Shown: positions 1-40,255, counted from the stretch's first letter. The stretch: 40,255 nt of DNA from an uncultured Opitutales bacterium (GCA_944389575.1 CALXMX010000097.1:1-40255); one strand, 5' to 3'. The notes: generated by a model not told the origin, from the sequence alone. Numbers and translations are program-made.

Positions 1-354
1 TTGGAAAATTGCGTACACGTCGCTCCCGTCCGGCGAGGACAAAGCCACATCGCACACGGCGGTCTTTTCGTTGCGAAACGGCACGCGCGCCGTGGCCAAA
101 ACCTCTGCGCCGCGGGGGCACGGGCGAAGATAGTTTATCGCGGAATTCGAGCTCACCGCAGTCACGTCGCCAGTGTTGACCGCGAGGGCGGCGGCGTAAT
201 CCGCCAGTGAAAAGAGAAATCCCCCGTGCGCAATTCCCACGCCGTTTAAAAATTCGTCCCGCGCAAACGCGCGCACGCGGACGCATTCGCCGGCGGGCTC
301 GAGCTTCGCAAACCCGAGCGTCTCGGCCAACCTGTCGAAATCCGTATTCGGCAT
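1..354 (-). CDS. PaaI-type hotdog-fold thioesterase (partial, runs off left edge)
   Basis: The minus-strand reading frame from the ATG at 354 runs open to the first base of the window, so the C-terminus is missing; 118 codons are visible. The protein contains NGVGIAHGGFLFSLADYAA, the typical hotdog-fold motif of the PaaI/acyl-CoA thioesterase group (the H-G-G segment at the start of the central helix). Members hydrolyse acyl- or aryl-CoA thioesters in the cytoplasm; the substrate cannot be read here. A GGAG lies about 10 nt before the ATG and supports this start, although the frame stays open upstream. It follows the aminotransferase gene by 70 bp, and a perfect 8-bp hairpin sits in that gap. 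Family call fairly sure, substrate unknown. Confidence 0.75.
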   Translation of the reverse strand, partial: MPNTDFDRLAETLGFAKLEPAGECVRVRAFARDEFLNGVGIAHGGFLFSLADYAAALAVNTGDVTAVSSNSAINYLRPCPRGAEVLATARVPFRNEKTAVCDVALSSPDGSDVYAIFQ

Positions 355-386
355 GCGGAAAAAGTCTCCAAGCCCAATGCGGGAAC

Positions 387-407
387 GCGCGGGCTCTGCG
401 CCCGCGC
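387..407 (-). other. Intercistronic GC hairpin before the thioesterase gene
   Basis: GCGCGGGC and GCCCGCGC form a perfect 8-bp inverted repeat with a 5-nt loop between the aminotransferase stop (425) and the thioesterase start (354). No T-run follows on the minus strand, so it is not a canonical terminator. It may stabilise the upstream message or modulate read-through; this role is inference. Confidence 0.4.
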
Positions 408-424
408 CCCCGGCCGGGCAAACG

Positions 425-1291
425 TTATATTCTCACGCCAAGCTTCGGGGCGACCTCGTTAAACGCCGCAATCAGGCGCTTCGTCACGGGGCCCGGCTTG
501 CCCGTTCCTATCGGGCGCGAGTCAAGCTCGACAAGCGGTATGAGTTTCGCCGCCGTTCCCGTCAGGAAGCATTCGTCGGCGGTCCACACGTCGAAGCGCG
601 CCAGCGGCGTTTCGCAAACTTCTATGCCGAGCTGCTTGGCCAAATCCAAAACGGTTGCGCGAGTCATGCCGCCGAGCGACCCGCAGCTGACGGGCGGCGT
701 GATAAGCCTTCCCTCAAACACGACAAACACGTTGTCCCCGCTGCATTCGGCCACATAGCCCTCGCTATTCAAAAGCAGGCACTCCTGGTAACCGAGCTTC
801 TGAGCCTCGATTTTGGCGAGAATGTTGTTGAGATAGTTCAGGCTCTTGACCATCGGAGGCAGCGCCGCATGGGAATTGCGCCTGGTCGGAACCGTTATGG
901 CCTTCAATCCGTTTTCGTAAAGCTCGTTCGGGTAGAGCTGGATTTGGTCGGCGATAATTACCAGCTGGGGATCCTCGCAGGTAAACGGCGACAGCCCCAG
1001 CTTGCCCTTCCCGCGCGACACGACCAAGCGGATATAGCCGTCCGTAAGCCCGTTCGTCCGACAGGCGTCGCACACGGCGTCGATGATTTCCTGCTTGCTC
1101 CACGGCATATCCAAAAGAATTGCGCGCGCGGAGCGAAACAGGCGGTCTATGTGCTTGTCCAGCTTGAAAACGTTTCCGCTGTACAGGCGGATTCCCTCGA
1201 ATATTCCGTCTCCGTAAAGAAAACCGTGGTCGAACACCGAGACTTTCGCCTCGTCCTTGTCGTAATACTTTCCGTTTATATATACTTTCAT
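425..1291 (-). CDS. ilvE: Branched-chain amino acid aminotransferase (PLP fold type IV)
   Basis: 288-aa class IV aminotransferase that moves the amino group between glutamate and branched-chain 2-oxoacids, the last step of Val/Leu/Ile synthesis. The N-terminus has VSVFDHGFLYGDGIFEGIR (about residues 17-35). The PLP lysine is K149 in MVKSLNYLNN, and the cofactor-binding segment around E182 reads AECSGDNVF. Length fits the short bacterial/archaeal type. The frame is open upstream into glnS, but that extension is arginine-rich and lacks family similarity, so the ATG at 1291 is the start. It sits 118 bp after glnS and 70 bp before a thioesterase gene on the same strand. D-amino-acid aminotransferase or aminodeoxychorismate lyase are related alternatives; the lysine context and length favour IlvE. 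Confidence 0.88.
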   Translation of the reverse strand: MKVYINGKYYDKDEAKVSVFDHGFLYGDGIFEGIRLYSGNVFKLDKHIDRLFRSARAILLDMPWSKQEIIDAVCDACRTNGLTDGYIRLVVSRGKGKLGLSPFTCEDPQLVIIADQIQLYPNELYENGLKAITVPTRRNSHAALPPMVKSLNYLNNILAKIEAQKLGYQECLLLNSEGYVAECSGDNVFVVFEGRLITPPVSCGSLGGMTRATVLDLAKQLGIEVCETPLARFDVWTADECFLTGTAAKLIPLVELDSRPIGTGKPGPVTKRLIAAFNEVAPKLGVRI

Positions 1292-1409
1292 AGTCTTTGC
1301 TGTTTGAAATTCCGCGCAAACGCACACCGCGCCCGAATCGCCGGACGCCTTCGGTTTTGTTTCTTGCCGACTACTTACACCCAATCCTCCGGGCGCGTCA
1401 ACCGAAAAT

Positions 1410-3095
1410 CTATTTGCCGTAGGAATCCTTGAGCGCGACCGTGCGGTTGAAAACCGGCAGGCCGGGCTTCGAGAGCTTTGAATCCGCCATGAAGTATGCG
1501 TTGCGCTCAAACTGCAACGGCGTTCCCGCCGCGGCGTCCAAGAGCGCGGGCTCGACAAGCGCCTCAACCTCCGACACTGAATTCGGATTGAGAAAATCCT
1601 TGAAGTCCGCGCCCTCCGGAAGATTTCCCATGTCCTCGCGCGTGAAGAGATTTTCATACAGGCGGACCTTCGCGCGCCCGCAATTCTCGGCGTCCACCCA
1701 GTGTATCGTCCCCTTTACCTTCCTGCCGTCCGGCGAATTTCCGCCGCGCGAGTCCGGATCTATCGAGCATATGAGCTTCAATATGTTTCCGTCCGAATCT
1801 TTCACGGCGTCCTTGTACTTTAGGAAATAGGCGTAGCGCAGGCGCACCTCGCCGCCCGGAAAGAGGCGAAAGTACTTCTTCGGCGGATTCTCGCAAAAAT
1901 CTGAGCGCTCTATGAATATCCTCCTGCCGAACTTCACCTTCCTGACGCCGGCGGACGCGTCCTCCGGATTGTTCACCGCGTCAAGCTCGTCGAAGGTTCC
2001 CGCCGGCCAGTTTTCTATTTCCACTTCAAGCGGGTCGAACACAGCCATTCTGCGGAGCGCCGTCTTATTCAAATCCTGCCGCAGGCAGTGCTCGAGAAGC
2101 TCAAGCTCCGTGAGGCTGTTGAACTTCGTCACCCCGATGGTCTCGCAAAAATTGCGTATGGCCGCCGGAGTGTAGCCGCGGCGGCGCATTCCCGAAAGCG
2201 TCGGCATGCGCGGGTCGTCCCACCCCTCGACTATGCCCTCCGACACAAGCTGCTGAAGCTTGCGCTTGCTCATCATCGTGTAAGTGAGATTCAGCCTCGC
2301 AAACTCGTACTGGCGCGGACGGACTTTCAGCGTCTTTGCTATGCTGGTGTTTTCTATGAACCAATCGTAGAGCGCGCGGTGGACGTCGAACTCCAAAGTG
2401 CACAGCGAATGGGTGATTCCCTCTATGGCGTCGCTCAGGCAGTGGGCGAAATCGTACATCGGATAGACGCACCACTTGTCTCCCGTGCGATGGTGCCCCT
2501 GCTTTTTTATCCGGTATATGGCGGGGTCGCGCATCAGGAGATTCGGGGAGGCCATGTCTATCTTCGCGCGCAGGACATAACTGCCCTCGTCAAACTCACC
2601 GGCCTTCATGCGGCGGAATATGTCGAGACTTTCCGAAGGCGGCCTGTCTCGCCACGGGCTCGGCTTTCCCGGCCGCCCCGGCACGCCGCGATACTCCTTG
2701 AACTCCTCCGGAGAAAGCGTGCAGACGTAGGCCTTCCCCGCAACGATAAGCTCCTCGGCAAGTTCGTAAAGCCTGTCGAAATAGTCCGAGGCGTAGAACT
2801 CGCGGTCGCCCCAGTCGAATCCCATCCAGCGCACGTCCTCGCGGATCGAATCCACAAATCGCGTCTCCTCCTTATCGGGGTTGGTGTCGTCAAAGCGCAG
2901 GTTGCACTTTCCGCCGTTTTCGAGGGCCATGCCGAAATCTATGCAAAAGGCCTTAGCATGCCCTATGTGAAGGCAGTCGTTCGGCTCCGGGGGAAACCGC
3001 GTGCGCACGGCGTCGGGAGGCAGGCCGTTGGCTATGTCGTCCGCAATCACCTGCCTGATGAAATTCATGGGCTTGTTGTCTTGTCCGCCGTCCAT
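1410..3095 (-). CDS. glnS: Glutaminyl-tRNA synthetase
   Basis: 561-aa class I synthetase that charges tRNA-Gln directly with glutamine. The class I HIGH motif is at residues 43-46 ([15 protein letters not shown]) and the KMSKS equivalent is MSKRK at 275-279. Other GlnRS blocks are [36 protein letters not shown] and the C-terminal anticodon-binding beta-barrels ending [12 protein letters not shown]. The sequence tracks E. coli GlnRS, as I remember it, along its whole length. The frame extends to a TTG at 3107, but the ATG at 3095 is preferred; the M at 3068 (MNFIRQV) is also possible. The gene lies 46 bp after glycogen phosphorylase. A tRNA-Gln(CTG) gene is near the right end of this window, consistent with direct glutaminylation. 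Confidence 0.96.
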
Positions 3096-3141
3096 AAGTA
3101 TTTTCAATGTGCTCTATGCCGCAAGCGATAGGCGCGCGCAA

Positions 3142-5643
3142 TCAAAGTTTCCAGATGTCCTTGGCGTACTCGCGTATCGTGCGGTCGGAGGAGAATTTCC
3201 CTATGCGGGCGGTGTTCAAGATTGCCATCTTCGCCCAGCGCGGCTTGTCGCGGAAGGCGGCGTCCGCCTTCTGCTGCTCGTCGCAATAGGCCTGGTAGTC
3301 GGCGCACACCATGAACGCGTCTCCCCAGTCCAAAACCGACTTGCGCAGCGGCATGAACGCCGACGGATTCGACGGCATGAAATAGTCCGAAACCAGCCAG
3401 TCCAAAACGTCCTTGAGGTTCTTGTTCTGCGAATAGTAGTTCCACGGATTGTACCCGTGCCCCTTGAGCGACTGCACCTGCTCGACCGTATTGCCGAATA
3501 TAAAGATATTCTCCTTGCCCACAGCCTCGAGTATCTCCACATTCGCCCCGTCCAGCGTCCCCATGGTGACCGCCCCGTTGAGGGCGAGCTTCATGTTTCC
3601 GGTTCCGGAGGCCTCCTTGCCCGCAGTCGATATCTGCTCCGACAAATCCGCCGCCGGAATTATGTTCATCGCCAGCGACACGTTGTAGTTGGGTATGAAC
3701 ACGACTTTGAGCTTGTCGTTTATGCGCTTGTCGGAGTTTATCCTCTCGCCAACCTTGTTTATCGCATAGATGATGTTCTTCGCCAAATCGTATCCCGGCG
3801 CGGCCTTTGCGCCGAATATGAACACGCGCGGGGCGATGTCCAAGTTCGGATTGTGCAGCAGCCTCTTGTACAGCGTCATTATGTGCAGGAGGTTCAAGTG
3901 CTGCCGCTTGTACTCGTGCAGACGCTTTATTTGCACGTCGAACATGGCCTCCGGATTTACCTCCACGCCGCACTTCTGGCGGATTATGCGCGCCATGTTC
4001 TTCTTGTTTTCGAGCTTGACGCGCATGAAATCCTCCTGGAACTGCGGATCGTCGGCGTATTTTTCCAGGCCGCGCAGAAGGTCCAAGTCCTTCGGCCAGC
4101 ACTTGCCGCCTATCTTCGTGTCTATCAGGGCGGACAGTCCCTCGTTGGCCACCTTCAGCCAGCGGCGCGGAGTTATGCCGTTCGTCTTGTTGTTGAACTT
4201 CGCGGGATCTATTTCGTAGAAATCGCGCAGAACGCTGTTTTTCAGCAAGTCCGTATGGAGGGCGGCAACGCCGTTTACGCTGAAGCTGCCGACAACCGCC
4301 AGATACGCCATGCGTATCATCTTGGGCTGGCCCTCCTCTATTATAGAGAGGCGCTCCAAGCGCTTCGGATCGTTCGGATAGCGGCGCGCGACCTCCCTCA
4401 GCCAGCGCGCGTTGATTTCGTAAATGATTTGCAGGTGGCGCGGCAGCGCCTTCTGGAACAGGTCTAACGACCACTTCTCAAGCGCCTCGGGCAGGAGCGT
4501 GTGGTTGGTGTAGGCAAAAATCTTCACGCACATCGCCCACGACTCGTCCCAGCCAAGGCCGTGGACGTCCATCAGAAGCCTCATGAGTTCCGGGACGGCT
4601 ATCGCCGGGTGGGTGTCGTTGAGCTGTATAACATTCTTGCGCGTAAAGGCGCTCCAATCCTTGTGCGCGGCAAGATAGCGACGTATGATGTCCTGAAGCG
4701 AGCACGAAACGAAGAAATACTGCTGTATGAGGCGCAGATATTTTCCGTTTTCAGTCTTGTCGTTCGGATATAGCACCTTTGAGACCGTCTCGCTCATGGC
4801 CTTCTGGTGGACTGCCTGCGCATATCCGCCCGCGTTGAACGCGTCGAGGTCAAATTCGTTCGACGCCCTGGACTCCCACAGGCGGAGGAAATTTACCGTC
4901 TCCGCGCCGTACCCGACGACCGGAATATCCCACGGAATGCCGACGATATCGGTCTGCGGCTTCCAGAGCGGAGCCCAGTCCCCGGTGTCGGTCATGCGGT
5001 TTTCCACGGTTCCGCCCAGCGGCACCCTGACGGTGTTCTGCGGGCGAACAATCTCCCACGGAGTGCCGTACTTCAGCCAGTTGTCGGGCGACTCCACCTG
5101 CTTCCCGTCCTCAAACGACTGCGTGAAAAGCCCGAATTCGTAATGTATCCCGTACCCGATCGCCGGATAGTTCAGCGTGGCCAGCGAATCCTGAAAGCAC
5201 GCCGCAAGGCGGCCGAGGCCGCCGTTGCCTAAGCCCATGTCGACCTCCTCGTCCATTATTTCGTCGAGGTCCTTGCCGAGCTCGCTCAGCGCCTGCTTAG
5301 TGACGCCCATCAAATTCGTGTTCACGAGCGTATCGGCGGTCAGGCGACCGACCAAATATTCGAGCGAAAAGTAGTTCACCCTGCGCACGTCGCCGTCGTG
5401 AAAGCGCTTCATTGTGCTGATAAAACGGTTCATCGTGTGGTCGCGCACGGCGAGCGCGGTCGCCACCCACCAGTCGCGCTTTTTTGCCGAGACTTCGGAA
5501 GTAGCCAGCGAACATTCCAAGTGCCACAGTATCGCCTTCTTCATGCCCTCGGCCGTCTCGCCGACGTAAAACGGACACGCATTGGCGTCGGATATGACTT
5601 TCTTTTCCTCGTTGGAATATTGGAATTGTCTTGTCGTTTTCAT
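3142..5643 (-). CDS. glgP: Glycogen/maltodextrin phosphorylase
   Basis: 833-aa GT35 phosphorylase, which releases glucose-1-phosphate from the non-reducing ends of alpha-1,4-glucans in the cytoplasm using PLP. The PLP lysine is K685 in EASGTGNMK, followed by the family block [16 protein letters not shown]. The N-terminal half has [16 protein letters not shown] and [10 protein letters not shown], and RIHEYKRQ is present as RLHEYKRQ. Length is normal (about 800-840 aa) and no key residue looks lost. The ATG at 5643 has no clear Shine-Dalgarno sequence. The gene is first in a minus-strand run with glnS, ilvE and a thioesterase gene, with 46 bp to glnS; whether all share one transcript is inferred from spacing only. 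Confidence 0.97.
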
Positions 5644-6399
5644 ATTTGGGGTGATTTAAGCCTTAAATAGTGGAGTTTTGAACGCCCGAACACAAGCATT
5701 TTATAACCCGTATTTCGCCGGGCGCTTTTTCGCGCTTTTTGCGTTCTTCTTGCGCCAAACTTGCAAAGAAACGTTATCGCATTTTTCTCCCTCCCAATGT
5801 AAACTCAACCTGAGATTCGCGCATTTTTCGGAAGCGCGAACGGCGGCGAAAAATAAGCCGCAGTAAGCCATAGCAAACCGCGGCGCGAGGCGGCAAGAAG
5901 AACCGAGGGAGCGCATTAAAAAAACGCGAAAACACGCCGCTGAAAACGCAAGCGATAATTCCCAAATTCACATCTCCCGCTCGCATATCCGCGCGAATAA
6001 TGAATAATAGATTAATTATAAAGGACGCGGACAATGCCGCATCTTATCCCGGCAAGGTTATCCCGGCAAGGCGAACCCCGCCCGCAACCCGCATTTTCGC
6101 GCGGGAAAGCGACAAAGCGAATGCCCGCCCCCGATTCCGCCCGGATTCCTGCGCTTCGCGTGGGCGCCTTTTGCAATCCGCATCTCAACGCCCGTCGTAC
6201 GCGAGCGGCGGCGAAAAAGGAAAAAGAGTAATAAGCGCTGCAAAAGATGCAAAAAAACATAGAAAAATTGCGAAAAAACCACTTCGCGCAATCGGTACCC
6301 TCCCGCGCTTTTCAGGCGCGAACTGCCTACGAAAATAAAAACGGGCGCGCGCAAGAATTAAAAAATCTGTCCCGCGCTTCCAAATTCGTCCCGCACTTT
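5644..6399. other. Long intergenic region with a 14-bp tandem repeat and AT-rich tract
   Basis: No convincing gene on either strand; the open frames are Arg/Ala-rich and resemble no family. A 14-bp unit (TATCCCGGCAAGG plus one base) occurs twice in tandem at 6045-6072. An AT-rich stretch at about 5996-6022 (AATAATGAATAATAGATTAA) stands out from the GC-rich surroundings and resembles the AT-rich arms near 21951 and 22081. The upstream region of glgP lies at the left end, without a strong promoter match. Confidence 0.5.
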
Positions 6400-7080
6400 T
6401 TACTCTATATTTCCGTCCACCAGCGAGACAATCCTGTCGGCAATATCCAATATGCGGTTGTCGTGGGTGACGAGCACGACGGTCACCCCGAGCTCCCTCG
6501 CCATTTTGCGTATAATTTCCACGACCTCGCGCCCGCTCTTTTGGTCGAGCGATGCTGTGGGCTCGTCGGCCAAAACTATGCGCGGCTTGCGCACCAGCGC
6601 GCGCGCTATTGCCACCCTCTGCCGCTGGCCGCCCGAGAGGTGCGACGGCCTTTTCATCGCCTGCTCCGCTATTCCGACCGTCTCCAAAACCTCCATCGCG
6701 CGCGCGAACGAAGTTTCGCCCGTCTCGCGCGGGTCGAAGGCTAGAGGAAGCTGTACGTTCTGGACAACTTTCAAAGAGTTTATCAAGTGGTGGCTCTGAA
6801 ATATGAATCCCATTCGCCTGCGTATTCTGCGCAGCTGCGACTGGTTTGCGCCGTGCAAACTGCGCCCGTCGACGACTATTTCCCCCTTCTGCAAAGTCAG
6901 CTGCGCGCCCATCAGCTTCAGGAGCGTGGACTTTCCCGAACCCGACGGCCCCATTATTATCACAATCTCCCCGCGCGACAAATCCAAATTTACCCCGTGC
7001 AGCACCTCTTTAGTGCCGTCGCCCTCCCGATAGCTGTGAAAGAGGTTTCTGACCTTTATTATAGATTCGCCTTCAGACAT
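6400..7080 (-). CDS. ABC transporter ATP-binding protein, DevA/LolD type
   Basis: 226-aa ATPase with Walker A GPSGSGKST (44-52), Q-loop FIFQSHHLI, signature LSGGQ (148-152), Walker B IVLADEP (168-174) and switch histidine H206. The HHLINSLKVVQNVQLPL stretch is typical of the DevA/MacB/LolD group, which powers FtsX-like permeases moving lipoproteins or glycolipids out of the inner membrane. The ATG at 7080 is chosen because the upstream extension has no family similarity. No permease or adaptor gene lies on either side: 3' is a 750-bp gene-free stretch and 5' a 540-bp one. Its partner must lie elsewhere, or the gene has been separated from it. Family sure; substrate unknown. Confidence 0.88.
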   Translation of the reverse strand: MSEGESIIKVRNLFHSYREGDGTKEVLHGVNLDLSRGEIVIIMGPSGSGKSTLLKLMGAQLTLQKGEIVVDGRSLHGANQSQLRRIRRRMGFIFQSHHLINSLKVVQNVQLPLAFDPRETGETSFARAMEVLETVGIAEQAMKRPSHLSGGQRQRVAIARALVRKPRIVLADEPTASLDQKSGREVVEIIRKMARELGVTVVLVTHDNRILDIADRIVSLVDGNIE

Positions 7081-7622
7081 AGAGCAGACAAAAAAATCTT
7101 CCAAAATTAAAAGTCCGAAGCGCGATTTTTGCGAGACATTTTTTCGCTCCCGCACGCGAAAGCGCAAAGCGGCCTTGGGCAAGGCGGAGCGAGAAAATAG
7201 CGCAAGCCGCAAAGAAAGCGAACTTCAAAAAATGCTGCAGCAACACCTCCGACCGCAGGCGAACAATCAGGGGCGCACACACTCCCCCCGCGCGCATAAT
7301 CCCGCCAATGCGCTCCATTAAGAGCGCGAATTTCAACTGGCAACGCAAAATAAATTCAATTTTGCAAAAACAAAAAATTCCAAACGCCCATTCGCGCAAT
7401 TTTTGTTCCGCAATACTTAAATTAACGGCACAAAAAAATCAAAACGTTTGCGCGCGCATTAAGACACACCCATGGCCGCGGGCGAACAAACTCAAAACGC
7501 GCGCGCCCCCGCATGCGCATTAAATGCAAAAAATTTTTTTCGCCTGCCGGTTGCAAACGCGCGCGCCTCATCAAAGCGCGGCCGCACATAACAGATTTAA
7601 ACGGCCTACTTTGAAGCGGCAT
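7081..7622. other. Gene-free interval between the ABC ATPase and Pal-like genes
   Basis: I see no gene here. Open frames on both strands are short and compositionally biased. The right end abuts the terminator of the Pal-like gene; the left end would hold the promoter of the ABC ATPase gene, where no clear -35/-10 pair is visible. Confidence 0.5.
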
Positions 7623-7653
7623 AAAAAAAGCGGACTTTCAAGTGAAAATCCGC
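7623..7653 (-). terminator. Intrinsic terminator of the Pal-like gene
   Basis: On the minus strand, GCGGATTTTC and GAAAGTCCGC form a 10-bp stem (one G-U pair) around a 4-nt loop, followed at once by seven T residues. It lies 25 bp downstream of the Pal-like stop codon at 7679. Confidence 0.88.
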
Positions 7654-7678
7654 AGAACGCCGAGTTGGCTATAAAATC

Positions 7679-8248
7679 TTACCTCGCAATTTTGACAATC
7701 TCCACGCGGCGGTCGTGCCTGGCCTCCGGGGAATTTTTTGCCGCATCGACAACCGCTCCAAGCTCGCCGCGGGGAATGGACTCCATCTGCGAGACGTCCG
7801 CGCCGACGCCGGCCATGTAATCGGCAACGGCCTTGCAGCGCTTGTCGGAAAGAAGCATGTTGTACTCCTCTGTTCCCCACCAGTCCGTGTGCCCGACGAG
7901 GATAATCTTAAAGTTCGGATTCGCCGCAAAAAAGTCCACAGCCTGCTTTACCTTGCCGCGCTCTCCGCTCTCTACGGCGTACTTGTCAAATCCAAAATAA
8001 ACCGTGCAAACTACGTCCTCAGGCCTGATGCTTTCGGGATTGAAGCTGCCGCCCACGCCTTCAACTTCGCGCTCCTGCAAGCCCTGGTCGGCTCCGAGAC
8101 CGCTGGAATCTCCGGGCATGTCGCCGTTAAATTCGCCGGCGGCGTTGGACGATTTCGTATCGAGCGGCGACGGCGCGTCAAGCGAATCGCACGCCGCAAG
8201 CGCGAAGGCGAAAAGGGAAACCAAGGCGATGTTTATAATCTTTTTCAT
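7679..8248 (-). CDS. Pal-like OmpA-family lipoprotein
   Basis: 189-aa outer-membrane lipoprotein with a C-terminal peptidoglycan-binding OmpA domain, anchoring the outer membrane to the wall. The signal peptide ends in lipobox LAAC (C20). An acidic/Ser-rich linker (about 21-75) leads to the OmpA domain (about 80-189) with VYFGFDKY, GHTD (119-122) and the NxxLSxxR motif (N130, L133, S134, R137). The Asp and Arg that bind the diaminopimelate side chain in OmpA/Pal domains are retained (D122, R137). Oddities are WW in place of the usual ER after HTD, and Cys138 where Ala is usual. No tol genes are adjacent, so I leave the symbol empty. A strong terminator follows. Confidence 0.85.
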   Translation of the reverse strand: MKKIINIALVSLFAFALAACDSLDAPSPLDTKSSNAAGEFNGDMPGDSSGLGADQGLQEREVEGVGGSFNPESIRPEDVVCTVYFGFDKYAVESGERGKVKQAVDFFAANPNFKIILVGHTDWWGTEEYNMLLSDKRCKAVADYMAGVGADVSQMESIPRGELGAVVDAAKNSPEARHDRRVEIVKIAR

Positions 8249-8679
8249 ATTTTTGTTTTTTATGCTGGAATTTGACTATTTGTCGAAAAAAGTTTCTATT
8301 CTGCGCGCCGCTTTTGCAAGTATTTTCTGCCATTATTTTGCGCCGCAACTCCCAGCCGCGCCCGAAAAGACGAAGGAAGCGCCCGAAGCCTCCCCTCCCG
8401 CGCCGCAATTCCCGGCCGGGATTTCCGATTGCGATTTCCGGCCGGGATTTCCGCTCCGCAATTTGCAATCTGCAATTTGCGGCCTGCAATTTACGACCGC
8501 AAACGCCGCGCCATAGTTCCAACCCCATAGTTCCAGCGTTGCCGTCTCCGCGCGGCAATGCCCGTGTTGCGCTCCAACACCCTAATGGGCGTTTCCTTCC
8601 GGAAAAAAATTTTCACTTACTTGGGCGCACGGTTGCGCTCCACCCCCCTAACGGGCGCTTCCTCCCGCAAACGCCGCGC
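8249..8679. other. Intergenic region with several imperfect direct repeats
   Basis: No gene recognised. CCGGCCGGGATTTCCG occurs at 8413-8428 and 8439-8454, followed by reiterated TGCAAT-type units at about 8457-8490. A unit of about 38 bp beginning GTTGCGCTCCA and containing CCCTAA-GGGCG-TTCC-TCC occurs at about 8566-8603 and again at 8632-8669. CATAGTTCC occurs twice at 8512-8535. These look like degenerate intergenic repeats. The promoter of the Pal-like gene should lie at the left end. Confidence 0.5.
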
Positions 8680-9336
8680 CTATTTTCCCGACCTCAAATT
8701 CGGCGAAATTACCCTTCTGGATTTTGCGAGAGTGACCTTGCCGCCGCGCGCCTCAATTTCAAGCTCCGTGCGCTTCTGCGCCTCGACCGCCTGAAGGTGC
8801 AGCCGCTCAAGCTCAACCTGCCTCGCCTTCAGGCGCTCGATTTCGGCCTCGCGCTCCTTGAGCAGCTTTTGCAGCCTGGTTATTTCAAGCGACGGGAGAG
8901 GGGCGTCCTTCTTAACGTCGCGCAAGCGCTGAAGCTCCGCGCGCGTTCTGCTGACGGCTCTGGCAAGCTCGTCGCGCTGTTCTATGAGCTCCACGGAGGC
9001 CTTTTGGGCGGCCTCCCTCGCCTCGGCCTCGCGCTCGAGCTGGGCGTTCATGGCGTCGATAATCTGCTTTTGGGTCATCGCGCTGCTGGCCTTCGCCTTT
9101 TCGAGCATTTCCCTGGCCTGGCGCGCCTTTTCGAGATTCTCCTCCACGGAGCGCCTCACGGCGTCCGCGCGTCGGGCGGCCTCCATCTCGATATTCGCGC
9201 GGGTGTGAATGGCTGCGGACTCGGCTTCAAGAGCCTTCGTGTACGCATGCTGTTGCCCGTACTTAAACACGAGCACGACAACCGTCACCGCCAAAAGCGA
9301 AACGGCAAAAATAATCGCCGTATAAAATTCCCTCAT
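8680..9336 (-). CDS. Membrane-anchored coiled-coil protein of unknown function
   Basis: 218 aa. A single N-terminal transmembrane helix (about residues 5-24, AIIFAVSLLAVTVVVLVF) is followed by a long charged alpha-helical region rich in Glu, Arg, Ala and Lys with heptad-like spacing (about 30-195), and a short basic tail. I recognise no domain. The ATG at 9336 is preferred over the in-frame start further upstream because it places the membrane helix at the N-terminus. It is divergent from the glycosyltransferase gene at 9485. By architecture it could be an envelope scaffold; that is a guess. Confidence 0.65.
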   Translation of the reverse strand: MREFYTAIIFAVSLLAVTVVVLVFKYGQQHAYTKALEAESAAIHTRANIEMEAARRADAVRRSVEENLEKARQAREMLEKAKASSAMTQKQIIDAMNAQLEREAEAREAAQKASVELIEQRDELARAVSRTRAELQRLRDVKKDAPLPSLEITRLQKLLKEREAEIERLKARQVELERLHLQAVEAQKRTELEIEARGGKVTLAKSRRVISPNLRSGK

Positions 9337-9484
9337 CGGTATATGTCCGTATATTGGAAAGGCAGTCAAACACCGCCGCGGCCGCATTGCAACACATTTT
9401 TGGAAGCCCGCAGCCCCCGTTTTTCGCGTTGACATCTGCGCGGCTTTGAGACACTTTTAAACTTTTAACAAACAATACGCGCCT

Positions 9485-10222
9485 ATGAAATACAATGTCG
9501 TGTGCATGAAGTGGGGAGACAAGTACGGAGCCGAATACGTCAACCGGCTTTACAGCATGGCCGCGCGCAACCTCACCCTTCCCTTTGACTTCCACTGCTT
9601 TACGGACGACCCGCGCGGATTGTCGGAAAAAATCGACGCACGCCCCCTGCCGGAAATGGCCCTGCCGCCCGACAGGGAGCGCGGCTGGAGAAAACTCTCC
9701 TGCTTCAAGGCAGACTTCCCCGTTCAGGGGCGCATACTCTTTTTGGACTTGGACACCGTAATCGTGGACAATATCGACGCCTATTTCACGATGGAGGCGG
9801 GGGATAACCTGATAGTCATAAGGCATTGGAAGCCGTCGAAGTCGCAGGGAATCGGCGAGACCGGCGTATTCAGGTACGATTCCGGAACGATGACGTTTCT
9901 CTACGACGATTTCATGAGGGACATCTCCGCCGCAAAGAGAGCCTACCGCCACGAACAGGCGTACGTCACCGACGTCATGTCGAAGCGCGGAAGGCTGTCT
10001 TTCTGGCCCTCCGAATGGATGCCGAGCTTCAAGTACAACTGCATGTACCCCTTTCCGCTGAATTACTTTCTGTCTCCCGCGCTCCCGAAAGGGGCGAAAA
10101 TGGTGGTGTTCCACGGAAACCCGACGCCCGACCAGGCCATGTCCGGGCGCACCCGCGGAACGCTAAAGAGATTCATACGCCACGTGCGCACTCCGCAGTG
10201 GCTCAAGGACAGCTGGAAGTAG
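9485..10222 (+). CDS. GT-A type glycosyltransferase-like protein
   Basis: 245 aa. The N-terminus (YNVVCMKWGDKYGAEYVNRL) and the acidic metal/nucleotide-sugar motif FLDLDTVI (DxD at 88-90) indicate a GT-A fold related to GT8-like or stand-alone bacterial glycosyltransferases. FHCFTDDPRGL (about 36-46) and the VFHGNP motif near the C-terminus also fit. No membrane segment, so it is probably cytoplasmic and acts on a lipid-linked or protein acceptor. The start has no clear Shine-Dalgarno sequence. It is the first of a plus-strand group with a PIG-L deacetylase (20 bp downstream), an ATP-grasp protein and a HAD phosphatase, consistent with glycan building. Donor and acceptor cannot be told. Confidence 0.72.
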   Translation: MKYNVVCMKWGDKYGAEYVNRLYSMAARNLTLPFDFHCFTDDPRGLSEKIDARPLPEMALPPDRERGWRKLSCFKADFPVQGRILFLDLDTVIVDNIDAYFTMEAGDNLIVIRHWKPSKSQGIGETGVFRYDSGTMTFLYDDFMRDISAAKRAYRHEQAYVTDVMSKRGRLSFWPSEWMPSFKYNCMYPFPLNYFLSPALPKGAKMVVFHGNPTPDQAMSGRTRGTLKRFIRHVRTPQWLKDSWK

Positions 10223-10242
10223 CCAAACACGCAGGAACGAAA

Positions 10243-10938
10243 ATGACAAACTCCTCGAAAAAACGGGTATTGGTGCTCGCCCCCCACAACGACGACGAAA
10301 CTTTGGGCTGCGGCGCGTCGATAGCCAAGCATGTAAAAAACGGCGACGAAGTATTCATAGCCATACTCACCTCCATAGGCGAGAACCACCCGGTAATGGC
10401 CTCCAACAAAGCCGAGATACGCGCGGAAACCGCGGCCGCCATGAAGATACTCGGCGTTCCCATGGAAAACGTCATCTTTGGGGACTTGCCAAACGTCATG
10501 CTTCCGGACATTCCGATGTACGAGCTAAACGCCGCCGTGCACGACGTAATATTTCAAGTCCGCCCCAACGTAATGTACATTCCGTTTATGAACGACCTCC
10601 ACAAAGACCACCGCGCCACGGTCGACGCCGCGATGGTCGCCGCGCGCACGGTCACGGAGACGGGACGCAACATAAGAGAAATATACATGTACGAGACGCT
10701 CTCCGAAACCCACTGGAACATGGACCACGTGGAGGGCGGATTTCTTCCGAACGTCTTTAACGACGTCACTGGATTTCTGAAGCTCAAATCGGAGGCGGTT
10801 CGCGCGTACAAGAGCCAGCTTAAATTCTATCCCGACGTGCGTTCGGTCGAGGCGATCGAGGCGCTCGCCGTATTCCGCGGCGCGGTGATGGGAATGTGCG
10901 AGGCCGAGGCCTTCATGCTCGTGCGCTGTTTAAAGTAA
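10243..10938 (+). CDS. PIG-L family zinc-dependent deacetylase
   Basis: 231 aa. The N-terminal metal motif is PHNDDE (14-19, a PHPDDE variant with Asn for Pro), and the second ligand block is HKDH at 120-123. The family (LmbE/PIG-L) removes N-acetyl groups from amino sugars or related glycoconjugates. An AGGAAC about 7 nt before the ATG supports the start. It follows the glycosyltransferase gene by 20 bp and likely shares its transcript, suggesting that the transferred sugar or its acceptor is N-deacetylated. The substrate is unknown; the fold is confident because both metal motifs and the overall length match. Confidence 0.86.
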   Translation: MTNSSKKRVLVLAPHNDDETLGCGASIAKHVKNGDEVFIAILTSIGENHPVMASNKAEIRAETAAAMKILGVPMENVIFGDLPNVMLPDIPMYELNAAVHDVIFQVRPNVMYIPFMNDLHKDHRATVDAAMVAARTVTETGRNIREIYMYETLSETHWNMDHVEGGFLPNVFNDVTGFLKLKSEAVRAYKSQLKFYPDVRSVEAIEALAVFRGAVMGMCEAEAFMLVRCLK

Positions 10939-11295
10939 TTCCGCTATCCGCGGCCGCGCGGTCGGCTTGGGCGGCCGCCGTACGCAGGCGGGCCAATGCG
11001 CCGCGCGGCTTGCTTGCCGCAGGCCGCTTAGCCGTTCTTTGGCGGCCGCGCCGGAATTTAGATTTATTTGCCTATTCGCGCCAGCGGCAATGCGGCCTGT
11101 CCGCGCAATCCAATGCGCAAACTCCGCCGCTGCCGCGCGCCGAAAATCCAAAAAGCTAAAGTGCTGCAACAATCTGCAACAATCCCGAATGCGGCGCGCA
11201 AGGCTCGCAACAGCCGCGGCAAAACGCGAACTCGCAATATCCAAACTTATTTAAAACTTGCGTTTTTTATTCGGATAGAAAAAACTTTTATATTG
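10939..11295. other. Intergenic spacer with a perfect 10-bp tandem repeat
   Basis: No gene. CTGCAACAAT is duplicated exactly at 11164-11183. GCGGCCG/CGGCCGC arms flank about 15 nt just after the PIG-L stop but have no T-run. An AT-rich tract (about 11245-11295) lies directly before the ATP-grasp gene and probably holds its promoter, although no clean -35/-10 pair is seen. Confidence 0.45.
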
Positions 11296-12252
11296 ATGAA
11301 CATTCTTTTCACATCCGCCGGAAGGCGGGTCGAACTGCTCAAGCAGGCAAAAGCGACGCTTTGCGAACACTGCGGCGGGGGCGACGTGATAGCCGCGGAC
11401 GCCAATTCAAACGCCCCATCGGCGCGCTTCTGCGACAAATTCTTCCGCGTCCCAAAAATCTCCGATCCCGAATACCTGCCGCGCATACTGCAAATCTGCC
11501 GCGAGGCAAACGCCGACATTCTCATACCCACAATAGACACCGAGCTGCAGCTCATAAGCGACAACTCCGGCGAATTTCGCAAGTGCGGAACGCTTGTAAA
11601 CATTTCCAGGCCGGAGGTCATAAGAATCTGCCGCGACAAATTTTCAACGCACAAGTTCTTCGACGAAAACGCGATTCCCTCCCCCAAAGTGCTCGACCCC
11701 TCCGCGGGCGCCGGGAACCTGCCCTATCCGGCCTTCATCAAGCCCGCCGACGGCTCCTCAAGCATAAACGCCTTCAAGGTGGAGGACGCCGACGAGCTGC
11801 GCGTGTTCCTCCGGCGCGTTCCCAACCCGATACTGACGGAGTTCATAGAGGGGGCCGAATACACGATCGACGCCTTCTGCGACGCCGACTCCGCGCCCGT
11901 CACAATAGTCCCGCGCCTGCGAATGGGCGTGCGTTCGGGCGAAATTTCGCGCGGGCGCACCGTTCGCGACGAAGCTCTCATATCCGCCGCGCGCGATCTC
12001 ATAGGCAAGCTCAAGCCGTTCGGGCAAATTACGATTCAGTGCAGAAAAAACGGCGATGGAATTTTCTTTATAGAGATAAACCCTCGCTTCGGGGGCGGCG
12101 CGCCGATGTCAATAGCGGCGGGGGCAAATTCGATTTTAAATCTCATAAGGCTCAAGCGCGGCGAAAAGCTGGCCTACGATGAGAGCTGGAAGGACGGCGT
12201 GGAATTTGCGCGCTTTGACGACTCCGTCGCATTCAACCTTCCCCGGCAATGA
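11296..12252 (+). CDS. ATP-grasp domain protein (CarB-like carboxylate-amine ligase type)
   Basis: 318 aa. An N-terminal Rossmann-like preATP-grasp domain (MNILFTSAGRRVELLKQAK) is followed by the ATP-grasp fold: the nucleotide-binding lysine in FIKPADGSSS (about 147-156), TEFIEGAEYTIDAF, and the metal-binding EINPRFGGG (260-268). Such enzymes join a carboxylate to an amine through an acylphosphate. Stand-alone members occur in surface-polysaccharide and peptide-decoration loci. The ATG at 11296 is chosen because upstream residues are unlike the family. The stop overlaps the start of the HAD gene (ATGA), so the two are probably translationally coupled and act in one pathway. The substrates are unknown. 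Confidence 0.82.
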   Translation: MNILFTSAGRRVELLKQAKATLCEHCGGGDVIAADANSNAPSARFCDKFFRVPKISDPEYLPRILQICREANADILIPTIDTELQLISDNSGEFRKCGTLVNISRPEVIRICRDKFSTHKFFDENAIPSPKVLDPSAGAGNLPYPAFIKPADGSSSINAFKVEDADELRVFLRRVPNPILTEFIEGAEYTIDAFCDADSAPVTIVPRLRMGVRSGEISRGRTVRDEALISAARDLIGKLKPFGQITIQCRKNGDGIFFIEINPRFGGGAPMSIAAGANSILNLIRLKRGEKLAYDESWKDGVEFARFDDSVAFNLPRQ

Positions 12253-12944
12253 TAAAACTCGCAGTCTGCGATTTTGACGACACGCTCGTTCTCGAGCGCG
12301 ACTTCATAAAAAGCGGATACGCGCGTGCCGCGGATTTTTTGGTTAAAGAGGGATTCATAGAAAGCGCGAAGGAGGCCGAGAGCGCGCTTTGGCGCGAATT
12401 TTCAAAGTCGCCAAAGAACGTTTTTGACAGATTCGCAAAAAATTTCCTTCCGGGCGCGCCGGCGGAATTGGTCGGAAAACTTATACAAATTTACAGGCTG
12501 CACAAGCCCCGCATCGCCTATCAGCCCGACGTGCGCGAATTTTTGTCGGGTGCGCGAGAGAGGGGAATGAAGCTTGCGATAGTCACCGACGGACTGTCTG
12601 AAACGCAGCACAACAAGCTTGAAGCCGCAGGGGCCGAACGCGACTTCGACGAAATAATCGTCACCTCCGACTTCGGCCCCGATTGGGCAAAGCCCTCCGT
12701 CAAGCCGTTCGAGCTTCTGCGCGACAAGTTCGGCATACCCTTCGGCGAGATGCTCTACGTCGGCGACAATCCCGCAAAGGATTTCGCAATGTCTGCCAAA
12801 ATACCGCTCGCGACCGCCAGAATATTGAGGGAGGGCGCAATCCACGCCGGTAACGAATATTTGGACGGTATAACGGAGAGCTTCCGCATCGCGCGCCTGC
12901 CGCAGATTTTCGACGCAATCGGTCGGCGCGGCGCAAACGGATAG
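12249..12944 (+). CDS. HAD-superfamily phosphatase
   Basis: 231 aa. Motif I DFDDT (8-12, nucleophile D8 and acid D10), motif II in AIVTDG, motif III lysine in KPSVKPFELL and motif IV GDNPAKD give a complete HAD hydrolase with an alpha-helical C1 cap. The start overlaps the ATP-grasp stop by 4 bp (ATGA). The pair may make a phosphorylated intermediate and then dephosphorylate it, but this is inferred from coupling alone. It closes the four-gene plus-strand cassette. No terminator is seen in the 3' region. Confidence 0.85.
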   Translation: MIKLAVCDFDDTLVLERDFIKSGYARAADFLVKEGFIESAKEAESALWREFSKSPKNVFDRFAKNFLPGAPAELVGKLIQIYRLHKPRIAYQPDVREFLSGARERGMKLAIVTDGLSETQHNKLEAAGAERDFDEIIVTSDFGPDWAKPSVKPFELLRDKFGIPFGEMLYVGDNPAKDFAMSAKIPLATARILREGAIHAGNEYLDGITESFRIARLPQIFDAIGRRGANG

Positions 12945-13298
12945 GGCGGGTCGCAGCCTGCGGGAACCGCGCAAATGCGAAGGCGGCCCCGGCGCGCAAT
13001 TTCCAAAATGCGCCAATAAAACCGCCGGGATTACGGCGCGGCGGCAGGGGGGCATTATAGGCGGTGCGGAAGTCCGCATTATAGGGAATCCGCATTATAT
13101 TTTCATAAATAATCGCAAGCGGCGCATGAATATCGCCCTTCAAAAAACTTTTTTTCGCGACAGTTTTTTTCGGCGAATACTCCCCTTTGCGGCGCGAGCC
13201 AAAATTTCCGCAAAACTCCGCATGGCGACACGGCACACCCGCGCCTGCGCGCGCAAACGGTCGGTCAAAAAAGTATCGGTTTTTTATCAAAAGCGTAT
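12945..13298. other. Intergenic region with three GCATTATA copies
   Basis: No gene recognised. GCATTATA occurs at 13052, 13075 and 13092 (spacings 23 and 17 bp), about 200 bp upstream of the promoter at 13299. The rest is GC-rich without clear structure. Confidence 0.4.
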
Positions 13299-13327
13299 TT
13301 GCATTTGGGCGCCCGCAATGTTAAAAT
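13299..13327 (+). promoter_or_regulatory. Sigma70-like promoter of the exported sugar-enzyme operon
   Basis: TTGCAT (13299-13304), a 17-bp spacer, and TAAAAT (13322-13327) give a good -35/-10 pair. Transcription would begin near 13334, leaving a leader of about 60 nt before the ATG at 13396. Confidence 0.55.
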
Positions 13328-13395
13328 CCCCATGAAAAGAGGGGGAAAATTAGTCTGGCAAACCATTTAAAAAAAGATAAACAAAAGGTATGAAT

Positions 13396-14244
13396 ATGAA
13401 AACGCTCACATACGCAATGGCCGCAATGGCCGCGCTCGCGCTCTGCGCGTGCTCGGGAGTCGACGCAAAGGCAAAAAAGCCCGACCGCGAAAAACAAATC
13501 GCGGTGCAAAGCTACACATGCCACCAAATGAACCTGACGGACATGTTCAAAATGTTCAAGGAGCTCGGCGTAAAGAACGTCGAGATATGCGGCGGCAAGC
13601 TCGGCGGCGACTATCCGAGCGTCGGCGCCGGGCCAAACAGGAAGCCCGAACACCTGCAATTCCGCAAGGACATCGCGAAGAAAAGCGACAGCACCCTGAT
13701 TTCCTACGGAGTCTGCGCCCCCAAAGACGAAAAGGGGATAAAGGCGGTGTGCGAATTCGCCAAAGAGCTCGGCCTCAAATTCGTCTCGACCGAATGCGAC
13801 CCCAAGACGTTCCCGATCTGGGAAAAGTACTGCGGCGAATACGGCATAAAAATGTGCATACACAACCACGCCCGGCGCGACAAAAACCCCAACTACAAGT
13901 TCTGGGACTACAACTGGGTGGCAAAGGAAATCGCCCCCTACAAGAATATAGGCGTATGCGCGGACAACGGCGCGTGGGAATGCTCCGGGCTCAACAGCGT
14001 CGAAGGGGCGAAGGTTCTGGGAGACAAGATATTCATCGTACATCTGAAGGACCAAAAGAAGTTCAACGTCCGCAATTCCCCCGCCGTCATTTACGGCACG
14101 GGCGAAGTGGACGTTGCGGCCTTCCTCAAGCAGCTGGACAAGCAGGGGTTTGACGGCTACTTGATCATCGAGCACGGCAACGACCCCATCGAGGCCAAGC
14201 GCGACATAATATCCAAGGACATGGACTTTATAAGAAAGAATTAA
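13396..14244 (+). CDS. Exported lipoprotein sugar isomerase/epimerase (xylose-isomerase-like TIM barrel)
   Basis: 282 aa. A Sec signal with lipobox LCAC (C19) is followed by an AP-endonuclease-2/xylose-isomerase-like TIM barrel. Likely metal ligands are in STE, IHNH, CADNGAW, VHLKD and IIEHG, a Glu-His-Asp-His-Glu series. The ATG at 13396 is chosen over that at 13390 because the AAAGG is 7 nt away from it. The lipoprotein signal places the enzyme outside the cytoplasm, so it is unlikely to act on sugar phosphates despite the family name. It is first in an operon, 22 bp before a Gfo/Idh/MocA oxidoreductase gene. I infer a lyase, hydratase or epimerase acting on an oxidised sugar made by that partner. 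Confidence 0.83.
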   Translation: MKTLTYAMAAMAALALCACSGVDAKAKKPDREKQIAVQSYTCHQMNLTDMFKMFKELGVKNVEICGGKLGGDYPSVGAGPNRKPEHLQFRKDIAKKSDSTLISYGVCAPKDEKGIKAVCEFAKELGLKFVSTECDPKTFPIWEKYCGEYGIKMCIHNHARRDKNPNYKFWDYNWVAKEIAPYKNIGVCADNGAWECSGLNSVEGAKVLGDKIFIVHLKDQKKFNVRNSPAVIYGTGEVDVAAFLKQLDKQGFDGYLIIEHGNDPIEAKRDIISKDMDFIRKN

Positions 14245-14266
14245 ACGGGCGCAGGAGGAGCAGTTC

Positions 14267-15601
14267 ATGAACAGAAAAGACTTCTTAAAAACCGCATCGG
14301 CCGCCGGATTGGGCGCGATTGCGCTGCCGAAGTTTTCGCTCGGCGCGGGGCTGGGCGGGGAAAAAATTAAAGTTGCCTTCGTCGGCTGCGGCGGAAGGGC
14401 GCGCGGCGCAATCCAGAACATGACGGCCGCCGACGAAAACATACAGATTGTCGCCCTGGCGGACATATTTGAAAAGCAGATTGAAGACTTCACAAAATCC
14501 GCGCGCGAATACGTAAGCAAATCCAAAAGGGACAAGGCCGACGCGTTCTGGAAGGACTATTGGAAAGTGACGCCGGAAACGACCTTCATAGGCCTGGATT
14601 CCATCGACAAGGTTCTCAAAACCGACGCGCAGGTGATAGCGCTCGTCACGCCGCCGTGCTTCAGGACGTCGCAGATTGAAAAGTGCCTCAAGGCCGGCAA
14701 GCACGTCTTTGCCGAAAAGCCCATAGCAATCGACGCCGTGCAGCTGCGCAAAATATACGACGAGCTAATTCCGCTGGCGGACAAAAAGGGGCTGAAGGTT
14801 CTCTGCGGAACGCAGATGCGCTACCACAAATGGATAGCCGAAGCCGTCGACAAAATAAGGGGCGGCGACATCGGCGACATACTCGCCACAAACTGCTTCA
14901 GATACGAGGGCTACTACCTGACCCGCGGCACCTTCCGCGCCATACCGAATTCGGACATGTCGCCCGACGACGTGAAGTACCAGCTGATAAACTGGCTGGG
15001 GTTCATTTGGACTTCCGGCGACCAGGTGGTGGAGCAATACGTCCACAACCTCGACATGGCGCTGTGGGCGCTGGGGGAGCTTCCCTACGAATCGATAGGC
15101 TCCGGAGGGCGCAGCACAAACCTCAAATTCCCGGAAGAGGGCGATAGGTTCTCGAACATCCACGCCTATCTCACGTTCAAAAACGGCTTTACCATGAACG
15201 CTGAATGCCGCCAGGACAACGGCACAAGCCCGTTCTCCGCTCTGCACATCTACGGCACGAAGGGAATGGCGAGCCTCACTTTCGGCAAGCAGTATTTTTA
15301 CGACACTAAGGGCAATCAAGTGTGGACCTCCAGCGGAGACAGAAAACCCGAGCTCGTCTGCGAGCACGAGGCCCTATTCGGCGCAATCCGCAACGGCACT
15401 CCGTTCAACACGCTGAAGGCCTGCGCGGATTCGTGTTATGTCGCCGTGGCGATCAGAGAGACCTCCTACGCCGGAAAGCGCGTCAAGTGCGAATACTTCC
15501 GCCAGAAATCCACTCAGAGCCTCGTTCCGGAAACGCTGTCTTTAGATGGCAAGAAGGCCCTCACGCCCGTGCCGAATCCCGTGGACTACAAGATACTCTA
15601 A
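14267..15601 (+). CDS. Tat-exported Gfo/Idh/MocA family oxidoreductase
   Basis: 444 aa. The N-terminus MNRKDFLKTASAAGLG is a Tat-like signal with RK in place of RR, followed by a hydrophobic stretch. The dinucleotide-binding fold starts at IKVAFVGCGGRARGA. HVFAEKPIAID carries the family EKP motif, and EQYVHNLDMALWALG has the HNxD catalytic segment. The C-terminal domain is full length. Exported members fold in the cytoplasm with bound NAD(P) before Tat transport and oxidise or reduce sugars. AGGAGG at 8 nt supports the start. Two hairpins follow the stop. It resembles the protein at 27093-28409 (shared GRS, GDRFS and EQxVHN blocks). The exact sugar is unknown. Confidence 0.9.
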   Translation: MNRKDFLKTASAAGLGAIALPKFSLGAGLGGEKIKVAFVGCGGRARGAIQNMTAADENIQIVALADIFEKQIEDFTKSAREYVSKSKRDKADAFWKDYWKVTPETTFIGLDSIDKVLKTDAQVIALVTPPCFRTSQIEKCLKAGKHVFAEKPIAIDAVQLRKIYDELIPLADKKGLKVLCGTQMRYHKWIAEAVDKIRGGDIGDILATNCFRYEGYYLTRGTFRAIPNSDMSPDDVKYQLINWLGFIWTSGDQVVEQYVHNLDMALWALGELPYESIGSGGRSTNLKFPEEGDRFSNIHAYLTFKNGFTMNAECRQDNGTSPFSALHIYGTKGMASLTFGKQYFYDTKGNQVWTSSGDRKPELVCEHEALFGAIRNGTPFNTLKACADSCYVAVAIRETSYAGKRVKCEYFRQKSTQSLVPETLSLDGKKALTPVPNPVDYKIL

Positions 15602-15650
15602 AGCCGCGCGAAGGCAAGAATCGGCGGCGCAAAAATAAGCAAAAAACAAG

Positions 15651-15701
15651 GGCGGCAAAGAGCCGCCGCCGCGCCGCGCCCTCTTTGCGGTGGCGCGGCG
15701 C
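15651..15701 (+). other. Two adjacent intercistronic hairpins
   Basis: GGCGGC-5 nt-GCCGCC (15651-15667) is followed by a perfect 10-bp stem, GCGCCGCGCC/GGCGCGGCGC, with an 11-nt loop (15671-15701). No T-run follows. It lies in the 142-bp gap between the oxidoreductase and the second TIM barrel and could protect the upstream message or set uneven expression; the function is inferred. Confidence 0.55.
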
Positions 15702-15743
15702 GCTTAAATTTCAAATCCGTCAACCTGAAAAAAAGGAAACGCA

Positions 15744-16712
15744 ATGGACAACATTTCAAGGAGAACTTTTCTTACCAAAGGCGCGCTCGCCGCGGTGTGC
15801 GCGCCCGCGCTCGGAACGCTTTTCGGCTGCTGCTGTTCGTCCGACGGCGCCGCGGGCGCCAAAGCCTCAAAGCCGGCGCGCTACAAACTGGCCGTCACCG
15901 ATTGGGACGCCGCAGTGAAGGGTCAGCCCAATCCGGACGTTTTTGAAACGGCGAAGCTCGCCGGGTTGGAGGGAATACAGCTCTCGGCCTCGCGCAAGGA
16001 TTTGGACGACATCTCGGCAATGTCCGAGGCAAATATCGCCCGCAACAAAAGGCGGCTTGCCGAAACGGGATTGGCCTGCGTGTCGGTGTGCACGCCATAT
16101 TCCCACAAGTTCACGTTCTGGGAAGATCCGAAGAGCTACGAATACCTATGCAGCGCGGTTGACGCGACAGTCGCTCTTGGGGCGGACAACATGCTCATTC
16201 CGTTCTTCGGAAAGAAATCCGCGATGAACAGGCGCGAAGTCGACGGCGAGATAAAAATCGGTGGGGAAATAATACCGGAATTTCAAAACGCGGTTGTGGA
16301 AAAGCTGAAGGCCGTCGCTCCGTACGCCGAGAGCAAAGGGGTTGTATTGTGCCTTGAAGACAGCATATCGGCGGACGACAACATCAAAATCATAGACGCC
16401 GTGGCAAGCCCCGCAGTCAAGGTGTATTTCGACATATACAACGTGGAGCACTACGGCTTCGACACCGTGGACGCGCTAAAAAAGCTCAAGAACGGATACA
16501 TCGGCCAGGTGCACATAAAGACTAAGGGCGGACTCTTGGACAAGGAAACCGAAATGCCGAAAAATATGGAGCAGATCTGGGACGGCTTGCTCGACAGCGA
16601 TTACAGCGGCTGGCTCGTGCTGGAATTTCAGGCAAAGCCCAAGAACATGTCGCGCGTGGAGCTTTTGAAATACAATGCGGACGCGCTAAGGAGGACAAAG
16701 CTGTTCTCGTAG
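15744..16712 (+). CDS. Tat-lipoprotein sugar isomerase/epimerase TIM barrel
   Basis: 322 aa. The N-terminus SRRTFLTKGALAA (residues 5-17) is a Tat motif, and the hydrophobic part ends in lipobox LFGC (C29), so this is a Tat-dependent lipoprotein. The mature part is an AP-endonuclease-2-like TIM barrel with candidate metal ligands in LCLEDS, YFDIYNVEH, QVHIKT and LVLEF. AAGGAA lies 6 nt before the ATG. It is third in the operon with the lipoprotein TIM barrel and the Gfo/Idh/MocA enzyme. Tat export suggests that it folds and takes up its metal in the cytoplasm. The substrate is unknown; an oxidised sugar released by the preceding enzyme is the simplest inference. An intrinsic terminator follows the gene. 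Confidence 0.85.
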   Translation: MDNISRRTFLTKGALAAVCAPALGTLFGCCCSSDGAAGAKASKPARYKLAVTDWDAAVKGQPNPDVFETAKLAGLEGIQLSASRKDLDDISAMSEANIARNKRRLAETGLACVSVCTPYSHKFTFWEDPKSYEYLCSAVDATVALGADNMLIPFFGKKSAMNRREVDGEIKIGGEIIPEFQNAVVEKLKAVAPYAESKGVVLCLEDSISADDNIKIIDAVASPAVKVYFDIYNVEHYGFDTVDALKKLKNGYIGQVHIKTKGGLLDKETEMPKNMEQIWDGLLDSDYSGWLVLEFQAKPKNMSRVELLKYNADALRRTKLFS

Positions 16713-16735
16713 TCCGCCGCGCCGCGCAAAGCTTG

Positions 16736-16763
16736 AAAAGCCGCATGGAGTGCGGCTTTTTTT
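16736..16763 (+). terminator. Intrinsic terminator of the exported sugar-enzyme operon
   Basis: AAAAGCCGCA and TGCGGCTTTT form a perfect 10-bp stem with a 5-nt loop (TGGAG), running into a T-tract. It lies 23 bp after the stop of the third gene. Confidence 0.92.
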
Positions 16764-17553
16764 GTATGCTCATTTTGCCCGCAACAGCCGCGCGATTTGA
16801 AAAGCGATTTTTATGCAAACCGCGCGCGGCAACGCAAACAATTCAACTCCCGGAGGCGCGCCGCGCCAAAGACGCCTTGAATTTTTCAAGAACGGCCGGC
16901 GCGAACTTCAACAACTCAACAGCCGCGCGCATGCAAAGCGGCACAAGGCATTCTCTTCATGCGTAATTTTCGCGCCTTCGCCCAAAGTAAATGCGCTCTA
17001 ACTACGGTTTCTCAAAATTCAATCGCCCTAAAAACCTTTCCCTAAAAAATTGATACATGCGCCGGCGCGGCGCTAAACGCTGGCGGATACATACGCCGGC
17101 GCGATCTCAAGCATTGGCAAAATCCGGCTCAAAGGCGCCCCTAAAAAAAATAAAAACGCGCCTCCACCATGCGCGTATGCTCGGCTTGCTGCCGCCTGAA
17201 CACACATGCGCCGGCGCAATGCGGAATATCCGATTTTTCCACTTTTTAATTCCGCCTTTTAGTTTTGGACGCAAACCCTTAAAAATTCCTTTCGCGCCGA
17301 CACCCCAAGTAAAATTCGCGCCGTTTAAAACGCCCCGGGAAAAAGCGCAAAAACAATTAGGCTAAAAGCTATTCACGCCCCGCCGCACAAAATCCGTTGG
17401 AGATAACTTTTTTTGTCGAAAGAACCCCGGCGCGCGGCAAACGACCTACAAACCCGGCCGCAAAGACCTTCCGCCATAAAGCGGCGCGCGGCAGAACTTC
17501 CGTCAACGCGCGGCAAATAGGGAAAACGCGCGCACAAGAAAGCTGCGGCGGCG
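16764..17553. other. Long gene-free region with a repeated GATACATGCGCCGGCGC motif
   Basis: No gene recognised on either strand. An 18-bp unit (GATACAT-G/A-CGCCGGCGCG) occurs at 17052-17069 and 17086-17103 with one mismatch and 34-bp spacing; a shorter copy, ACATGCGCCGGCGC, is at 17204-17217. The core CGCCGGCG is itself palindromic. No terminator with a T-run is visible downstream of the convergent beta-helix gene. Confidence 0.5.
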
Positions 17554-19002
17554 CTAAGGCTGGAACTCCAGGCCTTCGGCAAATTTAAATTCCTTCAGAT
17601 TGAGATCTTTCTTGCTTGTGATTTTTTTGCCGTTCACGATGAAATTCTTAAACGTTATTCCCGACACGTTCGAGTCTCCGTCAAAGCCCGCTATTCTCGA
17701 ATACGGCGGATTGTAGGGCGAGGTCACGGATATATTCTCCATGCGAATATTTGAAATCTTCCCGCGCTTTTCGTCGCGCGAATATCTGGAGAACATTATG
17801 CGGAAGTCGATAAGCCCCGCGCCGGTATCCTCCACGCGAATGTCCTTGTAGAGCACGTCGCGCACATGCGCCCTGTCTCCGTTGTGTATGGTGAACACCA
17901 TTTCCCCCGTAAGGGTTTCGGGATTGCGCTTTAGCTGGCGAACGTACCACGGATTGTCCTGCGTATGGATTATGTCGAGATTTTCAAACACTATGTTTTT
18001 TATTTCGTCTCCGCGCGTCTCAAATCCTATTTCGAGACAGTTGCCGTAAATTCCGTTCCACAATACGCAGTCGCGGACGGCGACGTTCTCGACGCTGTTG
18101 GGCTTAGAGTGATCGAAGTATCTGGCCGTATATCCGACGGCGGCCTTTATCGCGATGCAGTCGTCCCTGTTGTAGATAAAGGAGTTTTTCACGAGCACGT
18201 TCCTGCACGAGACTATGTCTATTCCGTCGTCCCAATCGGCTTTCCCCACGGTTTTTATGCCGTCAATTACGATGTCGCTGCTGGCGAAAATCGGTATCGT
18301 CCAGTTGGGCGACTGCACCGCGGTAATGCCCTCTATGCGCAAATTTTCGGTCGTGTTTATCTGAATGAGGTTTGAGCTTTTTCCCTGCCTGCGGGAGGCC
18401 CACGGAATCTTTTCGCCCGACAAAATTCCCCGCCCGCATATGCGAATGTCGCGCGACTGCGAAGCCCTGAAATTGTCCCCGGCCAAAAACGTGCCGTAGA
18501 CAATCGCCCCGCCCTCGATGTAAACCGTGGTGGAGCTTGGAATGAACGTCTCCTGCTCTATGTTGTGAATTTTGCCGGATTCAAAGAACATCACGTCGGC
18601 GTCGCCCTTCTTCGGGGCGTCGCGTTCGGGCGGATTGGCGAAGACGAAAAGCGGCCTTTCGAGATCGCCGTTTACCTCCACGCACAACAGCTGCGGCTTC
18701 GACAGGCTGAACACAATCTCCCCGTCCTCTATCTTGGGTTTTACGCCGGCTGACAACGGGCGCACTACCGCGCTCTCGACCTTGAAGAGCGGGCGTATCC
18801 TGACTTCCACCTCTCCGGCAATGTCAAAGTTGGCTATGTCCCCGCCGGGCGCGGGATACGCATAACACGGCTCGCCGTCCAAGAACACCTCGAAATTTTC
18901 GGATTTCGGAGCGTCCTCAGAATAGTTGTACGTCCTGAAATTCGCCCCCGCGCAGCCGCCCAAAAGCAGCGCCGTCACAATCGCAAAGATTAGCCTCGCC
19001 AT
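17554..19002 (-). CDS. Exported lipoprotein beta-helix glycoside hydrolase (GH28/GH49-like)
   Basis: 482 aa. The signal peptide has lipobox LGGC (C17). An N-terminal beta-sandwich-like region (about 25-150) precedes a right-handed parallel beta-helix with motifs DWDDGID (256-262), DDCIAIK (280-286) and GNCLEIG (320-326). The acidic pairs match the polygalacturonase (GH28) catalytic aspartates, but the GHG histidine segment is replaced by GNC; the two-domain layout also recalls GH49. It probably cleaves a polysaccharide at the cell surface. The ATG at 19002 is chosen over a TTG at 19008 because GGGGGAG lies 8 nt away. A good promoter precedes it and it is divergent from manC. Polysaccharide lyase or epimerase remain alternatives. 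Confidence 0.78.
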   Translation of the reverse strand: MARLIFAIVTALLLGGCAGANFRTYNYSEDAPKSENFEVFLDGEPCYAYPAPGGDIANFDIAGEVEVRIRPLFKVESAVVRPLSAGVKPKIEDGEIVFSLSKPQLLCVEVNGDLERPLFVFANPPERDAPKKGDADVMFFESGKIHNIEQETFIPSSTTVYIEGGAIVYGTFLAGDNFRASQSRDIRICGRGILSGEKIPWASRRQGKSSNLIQINTTENLRIEGITAVQSPNWTIPIFASSDIVIDGIKTVGKADWDDGIDIVSCRNVLVKNSFIYNRDDCIAIKAAVGYTARYFDHSKPNSVENVAVRDCVLWNGIYGNCLEIGFETRGDEIKNIVFENLDIIHTQDNPWYVRQLKRNPETLTGEMVFTIHNGDRAHVRDVLYKDIRVEDTGAGLIDFRIMFSRYSRDEKRGKISNIRMENISVTSPYNPPYSRIAGFDGDSNVSGITFKNFIVNGKKITSKKDLNLKEFKFAEGLEFQP

Positions 19003-19031
19003 ATTCAAATCTCCCCCTTCTCTGGCTTATA

Positions 19032-19059
19032 TATATACCGCGCGACGCCCGGCTGTCAA
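19032..19059 (-). promoter_or_regulatory. Sigma70-like promoter of the beta-helix hydrolase gene
   Basis: On the minus strand TTGACA (complement of 19054-19059), a 16-bp spacer and TATATA (complement of 19032-19037) form a near-consensus promoter. It sits about 30 bp upstream of the ATG at 19002, inside the 109-bp divergent region shared with manC. Confidence 0.7.
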
Positions 19060-19111
19060 CGCGCAAACGCGCAATATAGGCTTTACAGGAGGGGGCATTT
19101 GAAGCTTAATC

Positions 19112-20194
19112 ATGCCGATGAAAAGATACGCCGTCATAATGGCCGGAGGCGCGGGGGAGAGATTCTGGCCGCTGAGCAGAATCTCCAAACCCAAGCATCT
19201 ATGGAACGTCACGGGCGACAAAAAGTGCCTGTTGTCGCAGACATTCGCAAGGGTGTCGAAGATCGTTCCCAGGAAAAACGTAATCGTAATTTCCGGGGCC
19301 GAACAGCTTGAGGCCGCCCGCCAAGCCTGCCCGGAAATTCCGCCGGAGCAGATGATAGCCGAACCCTGCGGGCGCGACACAACGGCCGCGATAGGGCTGG
19401 CGGCGATTCTCGTAGAGCGCGCGGCGGGCGGCGCGGAGTCGTCCTTCGCGGTGTTTCCGTCGGACCACATCGTTGAGGGCGAAAGGGACTTTAAGTCCAC
19501 CCTTTTGCAGGCCTTTGAAGTTGCCGAAGGCGGCGACAGATTAGTGACGATAGGAATAAAGCCTCTGTTTCCCGCCACGGGATACGGATATGTCCGCCGC
19601 GGCGAAAAGATAGAGACGTCTTTCGGCGACGCCTATTTCGCGCGCAAATTTTGCGAGAAGCCCAACGCCAAGCGCGCGGCGAGATACCTGAAAAGCGGCG
19701 ACTTCTACTGGAACGCCGGAATGTTCGTATGGCGGACGGACTCGATACTCAAAGCCATAGAGAGAAACGTTCCGCAAACTTTTGCAATCCTGCGCGGCGT
19801 GCGCGGCAAGCTGGACCGCGGCGCTTCGCTCGACTCCGTTTTGAAACGCGCATACCCGAAGATTGAAAAAATCAGCATAGATTTTTCGGTGATGGAAAAG
19901 GCGCGCAACGCGTGTGTCGTCCCGGCGCGCTTCAAGTGGGACGACGTCGGCTCATGGAGCGCCGTGGAGCGCCACCGCAAGCGCGACGAGCGCGGAAACG
20001 CGGCGGTCGGGCGCGTCTTTTCGGAGGACGCCTCCGACTGCATAGTATTCGACGCCGCGGGACGCGCCACCGCCCTGCTTGGCGTCAAGGATCTCATAGT
20101 CGTCCACGCCGGCGACGCGACGCTCGTCTGCCACCGCTCGTGCGCGGAAAAGCTAAAACAGCTCGTCCGCAAACTTCCGAACGAATATAGATAA
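19112..20194 (+). CDS. manC: Mannose-1-phosphate guanylyltransferase
   Basis: 360-aa nucleotidyltransferase that makes GDP-mannose from mannose-1-phosphate and GTP. The pyrophosphorylase signature MAGGAGERFWPLSRISKPK (about 10-28) is present, followed by EPCGRDTTAAIGLAA, VFPSDH, PATGYGYVRRG, EKP and FYWNAGMFVWR, all diagnostic of the GMP family. It is the short form without a C-terminal phosphomannose isomerase domain. The ATG at 19112 or 19118 may be used; an AGGAGGG lies 20-odd nt upstream, too far for normal spacing. GDP-mannose feeds the fucose synthase gene (20670) only through GDP-mannose 4,6-dehydratase, whose gene is not in this window. The symbol is firm at family level. Confidence 0.92.
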   Translation: MPMKRYAVIMAGGAGERFWPLSRISKPKHLWNVTGDKKCLLSQTFARVSKIVPRKNVIVISGAEQLEAARQACPEIPPEQMIAEPCGRDTTAAIGLAAILVERAAGGAESSFAVFPSDHIVEGERDFKSTLLQAFEVAEGGDRLVTIGIKPLFPATGYGYVRRGEKIETSFGDAYFARKFCEKPNAKRAARYLKSGDFYWNAGMFVWRTDSILKAIERNVPQTFAILRGVRGKLDRGASLDSVLKRAYPKIEKISIDFSVMEKARNACVVPARFKWDDVGSWSAVERHRKRDERGNAAVGRVFSEDASDCIVFDAAGRATALLGVKDLIVVHAGDATLVCHRSCAEKLKQLVRKLPNEYR

Positions 20195-20669
20195 TCGCCG
20201 AAAATGAAAACCGCGCAATCGGTGCAATCGGACATGCGGCGCGCGTCCGCCCCCTCCGGGCTTTCCGCCCGAACGCGTTGCCCGGCGAGCGCGCCGGTCG
20301 TGCCGGGTGTGCCTGGTGCGGCGGACGCGACAAACGCGGGTGTTTATCGCACAATCGGCCCTATGAGTTCCGAAGAAAAACAGTTTCAGCATGCCGTTGC
20401 GCCTTTGAGTGTGCTGCGGCTTTGGCGAATCCGACGCATAGGCGGCGCGCGCAATGCGGAAGGCCGGAAACTAAAATGCGCGCGAGAACCCGCCCTTCAA
20501 CCTCCGAAACTCCGCAAAGCGCCGCCCGTAAAAAATCCGGAAATGCTCCGGCAGGCCGTCCGGGAGGCGGATGGACAATTCGGATTCGGCCGCAGCAAAA
20601 ACGCAAACGCGGCGGCAGTTTTGCCGCCCGCCGCCGACTTTAAACCCGCACAATAAAACTTACCAACGA
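20195..20669. other. Spacer between manC and the fucose synthase gene
   Basis: A 475-bp GC-rich spacer. I see no gene, terminator with T-run or clear promoter. Open frames on both strands are Arg/Ala/Pro-rich and lack recognisable motifs. Confidence 0.5.
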
Positions 20670-21617
20670 ATGAAAAAATCCGACAAAATCTATCTGGCCG
20701 GGCACCGCGGAATGGTGGGAGCGGCAATATTGAGACATCTGCGCAAATCGGGATTTGAAAACTTTGTCACGCGTGCGCATTCCGAGCTGGACCTCTGCGA
20801 CCAGCGCGCGACCGAGGACTTCTTCGCCTCCGAGAGGCCGGACGTCGCCATAATAGCCGCCGCAAAAGTCGGAGGAATCTTCGCCAACAGCCAGTACCCG
20901 GCCGACTTTATCGAAATAAATCTCGCAATCGCCCTGAACGCGATTCGCGCCGCGCGCAAGGCCGGCGTAAGGCGGCTGCTGTATCTCGGGAGCACATGCA
21001 TATACCCGCGCATGGCGCCCCAGCCCATACCGGAGAGCGCCCTGCTTACGGGCGAGCTGGAAAAGACGAACGAGGCCTACGCAATCGCAAAGATAGCGGG
21101 CCTGAAACTGTGCGAATTTTTCAGGCGCCAATACGGATTATTATACCACAGCGCAATGCCGACAAACCTTTACGGCCCGGGCGACAATTACCACGAAAAA
21201 AACTCGCACGTCCTGCCCGCCCTGATGCGCAGGTTTCACGAAGCCAAAATAAACGGCCTCCAAGAGGTGGTTTTGTGGGGCACGGGAACCCCGCTGCGGG
21301 AGTTCCTGCATGTGGACGACCTCGCAAGCGCATGCAAATATCTGCTCGATCTTGAGAACCCCCCGGACTTAGTAAACCTCGGCAGCGGCGAGGAGGTAAG
21401 CATACGCGAACTTGCCGAAATAATCGCCGAAACCGTGGGGTATGAAGGCAAAATCGTTTTGGACACATCGAAGCCCGACGGAACGCCGCGCAAACTCTGC
21501 GACACCTCTTTGCTGCGCTCCCTCGGCTGGAAGCCCAAATACGACATTCGCTCCGGAGTGCGTTCCGCCTATCAAGACTTTCTGCGCGAACTCGCAGACG
21601 GAACGGCGAGAATGTAG
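20670..21617 (+). CDS. fcl: GDP-L-fucose synthase
   Basis: 315-aa extended short-chain dehydrogenase/epimerase converting GDP-4-keto-6-deoxymannose to GDP-L-fucose with NADPH. The glycine motif GHRGMVG (11-17) is the family form. STCIYP (108-113), the catalytic Y137xxxK141 pair, [13 protein letters not shown] and the C-terminal [10 protein letters not shown] block fit closely. The ATG at 20670 begins the conserved sequence directly; the open frame upstream is unrelated. No Shine-Dalgarno sequence is seen. With manC upstream it implies GDP-fucose for surface glycans, but the intermediate enzyme (gmd) is absent from the window. An 8-bp hairpin (21650-21668) follows the stop without a T-run. Confidence 0.94.
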
Positions 21618-22176
21618 CGGACAAACGCGCCGCAAAATCTTTCGCACTCTCCATGCGCCGCGCATGGATATGCCGGTTTTTGCAACGTTCGACGTTTTTT
21701 TGCGAAACGCCCTTTCTTTCGCGCGCGAAAAAAAAAGAATCTCAAAACTCTGGAAATTCGCAAACGCCCGCGCAGAATCTGGGCGCAGTCGAAATCCCTC
21801 CGCAATAAAGGGGACGCATGCCAACGCGCGCCGGCACATGCCGCGCGAAAAAATCACCGCTCAAAAGGCGCGCGATACAACGAGAACTTCGCCTTCGCGC
21901 GCAAAATATCCGGCCTCCCTCCAACGCTGAAAATAATGCCAAAGCGCTCGATTAATAATGAAAAATGATGAATGAATAATTTGTCATAAATAACTTGGCG
22001 GCGGAATCGCATATGTCCCCGCAGGCGCTGCGCTTGTTTTATGTTCGGACATAAGCCATTCGCGCCGCGCGCGAACATAAAATTTCATTATTCATTTTTA
22101 ATTATTCATTAAAAAACACAGGCGAGCATACTAATAACAACCCCGCAGACAAACGCGCAGAAAGGCGCGCACGCGG
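21618..22176. other. Gene-free region with AT-rich inverted arms
   Basis: TCCATGCG-CCG-CGCATGGA (21650-21668) is a perfect hairpin without a T-run, just after fcl. Two AT-rich tracts, 21951-21980 and 22081-22112, are imperfect inverted copies built of AATGAAT-like units and flank about 100 bp that contains the dyad TTATGTTCGGACATAA (near 22038-22053). No coding sequence is recognised inside. Possibly a small non-autonomous repeat element. Confidence 0.45.
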
Positions 22177-24783
22177 CTAATTTGACTTAGGCGCGGGCGT
22201 CGATTCTGGCGAAGGGGCGCCTCCGCCGCGCTTCGCGCTGTCGAGCGGTGGAAGCGTCATCGTCGGACGGGTATCTGTGCGGACGGCCGACTCGTCTGAA
22301 TCCGCGTCCGAATCGGTGCGTCTTGAGGACTCGTCCTGCTCGAATATTATCTTTCTGCGGCCCTTGTTATAAATTATGCGCGGAGCGTTAACGCGGGTGT
22401 TGTCCTGCGTGTTCACCACCGTGGGATTTTCGGAAAGCACTATCATTTCCTCGTCCACATACAAATCCGCGCGCCCGCATTCGACCTCCTTAAGCGCCTG
22501 CGACATCTTGACGTTGCCGCGCATGATTATCTGTACAATCTCCTTCTGCGCGCCCGCGCGCGGAGGCCTCATTACGACCTCAATCCTGTCGCATTCCCCG
22601 TCGAGATCCGTTCCCGAAATGGAGACATTCCCCTCGAAGAAATATTTATCTACGCCGTCGGGGGTGGACATCAACCATTGCCTGTCGCTTTTTATGACGG
22701 TTTTGGAGGGCTTCTTGCCGGAAGCCAGCGAAGAGTCCAAACCCAAATTCCCGGTGGGAGGCAAAGTGACGGACGGACGTTTGCCGGGATTGTCCGGGGA
22801 AATCGAGAGCTCGACATACCTGTGTTCCGACTTTCCCGCTCCGTCCGTTTCCAGCCGCGGATAAATCGTCGCAATCTCCGAATCCGCCTCGTATCCGCGC
22901 TGCCTCAGGCGCACGTTGTTAGAGGCTACAATCTTATTTACGCGCGCGCTTCCCTTGCCGTCGGACTTTGCGAATACATCCATTTTCTCGCAGGTCGCCA
23001 CGGCGGAATCCGAGTCTATGCGCACATCGTTCAGGAATGTGAAAAACATGTTTTCGCCGCTTCTGCTGAACTGGAGGATTTTGGAGCTTACCACCGTCGG
23101 CGCGCTCCGCTTTCGGGAAGCTGCCGGGCGGGCGCGGCCCGGCGCCTTTTTGGGAGCGGGCGCGGAGAGTGCGCGCCTGTACTCGGCGGACGCCAGCTCA
23201 CCACTTATTTCGAGGCGAACGCGGGAATCCTTCCGCCCTCCCCCGGCTTTATCCGACATCGCCTCCGAAAGGGCGACGCCGCTGTTCTTTTCCCTTTGAA
23301 AAATTATTACCGCACTCTTGAGTATCGTTCCGCGCTTTGAATCGCGCAGGCTGGCCCTGCCGGTCAGCCACACCTCCGACTTCTTCGGAAGTATTTCTAT
23401 ATTGTCGGCAACCGCGTCGCCGTCGTCGTTGGAGAACTTGACTCTCCCCTTGCCCTTAATGGAGTCTATTTCCGCCTTTGAATCGCCGCCGCCTTTTGAA
23501 AACGCGGTCATTTCGTCGCACGCGGCGGTGAAGTCCGGAGCGGCCACCTTGACGTTTCCCTTGAAGTCGAACTCGTGTCTGGCGCCGGCGTCCCTCATCT
23601 CTATATTGTCCGCGGAAATGACTATCGTCTGCTTGCGCCCCTTGTCGTCTATGTGCAAAAGGACGGCGCGGGCGCGCGCGCTATCGGAGGAGCGGGCGAT
23701 TACCTTTTTGCCGGACTTATCCAAAAAAATCTTGTCGCCGAAAAGCGTCGCCTTGCTGGAGGCGTCGTATATGCTTGGCGAATCGCCCAAGAGCGCCGTC
23801 GATTTTGACGGAACGACAAACGCCGAACCCGACGTAGCCGAAAGCTTGTCGCGCTCGATTTTCACGTTGCCCTTTGCCGAGATGTCGCGCACGCCGCCGC
23901 CGGACTTCGGGGCCGTCACGACCATTTCATCGCAGGCTATCTTCATGTCGCCCGAATCGACGCGCACGTTTTTTTCGAGGCCGAACACGTTGTTTTCCGC
24001 GGAATGATCCAGCGTTGCCACGTCGGAAAAAAGCCAGGTTGAATCCTCCTTTTTGGAAGAATCCGCCTTTTGCGGAATATCCTTCGCGCCCTCCGCGGGA
24101 GCGCCGCCTTCTGGAGAATCGGAGGCTGGCGGAACTGAAACCTGCGGAGTTGAAGCCTTCGGAACCGAATCTTTCGGTGCTGAAGGCGCAGGAAGCGAAG
24201 CCTGCGGGGTCGAAGGCGCCGGGGTCGAAGGCGCGGCGGAAGAATTCGCCGCAGCGGACTCGGAGGAAGTGGGCGCCCCGGAATCCGGGGAAGCCTTGGA
24301 GCGGCCGAAAAAGTTTATCTTTACGTCGCCGAATACGCGCACGATTTTTTTTGCGCCGTCCCAATCCCAACGCGAGCCGGAGAGAGAAAATTCGTCCGCC
24401 TTCACGCCTATCGGGGACTGCCCGGTCACCGCTTTGGTGGACGGATTCACCTGCGCCTGCGGGCTGGTTATCTCGGCTCTCATGCGGGACTTGGCGTCGG
24501 CGTCGTAGAGGCGCAGGCGCATTCCGTCTATGTCTATGCGAGACTCGTCCACATAAGTGGCCTTGTCGCCGAAAAGCTCCCACTCCTTCCGGCCGCTCTT
24601 GTCGTCAAAGCTCGGAAGCTCGAAGTTCGTCATGTCGCCGACAAGCATCGTAGTCTGGCGCCGCGCGGCCTCCGCGGAGGCCGCCGCAAACGCCAGCGCG
24701 CAAATCGCCTGCGCCGCGAAAATTCGCGCCAGAACGCGACCAAAAACTCCAAAACTCGATTTCGACATCGGCGCCCGCAACAT
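22177..24783 (-). CDS. LptC-LptA-like fusion protein with four OstA-type repeats
   Basis: 868 aa. The signal or anchor is at about residues 7-40. An LptC-like unit (about 65-160: WELFGDKATYVDE ... VRVFGDVKINFF) precedes a Pro/Ser/Ala-rich linker (about 163-245). Four OstA/LptA-like beta units follow, near 248-360, 385-495, 564-640 and 700-815. Each has a Cys followed by an acidic pair (C284, C422, C598, C731) and a later (G/N)-x-V-(K/R) strand such as ISAKGNVKI or IMRGNVKM. Such modules form the periplasmic LPS bridge. Normal LptA is about 185 aa with one domain, so this is far larger. It starts 1 bp after the elbB stop. The LPS-transport role is inferred. Confidence 0.75.
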   Translation of the reverse strand: MLRAPMSKSSFGVFGRVLARIFAAQAICALAFAAASAEAARRQTTMLVGDMTNFELPSFDDKSGRKEWELFGDKATYVDESRIDIDGMRLRLYDADAKSRMRAEITSPQAQVNPSTKAVTGQSPIGVKADEFSLSGSRWDWDGAKKIVRVFGDVKINFFGRSKASPDSGAPTSSESAAANSSAAPSTPAPSTPQASLPAPSAPKDSVPKASTPQVSVPPASDSPEGGAPAEGAKDIPQKADSSKKEDSTWLFSDVATLDHSAENNVFGLEKNVRVDSGDMKIACDEMVVTAPKSGGGVRDISAKGNVKIERDKLSATSGSAFVVPSKSTALLGDSPSIYDASSKATLFGDKIFLDKSGKKVIARSSDSARARAVLLHIDDKGRKQTIVISADNIEMRDAGARHEFDFKGNVKVAAPDFTAACDEMTAFSKGGGDSKAEIDSIKGKGRVKFSNDDGDAVADNIEILPKKSEVWLTGRASLRDSKRGTILKSAVIIFQREKNSGVALSEAMSDKAGGGRKDSRVRLEISGELASAEYRRALSAPAPKKAPGRARPAASRKRSAPTVVSSKILQFSRSGENMFFTFLNDVRIDSDSAVATCEKMDVFAKSDGKGSARVNKIVASNNVRLRQRGYEADSEIATIYPRLETDGAGKSEHRYVELSISPDNPGKRPSVTLPPTGNLGLDSSLASGKKPSKTVIKSDRQWLMSTPDGVDKYFFEGNVSISGTDLDGECDRIEVVMRPPRAGAQKEIVQIIMRGNVKMSQALKEVECGRADLYVDEEMIVLSENPTVVNTQDNTRVNAPRIIYNKGRRKIIFEQDESSRRTDSDADSDESAVRTDTRPTMTLPPLDSAKRGGGAPSPESTPAPKSN

Positions 24784-24784
24784 G

Positions 24785-25447
24785 CTATTTCAACATTTCC
24801 GCAATCATTTTTCCAACGCCCTCGTCGACCTCCGATATGTCGGCCGCGCTCATGTATGCGGGCGTGGAATAAACTCCGAACTTTTCGTCGCAGACAAAAT
24901 CCTTAGGCGAACACTCCACGTGCTCGGCTCCCATTGCGGCGAGCGCGGCGGCCGTATCCTTGTCGGAGCCTATAGTCAGCCGAACGCCGCCGCCGATCAC
25001 CTTCGCGGCTATGACGGGAGAAATACAGACGAATGCCGTCTTTTTGCCGGCGGCCGCCATCGCCTTTATCGCCCGTTCGACATCCGCGTTCACGGAACAG
25101 CCGGCGCCGTCGCGCGCAAATGTCGAAAGATTCTTCGCCGCGCCGAATCCGCCGGGAAAGACAAGCGCGTCAAACTCGGCCGCATTGAAGCCGGAAAGCG
25201 GAAGGACATTCCCGCGCGCGATTCTCGCAGACTCCTCCATAACCCTCCTGACGCCGCCCTCGCACGCGCCGGTCATGTGGTTTACGACGTCGGACTGCTC
25301 TATGTCCGGCGCAAAGAACGCCACGCGCGCGCCGCGCTTTACAAGATTGAGCAGCACGCAGACAGACTCGTGTATTTCCGATCCGTCATACACTCCGCAC
25401 CCCGACAAAACAACCGCAACGTTTTTTGCATTCAAACCGTCTTTCAT
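24785..25447 (-). CDS. elbB: ElbB/ES1 family DJ-1/PfpI-fold protein
   Basis: 220 aa. The N-terminus (VAVVLSGCGVYDGSEIHE), the ring around FAPDIEQSDVVNH and the nucleophile-elbow Cys in TAFVCISPVIAAK define the ElbB/ES1 branch of the DJ-1/PfpI superfamily. E. coli ElbB has weak glyoxalase activity and was linked to isoprenoid synthesis; the physiological role is not settled. Length is typical. The stop lies 1 bp before the ATG of the LptC/LptA-like gene, so the two are likely co-transcribed, although no functional link is obvious. The MBL hydrolase gene lies 270 bp upstream on the same strand. Confidence 0.92.
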   Translation of the reverse strand: MKDGLNAKNVAVVLSGCGVYDGSEIHESVCVLLNLVKRGARVAFFAPDIEQSDVVNHMTGACEGGVRRVMEESARIARGNVLPLSGFNAAEFDALVFPGGFGAAKNLSTFARDGAGCSVNADVERAIKAMAAAGKKTAFVCISPVIAAKVIGGGVRLTIGSDKDTAAALAAMGAEHVECSPKDFVCDEKFGVYSTPAYMSAADISEVDEGVGKMIAEMLK

Positions 25448-25717
25448 AAGCTATCCCCTTTACATTTTGCAATTCGACCCGAAACCGGAACCGGCAAACC
25501 GCCGGGCAATCCGGCGAATGAAACCGATATTGCCAGTCTCAACTTTTTTCCCCCGCCGGCAAGCCATAAATGAGCCGCATTACGCCGCCGCCTCGAAGCG
25601 CCAGGACAAAAGCGACGCCCAAGGGCGCCGCGCCGAGTTCGCCCGCCGAAAAGCGCAGCCTCGGCAGCCGCGGCCGGCGCGGCGCGCACGGACAGGCGAA
25701 GGCACTCTTCCGGCCGT

Positions 25718-26494
25718 TCACACTTCTAGCGCAAGCCCGTCATAGGCCAAATGACAGCCCTTCGGAAGCCTGCCCTCCCCCACGCCGTAATCTATGTGGG
25801 AAGTCATGTGCGTAAAGTACGAGACTTTCGCGCCAACTATATCGGCGAATTTCACGGCCTCCTCAAGCGACATGTGCGAAGGGTGCGGGGCGAGGCGCAA
25901 AGCCCCCAAAACGAGCAAATCCGCGCCGCGAGCCAATTCGACGGCCTCGCGCGTCAGCAGTTTGCAGTCGCAAAAATACGCCAGTTTTTTTTCGCCCTCC
26001 TCAAAGACCAAGCCGAGCGTCTCTATGCCGCCGTGGGGAAGCGGCGCGCTATGCACGCGGCAACCGGGCGCGATTTCCAGCATCTTCGGCATTGGCGCAA
26101 GTTTGAAGCACGGATACCCCCTCTGCGTTGGCGCGTCGCCGAGCGCGTACGGAAACATCGCCCTTATCCGCTCCAGCCCGTATTCGTTTGAGTACACCGG
26201 AAGGCGGTTCGACGCAAGCCTGTCGCAAAAGCGGCGCAAATCGTCCATTCCCGCGATGTGGTCGGCGTGACCGTGGGTGAGAATGAAAAGATCTATCCAG
26301 TCTATGCGGTTTTGAAGGCACTGAATCCTAAACTCCGGCCCGGCGTCCACCTGTATGTGCCTGCCCCCCGCCTCGACATGGACGTTCGAGCGCATTCTCC
26401 AATTCCTCTTGTTGGAGAGATCCAAGCCGCTGTTGTCAAATCCTATTACCGGAACGCCCTGCGACGTTCCAGTTCCCATGAAAGTCAATTTCAT
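25718..26494 (-). CDS. MBL-fold metallo-hydrolase (PhnP-like phosphodiesterase group)
   Basis: 258 aa. It begins with MKLTFMGTGTSQGVPVIGF, the glycine-rich first strand of the PhnP/RNase Z-like MBL branch. The dinuclear metal motif is LTHGHADHIAGMDDLRRF (HxHxDH), with further ligands in LPHGG, CDCK and the late THMTSH. PhnP hydrolyses cyclic phosphodiesters; related proteins act on other phosphodiesters, so the substrate is open. The ATG at 26494 starts the conserved sequence; AAGGA lies rather far upstream. No C-P lyase genes are near, which argues against a phosphonate role. Possibly the first gene of a minus-strand group with elbB and the Lpt-like gene, though 270 bp separate it from elbB. 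Confidence 0.88.
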   Translation of the reverse strand: MKLTFMGTGTSQGVPVIGFDNSGLDLSNKRNWRMRSNVHVEAGGRHIQVDAGPEFRIQCLQNRIDWIDLFILTHGHADHIAGMDDLRRFCDRLASNRLPVYSNEYGLERIRAMFPYALGDAPTQRGYPCFKLAPMPKMLEIAPGCRVHSAPLPHGGIETLGLVFEEGEKKLAYFCDCKLLTREAVELARGADLLVLGALRLAPHPSHMSLEEAVKFADIVGAKVSYFTHMTSHIDYGVGEGRLPKGCHLAYDGLALEV

Positions 26495-26778
26495 ATTGCC
26501 GCATTTTTTTCCTTTTTGCAAATAAGGCAAAATTTTTTTCGCGACACCCTTTAAGAGGCAGATATGCAAGCAAAAAAAATATCGCCCGCAATGACTCCGA
26601 AGACCTTACCGCGCGCCCAGGCGAATCCCTAATTGAAAATATTCGACCGCATTCCAAACGGACAGCGTCATCTACAGACAGCGTCATCTACCGCCGGCGC
26701 CATCTTAACGGGCAAGACATCGAAGAATTTTTCTGAATAAGAAAATTTTTCATCAAAGCCCGCCGTACCGCGATTCAA

Positions 26779-26799
26779 ATATTAGAAAGATTCTAATAT
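26779..26799. repeat. Perfect 9-bp AT-rich inverted repeat
   Basis: ATATTAGAA and TTCTAATAT flank a 3-nt AGA. It could be an operator half-site pair or a weak hairpin; no T-run follows. The neighbouring 26-bp direct repeat begins 4 bp downstream. Confidence 0.6.
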
Positions 26800-26802
26800 C
26801 AG

Positions 26803-27023
26803 AAAATTTTCCGCACCGCGCGCAAGGCAAACTCCGCAAGTTCGCCGCAAGTTCCGAAAGGCTCTCACTTAAAAAGACGCCCCTCAAACGCGCGATACGC
26901 ACTCCCACAACAGCGCCCCCGCCGAAAATTTCCAAAAGGGAAAAAGCGCTTCCCGCCATCGCGTTAAAAAAACGGACTTTCGCAATGCGGCGACGGCAAA
27001 ATTTTCCGCACCGCGCGCAAGGC
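26803..27023. repeat. 26-bp exact direct repeat pair
   Basis: An identical 26-bp sequence (starting AAAATTTTCCGCACC, ending GCGCAAGGC) lies at 26803-26828 and 26998-27023, 195 bp apart, in non-coding DNA downstream of the second Gfo/Idh/MocA gene. Confidence 0.75.
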
Positions 27024-27040
27024 GAAATTTTCCAACGCGC

Positions 27041-27075
27041 AAAAAAAATCCCGGCCTCGACAGCCGGGATTTCAA
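27041..27075 (-). terminator. Intrinsic terminator of the second Gfo/Idh/MocA gene
   Basis: On the minus strand AAATCCCGGC and GCCGGGATTT form a perfect 10-bp stem around a 7-nt loop, followed by a T-run. It lies about 18 bp past the stop codon at 27093. Confidence 0.93.
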
Positions 27076-27092
27076 AATGGACAAGCCAGCCC

Positions 27093-28409
27093 TTAGGCCC
27101 ACTTGTACTTTCCGGGAACGGGAACCTTGACGGGATTGAGCGCCTTCAGATTCATATCCTTGGGCATCAAATCCTGATTCGCCTTTGCGACGTACGCCTG
27201 ATATTTGAACTTCTGTCCGGAGAAGGCGCTTTCGCGGCCGGCAATGGCGACGAGATTCGTGTTCAACAGCGGGCGCAGAGCATTGACGCGCTGCCCGTTG
27301 CGAATGGACTTCAGCAGCACGACGTGCTCGTTGATATACGGGTCGAGGCCGCCGCTTTTTGCGCGCATAATTTCCTTGCCGGTCTTTGCGTCGACAAAAT
27401 TTCTGCCCATGTTTGCGATTACGCCCTTCGAGAGCGTCACCCTCTCGCTGACGTCGCCGGAAGCGCCCGGATCCTGCTGGCAGTAGCTCTGCATTCTCAG
27501 GCCCTGGCCCATGTTGTAGTCAATCTGGAAGTGGCTGAAGCGGTCGCCGTGCTTGGGCGCTTCGAGGTCGTTGGAGCGGCCGCCGAGCCCGCGGAGATCC
27601 TCCGGGAAGCGGTTGTCGCCGAGCACCCACATGAGCACGTCTATATTGTGGACATGCTGTTCGACAATGTGGTCTCCGGAAGTCCATATAAACGCGCCCC
27701 ACTTGCGGATTTGGTACTCTATGGAGCTGATGTCCAACTTGAGCTTGTCGATGTTCGCCCCGCCGACATAGTAGCCCGCGTTCCAATAGCATTCCATGGA
27801 GATCGGCTCGCCGAATTCGCCGTCTTGGATTCGCTTTACCATGTCCACATAGCGGTCGGCATACCTGCGCTGGTTGCCGCAGACGACAGTCAGTCCCTTC
27901 TTGTCGGCCTCGTCGGCGAGTTTGTACATCTTGCGCGCCTGCGTTATGTCGACGGCGGCGGGCTTTTCAAGGAAAGCGTGCTTGCCCGCGGCAACTATCT
28001 TTTCAAAGTGCGGAGTGCGGAATATCGGCGGAGTGGCCTCTATAACCACGTCCACGTCCTCCTTGAGAAGCCCGTCAATGGCGTCAAATCCGCTGAACTT
28101 TTTAATCTTGTCGGGCTCGACGATTTTGGCGGCGACAGCGTCGTCGATTTTCGCCTTCTTCATGTTGTTCTGAATGCGCTTGAAGGCGTTTTCGGAGCGG
28201 TCCCCAAACAGGTCCGCAACCGCGACAAGCTTTATGTTTTTATCGGCCGTGGCCATATTCGCAAAAGCGCCCGTGCCGCGCCCGCCGCATCCGACAAGAC
28301 CCACCTTAATCGTATCGCTGCCCTTTACGGCCGCGAACGAAAATTTCGGCAACAGCGCCGCCGTCCCCGCGAGGGAACCAATTTTAACGAAACTCCTTCT
28401 GTCCATCAT
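27093..28409 (-). CDS. Tat-exported Gfo/Idh/MocA family oxidoreductase (second copy)
   Basis: 438 aa. MMDRRSFVKIGSLAGTAALL is a classic Tat signal (RRSFVK). The Rossmann fold opens with IKVGLVGCGGRGTGA. The EKP motif is HAFLEKPAAVD and the catalytic-domain segment is EQHVHNIDVLMWVLG. It shares the GRS, GDRFS and C-terminal IAGRES-type blocks with the enzyme at 14267-15601, so the two are paralogues, but this one is monocistronic. AGGAAA lies just before the ATG; 28406 is an alternative start. It has its own promoter (28457-28485) and terminator, so it is a self-contained unit that may be regulated separately. Probably an exported sugar oxidoreductase with bound NAD(P); the substrate is unknown. 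Confidence 0.91.
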   Translation of the reverse strand: MMDRRSFVKIGSLAGTAALLPKFSFAAVKGSDTIKVGLVGCGGRGTGAFANMATADKNIKLVAVADLFGDRSENAFKRIQNNMKKAKIDDAVAAKIVEPDKIKKFSGFDAIDGLLKEDVDVVIEATPPIFRTPHFEKIVAAGKHAFLEKPAAVDITQARKMYKLADEADKKGLTVVCGNQRRYADRYVDMVKRIQDGEFGEPISMECYWNAGYYVGGANIDKLKLDISSIEYQIRKWGAFIWTSGDHIVEQHVHNIDVLMWVLGDNRFPEDLRGLGGRSNDLEAPKHGDRFSHFQIDYNMGQGLRMQSYCQQDPGASGDVSERVTLSKGVIANMGRNFVDAKTGKEIMRAKSGGLDPYINEHVVLLKSIRNGQRVNALRPLLNTNLVAIAGRESAFSGQKFKYQAYVAKANQDLMPKDMNLKALNPVKVPVPGKYKWA

Positions 28410-28456
28410 ATTTTCCTTTCTGTTTTACATTGGCAGTAAGTAGAGTGAACTTTAAA

Positions 28457-28485
28457 ATTACAATCTTTCATGGAAAAATCGTCAA
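28457..28485 (-). promoter_or_regulatory. Sigma70-like promoter of the second Gfo/Idh/MocA gene
   Basis: On the minus strand TTGACG (complement of 28480-28485), a 17-bp spacer and TGTAAT (complement of 28457-28462) match consensus at 5 of 6 positions each. The ATG follows about 48 bp later. Confidence 0.68.
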
Positions 28486-29342
28486 TAAAAAAATCGAGTT
28501 AAAGCACATGCCGGCTTGCGCCGCCGCAGTACCTGCGTTTGAAATGCGAACCCGGAAGCCGGACTTGCGAAAGCCGCAAGGGGGATTTTAGGAATATAGG
28601 GGAAACCGCCTCTTAAAGGAAGCGCGGCTGATTTAAGGTTAACTTAAATTTCAAGGTTCAACCTCAAACTTGAAAGACATTTTCGTCCGCTTTTTCAAAA
28701 AAATGAAGCCAAACTCCGAGCGTTCTTCCGCGCGCTACAAACTTTCCCGTTCAGCCCGCGACGCAGACGGAGGCCTTCCGAAAATTTTAACGCACGCCTA
28801 ACGCGCCCAAACGCGGAAAACGAAAAAAAAATGCGAAAAAACGAAAAACTAAAGACTGCCGCCGCTCCTGAGGCGGCTTAATTGCGCCCCCTTCGCGCCG
28901 AAAATATCCGCGCCTAATGTCTCCGGAAGGCGCAAGCTTTTCCAAAGCGCCGCTTCCATTTTTGCAAAATCAAACTTTGCCTTTGCGATGCTACGCCCGC
29001 GAATGAAAAAGCCGGCGACCGCCCAAACTAACGCCCCGCACGCAAATTCCGACAGCCAAAAAAAGCGCGAAGAAACGCAACAACGCCCGCATCGCACGCC
29101 GGGAACAAGCGCGGCGGACGCGGCAGACGCACATTCGCACAATGCGCCCAAACCTGCGCGCACTAAGCCATTGCTTGCGTTTCTCCTTCCCGCCGAGCGC
29201 ATTCCAAAACAAGCGCATATTCCAAGATAAGCGTACATTCCAGGACAAGCGCGCCCTCCAACGCGGCGCGCGGCTTGCGGCCGCATGTACAATCCGCGCC
29301 GCCAATGCCCACTCTCCGCCTTCCCGCAAAAATTTCGCCCGC
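28486..29342. other. Long gene-free region with two dyads and an 18-bp tandem repeat
   Basis: No supported gene; the minus-strand open frames here are Arg/Ala/Cys-rich and match no family. Two dyads lie side by side: ATTTAAG-GTTAA-CTTAAAT (28631-28649) and TTTCAAG-13 nt-CTTGAAA (28649-28675). Three tandem 18-bp units beginning ATTCCA occupy 29201-29254. Confidence 0.5.
29201..29254. repeat. Three tandem 18-bp repeats
   Basis: Units ATTCCAAAACAAGCGCAT, ATTCCAAGATAAGCGTAC and ATTCCAGGACAAGCGCGC follow without gaps. The pattern is ATTCCA-R-R-A-Y-AAGCG. In non-coding DNA beyond the terminator of the rluA-type gene. Confidence 0.7.
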
Positions 29343-29386
29343 AAAAAAAGCGCGGGAAGAGAGCGGCAACGGCGATTCTTCCGCGC
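29343..29386 (-). terminator. Intrinsic terminator of the mscS-to-rluA operon
   Basis: On the minus strand GCGCGGAAGA pairs with TCTTCC-C-GCGC (one bulged C) around a 16-nt loop, then seven T residues. It starts 2 bp after the pseudouridine synthase stop at 29389. Confidence 0.85.
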
Positions 29387-29388
29387 GC

Positions 29389-30216
29389 TCAGGCGCGAAA
29401 CCGCTCGGGAATGTCGAGCATTCTGGATTCGGCAAAATCGAGCATGTCGGCATTCAGGGGCGCGCGAAAGCGCGCGTTCGCAAACGCGCACGACAAATCA
29501 AGCTCGAAGGCGTGCAGAGCTTGGCGCGGCATTGGCAGAATCTCCGCCATTTCCGGAGTATAACCCCTCTCTATAAAATCGAGGTACAAAGTTTCGTCCG
29601 GCCCGTAGATTTTGTCGCCGACGACCTGATGACCCATCCACTGCGCGTGCGCCCTTATTTGGTGCTTGCGCCCCGTCAGCAATTCCACTTCCACTAATGT
29701 GCACGGCTCGAAATCCGGATTGCGCGAGTGCGCGAGCGGAACAAAGGCTGTGGCCGCATATCGCGCGGCTGGTTTGCGCACCGCGCAGCACGTCTTTATG
29801 GCGACGAGCGAATTTTTGTCGTCAGCCAAAGGCTGCGCAACCGTAATGCGCCACTCGAGCCTGCCGCGCAAAAAAGCCAGATACTTTTTCTTCGCCCCGC
29901 CGCCCACGTCCACAGACTTTTGCGCGGCGCTTGCGGCGGCGCGGTTCTTGGCGAGAACCACGACCCCGCTCGTCTCCCTGTCGAGCCTGTTTACAAGGTG
30001 CAGGGTGTCCGCCTTCAAATATTCGCGCGCCGCCCCCACGAGGCTGGAAAGCGGGCCGTTTTTCGACGGGTGGCACACCAGCCAACCGGGCTTGTTCAGC
30101 GCCAAGAAATTTTCGTCCTCAAAAATTATCCAAGACGGGAACTCCCCCATGTCAACAAGGGGCGCGACGGCCCCGAACGCCCCGCCGCACGCGCCGAAAT
30201 GACGAGAATCCTCCAT
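29389..30216 (-). CDS. RluA-family RNA pseudouridine synthase
   Basis: 275 aa. The catalytic aspartate is D79 in HLVNRLDRETSG, the RluA signature. Other blocks are LALNKPGWLVCHPS, VVLAKN, KKYLAFLRG and LLTGRKHQIRAHAQWMGHQVVGD. It isomerises specific uridines in rRNA or tRNA. No S4 domain precedes the catalytic domain, as in the RluA/RluC-like short forms; RluA, TruC or RluC specificity cannot be separated by eye. The ATG at 30216 gives a longer N-terminus than the core needs, and a start near residue 23 (MGEFPS) is possible. It is the last gene of the six-gene operon, 18 bp after rnr, and a terminator follows directly. Confidence 0.9.
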   Translation of the reverse strand: MEDSRHFGACGGAFGAVAPLVDMGEFPSWIIFEDENFLALNKPGWLVCHPSKNGPLSSLVGAAREYLKADTLHLVNRLDRETSGVVVLAKNRAAASAAQKSVDVGGGAKKKYLAFLRGRLEWRITVAQPLADDKNSLVAIKTCCAVRKPAARYAATAFVPLAHSRNPDFEPCTLVEVELLTGRKHQIRAHAQWMGHQVVGDKIYGPDETLYLDFIERGYTPEMAEILPMPRQALHAFELDLSCAFANARFRAPLNADMLDFAESRMLDIPERFRA

Positions 30217-30234
30217 GACGCGCTACGCCGCCGG

Positions 30235-32613
30235 TTATCGGCCGCGCCTCCTGCCGCGCTTGTCGCGCGGCCCCCTGTTGGCGCCCGGCAGCGCCCGCGC
30301 GGAATTTGCGCGGCGGTTGCGCCTGGCGGCTCTGGCGTCGTTGTGCCTGTCGCCCTTGGAAAGCATGAAGTCTATCTGGCGCTTGTACCTGTCCACAGAC
30401 TCCACCTCCACCAAGACCTTGCCGCCGACCTTAAACGCCGTTCCGGTGCGCCGACCGCAGAGCTGCGTCCCGTTTTCGTCCAGGCGGTATATGTCGTCCA
30501 TCAGGCTGTGGACGTGCACAAAGCCGTACGCCATCGACTCCGTCAGCTCCACGAAAAATCCGTGGTTGGAAACCGACGTTATCAACGCCTCGAAAGACTC
30601 CCCGGAATTCAATTTGCGCTCGAAAAATTCCATGAGCTTTATCTTGCGCGAATCGCGCTCGGCCTCCGCGCTGTTCTGCTCGGTGCGCGATATGTGCGCC
30701 GCAGTTTGAGCCAGCGAAGCCGGAGAGGCGATTGCGGCGCGCCTCGACTGCCCGTTTTCGGAAATAAAGTCGAACGCGCGGTGGACGGTGAGGTCGGCAA
30801 AGCGACGTATGGGAGACGTGAAATGCGCGTAATAGACCTTGTTCAGCCCGTAGTGGCCGTCGGGAGTCTCGCGGTAAACGGCGCGCTTGAGGCTGCGCAA
30901 GAAGCGGGTCTTCAATATGTATCCCTGCGGGTGGGCGTTTATCTCGGCCAAAACGCGCATGACTTCGCGGCGGGAAGTGAGGTCGCCGCAGGGTATGCCG
31001 TACGCGGCAAGCTCGTCGCGCAATTCGGAGAGCTTTTCGGCGTCGGGCTCGTCGTGCACGCGCGATATGAACGGAATGTGGCGCGAAAACAATTCGCGCG
31101 CGACAGCCTCGTTGGCGGCGAGCATAAACTCCTCGACAAGCTGGTGGCTCTCGTCGTGGACTATCTTTTCGATTCTGTCCGCGTATCCGTCGGCGTCGCA
31201 GTATATCTTGACCTCCGGCATTTCAAGATCGAGGCTCCCGCGCTTCATTCTGCGCTTGCGCAGGTGGGAGGCTACGCTCCACAAGTGGCGGACCATCGTG
31301 CGCAGCCGAAGCAAAAACGCGTTGTCGCAATCGGAAAGCGGCCTGCCGGCAAATCCCGTCTGGTACTCGCGCGGATTGCCGACCTTGCGTATTTCGTCTA
31401 ACGAATCCAGCTTCAGAAGCGCGTTGGCCTGCTCGTAGCTGAGGCGCTTAACGCTGCGTATGACGCTGTCGGCAAATCTCACGCCAAGGCAGTCTCCGGA
31501 AGTGGCGAAGCGCAAGAACACGCTCTTTACAAGCCTGTCCCTGCCCTCAACAAGGCTGCATATCCCGTTTGACAGCTCGAACGGAAGCATCGGAATCACG
31601 GTACCCACAAGATAGGTCGAGTTTCCGCGGCGGCGCGCCTCGCGGTCGAGCGCGCTCCCCGGCCGGACGTAGTACGACACGTCCGCTATGTGGACGCCCA
31701 CCTCCATGCCGCCCTGCGGGTGCTTTCTGAGCGAAATCGCGTCGTCAAAATCCTTCGCGTCCTGAGGGTCTATGGTTATGGTGTATTCGCCGCGCAAATC
31801 CACCCTGTTTTTAATGTCGCGCGCGGAGACTTCGGAGGGAATCCTCTCCACCTCGCGGGCGACGCTCTCCGGAAAAGACTCCTCAAGGCCGTACTTTAAT
31901 ACTATGGCTCTGTATTCGGACATCGGCGTGTGGCTCTCGCCGAGATTCTCCACTATTTCGCCGGACGGGTTGATGTGCCGCTGTCGCCACTCGTTCAGGC
32001 GGACGACTACCTTGCTGTTCTCGCGCGGAACGGGAAACACGCCAGAGGTCTCTGGGGCAGGAACAATGATGTCGTAGAAAAAATGCGGGTCGTCCGGAAC
32101 GACGTGCCAGAAGTTGTAGGAGCGCGTAAGCGTGCCCGTCACCCTGCTGTTGCCGCGCTCAAGTATCCTTATTACCTTGCCGTACTTTTTCCCGTCCGCA
32201 GACGCAAACGACTTGCCCCGAGAAAAGCGCGCCCGCTCTCCCCTGCCGCGGCGGCGGTCGTGCGCGGAGGAAAGTATGCGAACCAAAACCTTGTCCTTGT
32301 TGAGCGCGATTCCGGTGTCTTCCGGGCGTATCGTCACGGGCGGCTGGCCCTCGGTGTAGAGGTCGGCCCAGCCGCCGCCGCGAAACTCTATTACGCCGGG
32401 CACGAGGTCGAGGTCGGAGCTGGCTCCGAATTTGTCGCCCTTGACGCGCGCTATGCAGCCGTCGCTCAAAAGCCTAGCGAGCGTCCGGCGCAACGCGGGG
32501 GCGTCGCCCTTTTTCAGCCCCAAGCTCTCGGCCAGCTGCGCGGCGGTTTGGGGAATGTAGTCCTTGCTTCTCAAAAGCAGAAGCAGTTTTTGGGAGAGTT
32601 CATCGCAGTCCAT
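30235..32613 (-). CDS. rnr: Ribonuclease R
   Basis: 792-aa 3'-to-5' exoribonuclease of the RNB family. An N-terminal winged-helix region (about 1-60) and cold-shock domains (about 70-250) lead to the RNB active site IDPQDAKDFDD (281-291). The HYGLNKVYYAHFTSPIRRFADL block, an S1 domain near the C-terminus (ALITSVSNHGFFVELTESM) and a basic Arg-rich tail follow. Length and domain order are typical of RNase R rather than RNase II. It lies 18 bp from both neighbours in a minus-strand operon with the heme genes upstream and a pseudouridine synthase downstream. The two RNA enzymes at the operon's end may be co-expressed for rRNA/tRNA quality control; that is inference. Confidence 0.95.
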   Translation of the reverse strand: MDCDELSQKLLLLLRSKDYIPQTAAQLAESLGLKKGDAPALRRTLARLLSDGCIARVKGDKFGASSDLDLVPGVIEFRGGGWADLYTEGQPPVTIRPEDTGIALNKDKVLVRILSSAHDRRRGRGERARFSRGKSFASADGKKYGKVIRILERGNSRVTGTLTRSYNFWHVVPDDPHFFYDIIVPAPETSGVFPVPRENSKVVVRLNEWRQRHINPSGEIVENLGESHTPMSEYRAIVLKYGLEESFPESVAREVERIPSEVSARDIKNRVDLRGEYTITIDPQDAKDFDDAISLRKHPQGGMEVGVHIADVSYYVRPGSALDREARRRGNSTYLVGTVIPMLPFELSNGICSLVEGRDRLVKSVFLRFATSGDCLGVRFADSVIRSVKRLSYEQANALLKLDSLDEIRKVGNPREYQTGFAGRPLSDCDNAFLLRLRTMVRHLWSVASHLRKRRMKRGSLDLEMPEVKIYCDADGYADRIEKIVHDESHQLVEEFMLAANEAVARELFSRHIPFISRVHDEPDAEKLSELRDELAAYGIPCGDLTSRREVMRVLAEINAHPQGYILKTRFLRSLKRAVYRETPDGHYGLNKVYYAHFTSPIRRFADLTVHRAFDFISENGQSRRAAIASPASLAQTAAHISRTEQNSAEAERDSRKIKLMEFFERKLNSGESFEALITSVSNHGFFVELTESMAYGFVHVHSLMDDIYRLDENGTQLCGRRTGTAFKVGGKVLVEVESVDRYKRQIDFMLSKGDRHNDARAARRNRRANSARALPGANRGPRDKRGRRRGR

Positions 32614-32631
32614 AGCGCGTTCAGTAGCGTG

Positions 32632-33456
32632 TCATAAAAAATTTTTAAGCTCCATCGGAATCAGGAGGAGGAAGGAAATCAGAGCCGAAAGCGCGACGGC
32701 CGCGCAGAGGCGGGAAGGCCTCAACTTCTCAGCCCACAAAAGCGACGTCAAAAGTATCTGGACGGCGAATACGAGCGTGCCGAGGGCGAACTTCAGCATG
32801 TACAGCGGCGGCGCGGCGCCCCCGGAAACGAAGCTTCTGGCGCCGATCGCGCCGAGAACTATCGCCGCAAACATCAGCGCGGAGGAAACGGTGAGCGACC
32901 ACCTGCAAAAAGACAGCAGCCTCTTGAGCGACGGAGCGTCCGGAAACGCCGAATCCGCGCGCTTCCTGCGCAGCGCGCGCGCCTGCACCGCGTACAGCGC
33001 CGAAACCGCCGCCGCCAGCGCGAACGCCGCGTACGAAAATATCGCCAATACCGCGTGCGCCGACGACGCCCCGCCCAGCTCCGCCGCCGCTATCCCGAGA
33101 TTTGGAAAGAACAGCGGGCACCCCACGGGCAACACGAGCAGCAGCGCCGCCGCCGGCATCGAGAAAAATAGCAGCGCGCTCGTCTTGAACGCAACCGCGC
33201 CCGCCAGCTGGACAAATACGAACGCCCACACCAAGCTCACCAAAATTTCGTAGGGATTCCCCACCGGCAGCCGCGACACCGCAAACGCGTACCAACACAG
33301 CATGAACGTGTGCGACGCAAACCCCAGCCACGCCGCGCCCCGCGCAAGGCGGCGCGGCCGCTCCGCATTCCGGCCGAAACAAAGCAGGGCGAAGCTCGAA
33401 GCGTAAAGCCCCGAAGTCAGAGCGAAGAAAAATACAACCGTTCCGCAAATGTCCAT
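32632..33456 (-). CDS. HemX/CcsA-like cytochrome c assembly family membrane protein
   Basis: 274 aa with about eight hydrophobic helices. The N-terminal part has SHTFMLCWYAF and RLPVGNPYEIL, and the middle has SAHAVLAIFSYAAFALAAAVSALY, both typical of the HemX/YpjD branch of the CcsA/CcmC superfamily. The tryptophan-rich WWD heme-handling motif of true CcsA is not evident, which favours HemX. HemX-like proteins modulate heme synthesis, for example by lowering glutamyl-tRNA reductase levels in Bacillus. Directly upstream are hemH (2-bp gap) and hemY, so a role in heme supply is likely. The start ATG 33456 is set by this spacing. Confidence 0.8.
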   Translation of the reverse strand: MDICGTVVFFFALTSGLYASSFALLCFGRNAERPRRLARGAAWLGFASHTFMLCWYAFAVSRLPVGNPYEILVSLVWAFVFVQLAGAVAFKTSALLFFSMPAAALLLVLPVGCPLFFPNLGIAAAELGGASSAHAVLAIFSYAAFALAAAVSALYAVQARALRRKRADSAFPDAPSLKRLLSFCRWSLTVSSALMFAAIVLGAIGARSFVSGGAAPPLYMLKFALGTLVFAVQILLTSLLWAEKLRPSRLCAAVALSALISFLLLIPMELKNFL

Positions 33457-33458
33457 AT

Positions 33459-34385
33459 TCAGCTCATGGATTTGAAAATTTCGGCTACCACCCCCGCGTG
33501 CGCGTCGGAATCGTTCAAAGACGGAACAAGCTCCAGCCTCTCTCCGCCCGCGCGCCTAAACCACTCCGCAAGTTCCGCCCCTATTTCCACAAGAGTCTCG
33601 CTGCAATCCGCCGAAAACCCGGGGCATATCACCGCAACGCGCCGCGCTCCGCCCTCCAGGAGCCTGCCGCAGACCTCCTTCGCCGACGGCTCCAGCCATT
33701 TGCCGCGCCCCATCTTCGACTGCCACGCCACGGGAAGCGACCCCAATCCGCACGCGGTCGCAAGCAGTTTCGCCGTCGCCTCGCACTCGGCGCGGTAGGG
33801 AGTCTTTTCAAGGTGGGCCAACGGGACGGAGTGAAACGACGCCACAGCCGCGTCCGCCCCGCGCTCCAGCGCCGGCTTCAGGCTTTCTGCAAGCGCGCGG
33901 ATATATGCGGGGTGCGCGCAGTACGAATCCAAAAACCTGAAATTTTCGCCCTCCCGCATCTGCCGCCGCGACTCAAGCTTGGCGGACACGGTAGTGCTGG
34001 ACGCATTTTGCGGATAGAGCGGCAAAAAGAAAAAATCCCGCGCCCCCAGCGCGCGCTCCGCGCCGACCGCCTCGGCAATCGAGGGCGAACCGTAGCGAAA
34101 GGCCGCCCTCACCGACACCCCGGGCAAAAGCTTCCCGACCTTTTCGGCAAGCCTGCGCGTGTAAAGCCGCAGAGGGTGCTCGCCCCCGATGAAAATCGGC
34201 GCTATCCTCGACGAATAGCCCGCCGCCTTTCCGCGCGCAATGGCGGCGGCCAGCGCGCGGCGCAGCAGAAAGTTCAGAGGCATCACCTCCGCGTCCGACA
34301 GAAACGGATAAAGAAACGAGCGCGCCGCCTCCGGAGTGGGGCTCTCCGGCGCGCCGAGATTTATCAATATCAGAGCCGCCTTCAA
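33459..34385 (-). CDS. hemH: Ferrochelatase
   Basis: 308 aa if it starts at the TTG at 34385. It inserts ferrous iron into protoporphyrin IX (or coproporphyrin III in some lineages). The conserved core LILINLGAPESPTP starts at residue 5. The active-site histidine is H185 in SFHSVP and the conserved glutamate is E263 in CSETLVEI; PGFSADC and the YSSRIAPIF block fit. No ATG is suitable: the next upstream one begins deep inside hemY. The TTG overlaps the hemY stop as TTGA, so translation is probably coupled; GGAAG lies only 2 nt before it. The downstream HemX-like gene begins 2 bp after the stop. Confidence 0.9.
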   Translation of the reverse strand: MKAALILINLGAPESPTPEAARSFLYPFLSDAEVMPLNFLLRRALAAAIARGKAAGYSSRIAPIFIGGEHPLRLYTRRLAEKVGKLLPGVSVRAAFRYGSPSIAEAVGAERALGARDFFFLPLYPQNASSTTVSAKLESRRQMREGENFRFLDSYCAHPAYIRALAESLKPALERGADAAVASFHSVPLAHLEKTPYRAECEATAKLLATACGLGSLPVAWQSKMGRGKWLEPSAKEVCGRLLEGGARRVAVICPGFSADCSETLVEIGAELAEWFRRAGGERLELVPSLNDSDAHAGVVAEIFKSMS

Positions 34386-35779
34386 TTCTTCCGTTCCAAA
34401 GCCGACAAAACTCCGTCGGCAAGCCTGTCCGCCGCGGCAACCGCGTTGTCTATGCACGAACTTACGCCGACGCCCCCGCGAAACGCGCCGATTACGGCAA
34501 TGTTGCCCAGCGATTTTTCCGCCTCGTCAATGGCGTCGAGAAATTCCTGGTAGCCGACGTTGTACTGCGCTATCGCGTGCCGCCAGACAAACAGCTTTCT
34601 GAACACCGGCTCACCGCGAACGCCCAAGAGCTTTCGCAGGTCGCCCATGACGACCTTCTCCATTTCGTCCTGCGGCAGAAAGGCCAATTCCGGATTCCTC
34701 ATTCCGCCGACGTAGTTCGTCAGCGTCACAAAACCCTCCGGAGCGCGCCCGGGAAACAGGCTCGACACAAACAGGGAGCCCAATATTGAAAAGCCCTCCT
34801 TCTGCGGCAGCAGCAATCCGAACCCGTCCAGCTTGTGCGCGACGTCCCTTCTTGCAAACCCCAGTGTGAAGGTCGCCACTGGAGCGTACTCTATCCTGGA
34901 CAGCGGCTTCAAAGCCGCGTCGAGCGACCCGCACAGCGGCAGGCCGACTATCTCCGGAGCCGGCACCGCCAGAATCAGCAAATCCGCCTGCTCGCAGCAG
35001 TCCTCTATCTTCGTGCCCCAGCTTACCGCCCAGCCGCCCTCGTTATCGCTGTCTATCGACAGTATCTTCGCGCCCTTTTTGAGGTCGTCGCCGAGAATTT
35101 CGGCGAGCCTGTTGGTGAGCGTCGCCATGCCGCCCTTGAACGAAATCATAATGGGCTTGAAGTAATTGCCCGCCGCCATTTTGTCCGCCCTCGACTTCGC
35201 CGCGCCGCGGAATATGGAGCCGTACTTCTGGACGAAATTCCAAAACGGCGGAAACGCGTGGCGCGTCGAAAGGCGCTCCGGATTCCCGCCGTAGACGCCG
35301 CCCATAAATGGGTTCATCGCGTAGTCCAACGCGTCGCGCCCCAGGCGGCGCACGGTAAATTCGGCAATCGACGGGTCGCTGTCGGGATCTTCCGGTTTGA
35401 CAAACGGCTCGAAAAACAGCCTGATTTTCCCGAAAAACGTAAACAGGCGCGTGAACAACAGCTGCAACGGCCCCATCGGAACGGCCCGAGGCTTGCCGTA
35501 GCGCGCAAAATAGCGCTTCTTCGCCGCCGGAAGCGGGCTTTCAACCTTGTCGGCAAGGCCTATTTTATCGAGGAAATCCATAGTTTGGCGCGACTGCACC
35601 ATAACGGTATTCGAGCCGCTTTCCGCCCTGAATCCCCCCTCCGAATACGTGCCTATCACGCCGCCGGGACGCTCCGCCCTCTCGAGCACGGTCACGTCAA
35701 AGCCGCGCATTTTAAGCTCAACCGCCGCGCAGAGCCCGCTGACTCCCGCGCCTATTACAATAGCCTTTCTATTCTCCAT
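34382..35779 (-). CDS. hemY: Protoporphyrinogen/coproporphyrinogen oxidase, HemY type
   Basis: 465-aa flavoprotein oxidising the porphyrinogen to the porphyrin, the step before or after iron insertion depending on the pathway. The FAD-binding GAGVSG (10-15) is in a Rossmann beta-alpha-beta unit ending TVLERAERPGG. RLGRDALDYAMNPFMGGVYGG and the C-terminal AVIGAFRGGVGVSSCIDNA fit the HemG/HemY oxygen-dependent class. The ATG at 35779 starts the conserved fold; the open frame further up belongs to the channel gene. Its start overlaps the 3' end of the mscS-like gene by 11 bp, and its stop overlaps hemH by 4 bp. Whether it works on proto- or coproporphyrinogen cannot be decided by eye. Confidence 0.93.
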   Translation of the reverse strand: MENRKAIVIGAGVSGLCAAVELKMRGFDVTVLERAERPGGVIGTYSEGGFRAESGSNTVMVQSRQTMDFLDKIGLADKVESPLPAAKKRYFARYGKPRAVPMGPLQLLFTRLFTFFGKIRLFFEPFVKPEDPDSDPSIAEFTVRRLGRDALDYAMNPFMGGVYGGNPERLSTRHAFPPFWNFVQKYGSIFRGAAKSRADKMAAGNYFKPIMISFKGGMATLTNRLAEILGDDLKKGAKILSIDSDNEGGWAVSWGTKIEDCCEQADLLILAVPAPEIVGLPLCGSLDAALKPLSRIEYAPVATFTLGFARRDVAHKLDGFGLLLPQKEGFSILGSLFVSSLFPGRAPEGFVTLTNYVGGMRNPELAFLPQDEMEKVVMGDLRKLLGVRGEPVFRKLFVWRHAIAQYNVGYQEFLDAIDEAEKSLGNIAVIGAFRGGVGVSSCIDNAVAAADRLADGVLSALERKN

Positions 35780-37193
35780 CTTGTTCTCCGACTCCAAAAT
35801 TTTCCCCGCCGTCGCGCGCCGCCGGCCCCGGCGACTGCTCCATATGCAGCGAGCGCACCGGCACGACAAAGCTCAACCCCAAGCCGTAAACGGCGCGCAT
35901 GATGTCCAGATTCGCCTGCTGGCGGACTTCCGCAAAGCCCTCCCCGTCAACCCGCAGGCAATAGTAGGTGACGGCCACGTCGAGCGACGAATCCCCAAAA
36001 CCCGAAAAATTCACGCGCACCGAATCGGAATCTATCTGCCCGTTCGCCCGCAGCGCCGCGGCGACGTCGCGCACCAGGCTCTCCATCTGCTCCGGCGTCG
36101 CCGAATACGACACCCCGAAAGAGAATTTCTCCCGGCGCATCGGCATTCTCGACATGTTGTTTACCGACCTATTCGCCAGCACGAAATTCGGAATGGTCAC
36201 AAGCGTACGCGCGAATGTGCGGATTCTCGTCGAGCGCATTCCTATGGATTCCACAGTTCCCTCGACGTCCCCGGCCACAATCCAATCGCCGAGCGCAAAC
36301 GGCCTGTCGGCCACAAGCGAAACCGAACCGAAGAAGTTGGCTATGGTATCCTTCGAGGCGAAAGCCAGCGCCGCCCCGCCTATCCCGAGGCTCGCCACCA
36401 CCGCGCTTATGTTCACGCCGAAGAAGTTCAAAACAGCGAGCATTCCAAACAGTATCCAAAGCGCTCTGACAAGCCTGCGCCCGACATCGCACAGATTTCA
36501 GGCGGCCTTGTAATGCGCGCTGGCGCGCTCCAGCAGCCTGTCGAAGAAAAAGTCGGAAACCAGGCCGGCCGCCCAAAACAGCAAAATATAGTACGCGCAC
36601 CCAAAAGCGCGGCCGACAAGCGCCGCAATTTGGCCGGAGAGCGGGAACATCAGGCAGGCCGCATTCAGCCCCGCGCACAAGATTATCGCCCGCATGGGCC
36701 TCTTGAGGCGCTCAAGCAGCGACTTGACGGCGGAGTAGCCTGCCGCCCCGAAGAGCTTGGACACCAATCCGAAAACCGCCGCAATCACGACAAACTGCAC
36801 AATCCACGCGGCCGCCAAAACCAAGAGCGCCCCCGCAATCGACGCCGCCCTAATCCCGAAAAACGACTTCTCCAGCGCGTCCGCAAAAGCGGGCGAAACC
36901 GTCCTTGCCGCCTCCAAAAGAGCCCCGATTCCCCACTCCGCGCGGCCGGACTCCGACGACCCCGTTTCGGCGGCGCCGCGCAAAGCGCGAAGCTCCCCCT
37001 CCCGAGGCGCCGCATCGGGCGCGCGGGCTGAAGCGGAGGACGTGAGGGCTGAAGCGGAAGGCGCGGGCAGCCCGGCCTTTTGCAAAGGCGCCGCCCCCCT
37101 TCCGGATTCCGCCGCAACGGTCTGCGCCGAAACAAAATTGGCCGCCGCAACAAGGCAAACCTGCAATAGGCATATTTCCACAATCCGTTTCAT
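35769..37193 (-). pseudogene. MscS-family mechanosensitive channel interrupted by an in-frame TGA
   Basis: One frame of 475 codons from the ATG at 37193 to the stop at 35769 holds a single internal stop, TGA at 36498-36500. Before it are a signal peptide, an Ala/Ser/Pro-rich stretch and transmembrane helices ending in ERASAHYKAA. After it come NLCDVGRRLVRALWILF, a pore helix with GIGGAALAFASKDTIANFFGS and the C-terminal MscS vestibule. The frame does not shift across the stop, so a nonsense change, stop read-through, or two separate products are possible. An internal ATG at 36443 begins just after the stop but lacks a Shine-Dalgarno sequence. The intact gene would be an osmotic safety channel. 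It is first in the heme/rnr operon; a start at 37214 is also possible. Confidence 0.82.
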
Positions 37194-37573
37194 AACGCAG
37201 TTTACGACACGCATAATGATTCAAAAAAACAAAAAAACAAACTAAAAAACCGCGGCGGCCCCCTCGAAACAAAGCGAAAGGCGCGCGGCGAACGCGTTGC
37301 GCCGCAACTTGAGAAATCGCCTCTTTCGCGCGCCGTTTTCCGTTCGGCCGCCGCGCCGGGCTCGTCCGCAATGCGCCGGAAAAGGCGCCGGGAATTTACC
37401 GCTAAAATTTAACGCGCGCAGACTTCCCATGCCGCCTGTCGGCACCGCGCGCGCATGTCCTGCGGCGCGCCAGTTTGCCGCAAGCCGAAAGCGGCCGGAC
37501 GGACAAAGCGAACAAAGGATTTTTTTGTCTTGATTGAAATTGGGAAATGTGGTTTCGTAATTCGCAATTATCT
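37194..37573. other. Divergent intergenic region with oligo-A tracts
   Basis: 380 bp between mscS (minus) and the YfgM-like gene (plus). CAAAAAAACAAAAAAAC-type A-tracts (37222-37250) lie just upstream of mscS. For the plus gene, TTGAAA (37534-37539) and TAATTC (37558-37563) with an 18-bp spacer are a weak promoter candidate. No gene is seen. Confidence 0.45.
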
Positions 37574-38287
37574 ATGAGCGACAACAGTTTCAAAAGAGGG
37601 CCGCATGCGGCGAAAAACAAAATCCCGGAAGACATACTCAACGGGAAAATTTCCGCCGTGGACGAACGCAAAACCGTCGTGCTTGACGAAGACCTCGAAA
37701 ATGTCGACTTTGACGACAAGGTTTGGCTGTACTGGAAGAGAAACCGCAATTTCATAATACTCACAGTCACCGCCGCGCTCGCAATAATTGTCGGCGTGCA
37801 GGGCTGGAAGATGTACACGGCAAACCGCGCCTCGTCCATGGCTTCCGGATACGAAATTGCGCATTCGACCAACGATTTGCACAACTTCGCAAAGTCAAAC
37901 GCCGGCACCAAGCTCGGCGCGCTGGCCATGCTCGAATCGGCCGACAAGTTCTATTCGGAGAAAAAATACGCCGAGGCCAAGCAAATGTACGCCCAAAGCG
38001 CAAAGGCGCTCAAATCCACCGTGCTCTTCGGGCGCGCGCTGCTCGGCGAGGCCATGAGCGAATATATGACATCGCCGGACGCCGGAATCGGAAAGCTTGG
38101 CGACGTGTTCGCAAACGCGTCTGTAGACGCCTCGTTCCGCGCGCAGGCCGGACTGAATCTGGCCCAAGCCCAAATTTCCGCAGGCAAACCCGCCGACGCC
38201 CGCAAGGTACTGGAGGAAATATCGAAAAATCCAAGCAACGGAATCTACGCGAGGCTGGCCGCCAACGAACTGCTCAGACTGGATTGA
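37574..38287 (+). CDS. YfgM-like membrane-anchored TPR protein
   Basis: 237 aa. A charged cytoplasmic N-terminus (about 1-55), one transmembrane helix (about 58-80, FIILTVTAALAIIVGVQGW) and a periplasmic tetratricopeptide-like region match the YfgM/TPR_21 layout. Helical repeats are seen around LGALAMLESADKFYSEKKY and AEAKQMYAQSAKALKS. E. coli YfgM works with the periplasmic chaperone PpiD at the Sec translocon. The ATG at 37574 (MSDNSFKRG) is preferred over the in-frame ATG at 37547. The gene converges with the DUF2147 gene; 83 bp separate their stops. No bamB or der neighbours, so only the architecture supports the call. Confidence 0.72.
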   Translation: MSDNSFKRGPHAAKNKIPEDILNGKISAVDERKTVVLDEDLENVDFDDKVWLYWKRNRNFIILTVTAALAIIVGVQGWKMYTANRASSMASGYEIAHSTNDLHNFAKSNAGTKLGALAMLESADKFYSEKKYAEAKQMYAQSAKALKSTVLFGRALLGEAMSEYMTSPDAGIGKLGDVFANASVDASFRAQAGLNLAQAQISAGKPADARKVLEEISKNPSNGIYARLAANELLRLD

Positions 38288-38370
38288 GCGGCGCGACGCA
38301 ATAAGATTGAGCAACGCAATGCAATAAATTTCGCCCAGCCCGCGCGGGCGGAAGCATTCGGCCAATACCC

Positions 38371-39006
38371 CTACTCCTTGAACGGCGTGTTCGGAGTGAG
38401 ATTTTCCGCATTGAACTTGAACGGCAAGTCCTTTTTGTCGAAGGCGTCCCAATATTCGTTCACGCCGAACACCAGCAATTCCCCGCGCACCACAAGGCGT
38501 CCCGAAGATGTGTCAACCCAAACGTGGCAGCGGTAAATTGAACCGTCGTCCGGGTTGACGACATGCCCCGAATACCTGTTCGGCCCGTTTTTCTCCAGGC
38601 CGAAAATGAAATCCAATCCGCACAAAAAAGGGGAACCGCTTATGCCCTTGGCGCGCTCGACGGGCTTTTCGAGGGTGTCGACGATTTTGTCGCCGTCGTA
38701 AATTGCTATCATTTTACAATAGACGCGACCGTCATCTTTGTTGACGTAAAAATACACGACGCTCTCCGGAGCGTTGTTCTTGTCTTTGTCGGGAATCGTC
38801 CAAAAGCCCAATATGTCCAGGGGCGATTTTCTGGCGGCAGAAGCGCCGCCTTCGCTCTTGATTGCGCCGGCGGAATCGTCCGCAGGCTGTCCGGGCAAGG
38901 TTATTTGCGGCGGAGGTATGAATCCGCGCGGAAGCGCCGAAAGAACATGCGCGGCAAACGCCAGTCCCACAATCCCCGCCACATATGCGCAAACTGCCCT
39001 CATCAT
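38371..39006 (-). CDS. DUF2147-family secreted or envelope protein
   Basis: 211 aa. A signal peptide or anchor (about 2-25, AVCAYVAGIVGLAFAAHVL) and a short Pro/Ser linker are followed by the DUF2147 domain: LGFWTIPDKD, VYCKMIAIYDGD, SPFLCGLDFIFGLEKNG, YSGHVVNPDDGSIYRCHV and LVVRGELLVFGVNEYWDAF. The beta-rich domain has no known activity; it is found in periplasmic proteins of many Gram-negative bacteria. The start ATG 39006 or 39003 is chosen because it opens the signal peptide; the frame further up is basic and unrelated. No Shine-Dalgarno sequence is seen. Convergent with the YfgM-like gene. Confidence 0.84.
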   Translation of the reverse strand: MMRAVCAYVAGIVGLAFAAHVLSALPRGFIPPPQITLPGQPADDSAGAIKSEGGASAARKSPLDILGFWTIPDKDKNNAPESVVYFYVNKDDGRVYCKMIAIYDGDKIVDTLEKPVERAKGISGSPFLCGLDFIFGLEKNGPNRYSGHVVNPDDGSIYRCHVWVDTSSGRLVVRGELLVFGVNEYWDAFDKKDLPFKFNAENLTPNTPFKE

Positions 39007-39155
39007 TACAAGGAATAACCCGTATTGAAAATAAAAAAGCCATCTTTCCCCGCTCGGGCAAGACAAAAAATATCGCCGCCGCGCAAGCCGCCTTACCCGA
39101 CAAATAAATATTGACAACCGCGCAAAATAATACGAAAAAATATCCGTTTAAAAAT

Positions 39156-39226
39156 TGACCGATGGTGTAATGGTAGCACAAAGGTTTCTGGCACCTTTTG
39201 TTGGGGTTCGAGTCCCTATCGGTCAA
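39156..39226 (+). tRNA. tRNA-Gln (anticodon CTG)
   Basis: A 71-nt cloverleaf can be drawn. The acceptor stem TGACCGA pairs with TCGGTCA; the D arm is GTG-TAATGGTAG-CAC; the anticodon arm is AAGGT-TTCTGGC-ACCTT with anticodon CTG; the T arm has TTCGAGT. The U1-A72 pair is characteristic of glutamine tRNAs. CCA is not encoded. TTGACA at 39111 lies upstream, but the -10 is weak. Confidence 0.95.
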
Positions 39227-39809
39227 CTTCGACAAATGCGGGGGAAAGCCGGCTTCAGAAAAACTATTTCGTCACAATGCCGGCGGTCAATTTTCTGCCG
39301 GCAGTCAACTTTCGGCAAATTATAAGGGAATGCCGAATATTATAAGTTGCGGCGGTTGCGGCGTTGTCGATTTGAAATATCGCCCAAAGCCGCGTTTTTG
39401 CGCGACTGTTAATTTATGCCGCCATCAATTTGCGCGGCCGTTATTCCGCCACCGACAATATTGGCAATATTATTTATATTATATCCGCACGCGCCGCAAT
39501 GTATCTGCTATATGCCAAACGCCGAAAAATAAATAGGAAATATCCCCCACCACCATCTCCCTCTATTATATTCCTACTTTGATTCCGCTAACGACGCTAA
39601 CGGCGCAAAATAAAACCGATGCGCTTTCAGTGCCTTAATATTTTAAAATTTTTTAAGAACGCACTGGCGCTCTAAGGCGAAAGACGCCCGCCCCCTTATT
39701 CTCCCCATTTTATCCCATTCCGTATTATTCGGGAAAGAGGACGAATCCCTCAAGAAACATATTGACAAATTGCGCTAATAATTTAGAATTATAAGAGGTA
39801 GAAAATATT
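39227..39809. other. AT-rich spacer between tRNA-Gln and the YD-repeat gene
   Basis: 583 bp, mostly AT-richer than the rest of the window. An 18-bp unit (TGCCGGC-GTCAA-TTTC type) is doubled at 39278-39313. An imperfect long hairpin spans 39621-39670 (GCGC, AGTGC, CTTAA arms). A good promoter lies at 39762-39789. Open frames here resemble no protein family. Confidence 0.5.
39762..39789 (+). promoter_or_regulatory. Strong sigma70-like promoter of the YD-repeat gene
   Basis: TTGACA (39762-39767), a 16-bp spacer and TAGAAT (39784-39789) match consensus at 6/6 and 5/6. The ATG follows at 39810, after an AGAGG about 11 nt upstream of it, giving a short leader. Confidence 0.78.
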
Positions 39810-40255
39810 ATGAATAACTTAAAAATATTCATTCTATTGTCTCTATTAAACCACGTTGTAATATGCGCAAACGGCGGAGAAGTGGAGAAATTCATACTCG
39901 ATACGCTCGAGGAACAAAGCGCGCAAAACGTCTTCCACGGCGAAAAAGCAGCTCAGGCAGACCAGGAAACGGTAAAAGAGATTGAGATTCCAGCATATGA
40001 ACTTCCAAAGAAGAACATATTTACGTCAAAAGATAAAGAGCGCGACGCAAGGTATTACAAATACGACAAGGCCGGCAGGCTTGCGAGCGTCGAATATGCC
40101 GCAACGCCAGAAAAGAACGAATATTACACTTACGACAAACAGGGAAATATACTTGAAAAGCGAATAGGAAAAAAGACTTATAAATACGCATACGACACTG
40201 GTAACCAGCTGATAAAAATGGAATCTCCCGATGGGGAAAGGGAATATTTTTACGA
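39810..40255 (+). CDS. Exported YD/RHS-repeat protein (partial, runs off right edge)
   Basis: 148 codons are visible and the frame is open to the window end. A Sec signal (about 1-19, LKIFILLSLLNHVVICA) is followed by a charged region rich in Glu, Gln and Lys (about 22-80). YD-type repeats then begin: YYKYDKAGRLASVEY, YYTYDKQGNILEKR and a third with YAYDTGNQLIKM. Such repeats build the RHS/YD shells of secreted toxins, adhesins or wall proteins; the function depends on the missing C-terminus. Codon use is AT-richer at the 5' end than in the rest of the window. It lies 583 bp after tRNA-Gln behind a strong promoter, which fits a recently acquired cargo gene; that is inference. Confidence 0.78.
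   Translation, partial: MNNLKIFILLSLLNHVVICANGGEVEKFILDTLEEQSAQNVFHGEKAAQADQETVKEIEIPAYELPKKNIFTSKDKERDARYYKYDKAGRLASVEYAATPEKNEYYTYDKQGNILEKRIGKKTYKYAYDTGNQLIKMESPDGEREYFY

Follow-up and report, generated by a model that had tools for sequence, protein, structure and literature searches.

Non-hydrolytic cleavage by way of 3-keto sugars has recently been recognized as a second bacterial way to break glycosides. In AtOGE, the 3-keto-O-glucoside β-eliminase of Agrobacterium tumefaciens, the metal is held by His132, Asp163, His189 and, weakly, Glu233, and His134 acts as the base; the H134A variant is devoid of activity and that of H189A is below 0.1% (PMC10628242). The levoglucosan pathway begins with a 3-dehydrogenation, followed by β-elimination and a Mn-enhanced hydration carried out by two proteins annotated as "sugar phosphate isomerase", Mn2+ enhancing the hydration reaction of LgdB2 (PMC7676230). 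In Bacteroides thetaiotaomicron, the glycoside 3-dehydrogenase BT2158 resides in the periplasm (PMC11300592), and one enzyme that cleaves the 3-keto sugar is BT2157, a DUF1080 (PF06439) protein (PMC9007349). In Escherichia coli, the gene for YcjR, a TIM barrel of the ketose-3-epimerase type, lies between two sugar 3-dehydrogenase genes, ycjQ and ycjS.

Here we describe three neighboring genes of an uncultured Opitutales bacterium, whose products (T1, GFO and T3) resemble each of these systems in part. T1 shares with AtOGE and with the C-glycoside eliminases PuCGE and DgpBC the TIM barrel, the His-Asp-His-Glu metal site and the catalytic histidine of an HNH motif; however, it is a predicted exported lipoprotein encoded beside a Gfo/Idh/MocA oxidoreductase, whereas A. 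tumefaciens oxidizes C3 with a flavoenzyme. The LgdA-LgdB1-LgdB2-LgdC cluster of Bacillus smithii likewise pairs 3-dehydrogenation with two isomerase-annotated proteins (PMC7676230), but it has two dehydrogenases (LgdA and LgdC) and ABC transporter genes nearby, while the trio has one Gfo protein and all its products are predicted to be exported. Periplasmic 3-dehydrogenation and cleavage of a 3-keto sugar also occur in BT2156-BT2160 (PMC11300592, PMC9007349, PMC11501099), where the DUF1080 protein takes the place of the two TIM barrels found here. As to YcjQ-YcjR-YcjS, the trio differs in having a single dehydrogenase and two barrels bearing export signals. The literature, searched for such a trio in Verrucomicrobia and Planctomycetes, yielded no direct report. 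The chemistry that we propose for the three genes is known elsewhere; the set of parts and the extracytoplasmic site are what would differ here.

The three genes and their export signals

The genes lie in a stretch of 40,255 nucleotides (the window), contig C97 in a genome of 2.1 Mb that comprises 221 contigs and is 87% complete. The source organism is placed in the Opitutales, since the records of its near relatives (L037-L042) give either Opitutales or Verrucomicrobiota. The window also encodes a protein in which LptD and LptC domains are combined, a sign of a Gram-negative envelope. As shown in Table 1, the three genes that an earlier note on this DNA had described are all found on the plus strand, and they belong to the families expected from it: PF01261 for T1 (E 6e-19) and T3 (E 2e-25), PF01408 for GFO (E 2e-13). 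For T1, the start at 13396 was preferred over 13390 for its better AGG spacing. By Pfam, the PF06439 domain of 3-keto-disaccharide hydrolases is absent from the three proteins and has four matches at other sites in the genome; a second cleavage enzyme is thus to hand, which counts against assigning cleavage to the trio.

Table 1. Genes and candidate signals in the window (positions counted from its first nucleotide).
Feature	Position	Strand	Remarks
Promoter-like site 5' of T1	13298..13327	+	TTTGCA-18-TAAAAT, TG ahead of second hexamer; 9/12, not above shuffles
T1	13396..14244	+	282 aa; lipoprotein, xylose-isomerase-like TIM barrel, HNH-D-H-E site
GFO	14267..15601	+	444 aa; Gfo/Idh/MocA oxidoreductase, Tat-like (RK) signal
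GC-rich hairpin in GFO-T3 gap	15671..15703	+	No U tract; z -1.5, not significant
T3	15744..16712	+	322 aa; Tat (RR) lipoprotein, TIM barrel, E205-D230-H257-E294 site
Terminator-like hairpin and T run 3' of T3	16735..16764	+	12-bp stem; z -0.6, not above shuffles
GH28 gene, exported lipoprotein	17554..19002	-	PF00295, E 7e-14; possible functional partner
LptD and LptC domain protein	22180-24783		In window

Each of the three proteins carries an export signal. T1 has a Sec lipoprotein signal with the lipobox LCAC, and T3 combines a canonical Tat motif, SRRTFL, with the lipobox LFGC. In GFO the corresponding sequence is NRKDFLK, with a twin-basic RK pair instead of the strict twin arginine. Hence, of the two Tat signals announced in the earlier note, that of T3 stands as described and that of GFO as a variant. 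These features are kept in orthologues: RK, RN or RR followed by x-F in 15 of 15 alignment rows for GFO, a lipobox in 12 of 14 rows for T1 and RR in 16 of 20 rows for T3. A gene for TatC, part of the machinery that T3 and (by its RK variant) GFO would need as Tat substrates, is present in the host genome as well as in 18 of the 19 genomes of the family; the nineteenth (G009) gave no match in any search and was left out of the count. Given the conserved signals and the presence of TatC, the exported location of T1, GFO and T3 holds as a prediction from sequence, with the caveat that GFO carries RK rather than RR; a cytoplasmic location, which would have spoken against the proposal, is not what these data suggest.

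The idea that the genes share one promoter and one terminator fared less well. The promoter-like and terminator-like matches are plausible, but neither scores above shuffled sequences; the latter sits between the convergent T3 and GH28 genes and was not reported by the scan that gave the former. Moreover, GFO and T3 are spaced by 142 bases containing the GC-rich hairpin, and in the closest relative (G016, whose GFO is 80% identical) T3 lies on the opposite strand. A shared promoter and terminator are therefore not established, and a fixed three-gene operon was rejected in view of the split, reordered or opposite-strand trios of relatives.

Candidate functions of T1, GFO and T3

The predicted structure of T1 (pLDDT 90.5) best matches 3p6l (Z 34.0, rmsd 1.7, 247 aligned), which together with 3lmz and 4kw2 forms a group of nearest structures, all Parabacteroides proteins without characterized function; solved relatives retrieved with the single sequence are likewise uncharacterized. 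A profile of 14 homologues, on the other hand, matches AtOGE (PDB 8bvk) with an E value of 4e-13. In this alignment, H156, D190, H216 and E259 of T1 face the AtOGE metal ligands H132, D163, H189 and E233, the first three being invariant among the homologues and E259 nearly so, while the invariant H158 coincides with the base H134 in the HNH motif. AtOGE is absent among the 50 structural matches listed for T1, so that the link between the two proteins rests on the sequence profile and the residue alignment; 8ro4, considered for the 2-hydroxy-3-keto-glucal hydratase AtHYD, appears at Foldseek rank 10. The complete AtOGE-like site is the strongest functional clue of the case, and we propose that T1 is a 3-keto-glycoside β-eliminase.

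In GFO, the lysine of the EKP motif (K151) and the histidine of VEQxxHNxD (H260), which match the lysine and histidine that the Gfo/Idh/MocA family uses in catalysis, are invariant in the alignment. GFO resembles the NCBIfam models of BT_2158 (NF058561; 40 bits, cut-off 750, hence not an equivalog), BT_2159 and the levoglucosan dehydrogenase LgdA (NF052479; 26 bits, cut-off 650), always below cut-off; sub-cut-off similarity to the BT_2158 model extends to 15 of 15 members of the alignment. The best NCBIfam score, 59.6 bits against a cut-off of 355, goes to the inositol dehydrogenase model IolG (TIGR04380), which thus ranks above the glycoside 3-dehydrogenase model, both being sub-cut-off. As all these scores fall far below cut-off, family membership gives no substrate, and assignment to the BT2158 or LgdA families was dropped. 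Two of its solved relatives, aldose-aldose oxidoreductase and glucose-fructose oxidoreductase (the latter as the precursor), are exported enzymes that bind their cofactor tightly. GH109 comprises Tat-exported, NAD-bound glycosidases of the Gfo type; no such family occurred among the matches of general Pfam and PDB sequence searches. We propose that GFO is a glycoside 3-dehydrogenase with bound NAD(H), and from its distant homologues we infer oxidation at C3, retention of the cofactor and a glycoside as the probable substrate.

T3 gave no solved relatives in the single-sequence search. Its profile and the fold of its predicted structure (pLDDT 84.2) return predominantly ketose 3-epimerases, and YcjR is also among the matches (Z 24.6, rmsd 2.7, 242 aligned). 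Four residues invariant in 20 homologues, E205, D230, H257 and E294, align with the residues that D-tagatose 3-epimerase (2ou4) uses as metal ligands and as acid/base. The score with the D-psicose 3-epimerase model (NF051856) is 17.7 bits for a cut-off of 300, and membership in that family was rejected; the profile also matches 8ro4 across about 50 positions only (E 3e-5). Because no more than about 2.5 units separate the Z values for the epimerases, the isomerases and YcjR, fold alone cannot name the reaction, and the attempt to do so was given up. We propose that T3 is either a 2-hydroxy-3-keto-glucal hydratase or a 3-keto-sugar epimerase, with a slight preference for hydration since T1 looks like an eliminase. 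The ambiguity of this role, with matches favoring ketose 3-epimerases, weighs against a joint cleavage function of the trio. Loss of catalytic residues from the TIM barrels, named beforehand as grounds for abandoning the proposal, was not observed: both sites are intact.

Clustering in relatives

Each of the 13 searchable congeneric genomes has relatives of GFO (E at most 1e-100), T1 (E at most 1e-30) and T3 (E at most 1e-20). Among 223 genomes drawn from the order, 16, belonging to three genera, have a strong relative of GFO (E at most 1e-85), and 13, belonging to two genera, have one of T3 (E at most 1e-45). The earlier note had suggested looking for the same trio in related genomes; this was borne out in part. 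The full trio is clustered in 3 of the 13 searchable congeners, with varying order and strand: T1-GFO-T3 in G000, T1-GFO with a convergent T3 in G016 and GFO-T3-T1 in G010. In the other congeners the three are not all together, but pairs are enriched. GFO is paired with T3 in G011, G013 and G017, and with T1 in G008 (twice), in G018 and, for a second time, in G010. Altogether, T1-GFO pairs number 7 (0.67 expected), T3-GFO pairs 6 (0.21 expected) and T1-T3 pairs 3 (0.27 expected), the Poisson p values being only indicative because the genomes are related.

In G008, GFO, T1 and an aldose 1-epimerase gene follow one another on one strand, and in G006 a sodium:solute symporter gene comes after GFO; both arrangements are consistent with a free sugar being released. 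An exported β-helix gene lies about 40-110 bases 5' of T3 on the same strand in G016 (a GH28 gene, at about 43 bases) and in G017 and G007 (PF13229). Together with the lipoprotein GH28 gene that comes next in the window, these genes provide one substrate hint.

Proposed route and alternatives

We consider it somewhat probable that the trio is an extracytoplasmic module for the cleavage of 3-keto-glycosides. In such a module, Tat would export GFO folded with its nicotinamide cofactor, and GFO would use bound NAD to oxidize a glycosyl unit at its C3 hydroxyl. T1, a tethered, metal-dependent lipoprotein, would then use His158 to take the C2 proton, with expulsion of the aglycone and formation of a 2-hydroxy-3-keto-glycal. 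T3, the second tethered metal-dependent TIM barrel, would hydrate the 3-keto product to a 3-keto-aldose or, alternatively, carry out an epimerization adjacent to the ketone. Finally, the 3-keto sugar would be re-reduced by GFO or a paralogue, and as this step would regenerate NAD+, no outside cofactor would be required. Extracytoplasmic oxidation followed by cleavage of the 3-keto sugar, as the earlier note had envisaged, is backed by the export signals, by the T1 and T3 sites and by the recurrent GFO-T1 and GFO-T3 clustering; its suggestion that the steps might come in a different order found no support. Every link to proven enzymes is remote, and most congeners lack the three genes in one place, two observations to be set against the module.

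A possible, though doubtful, alternative is epimerization of 3-keto-glycosides on the model of the annotated E. coli YcjS/YcjR/YcjQ route. GFO would oxidize, T3 epimerize and GFO reduce, T1 being an accessory isomerase. The predominance of ketose 3-epimerases among the T3 matches, with YcjR one of them, would fit this scheme, as would the ycjQ-ycjR-ycjS order, in which a TIM barrel gene is flanked by oxidoreductase genes. However, T1 bears an HNH-D-H-E site of the eliminase type, and it pairs with Gfo genes without T3 beside them in G008, G018 and G012 (the last having an MFS transporter gene, a different Tat Gfo gene and T1 in a row, with T1 directly after Gfo).

It is unlikely that the genes are chance neighbors, that is, members of three common exported families acting on different substrates. 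Paralogues of all three families are indeed scattered through the genome, the trio is complete in just the three congeners mentioned and T3 is on the other strand in G016; yet pairs are enriched above chance, and proximity is kept in G000, G016 and G010 despite the altered order or strand, which argues for a functional link. An exported cyclitol route, with GFO as inositol dehydrogenase, T1 as an IolE-type inosose dehydratase (whose reaction is also an elimination beside a ketone) and T3 as an IolI-type inosose isomerase, is very unlikely and was rejected: IolG does top the NCBIfam matches of GFO, T1 matches the IolE model (TIGR04379; 27.4 bits, cut-off 290) and IolE and IolI structures are among the matches, but both equivalog cut-offs are missed by far, IolD is above cut-off in none of 19 family genomes although three control genomes pass, and inositol catabolism is, to our knowledge, cytoplasmic in known systems.

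Extending the cleavage module, we advance only tentatively that GFO and the two tethered barrels may form a self-contained, redox-neutral extracytoplasmic glycosidase which, with a secreted β-helix enzyme of the GH28 type, would cut linkages or modified sugars left uncut by ordinary hydrolases, and that the gut-bacterial 3p6l/4kw2 family may consist of 3-keto-glycoside eliminases. If our reading is correct, uncultured Verrucomicrobiota would be using an eliminase-barrel version of 3-keto-sugar cleavage at an extracytoplasmic site, and the 3p6l/4kw2/3lmz TIM-barrel family, annotated merely as "sugar phosphate isomerase" or similar, would gain a testable function.

Further Gfo/Idh/MocA and PF06439 genes

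A second exported Gfo/Idh/MocA protein encoded in the window carries a canonical RR Tat motif and shares about 38-40% identity with GFO, the corresponding enzyme of the trio; no TIM barrel adjoins its gene. Elsewhere in the genome, a paralogue of T1 (the Sec lipoprotein TIM barrel) adjoins another Tat Gfo/Idh/MocA gene, divergently oriented, and two tandem genes with PF06439 (3-keto-disaccharide hydrolase) domains precede a glycerophosphodiester phosphodiesterase gene.

Surroundings of GFO and T3

A GC-rich hairpin without a U tract lies between GFO and T3, the Tat lipoprotein TIM barrel. In another family genome, a sodium:solute symporter gene is found 3' of the GFO orthologue, on the same strand. 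Exported beta-helix proteins (GH28 or PF13229) are repeated neighbours of T3 genes, being encoded immediately 5' of T3 on the same strand in three genomes.

Coordinates of the features (loci L043 to L092 in their own numbering)
Feature	Location	Strand
Second Gfo/Idh/MocA gene	window 27096-28406	-
T1 paralogue and Gfo/Idh/MocA gene	L061 7045-9655 (G000:C104)	
PF06439 pair and phosphodiesterase gene	L092 2280-4382 (G000:C17)	
Hairpin	window 15671-15703	+
GFO orthologue and symporter gene	L081 7768-11333 (G006)	
Beta-helix neighbour of T3	window 17554-19002	-
Beta-helix neighbour of T3	L043 9619-11088	
Beta-helix neighbour of T3	L050 6477-8990	
Beta-helix neighbour of T3	L054 6179-8695
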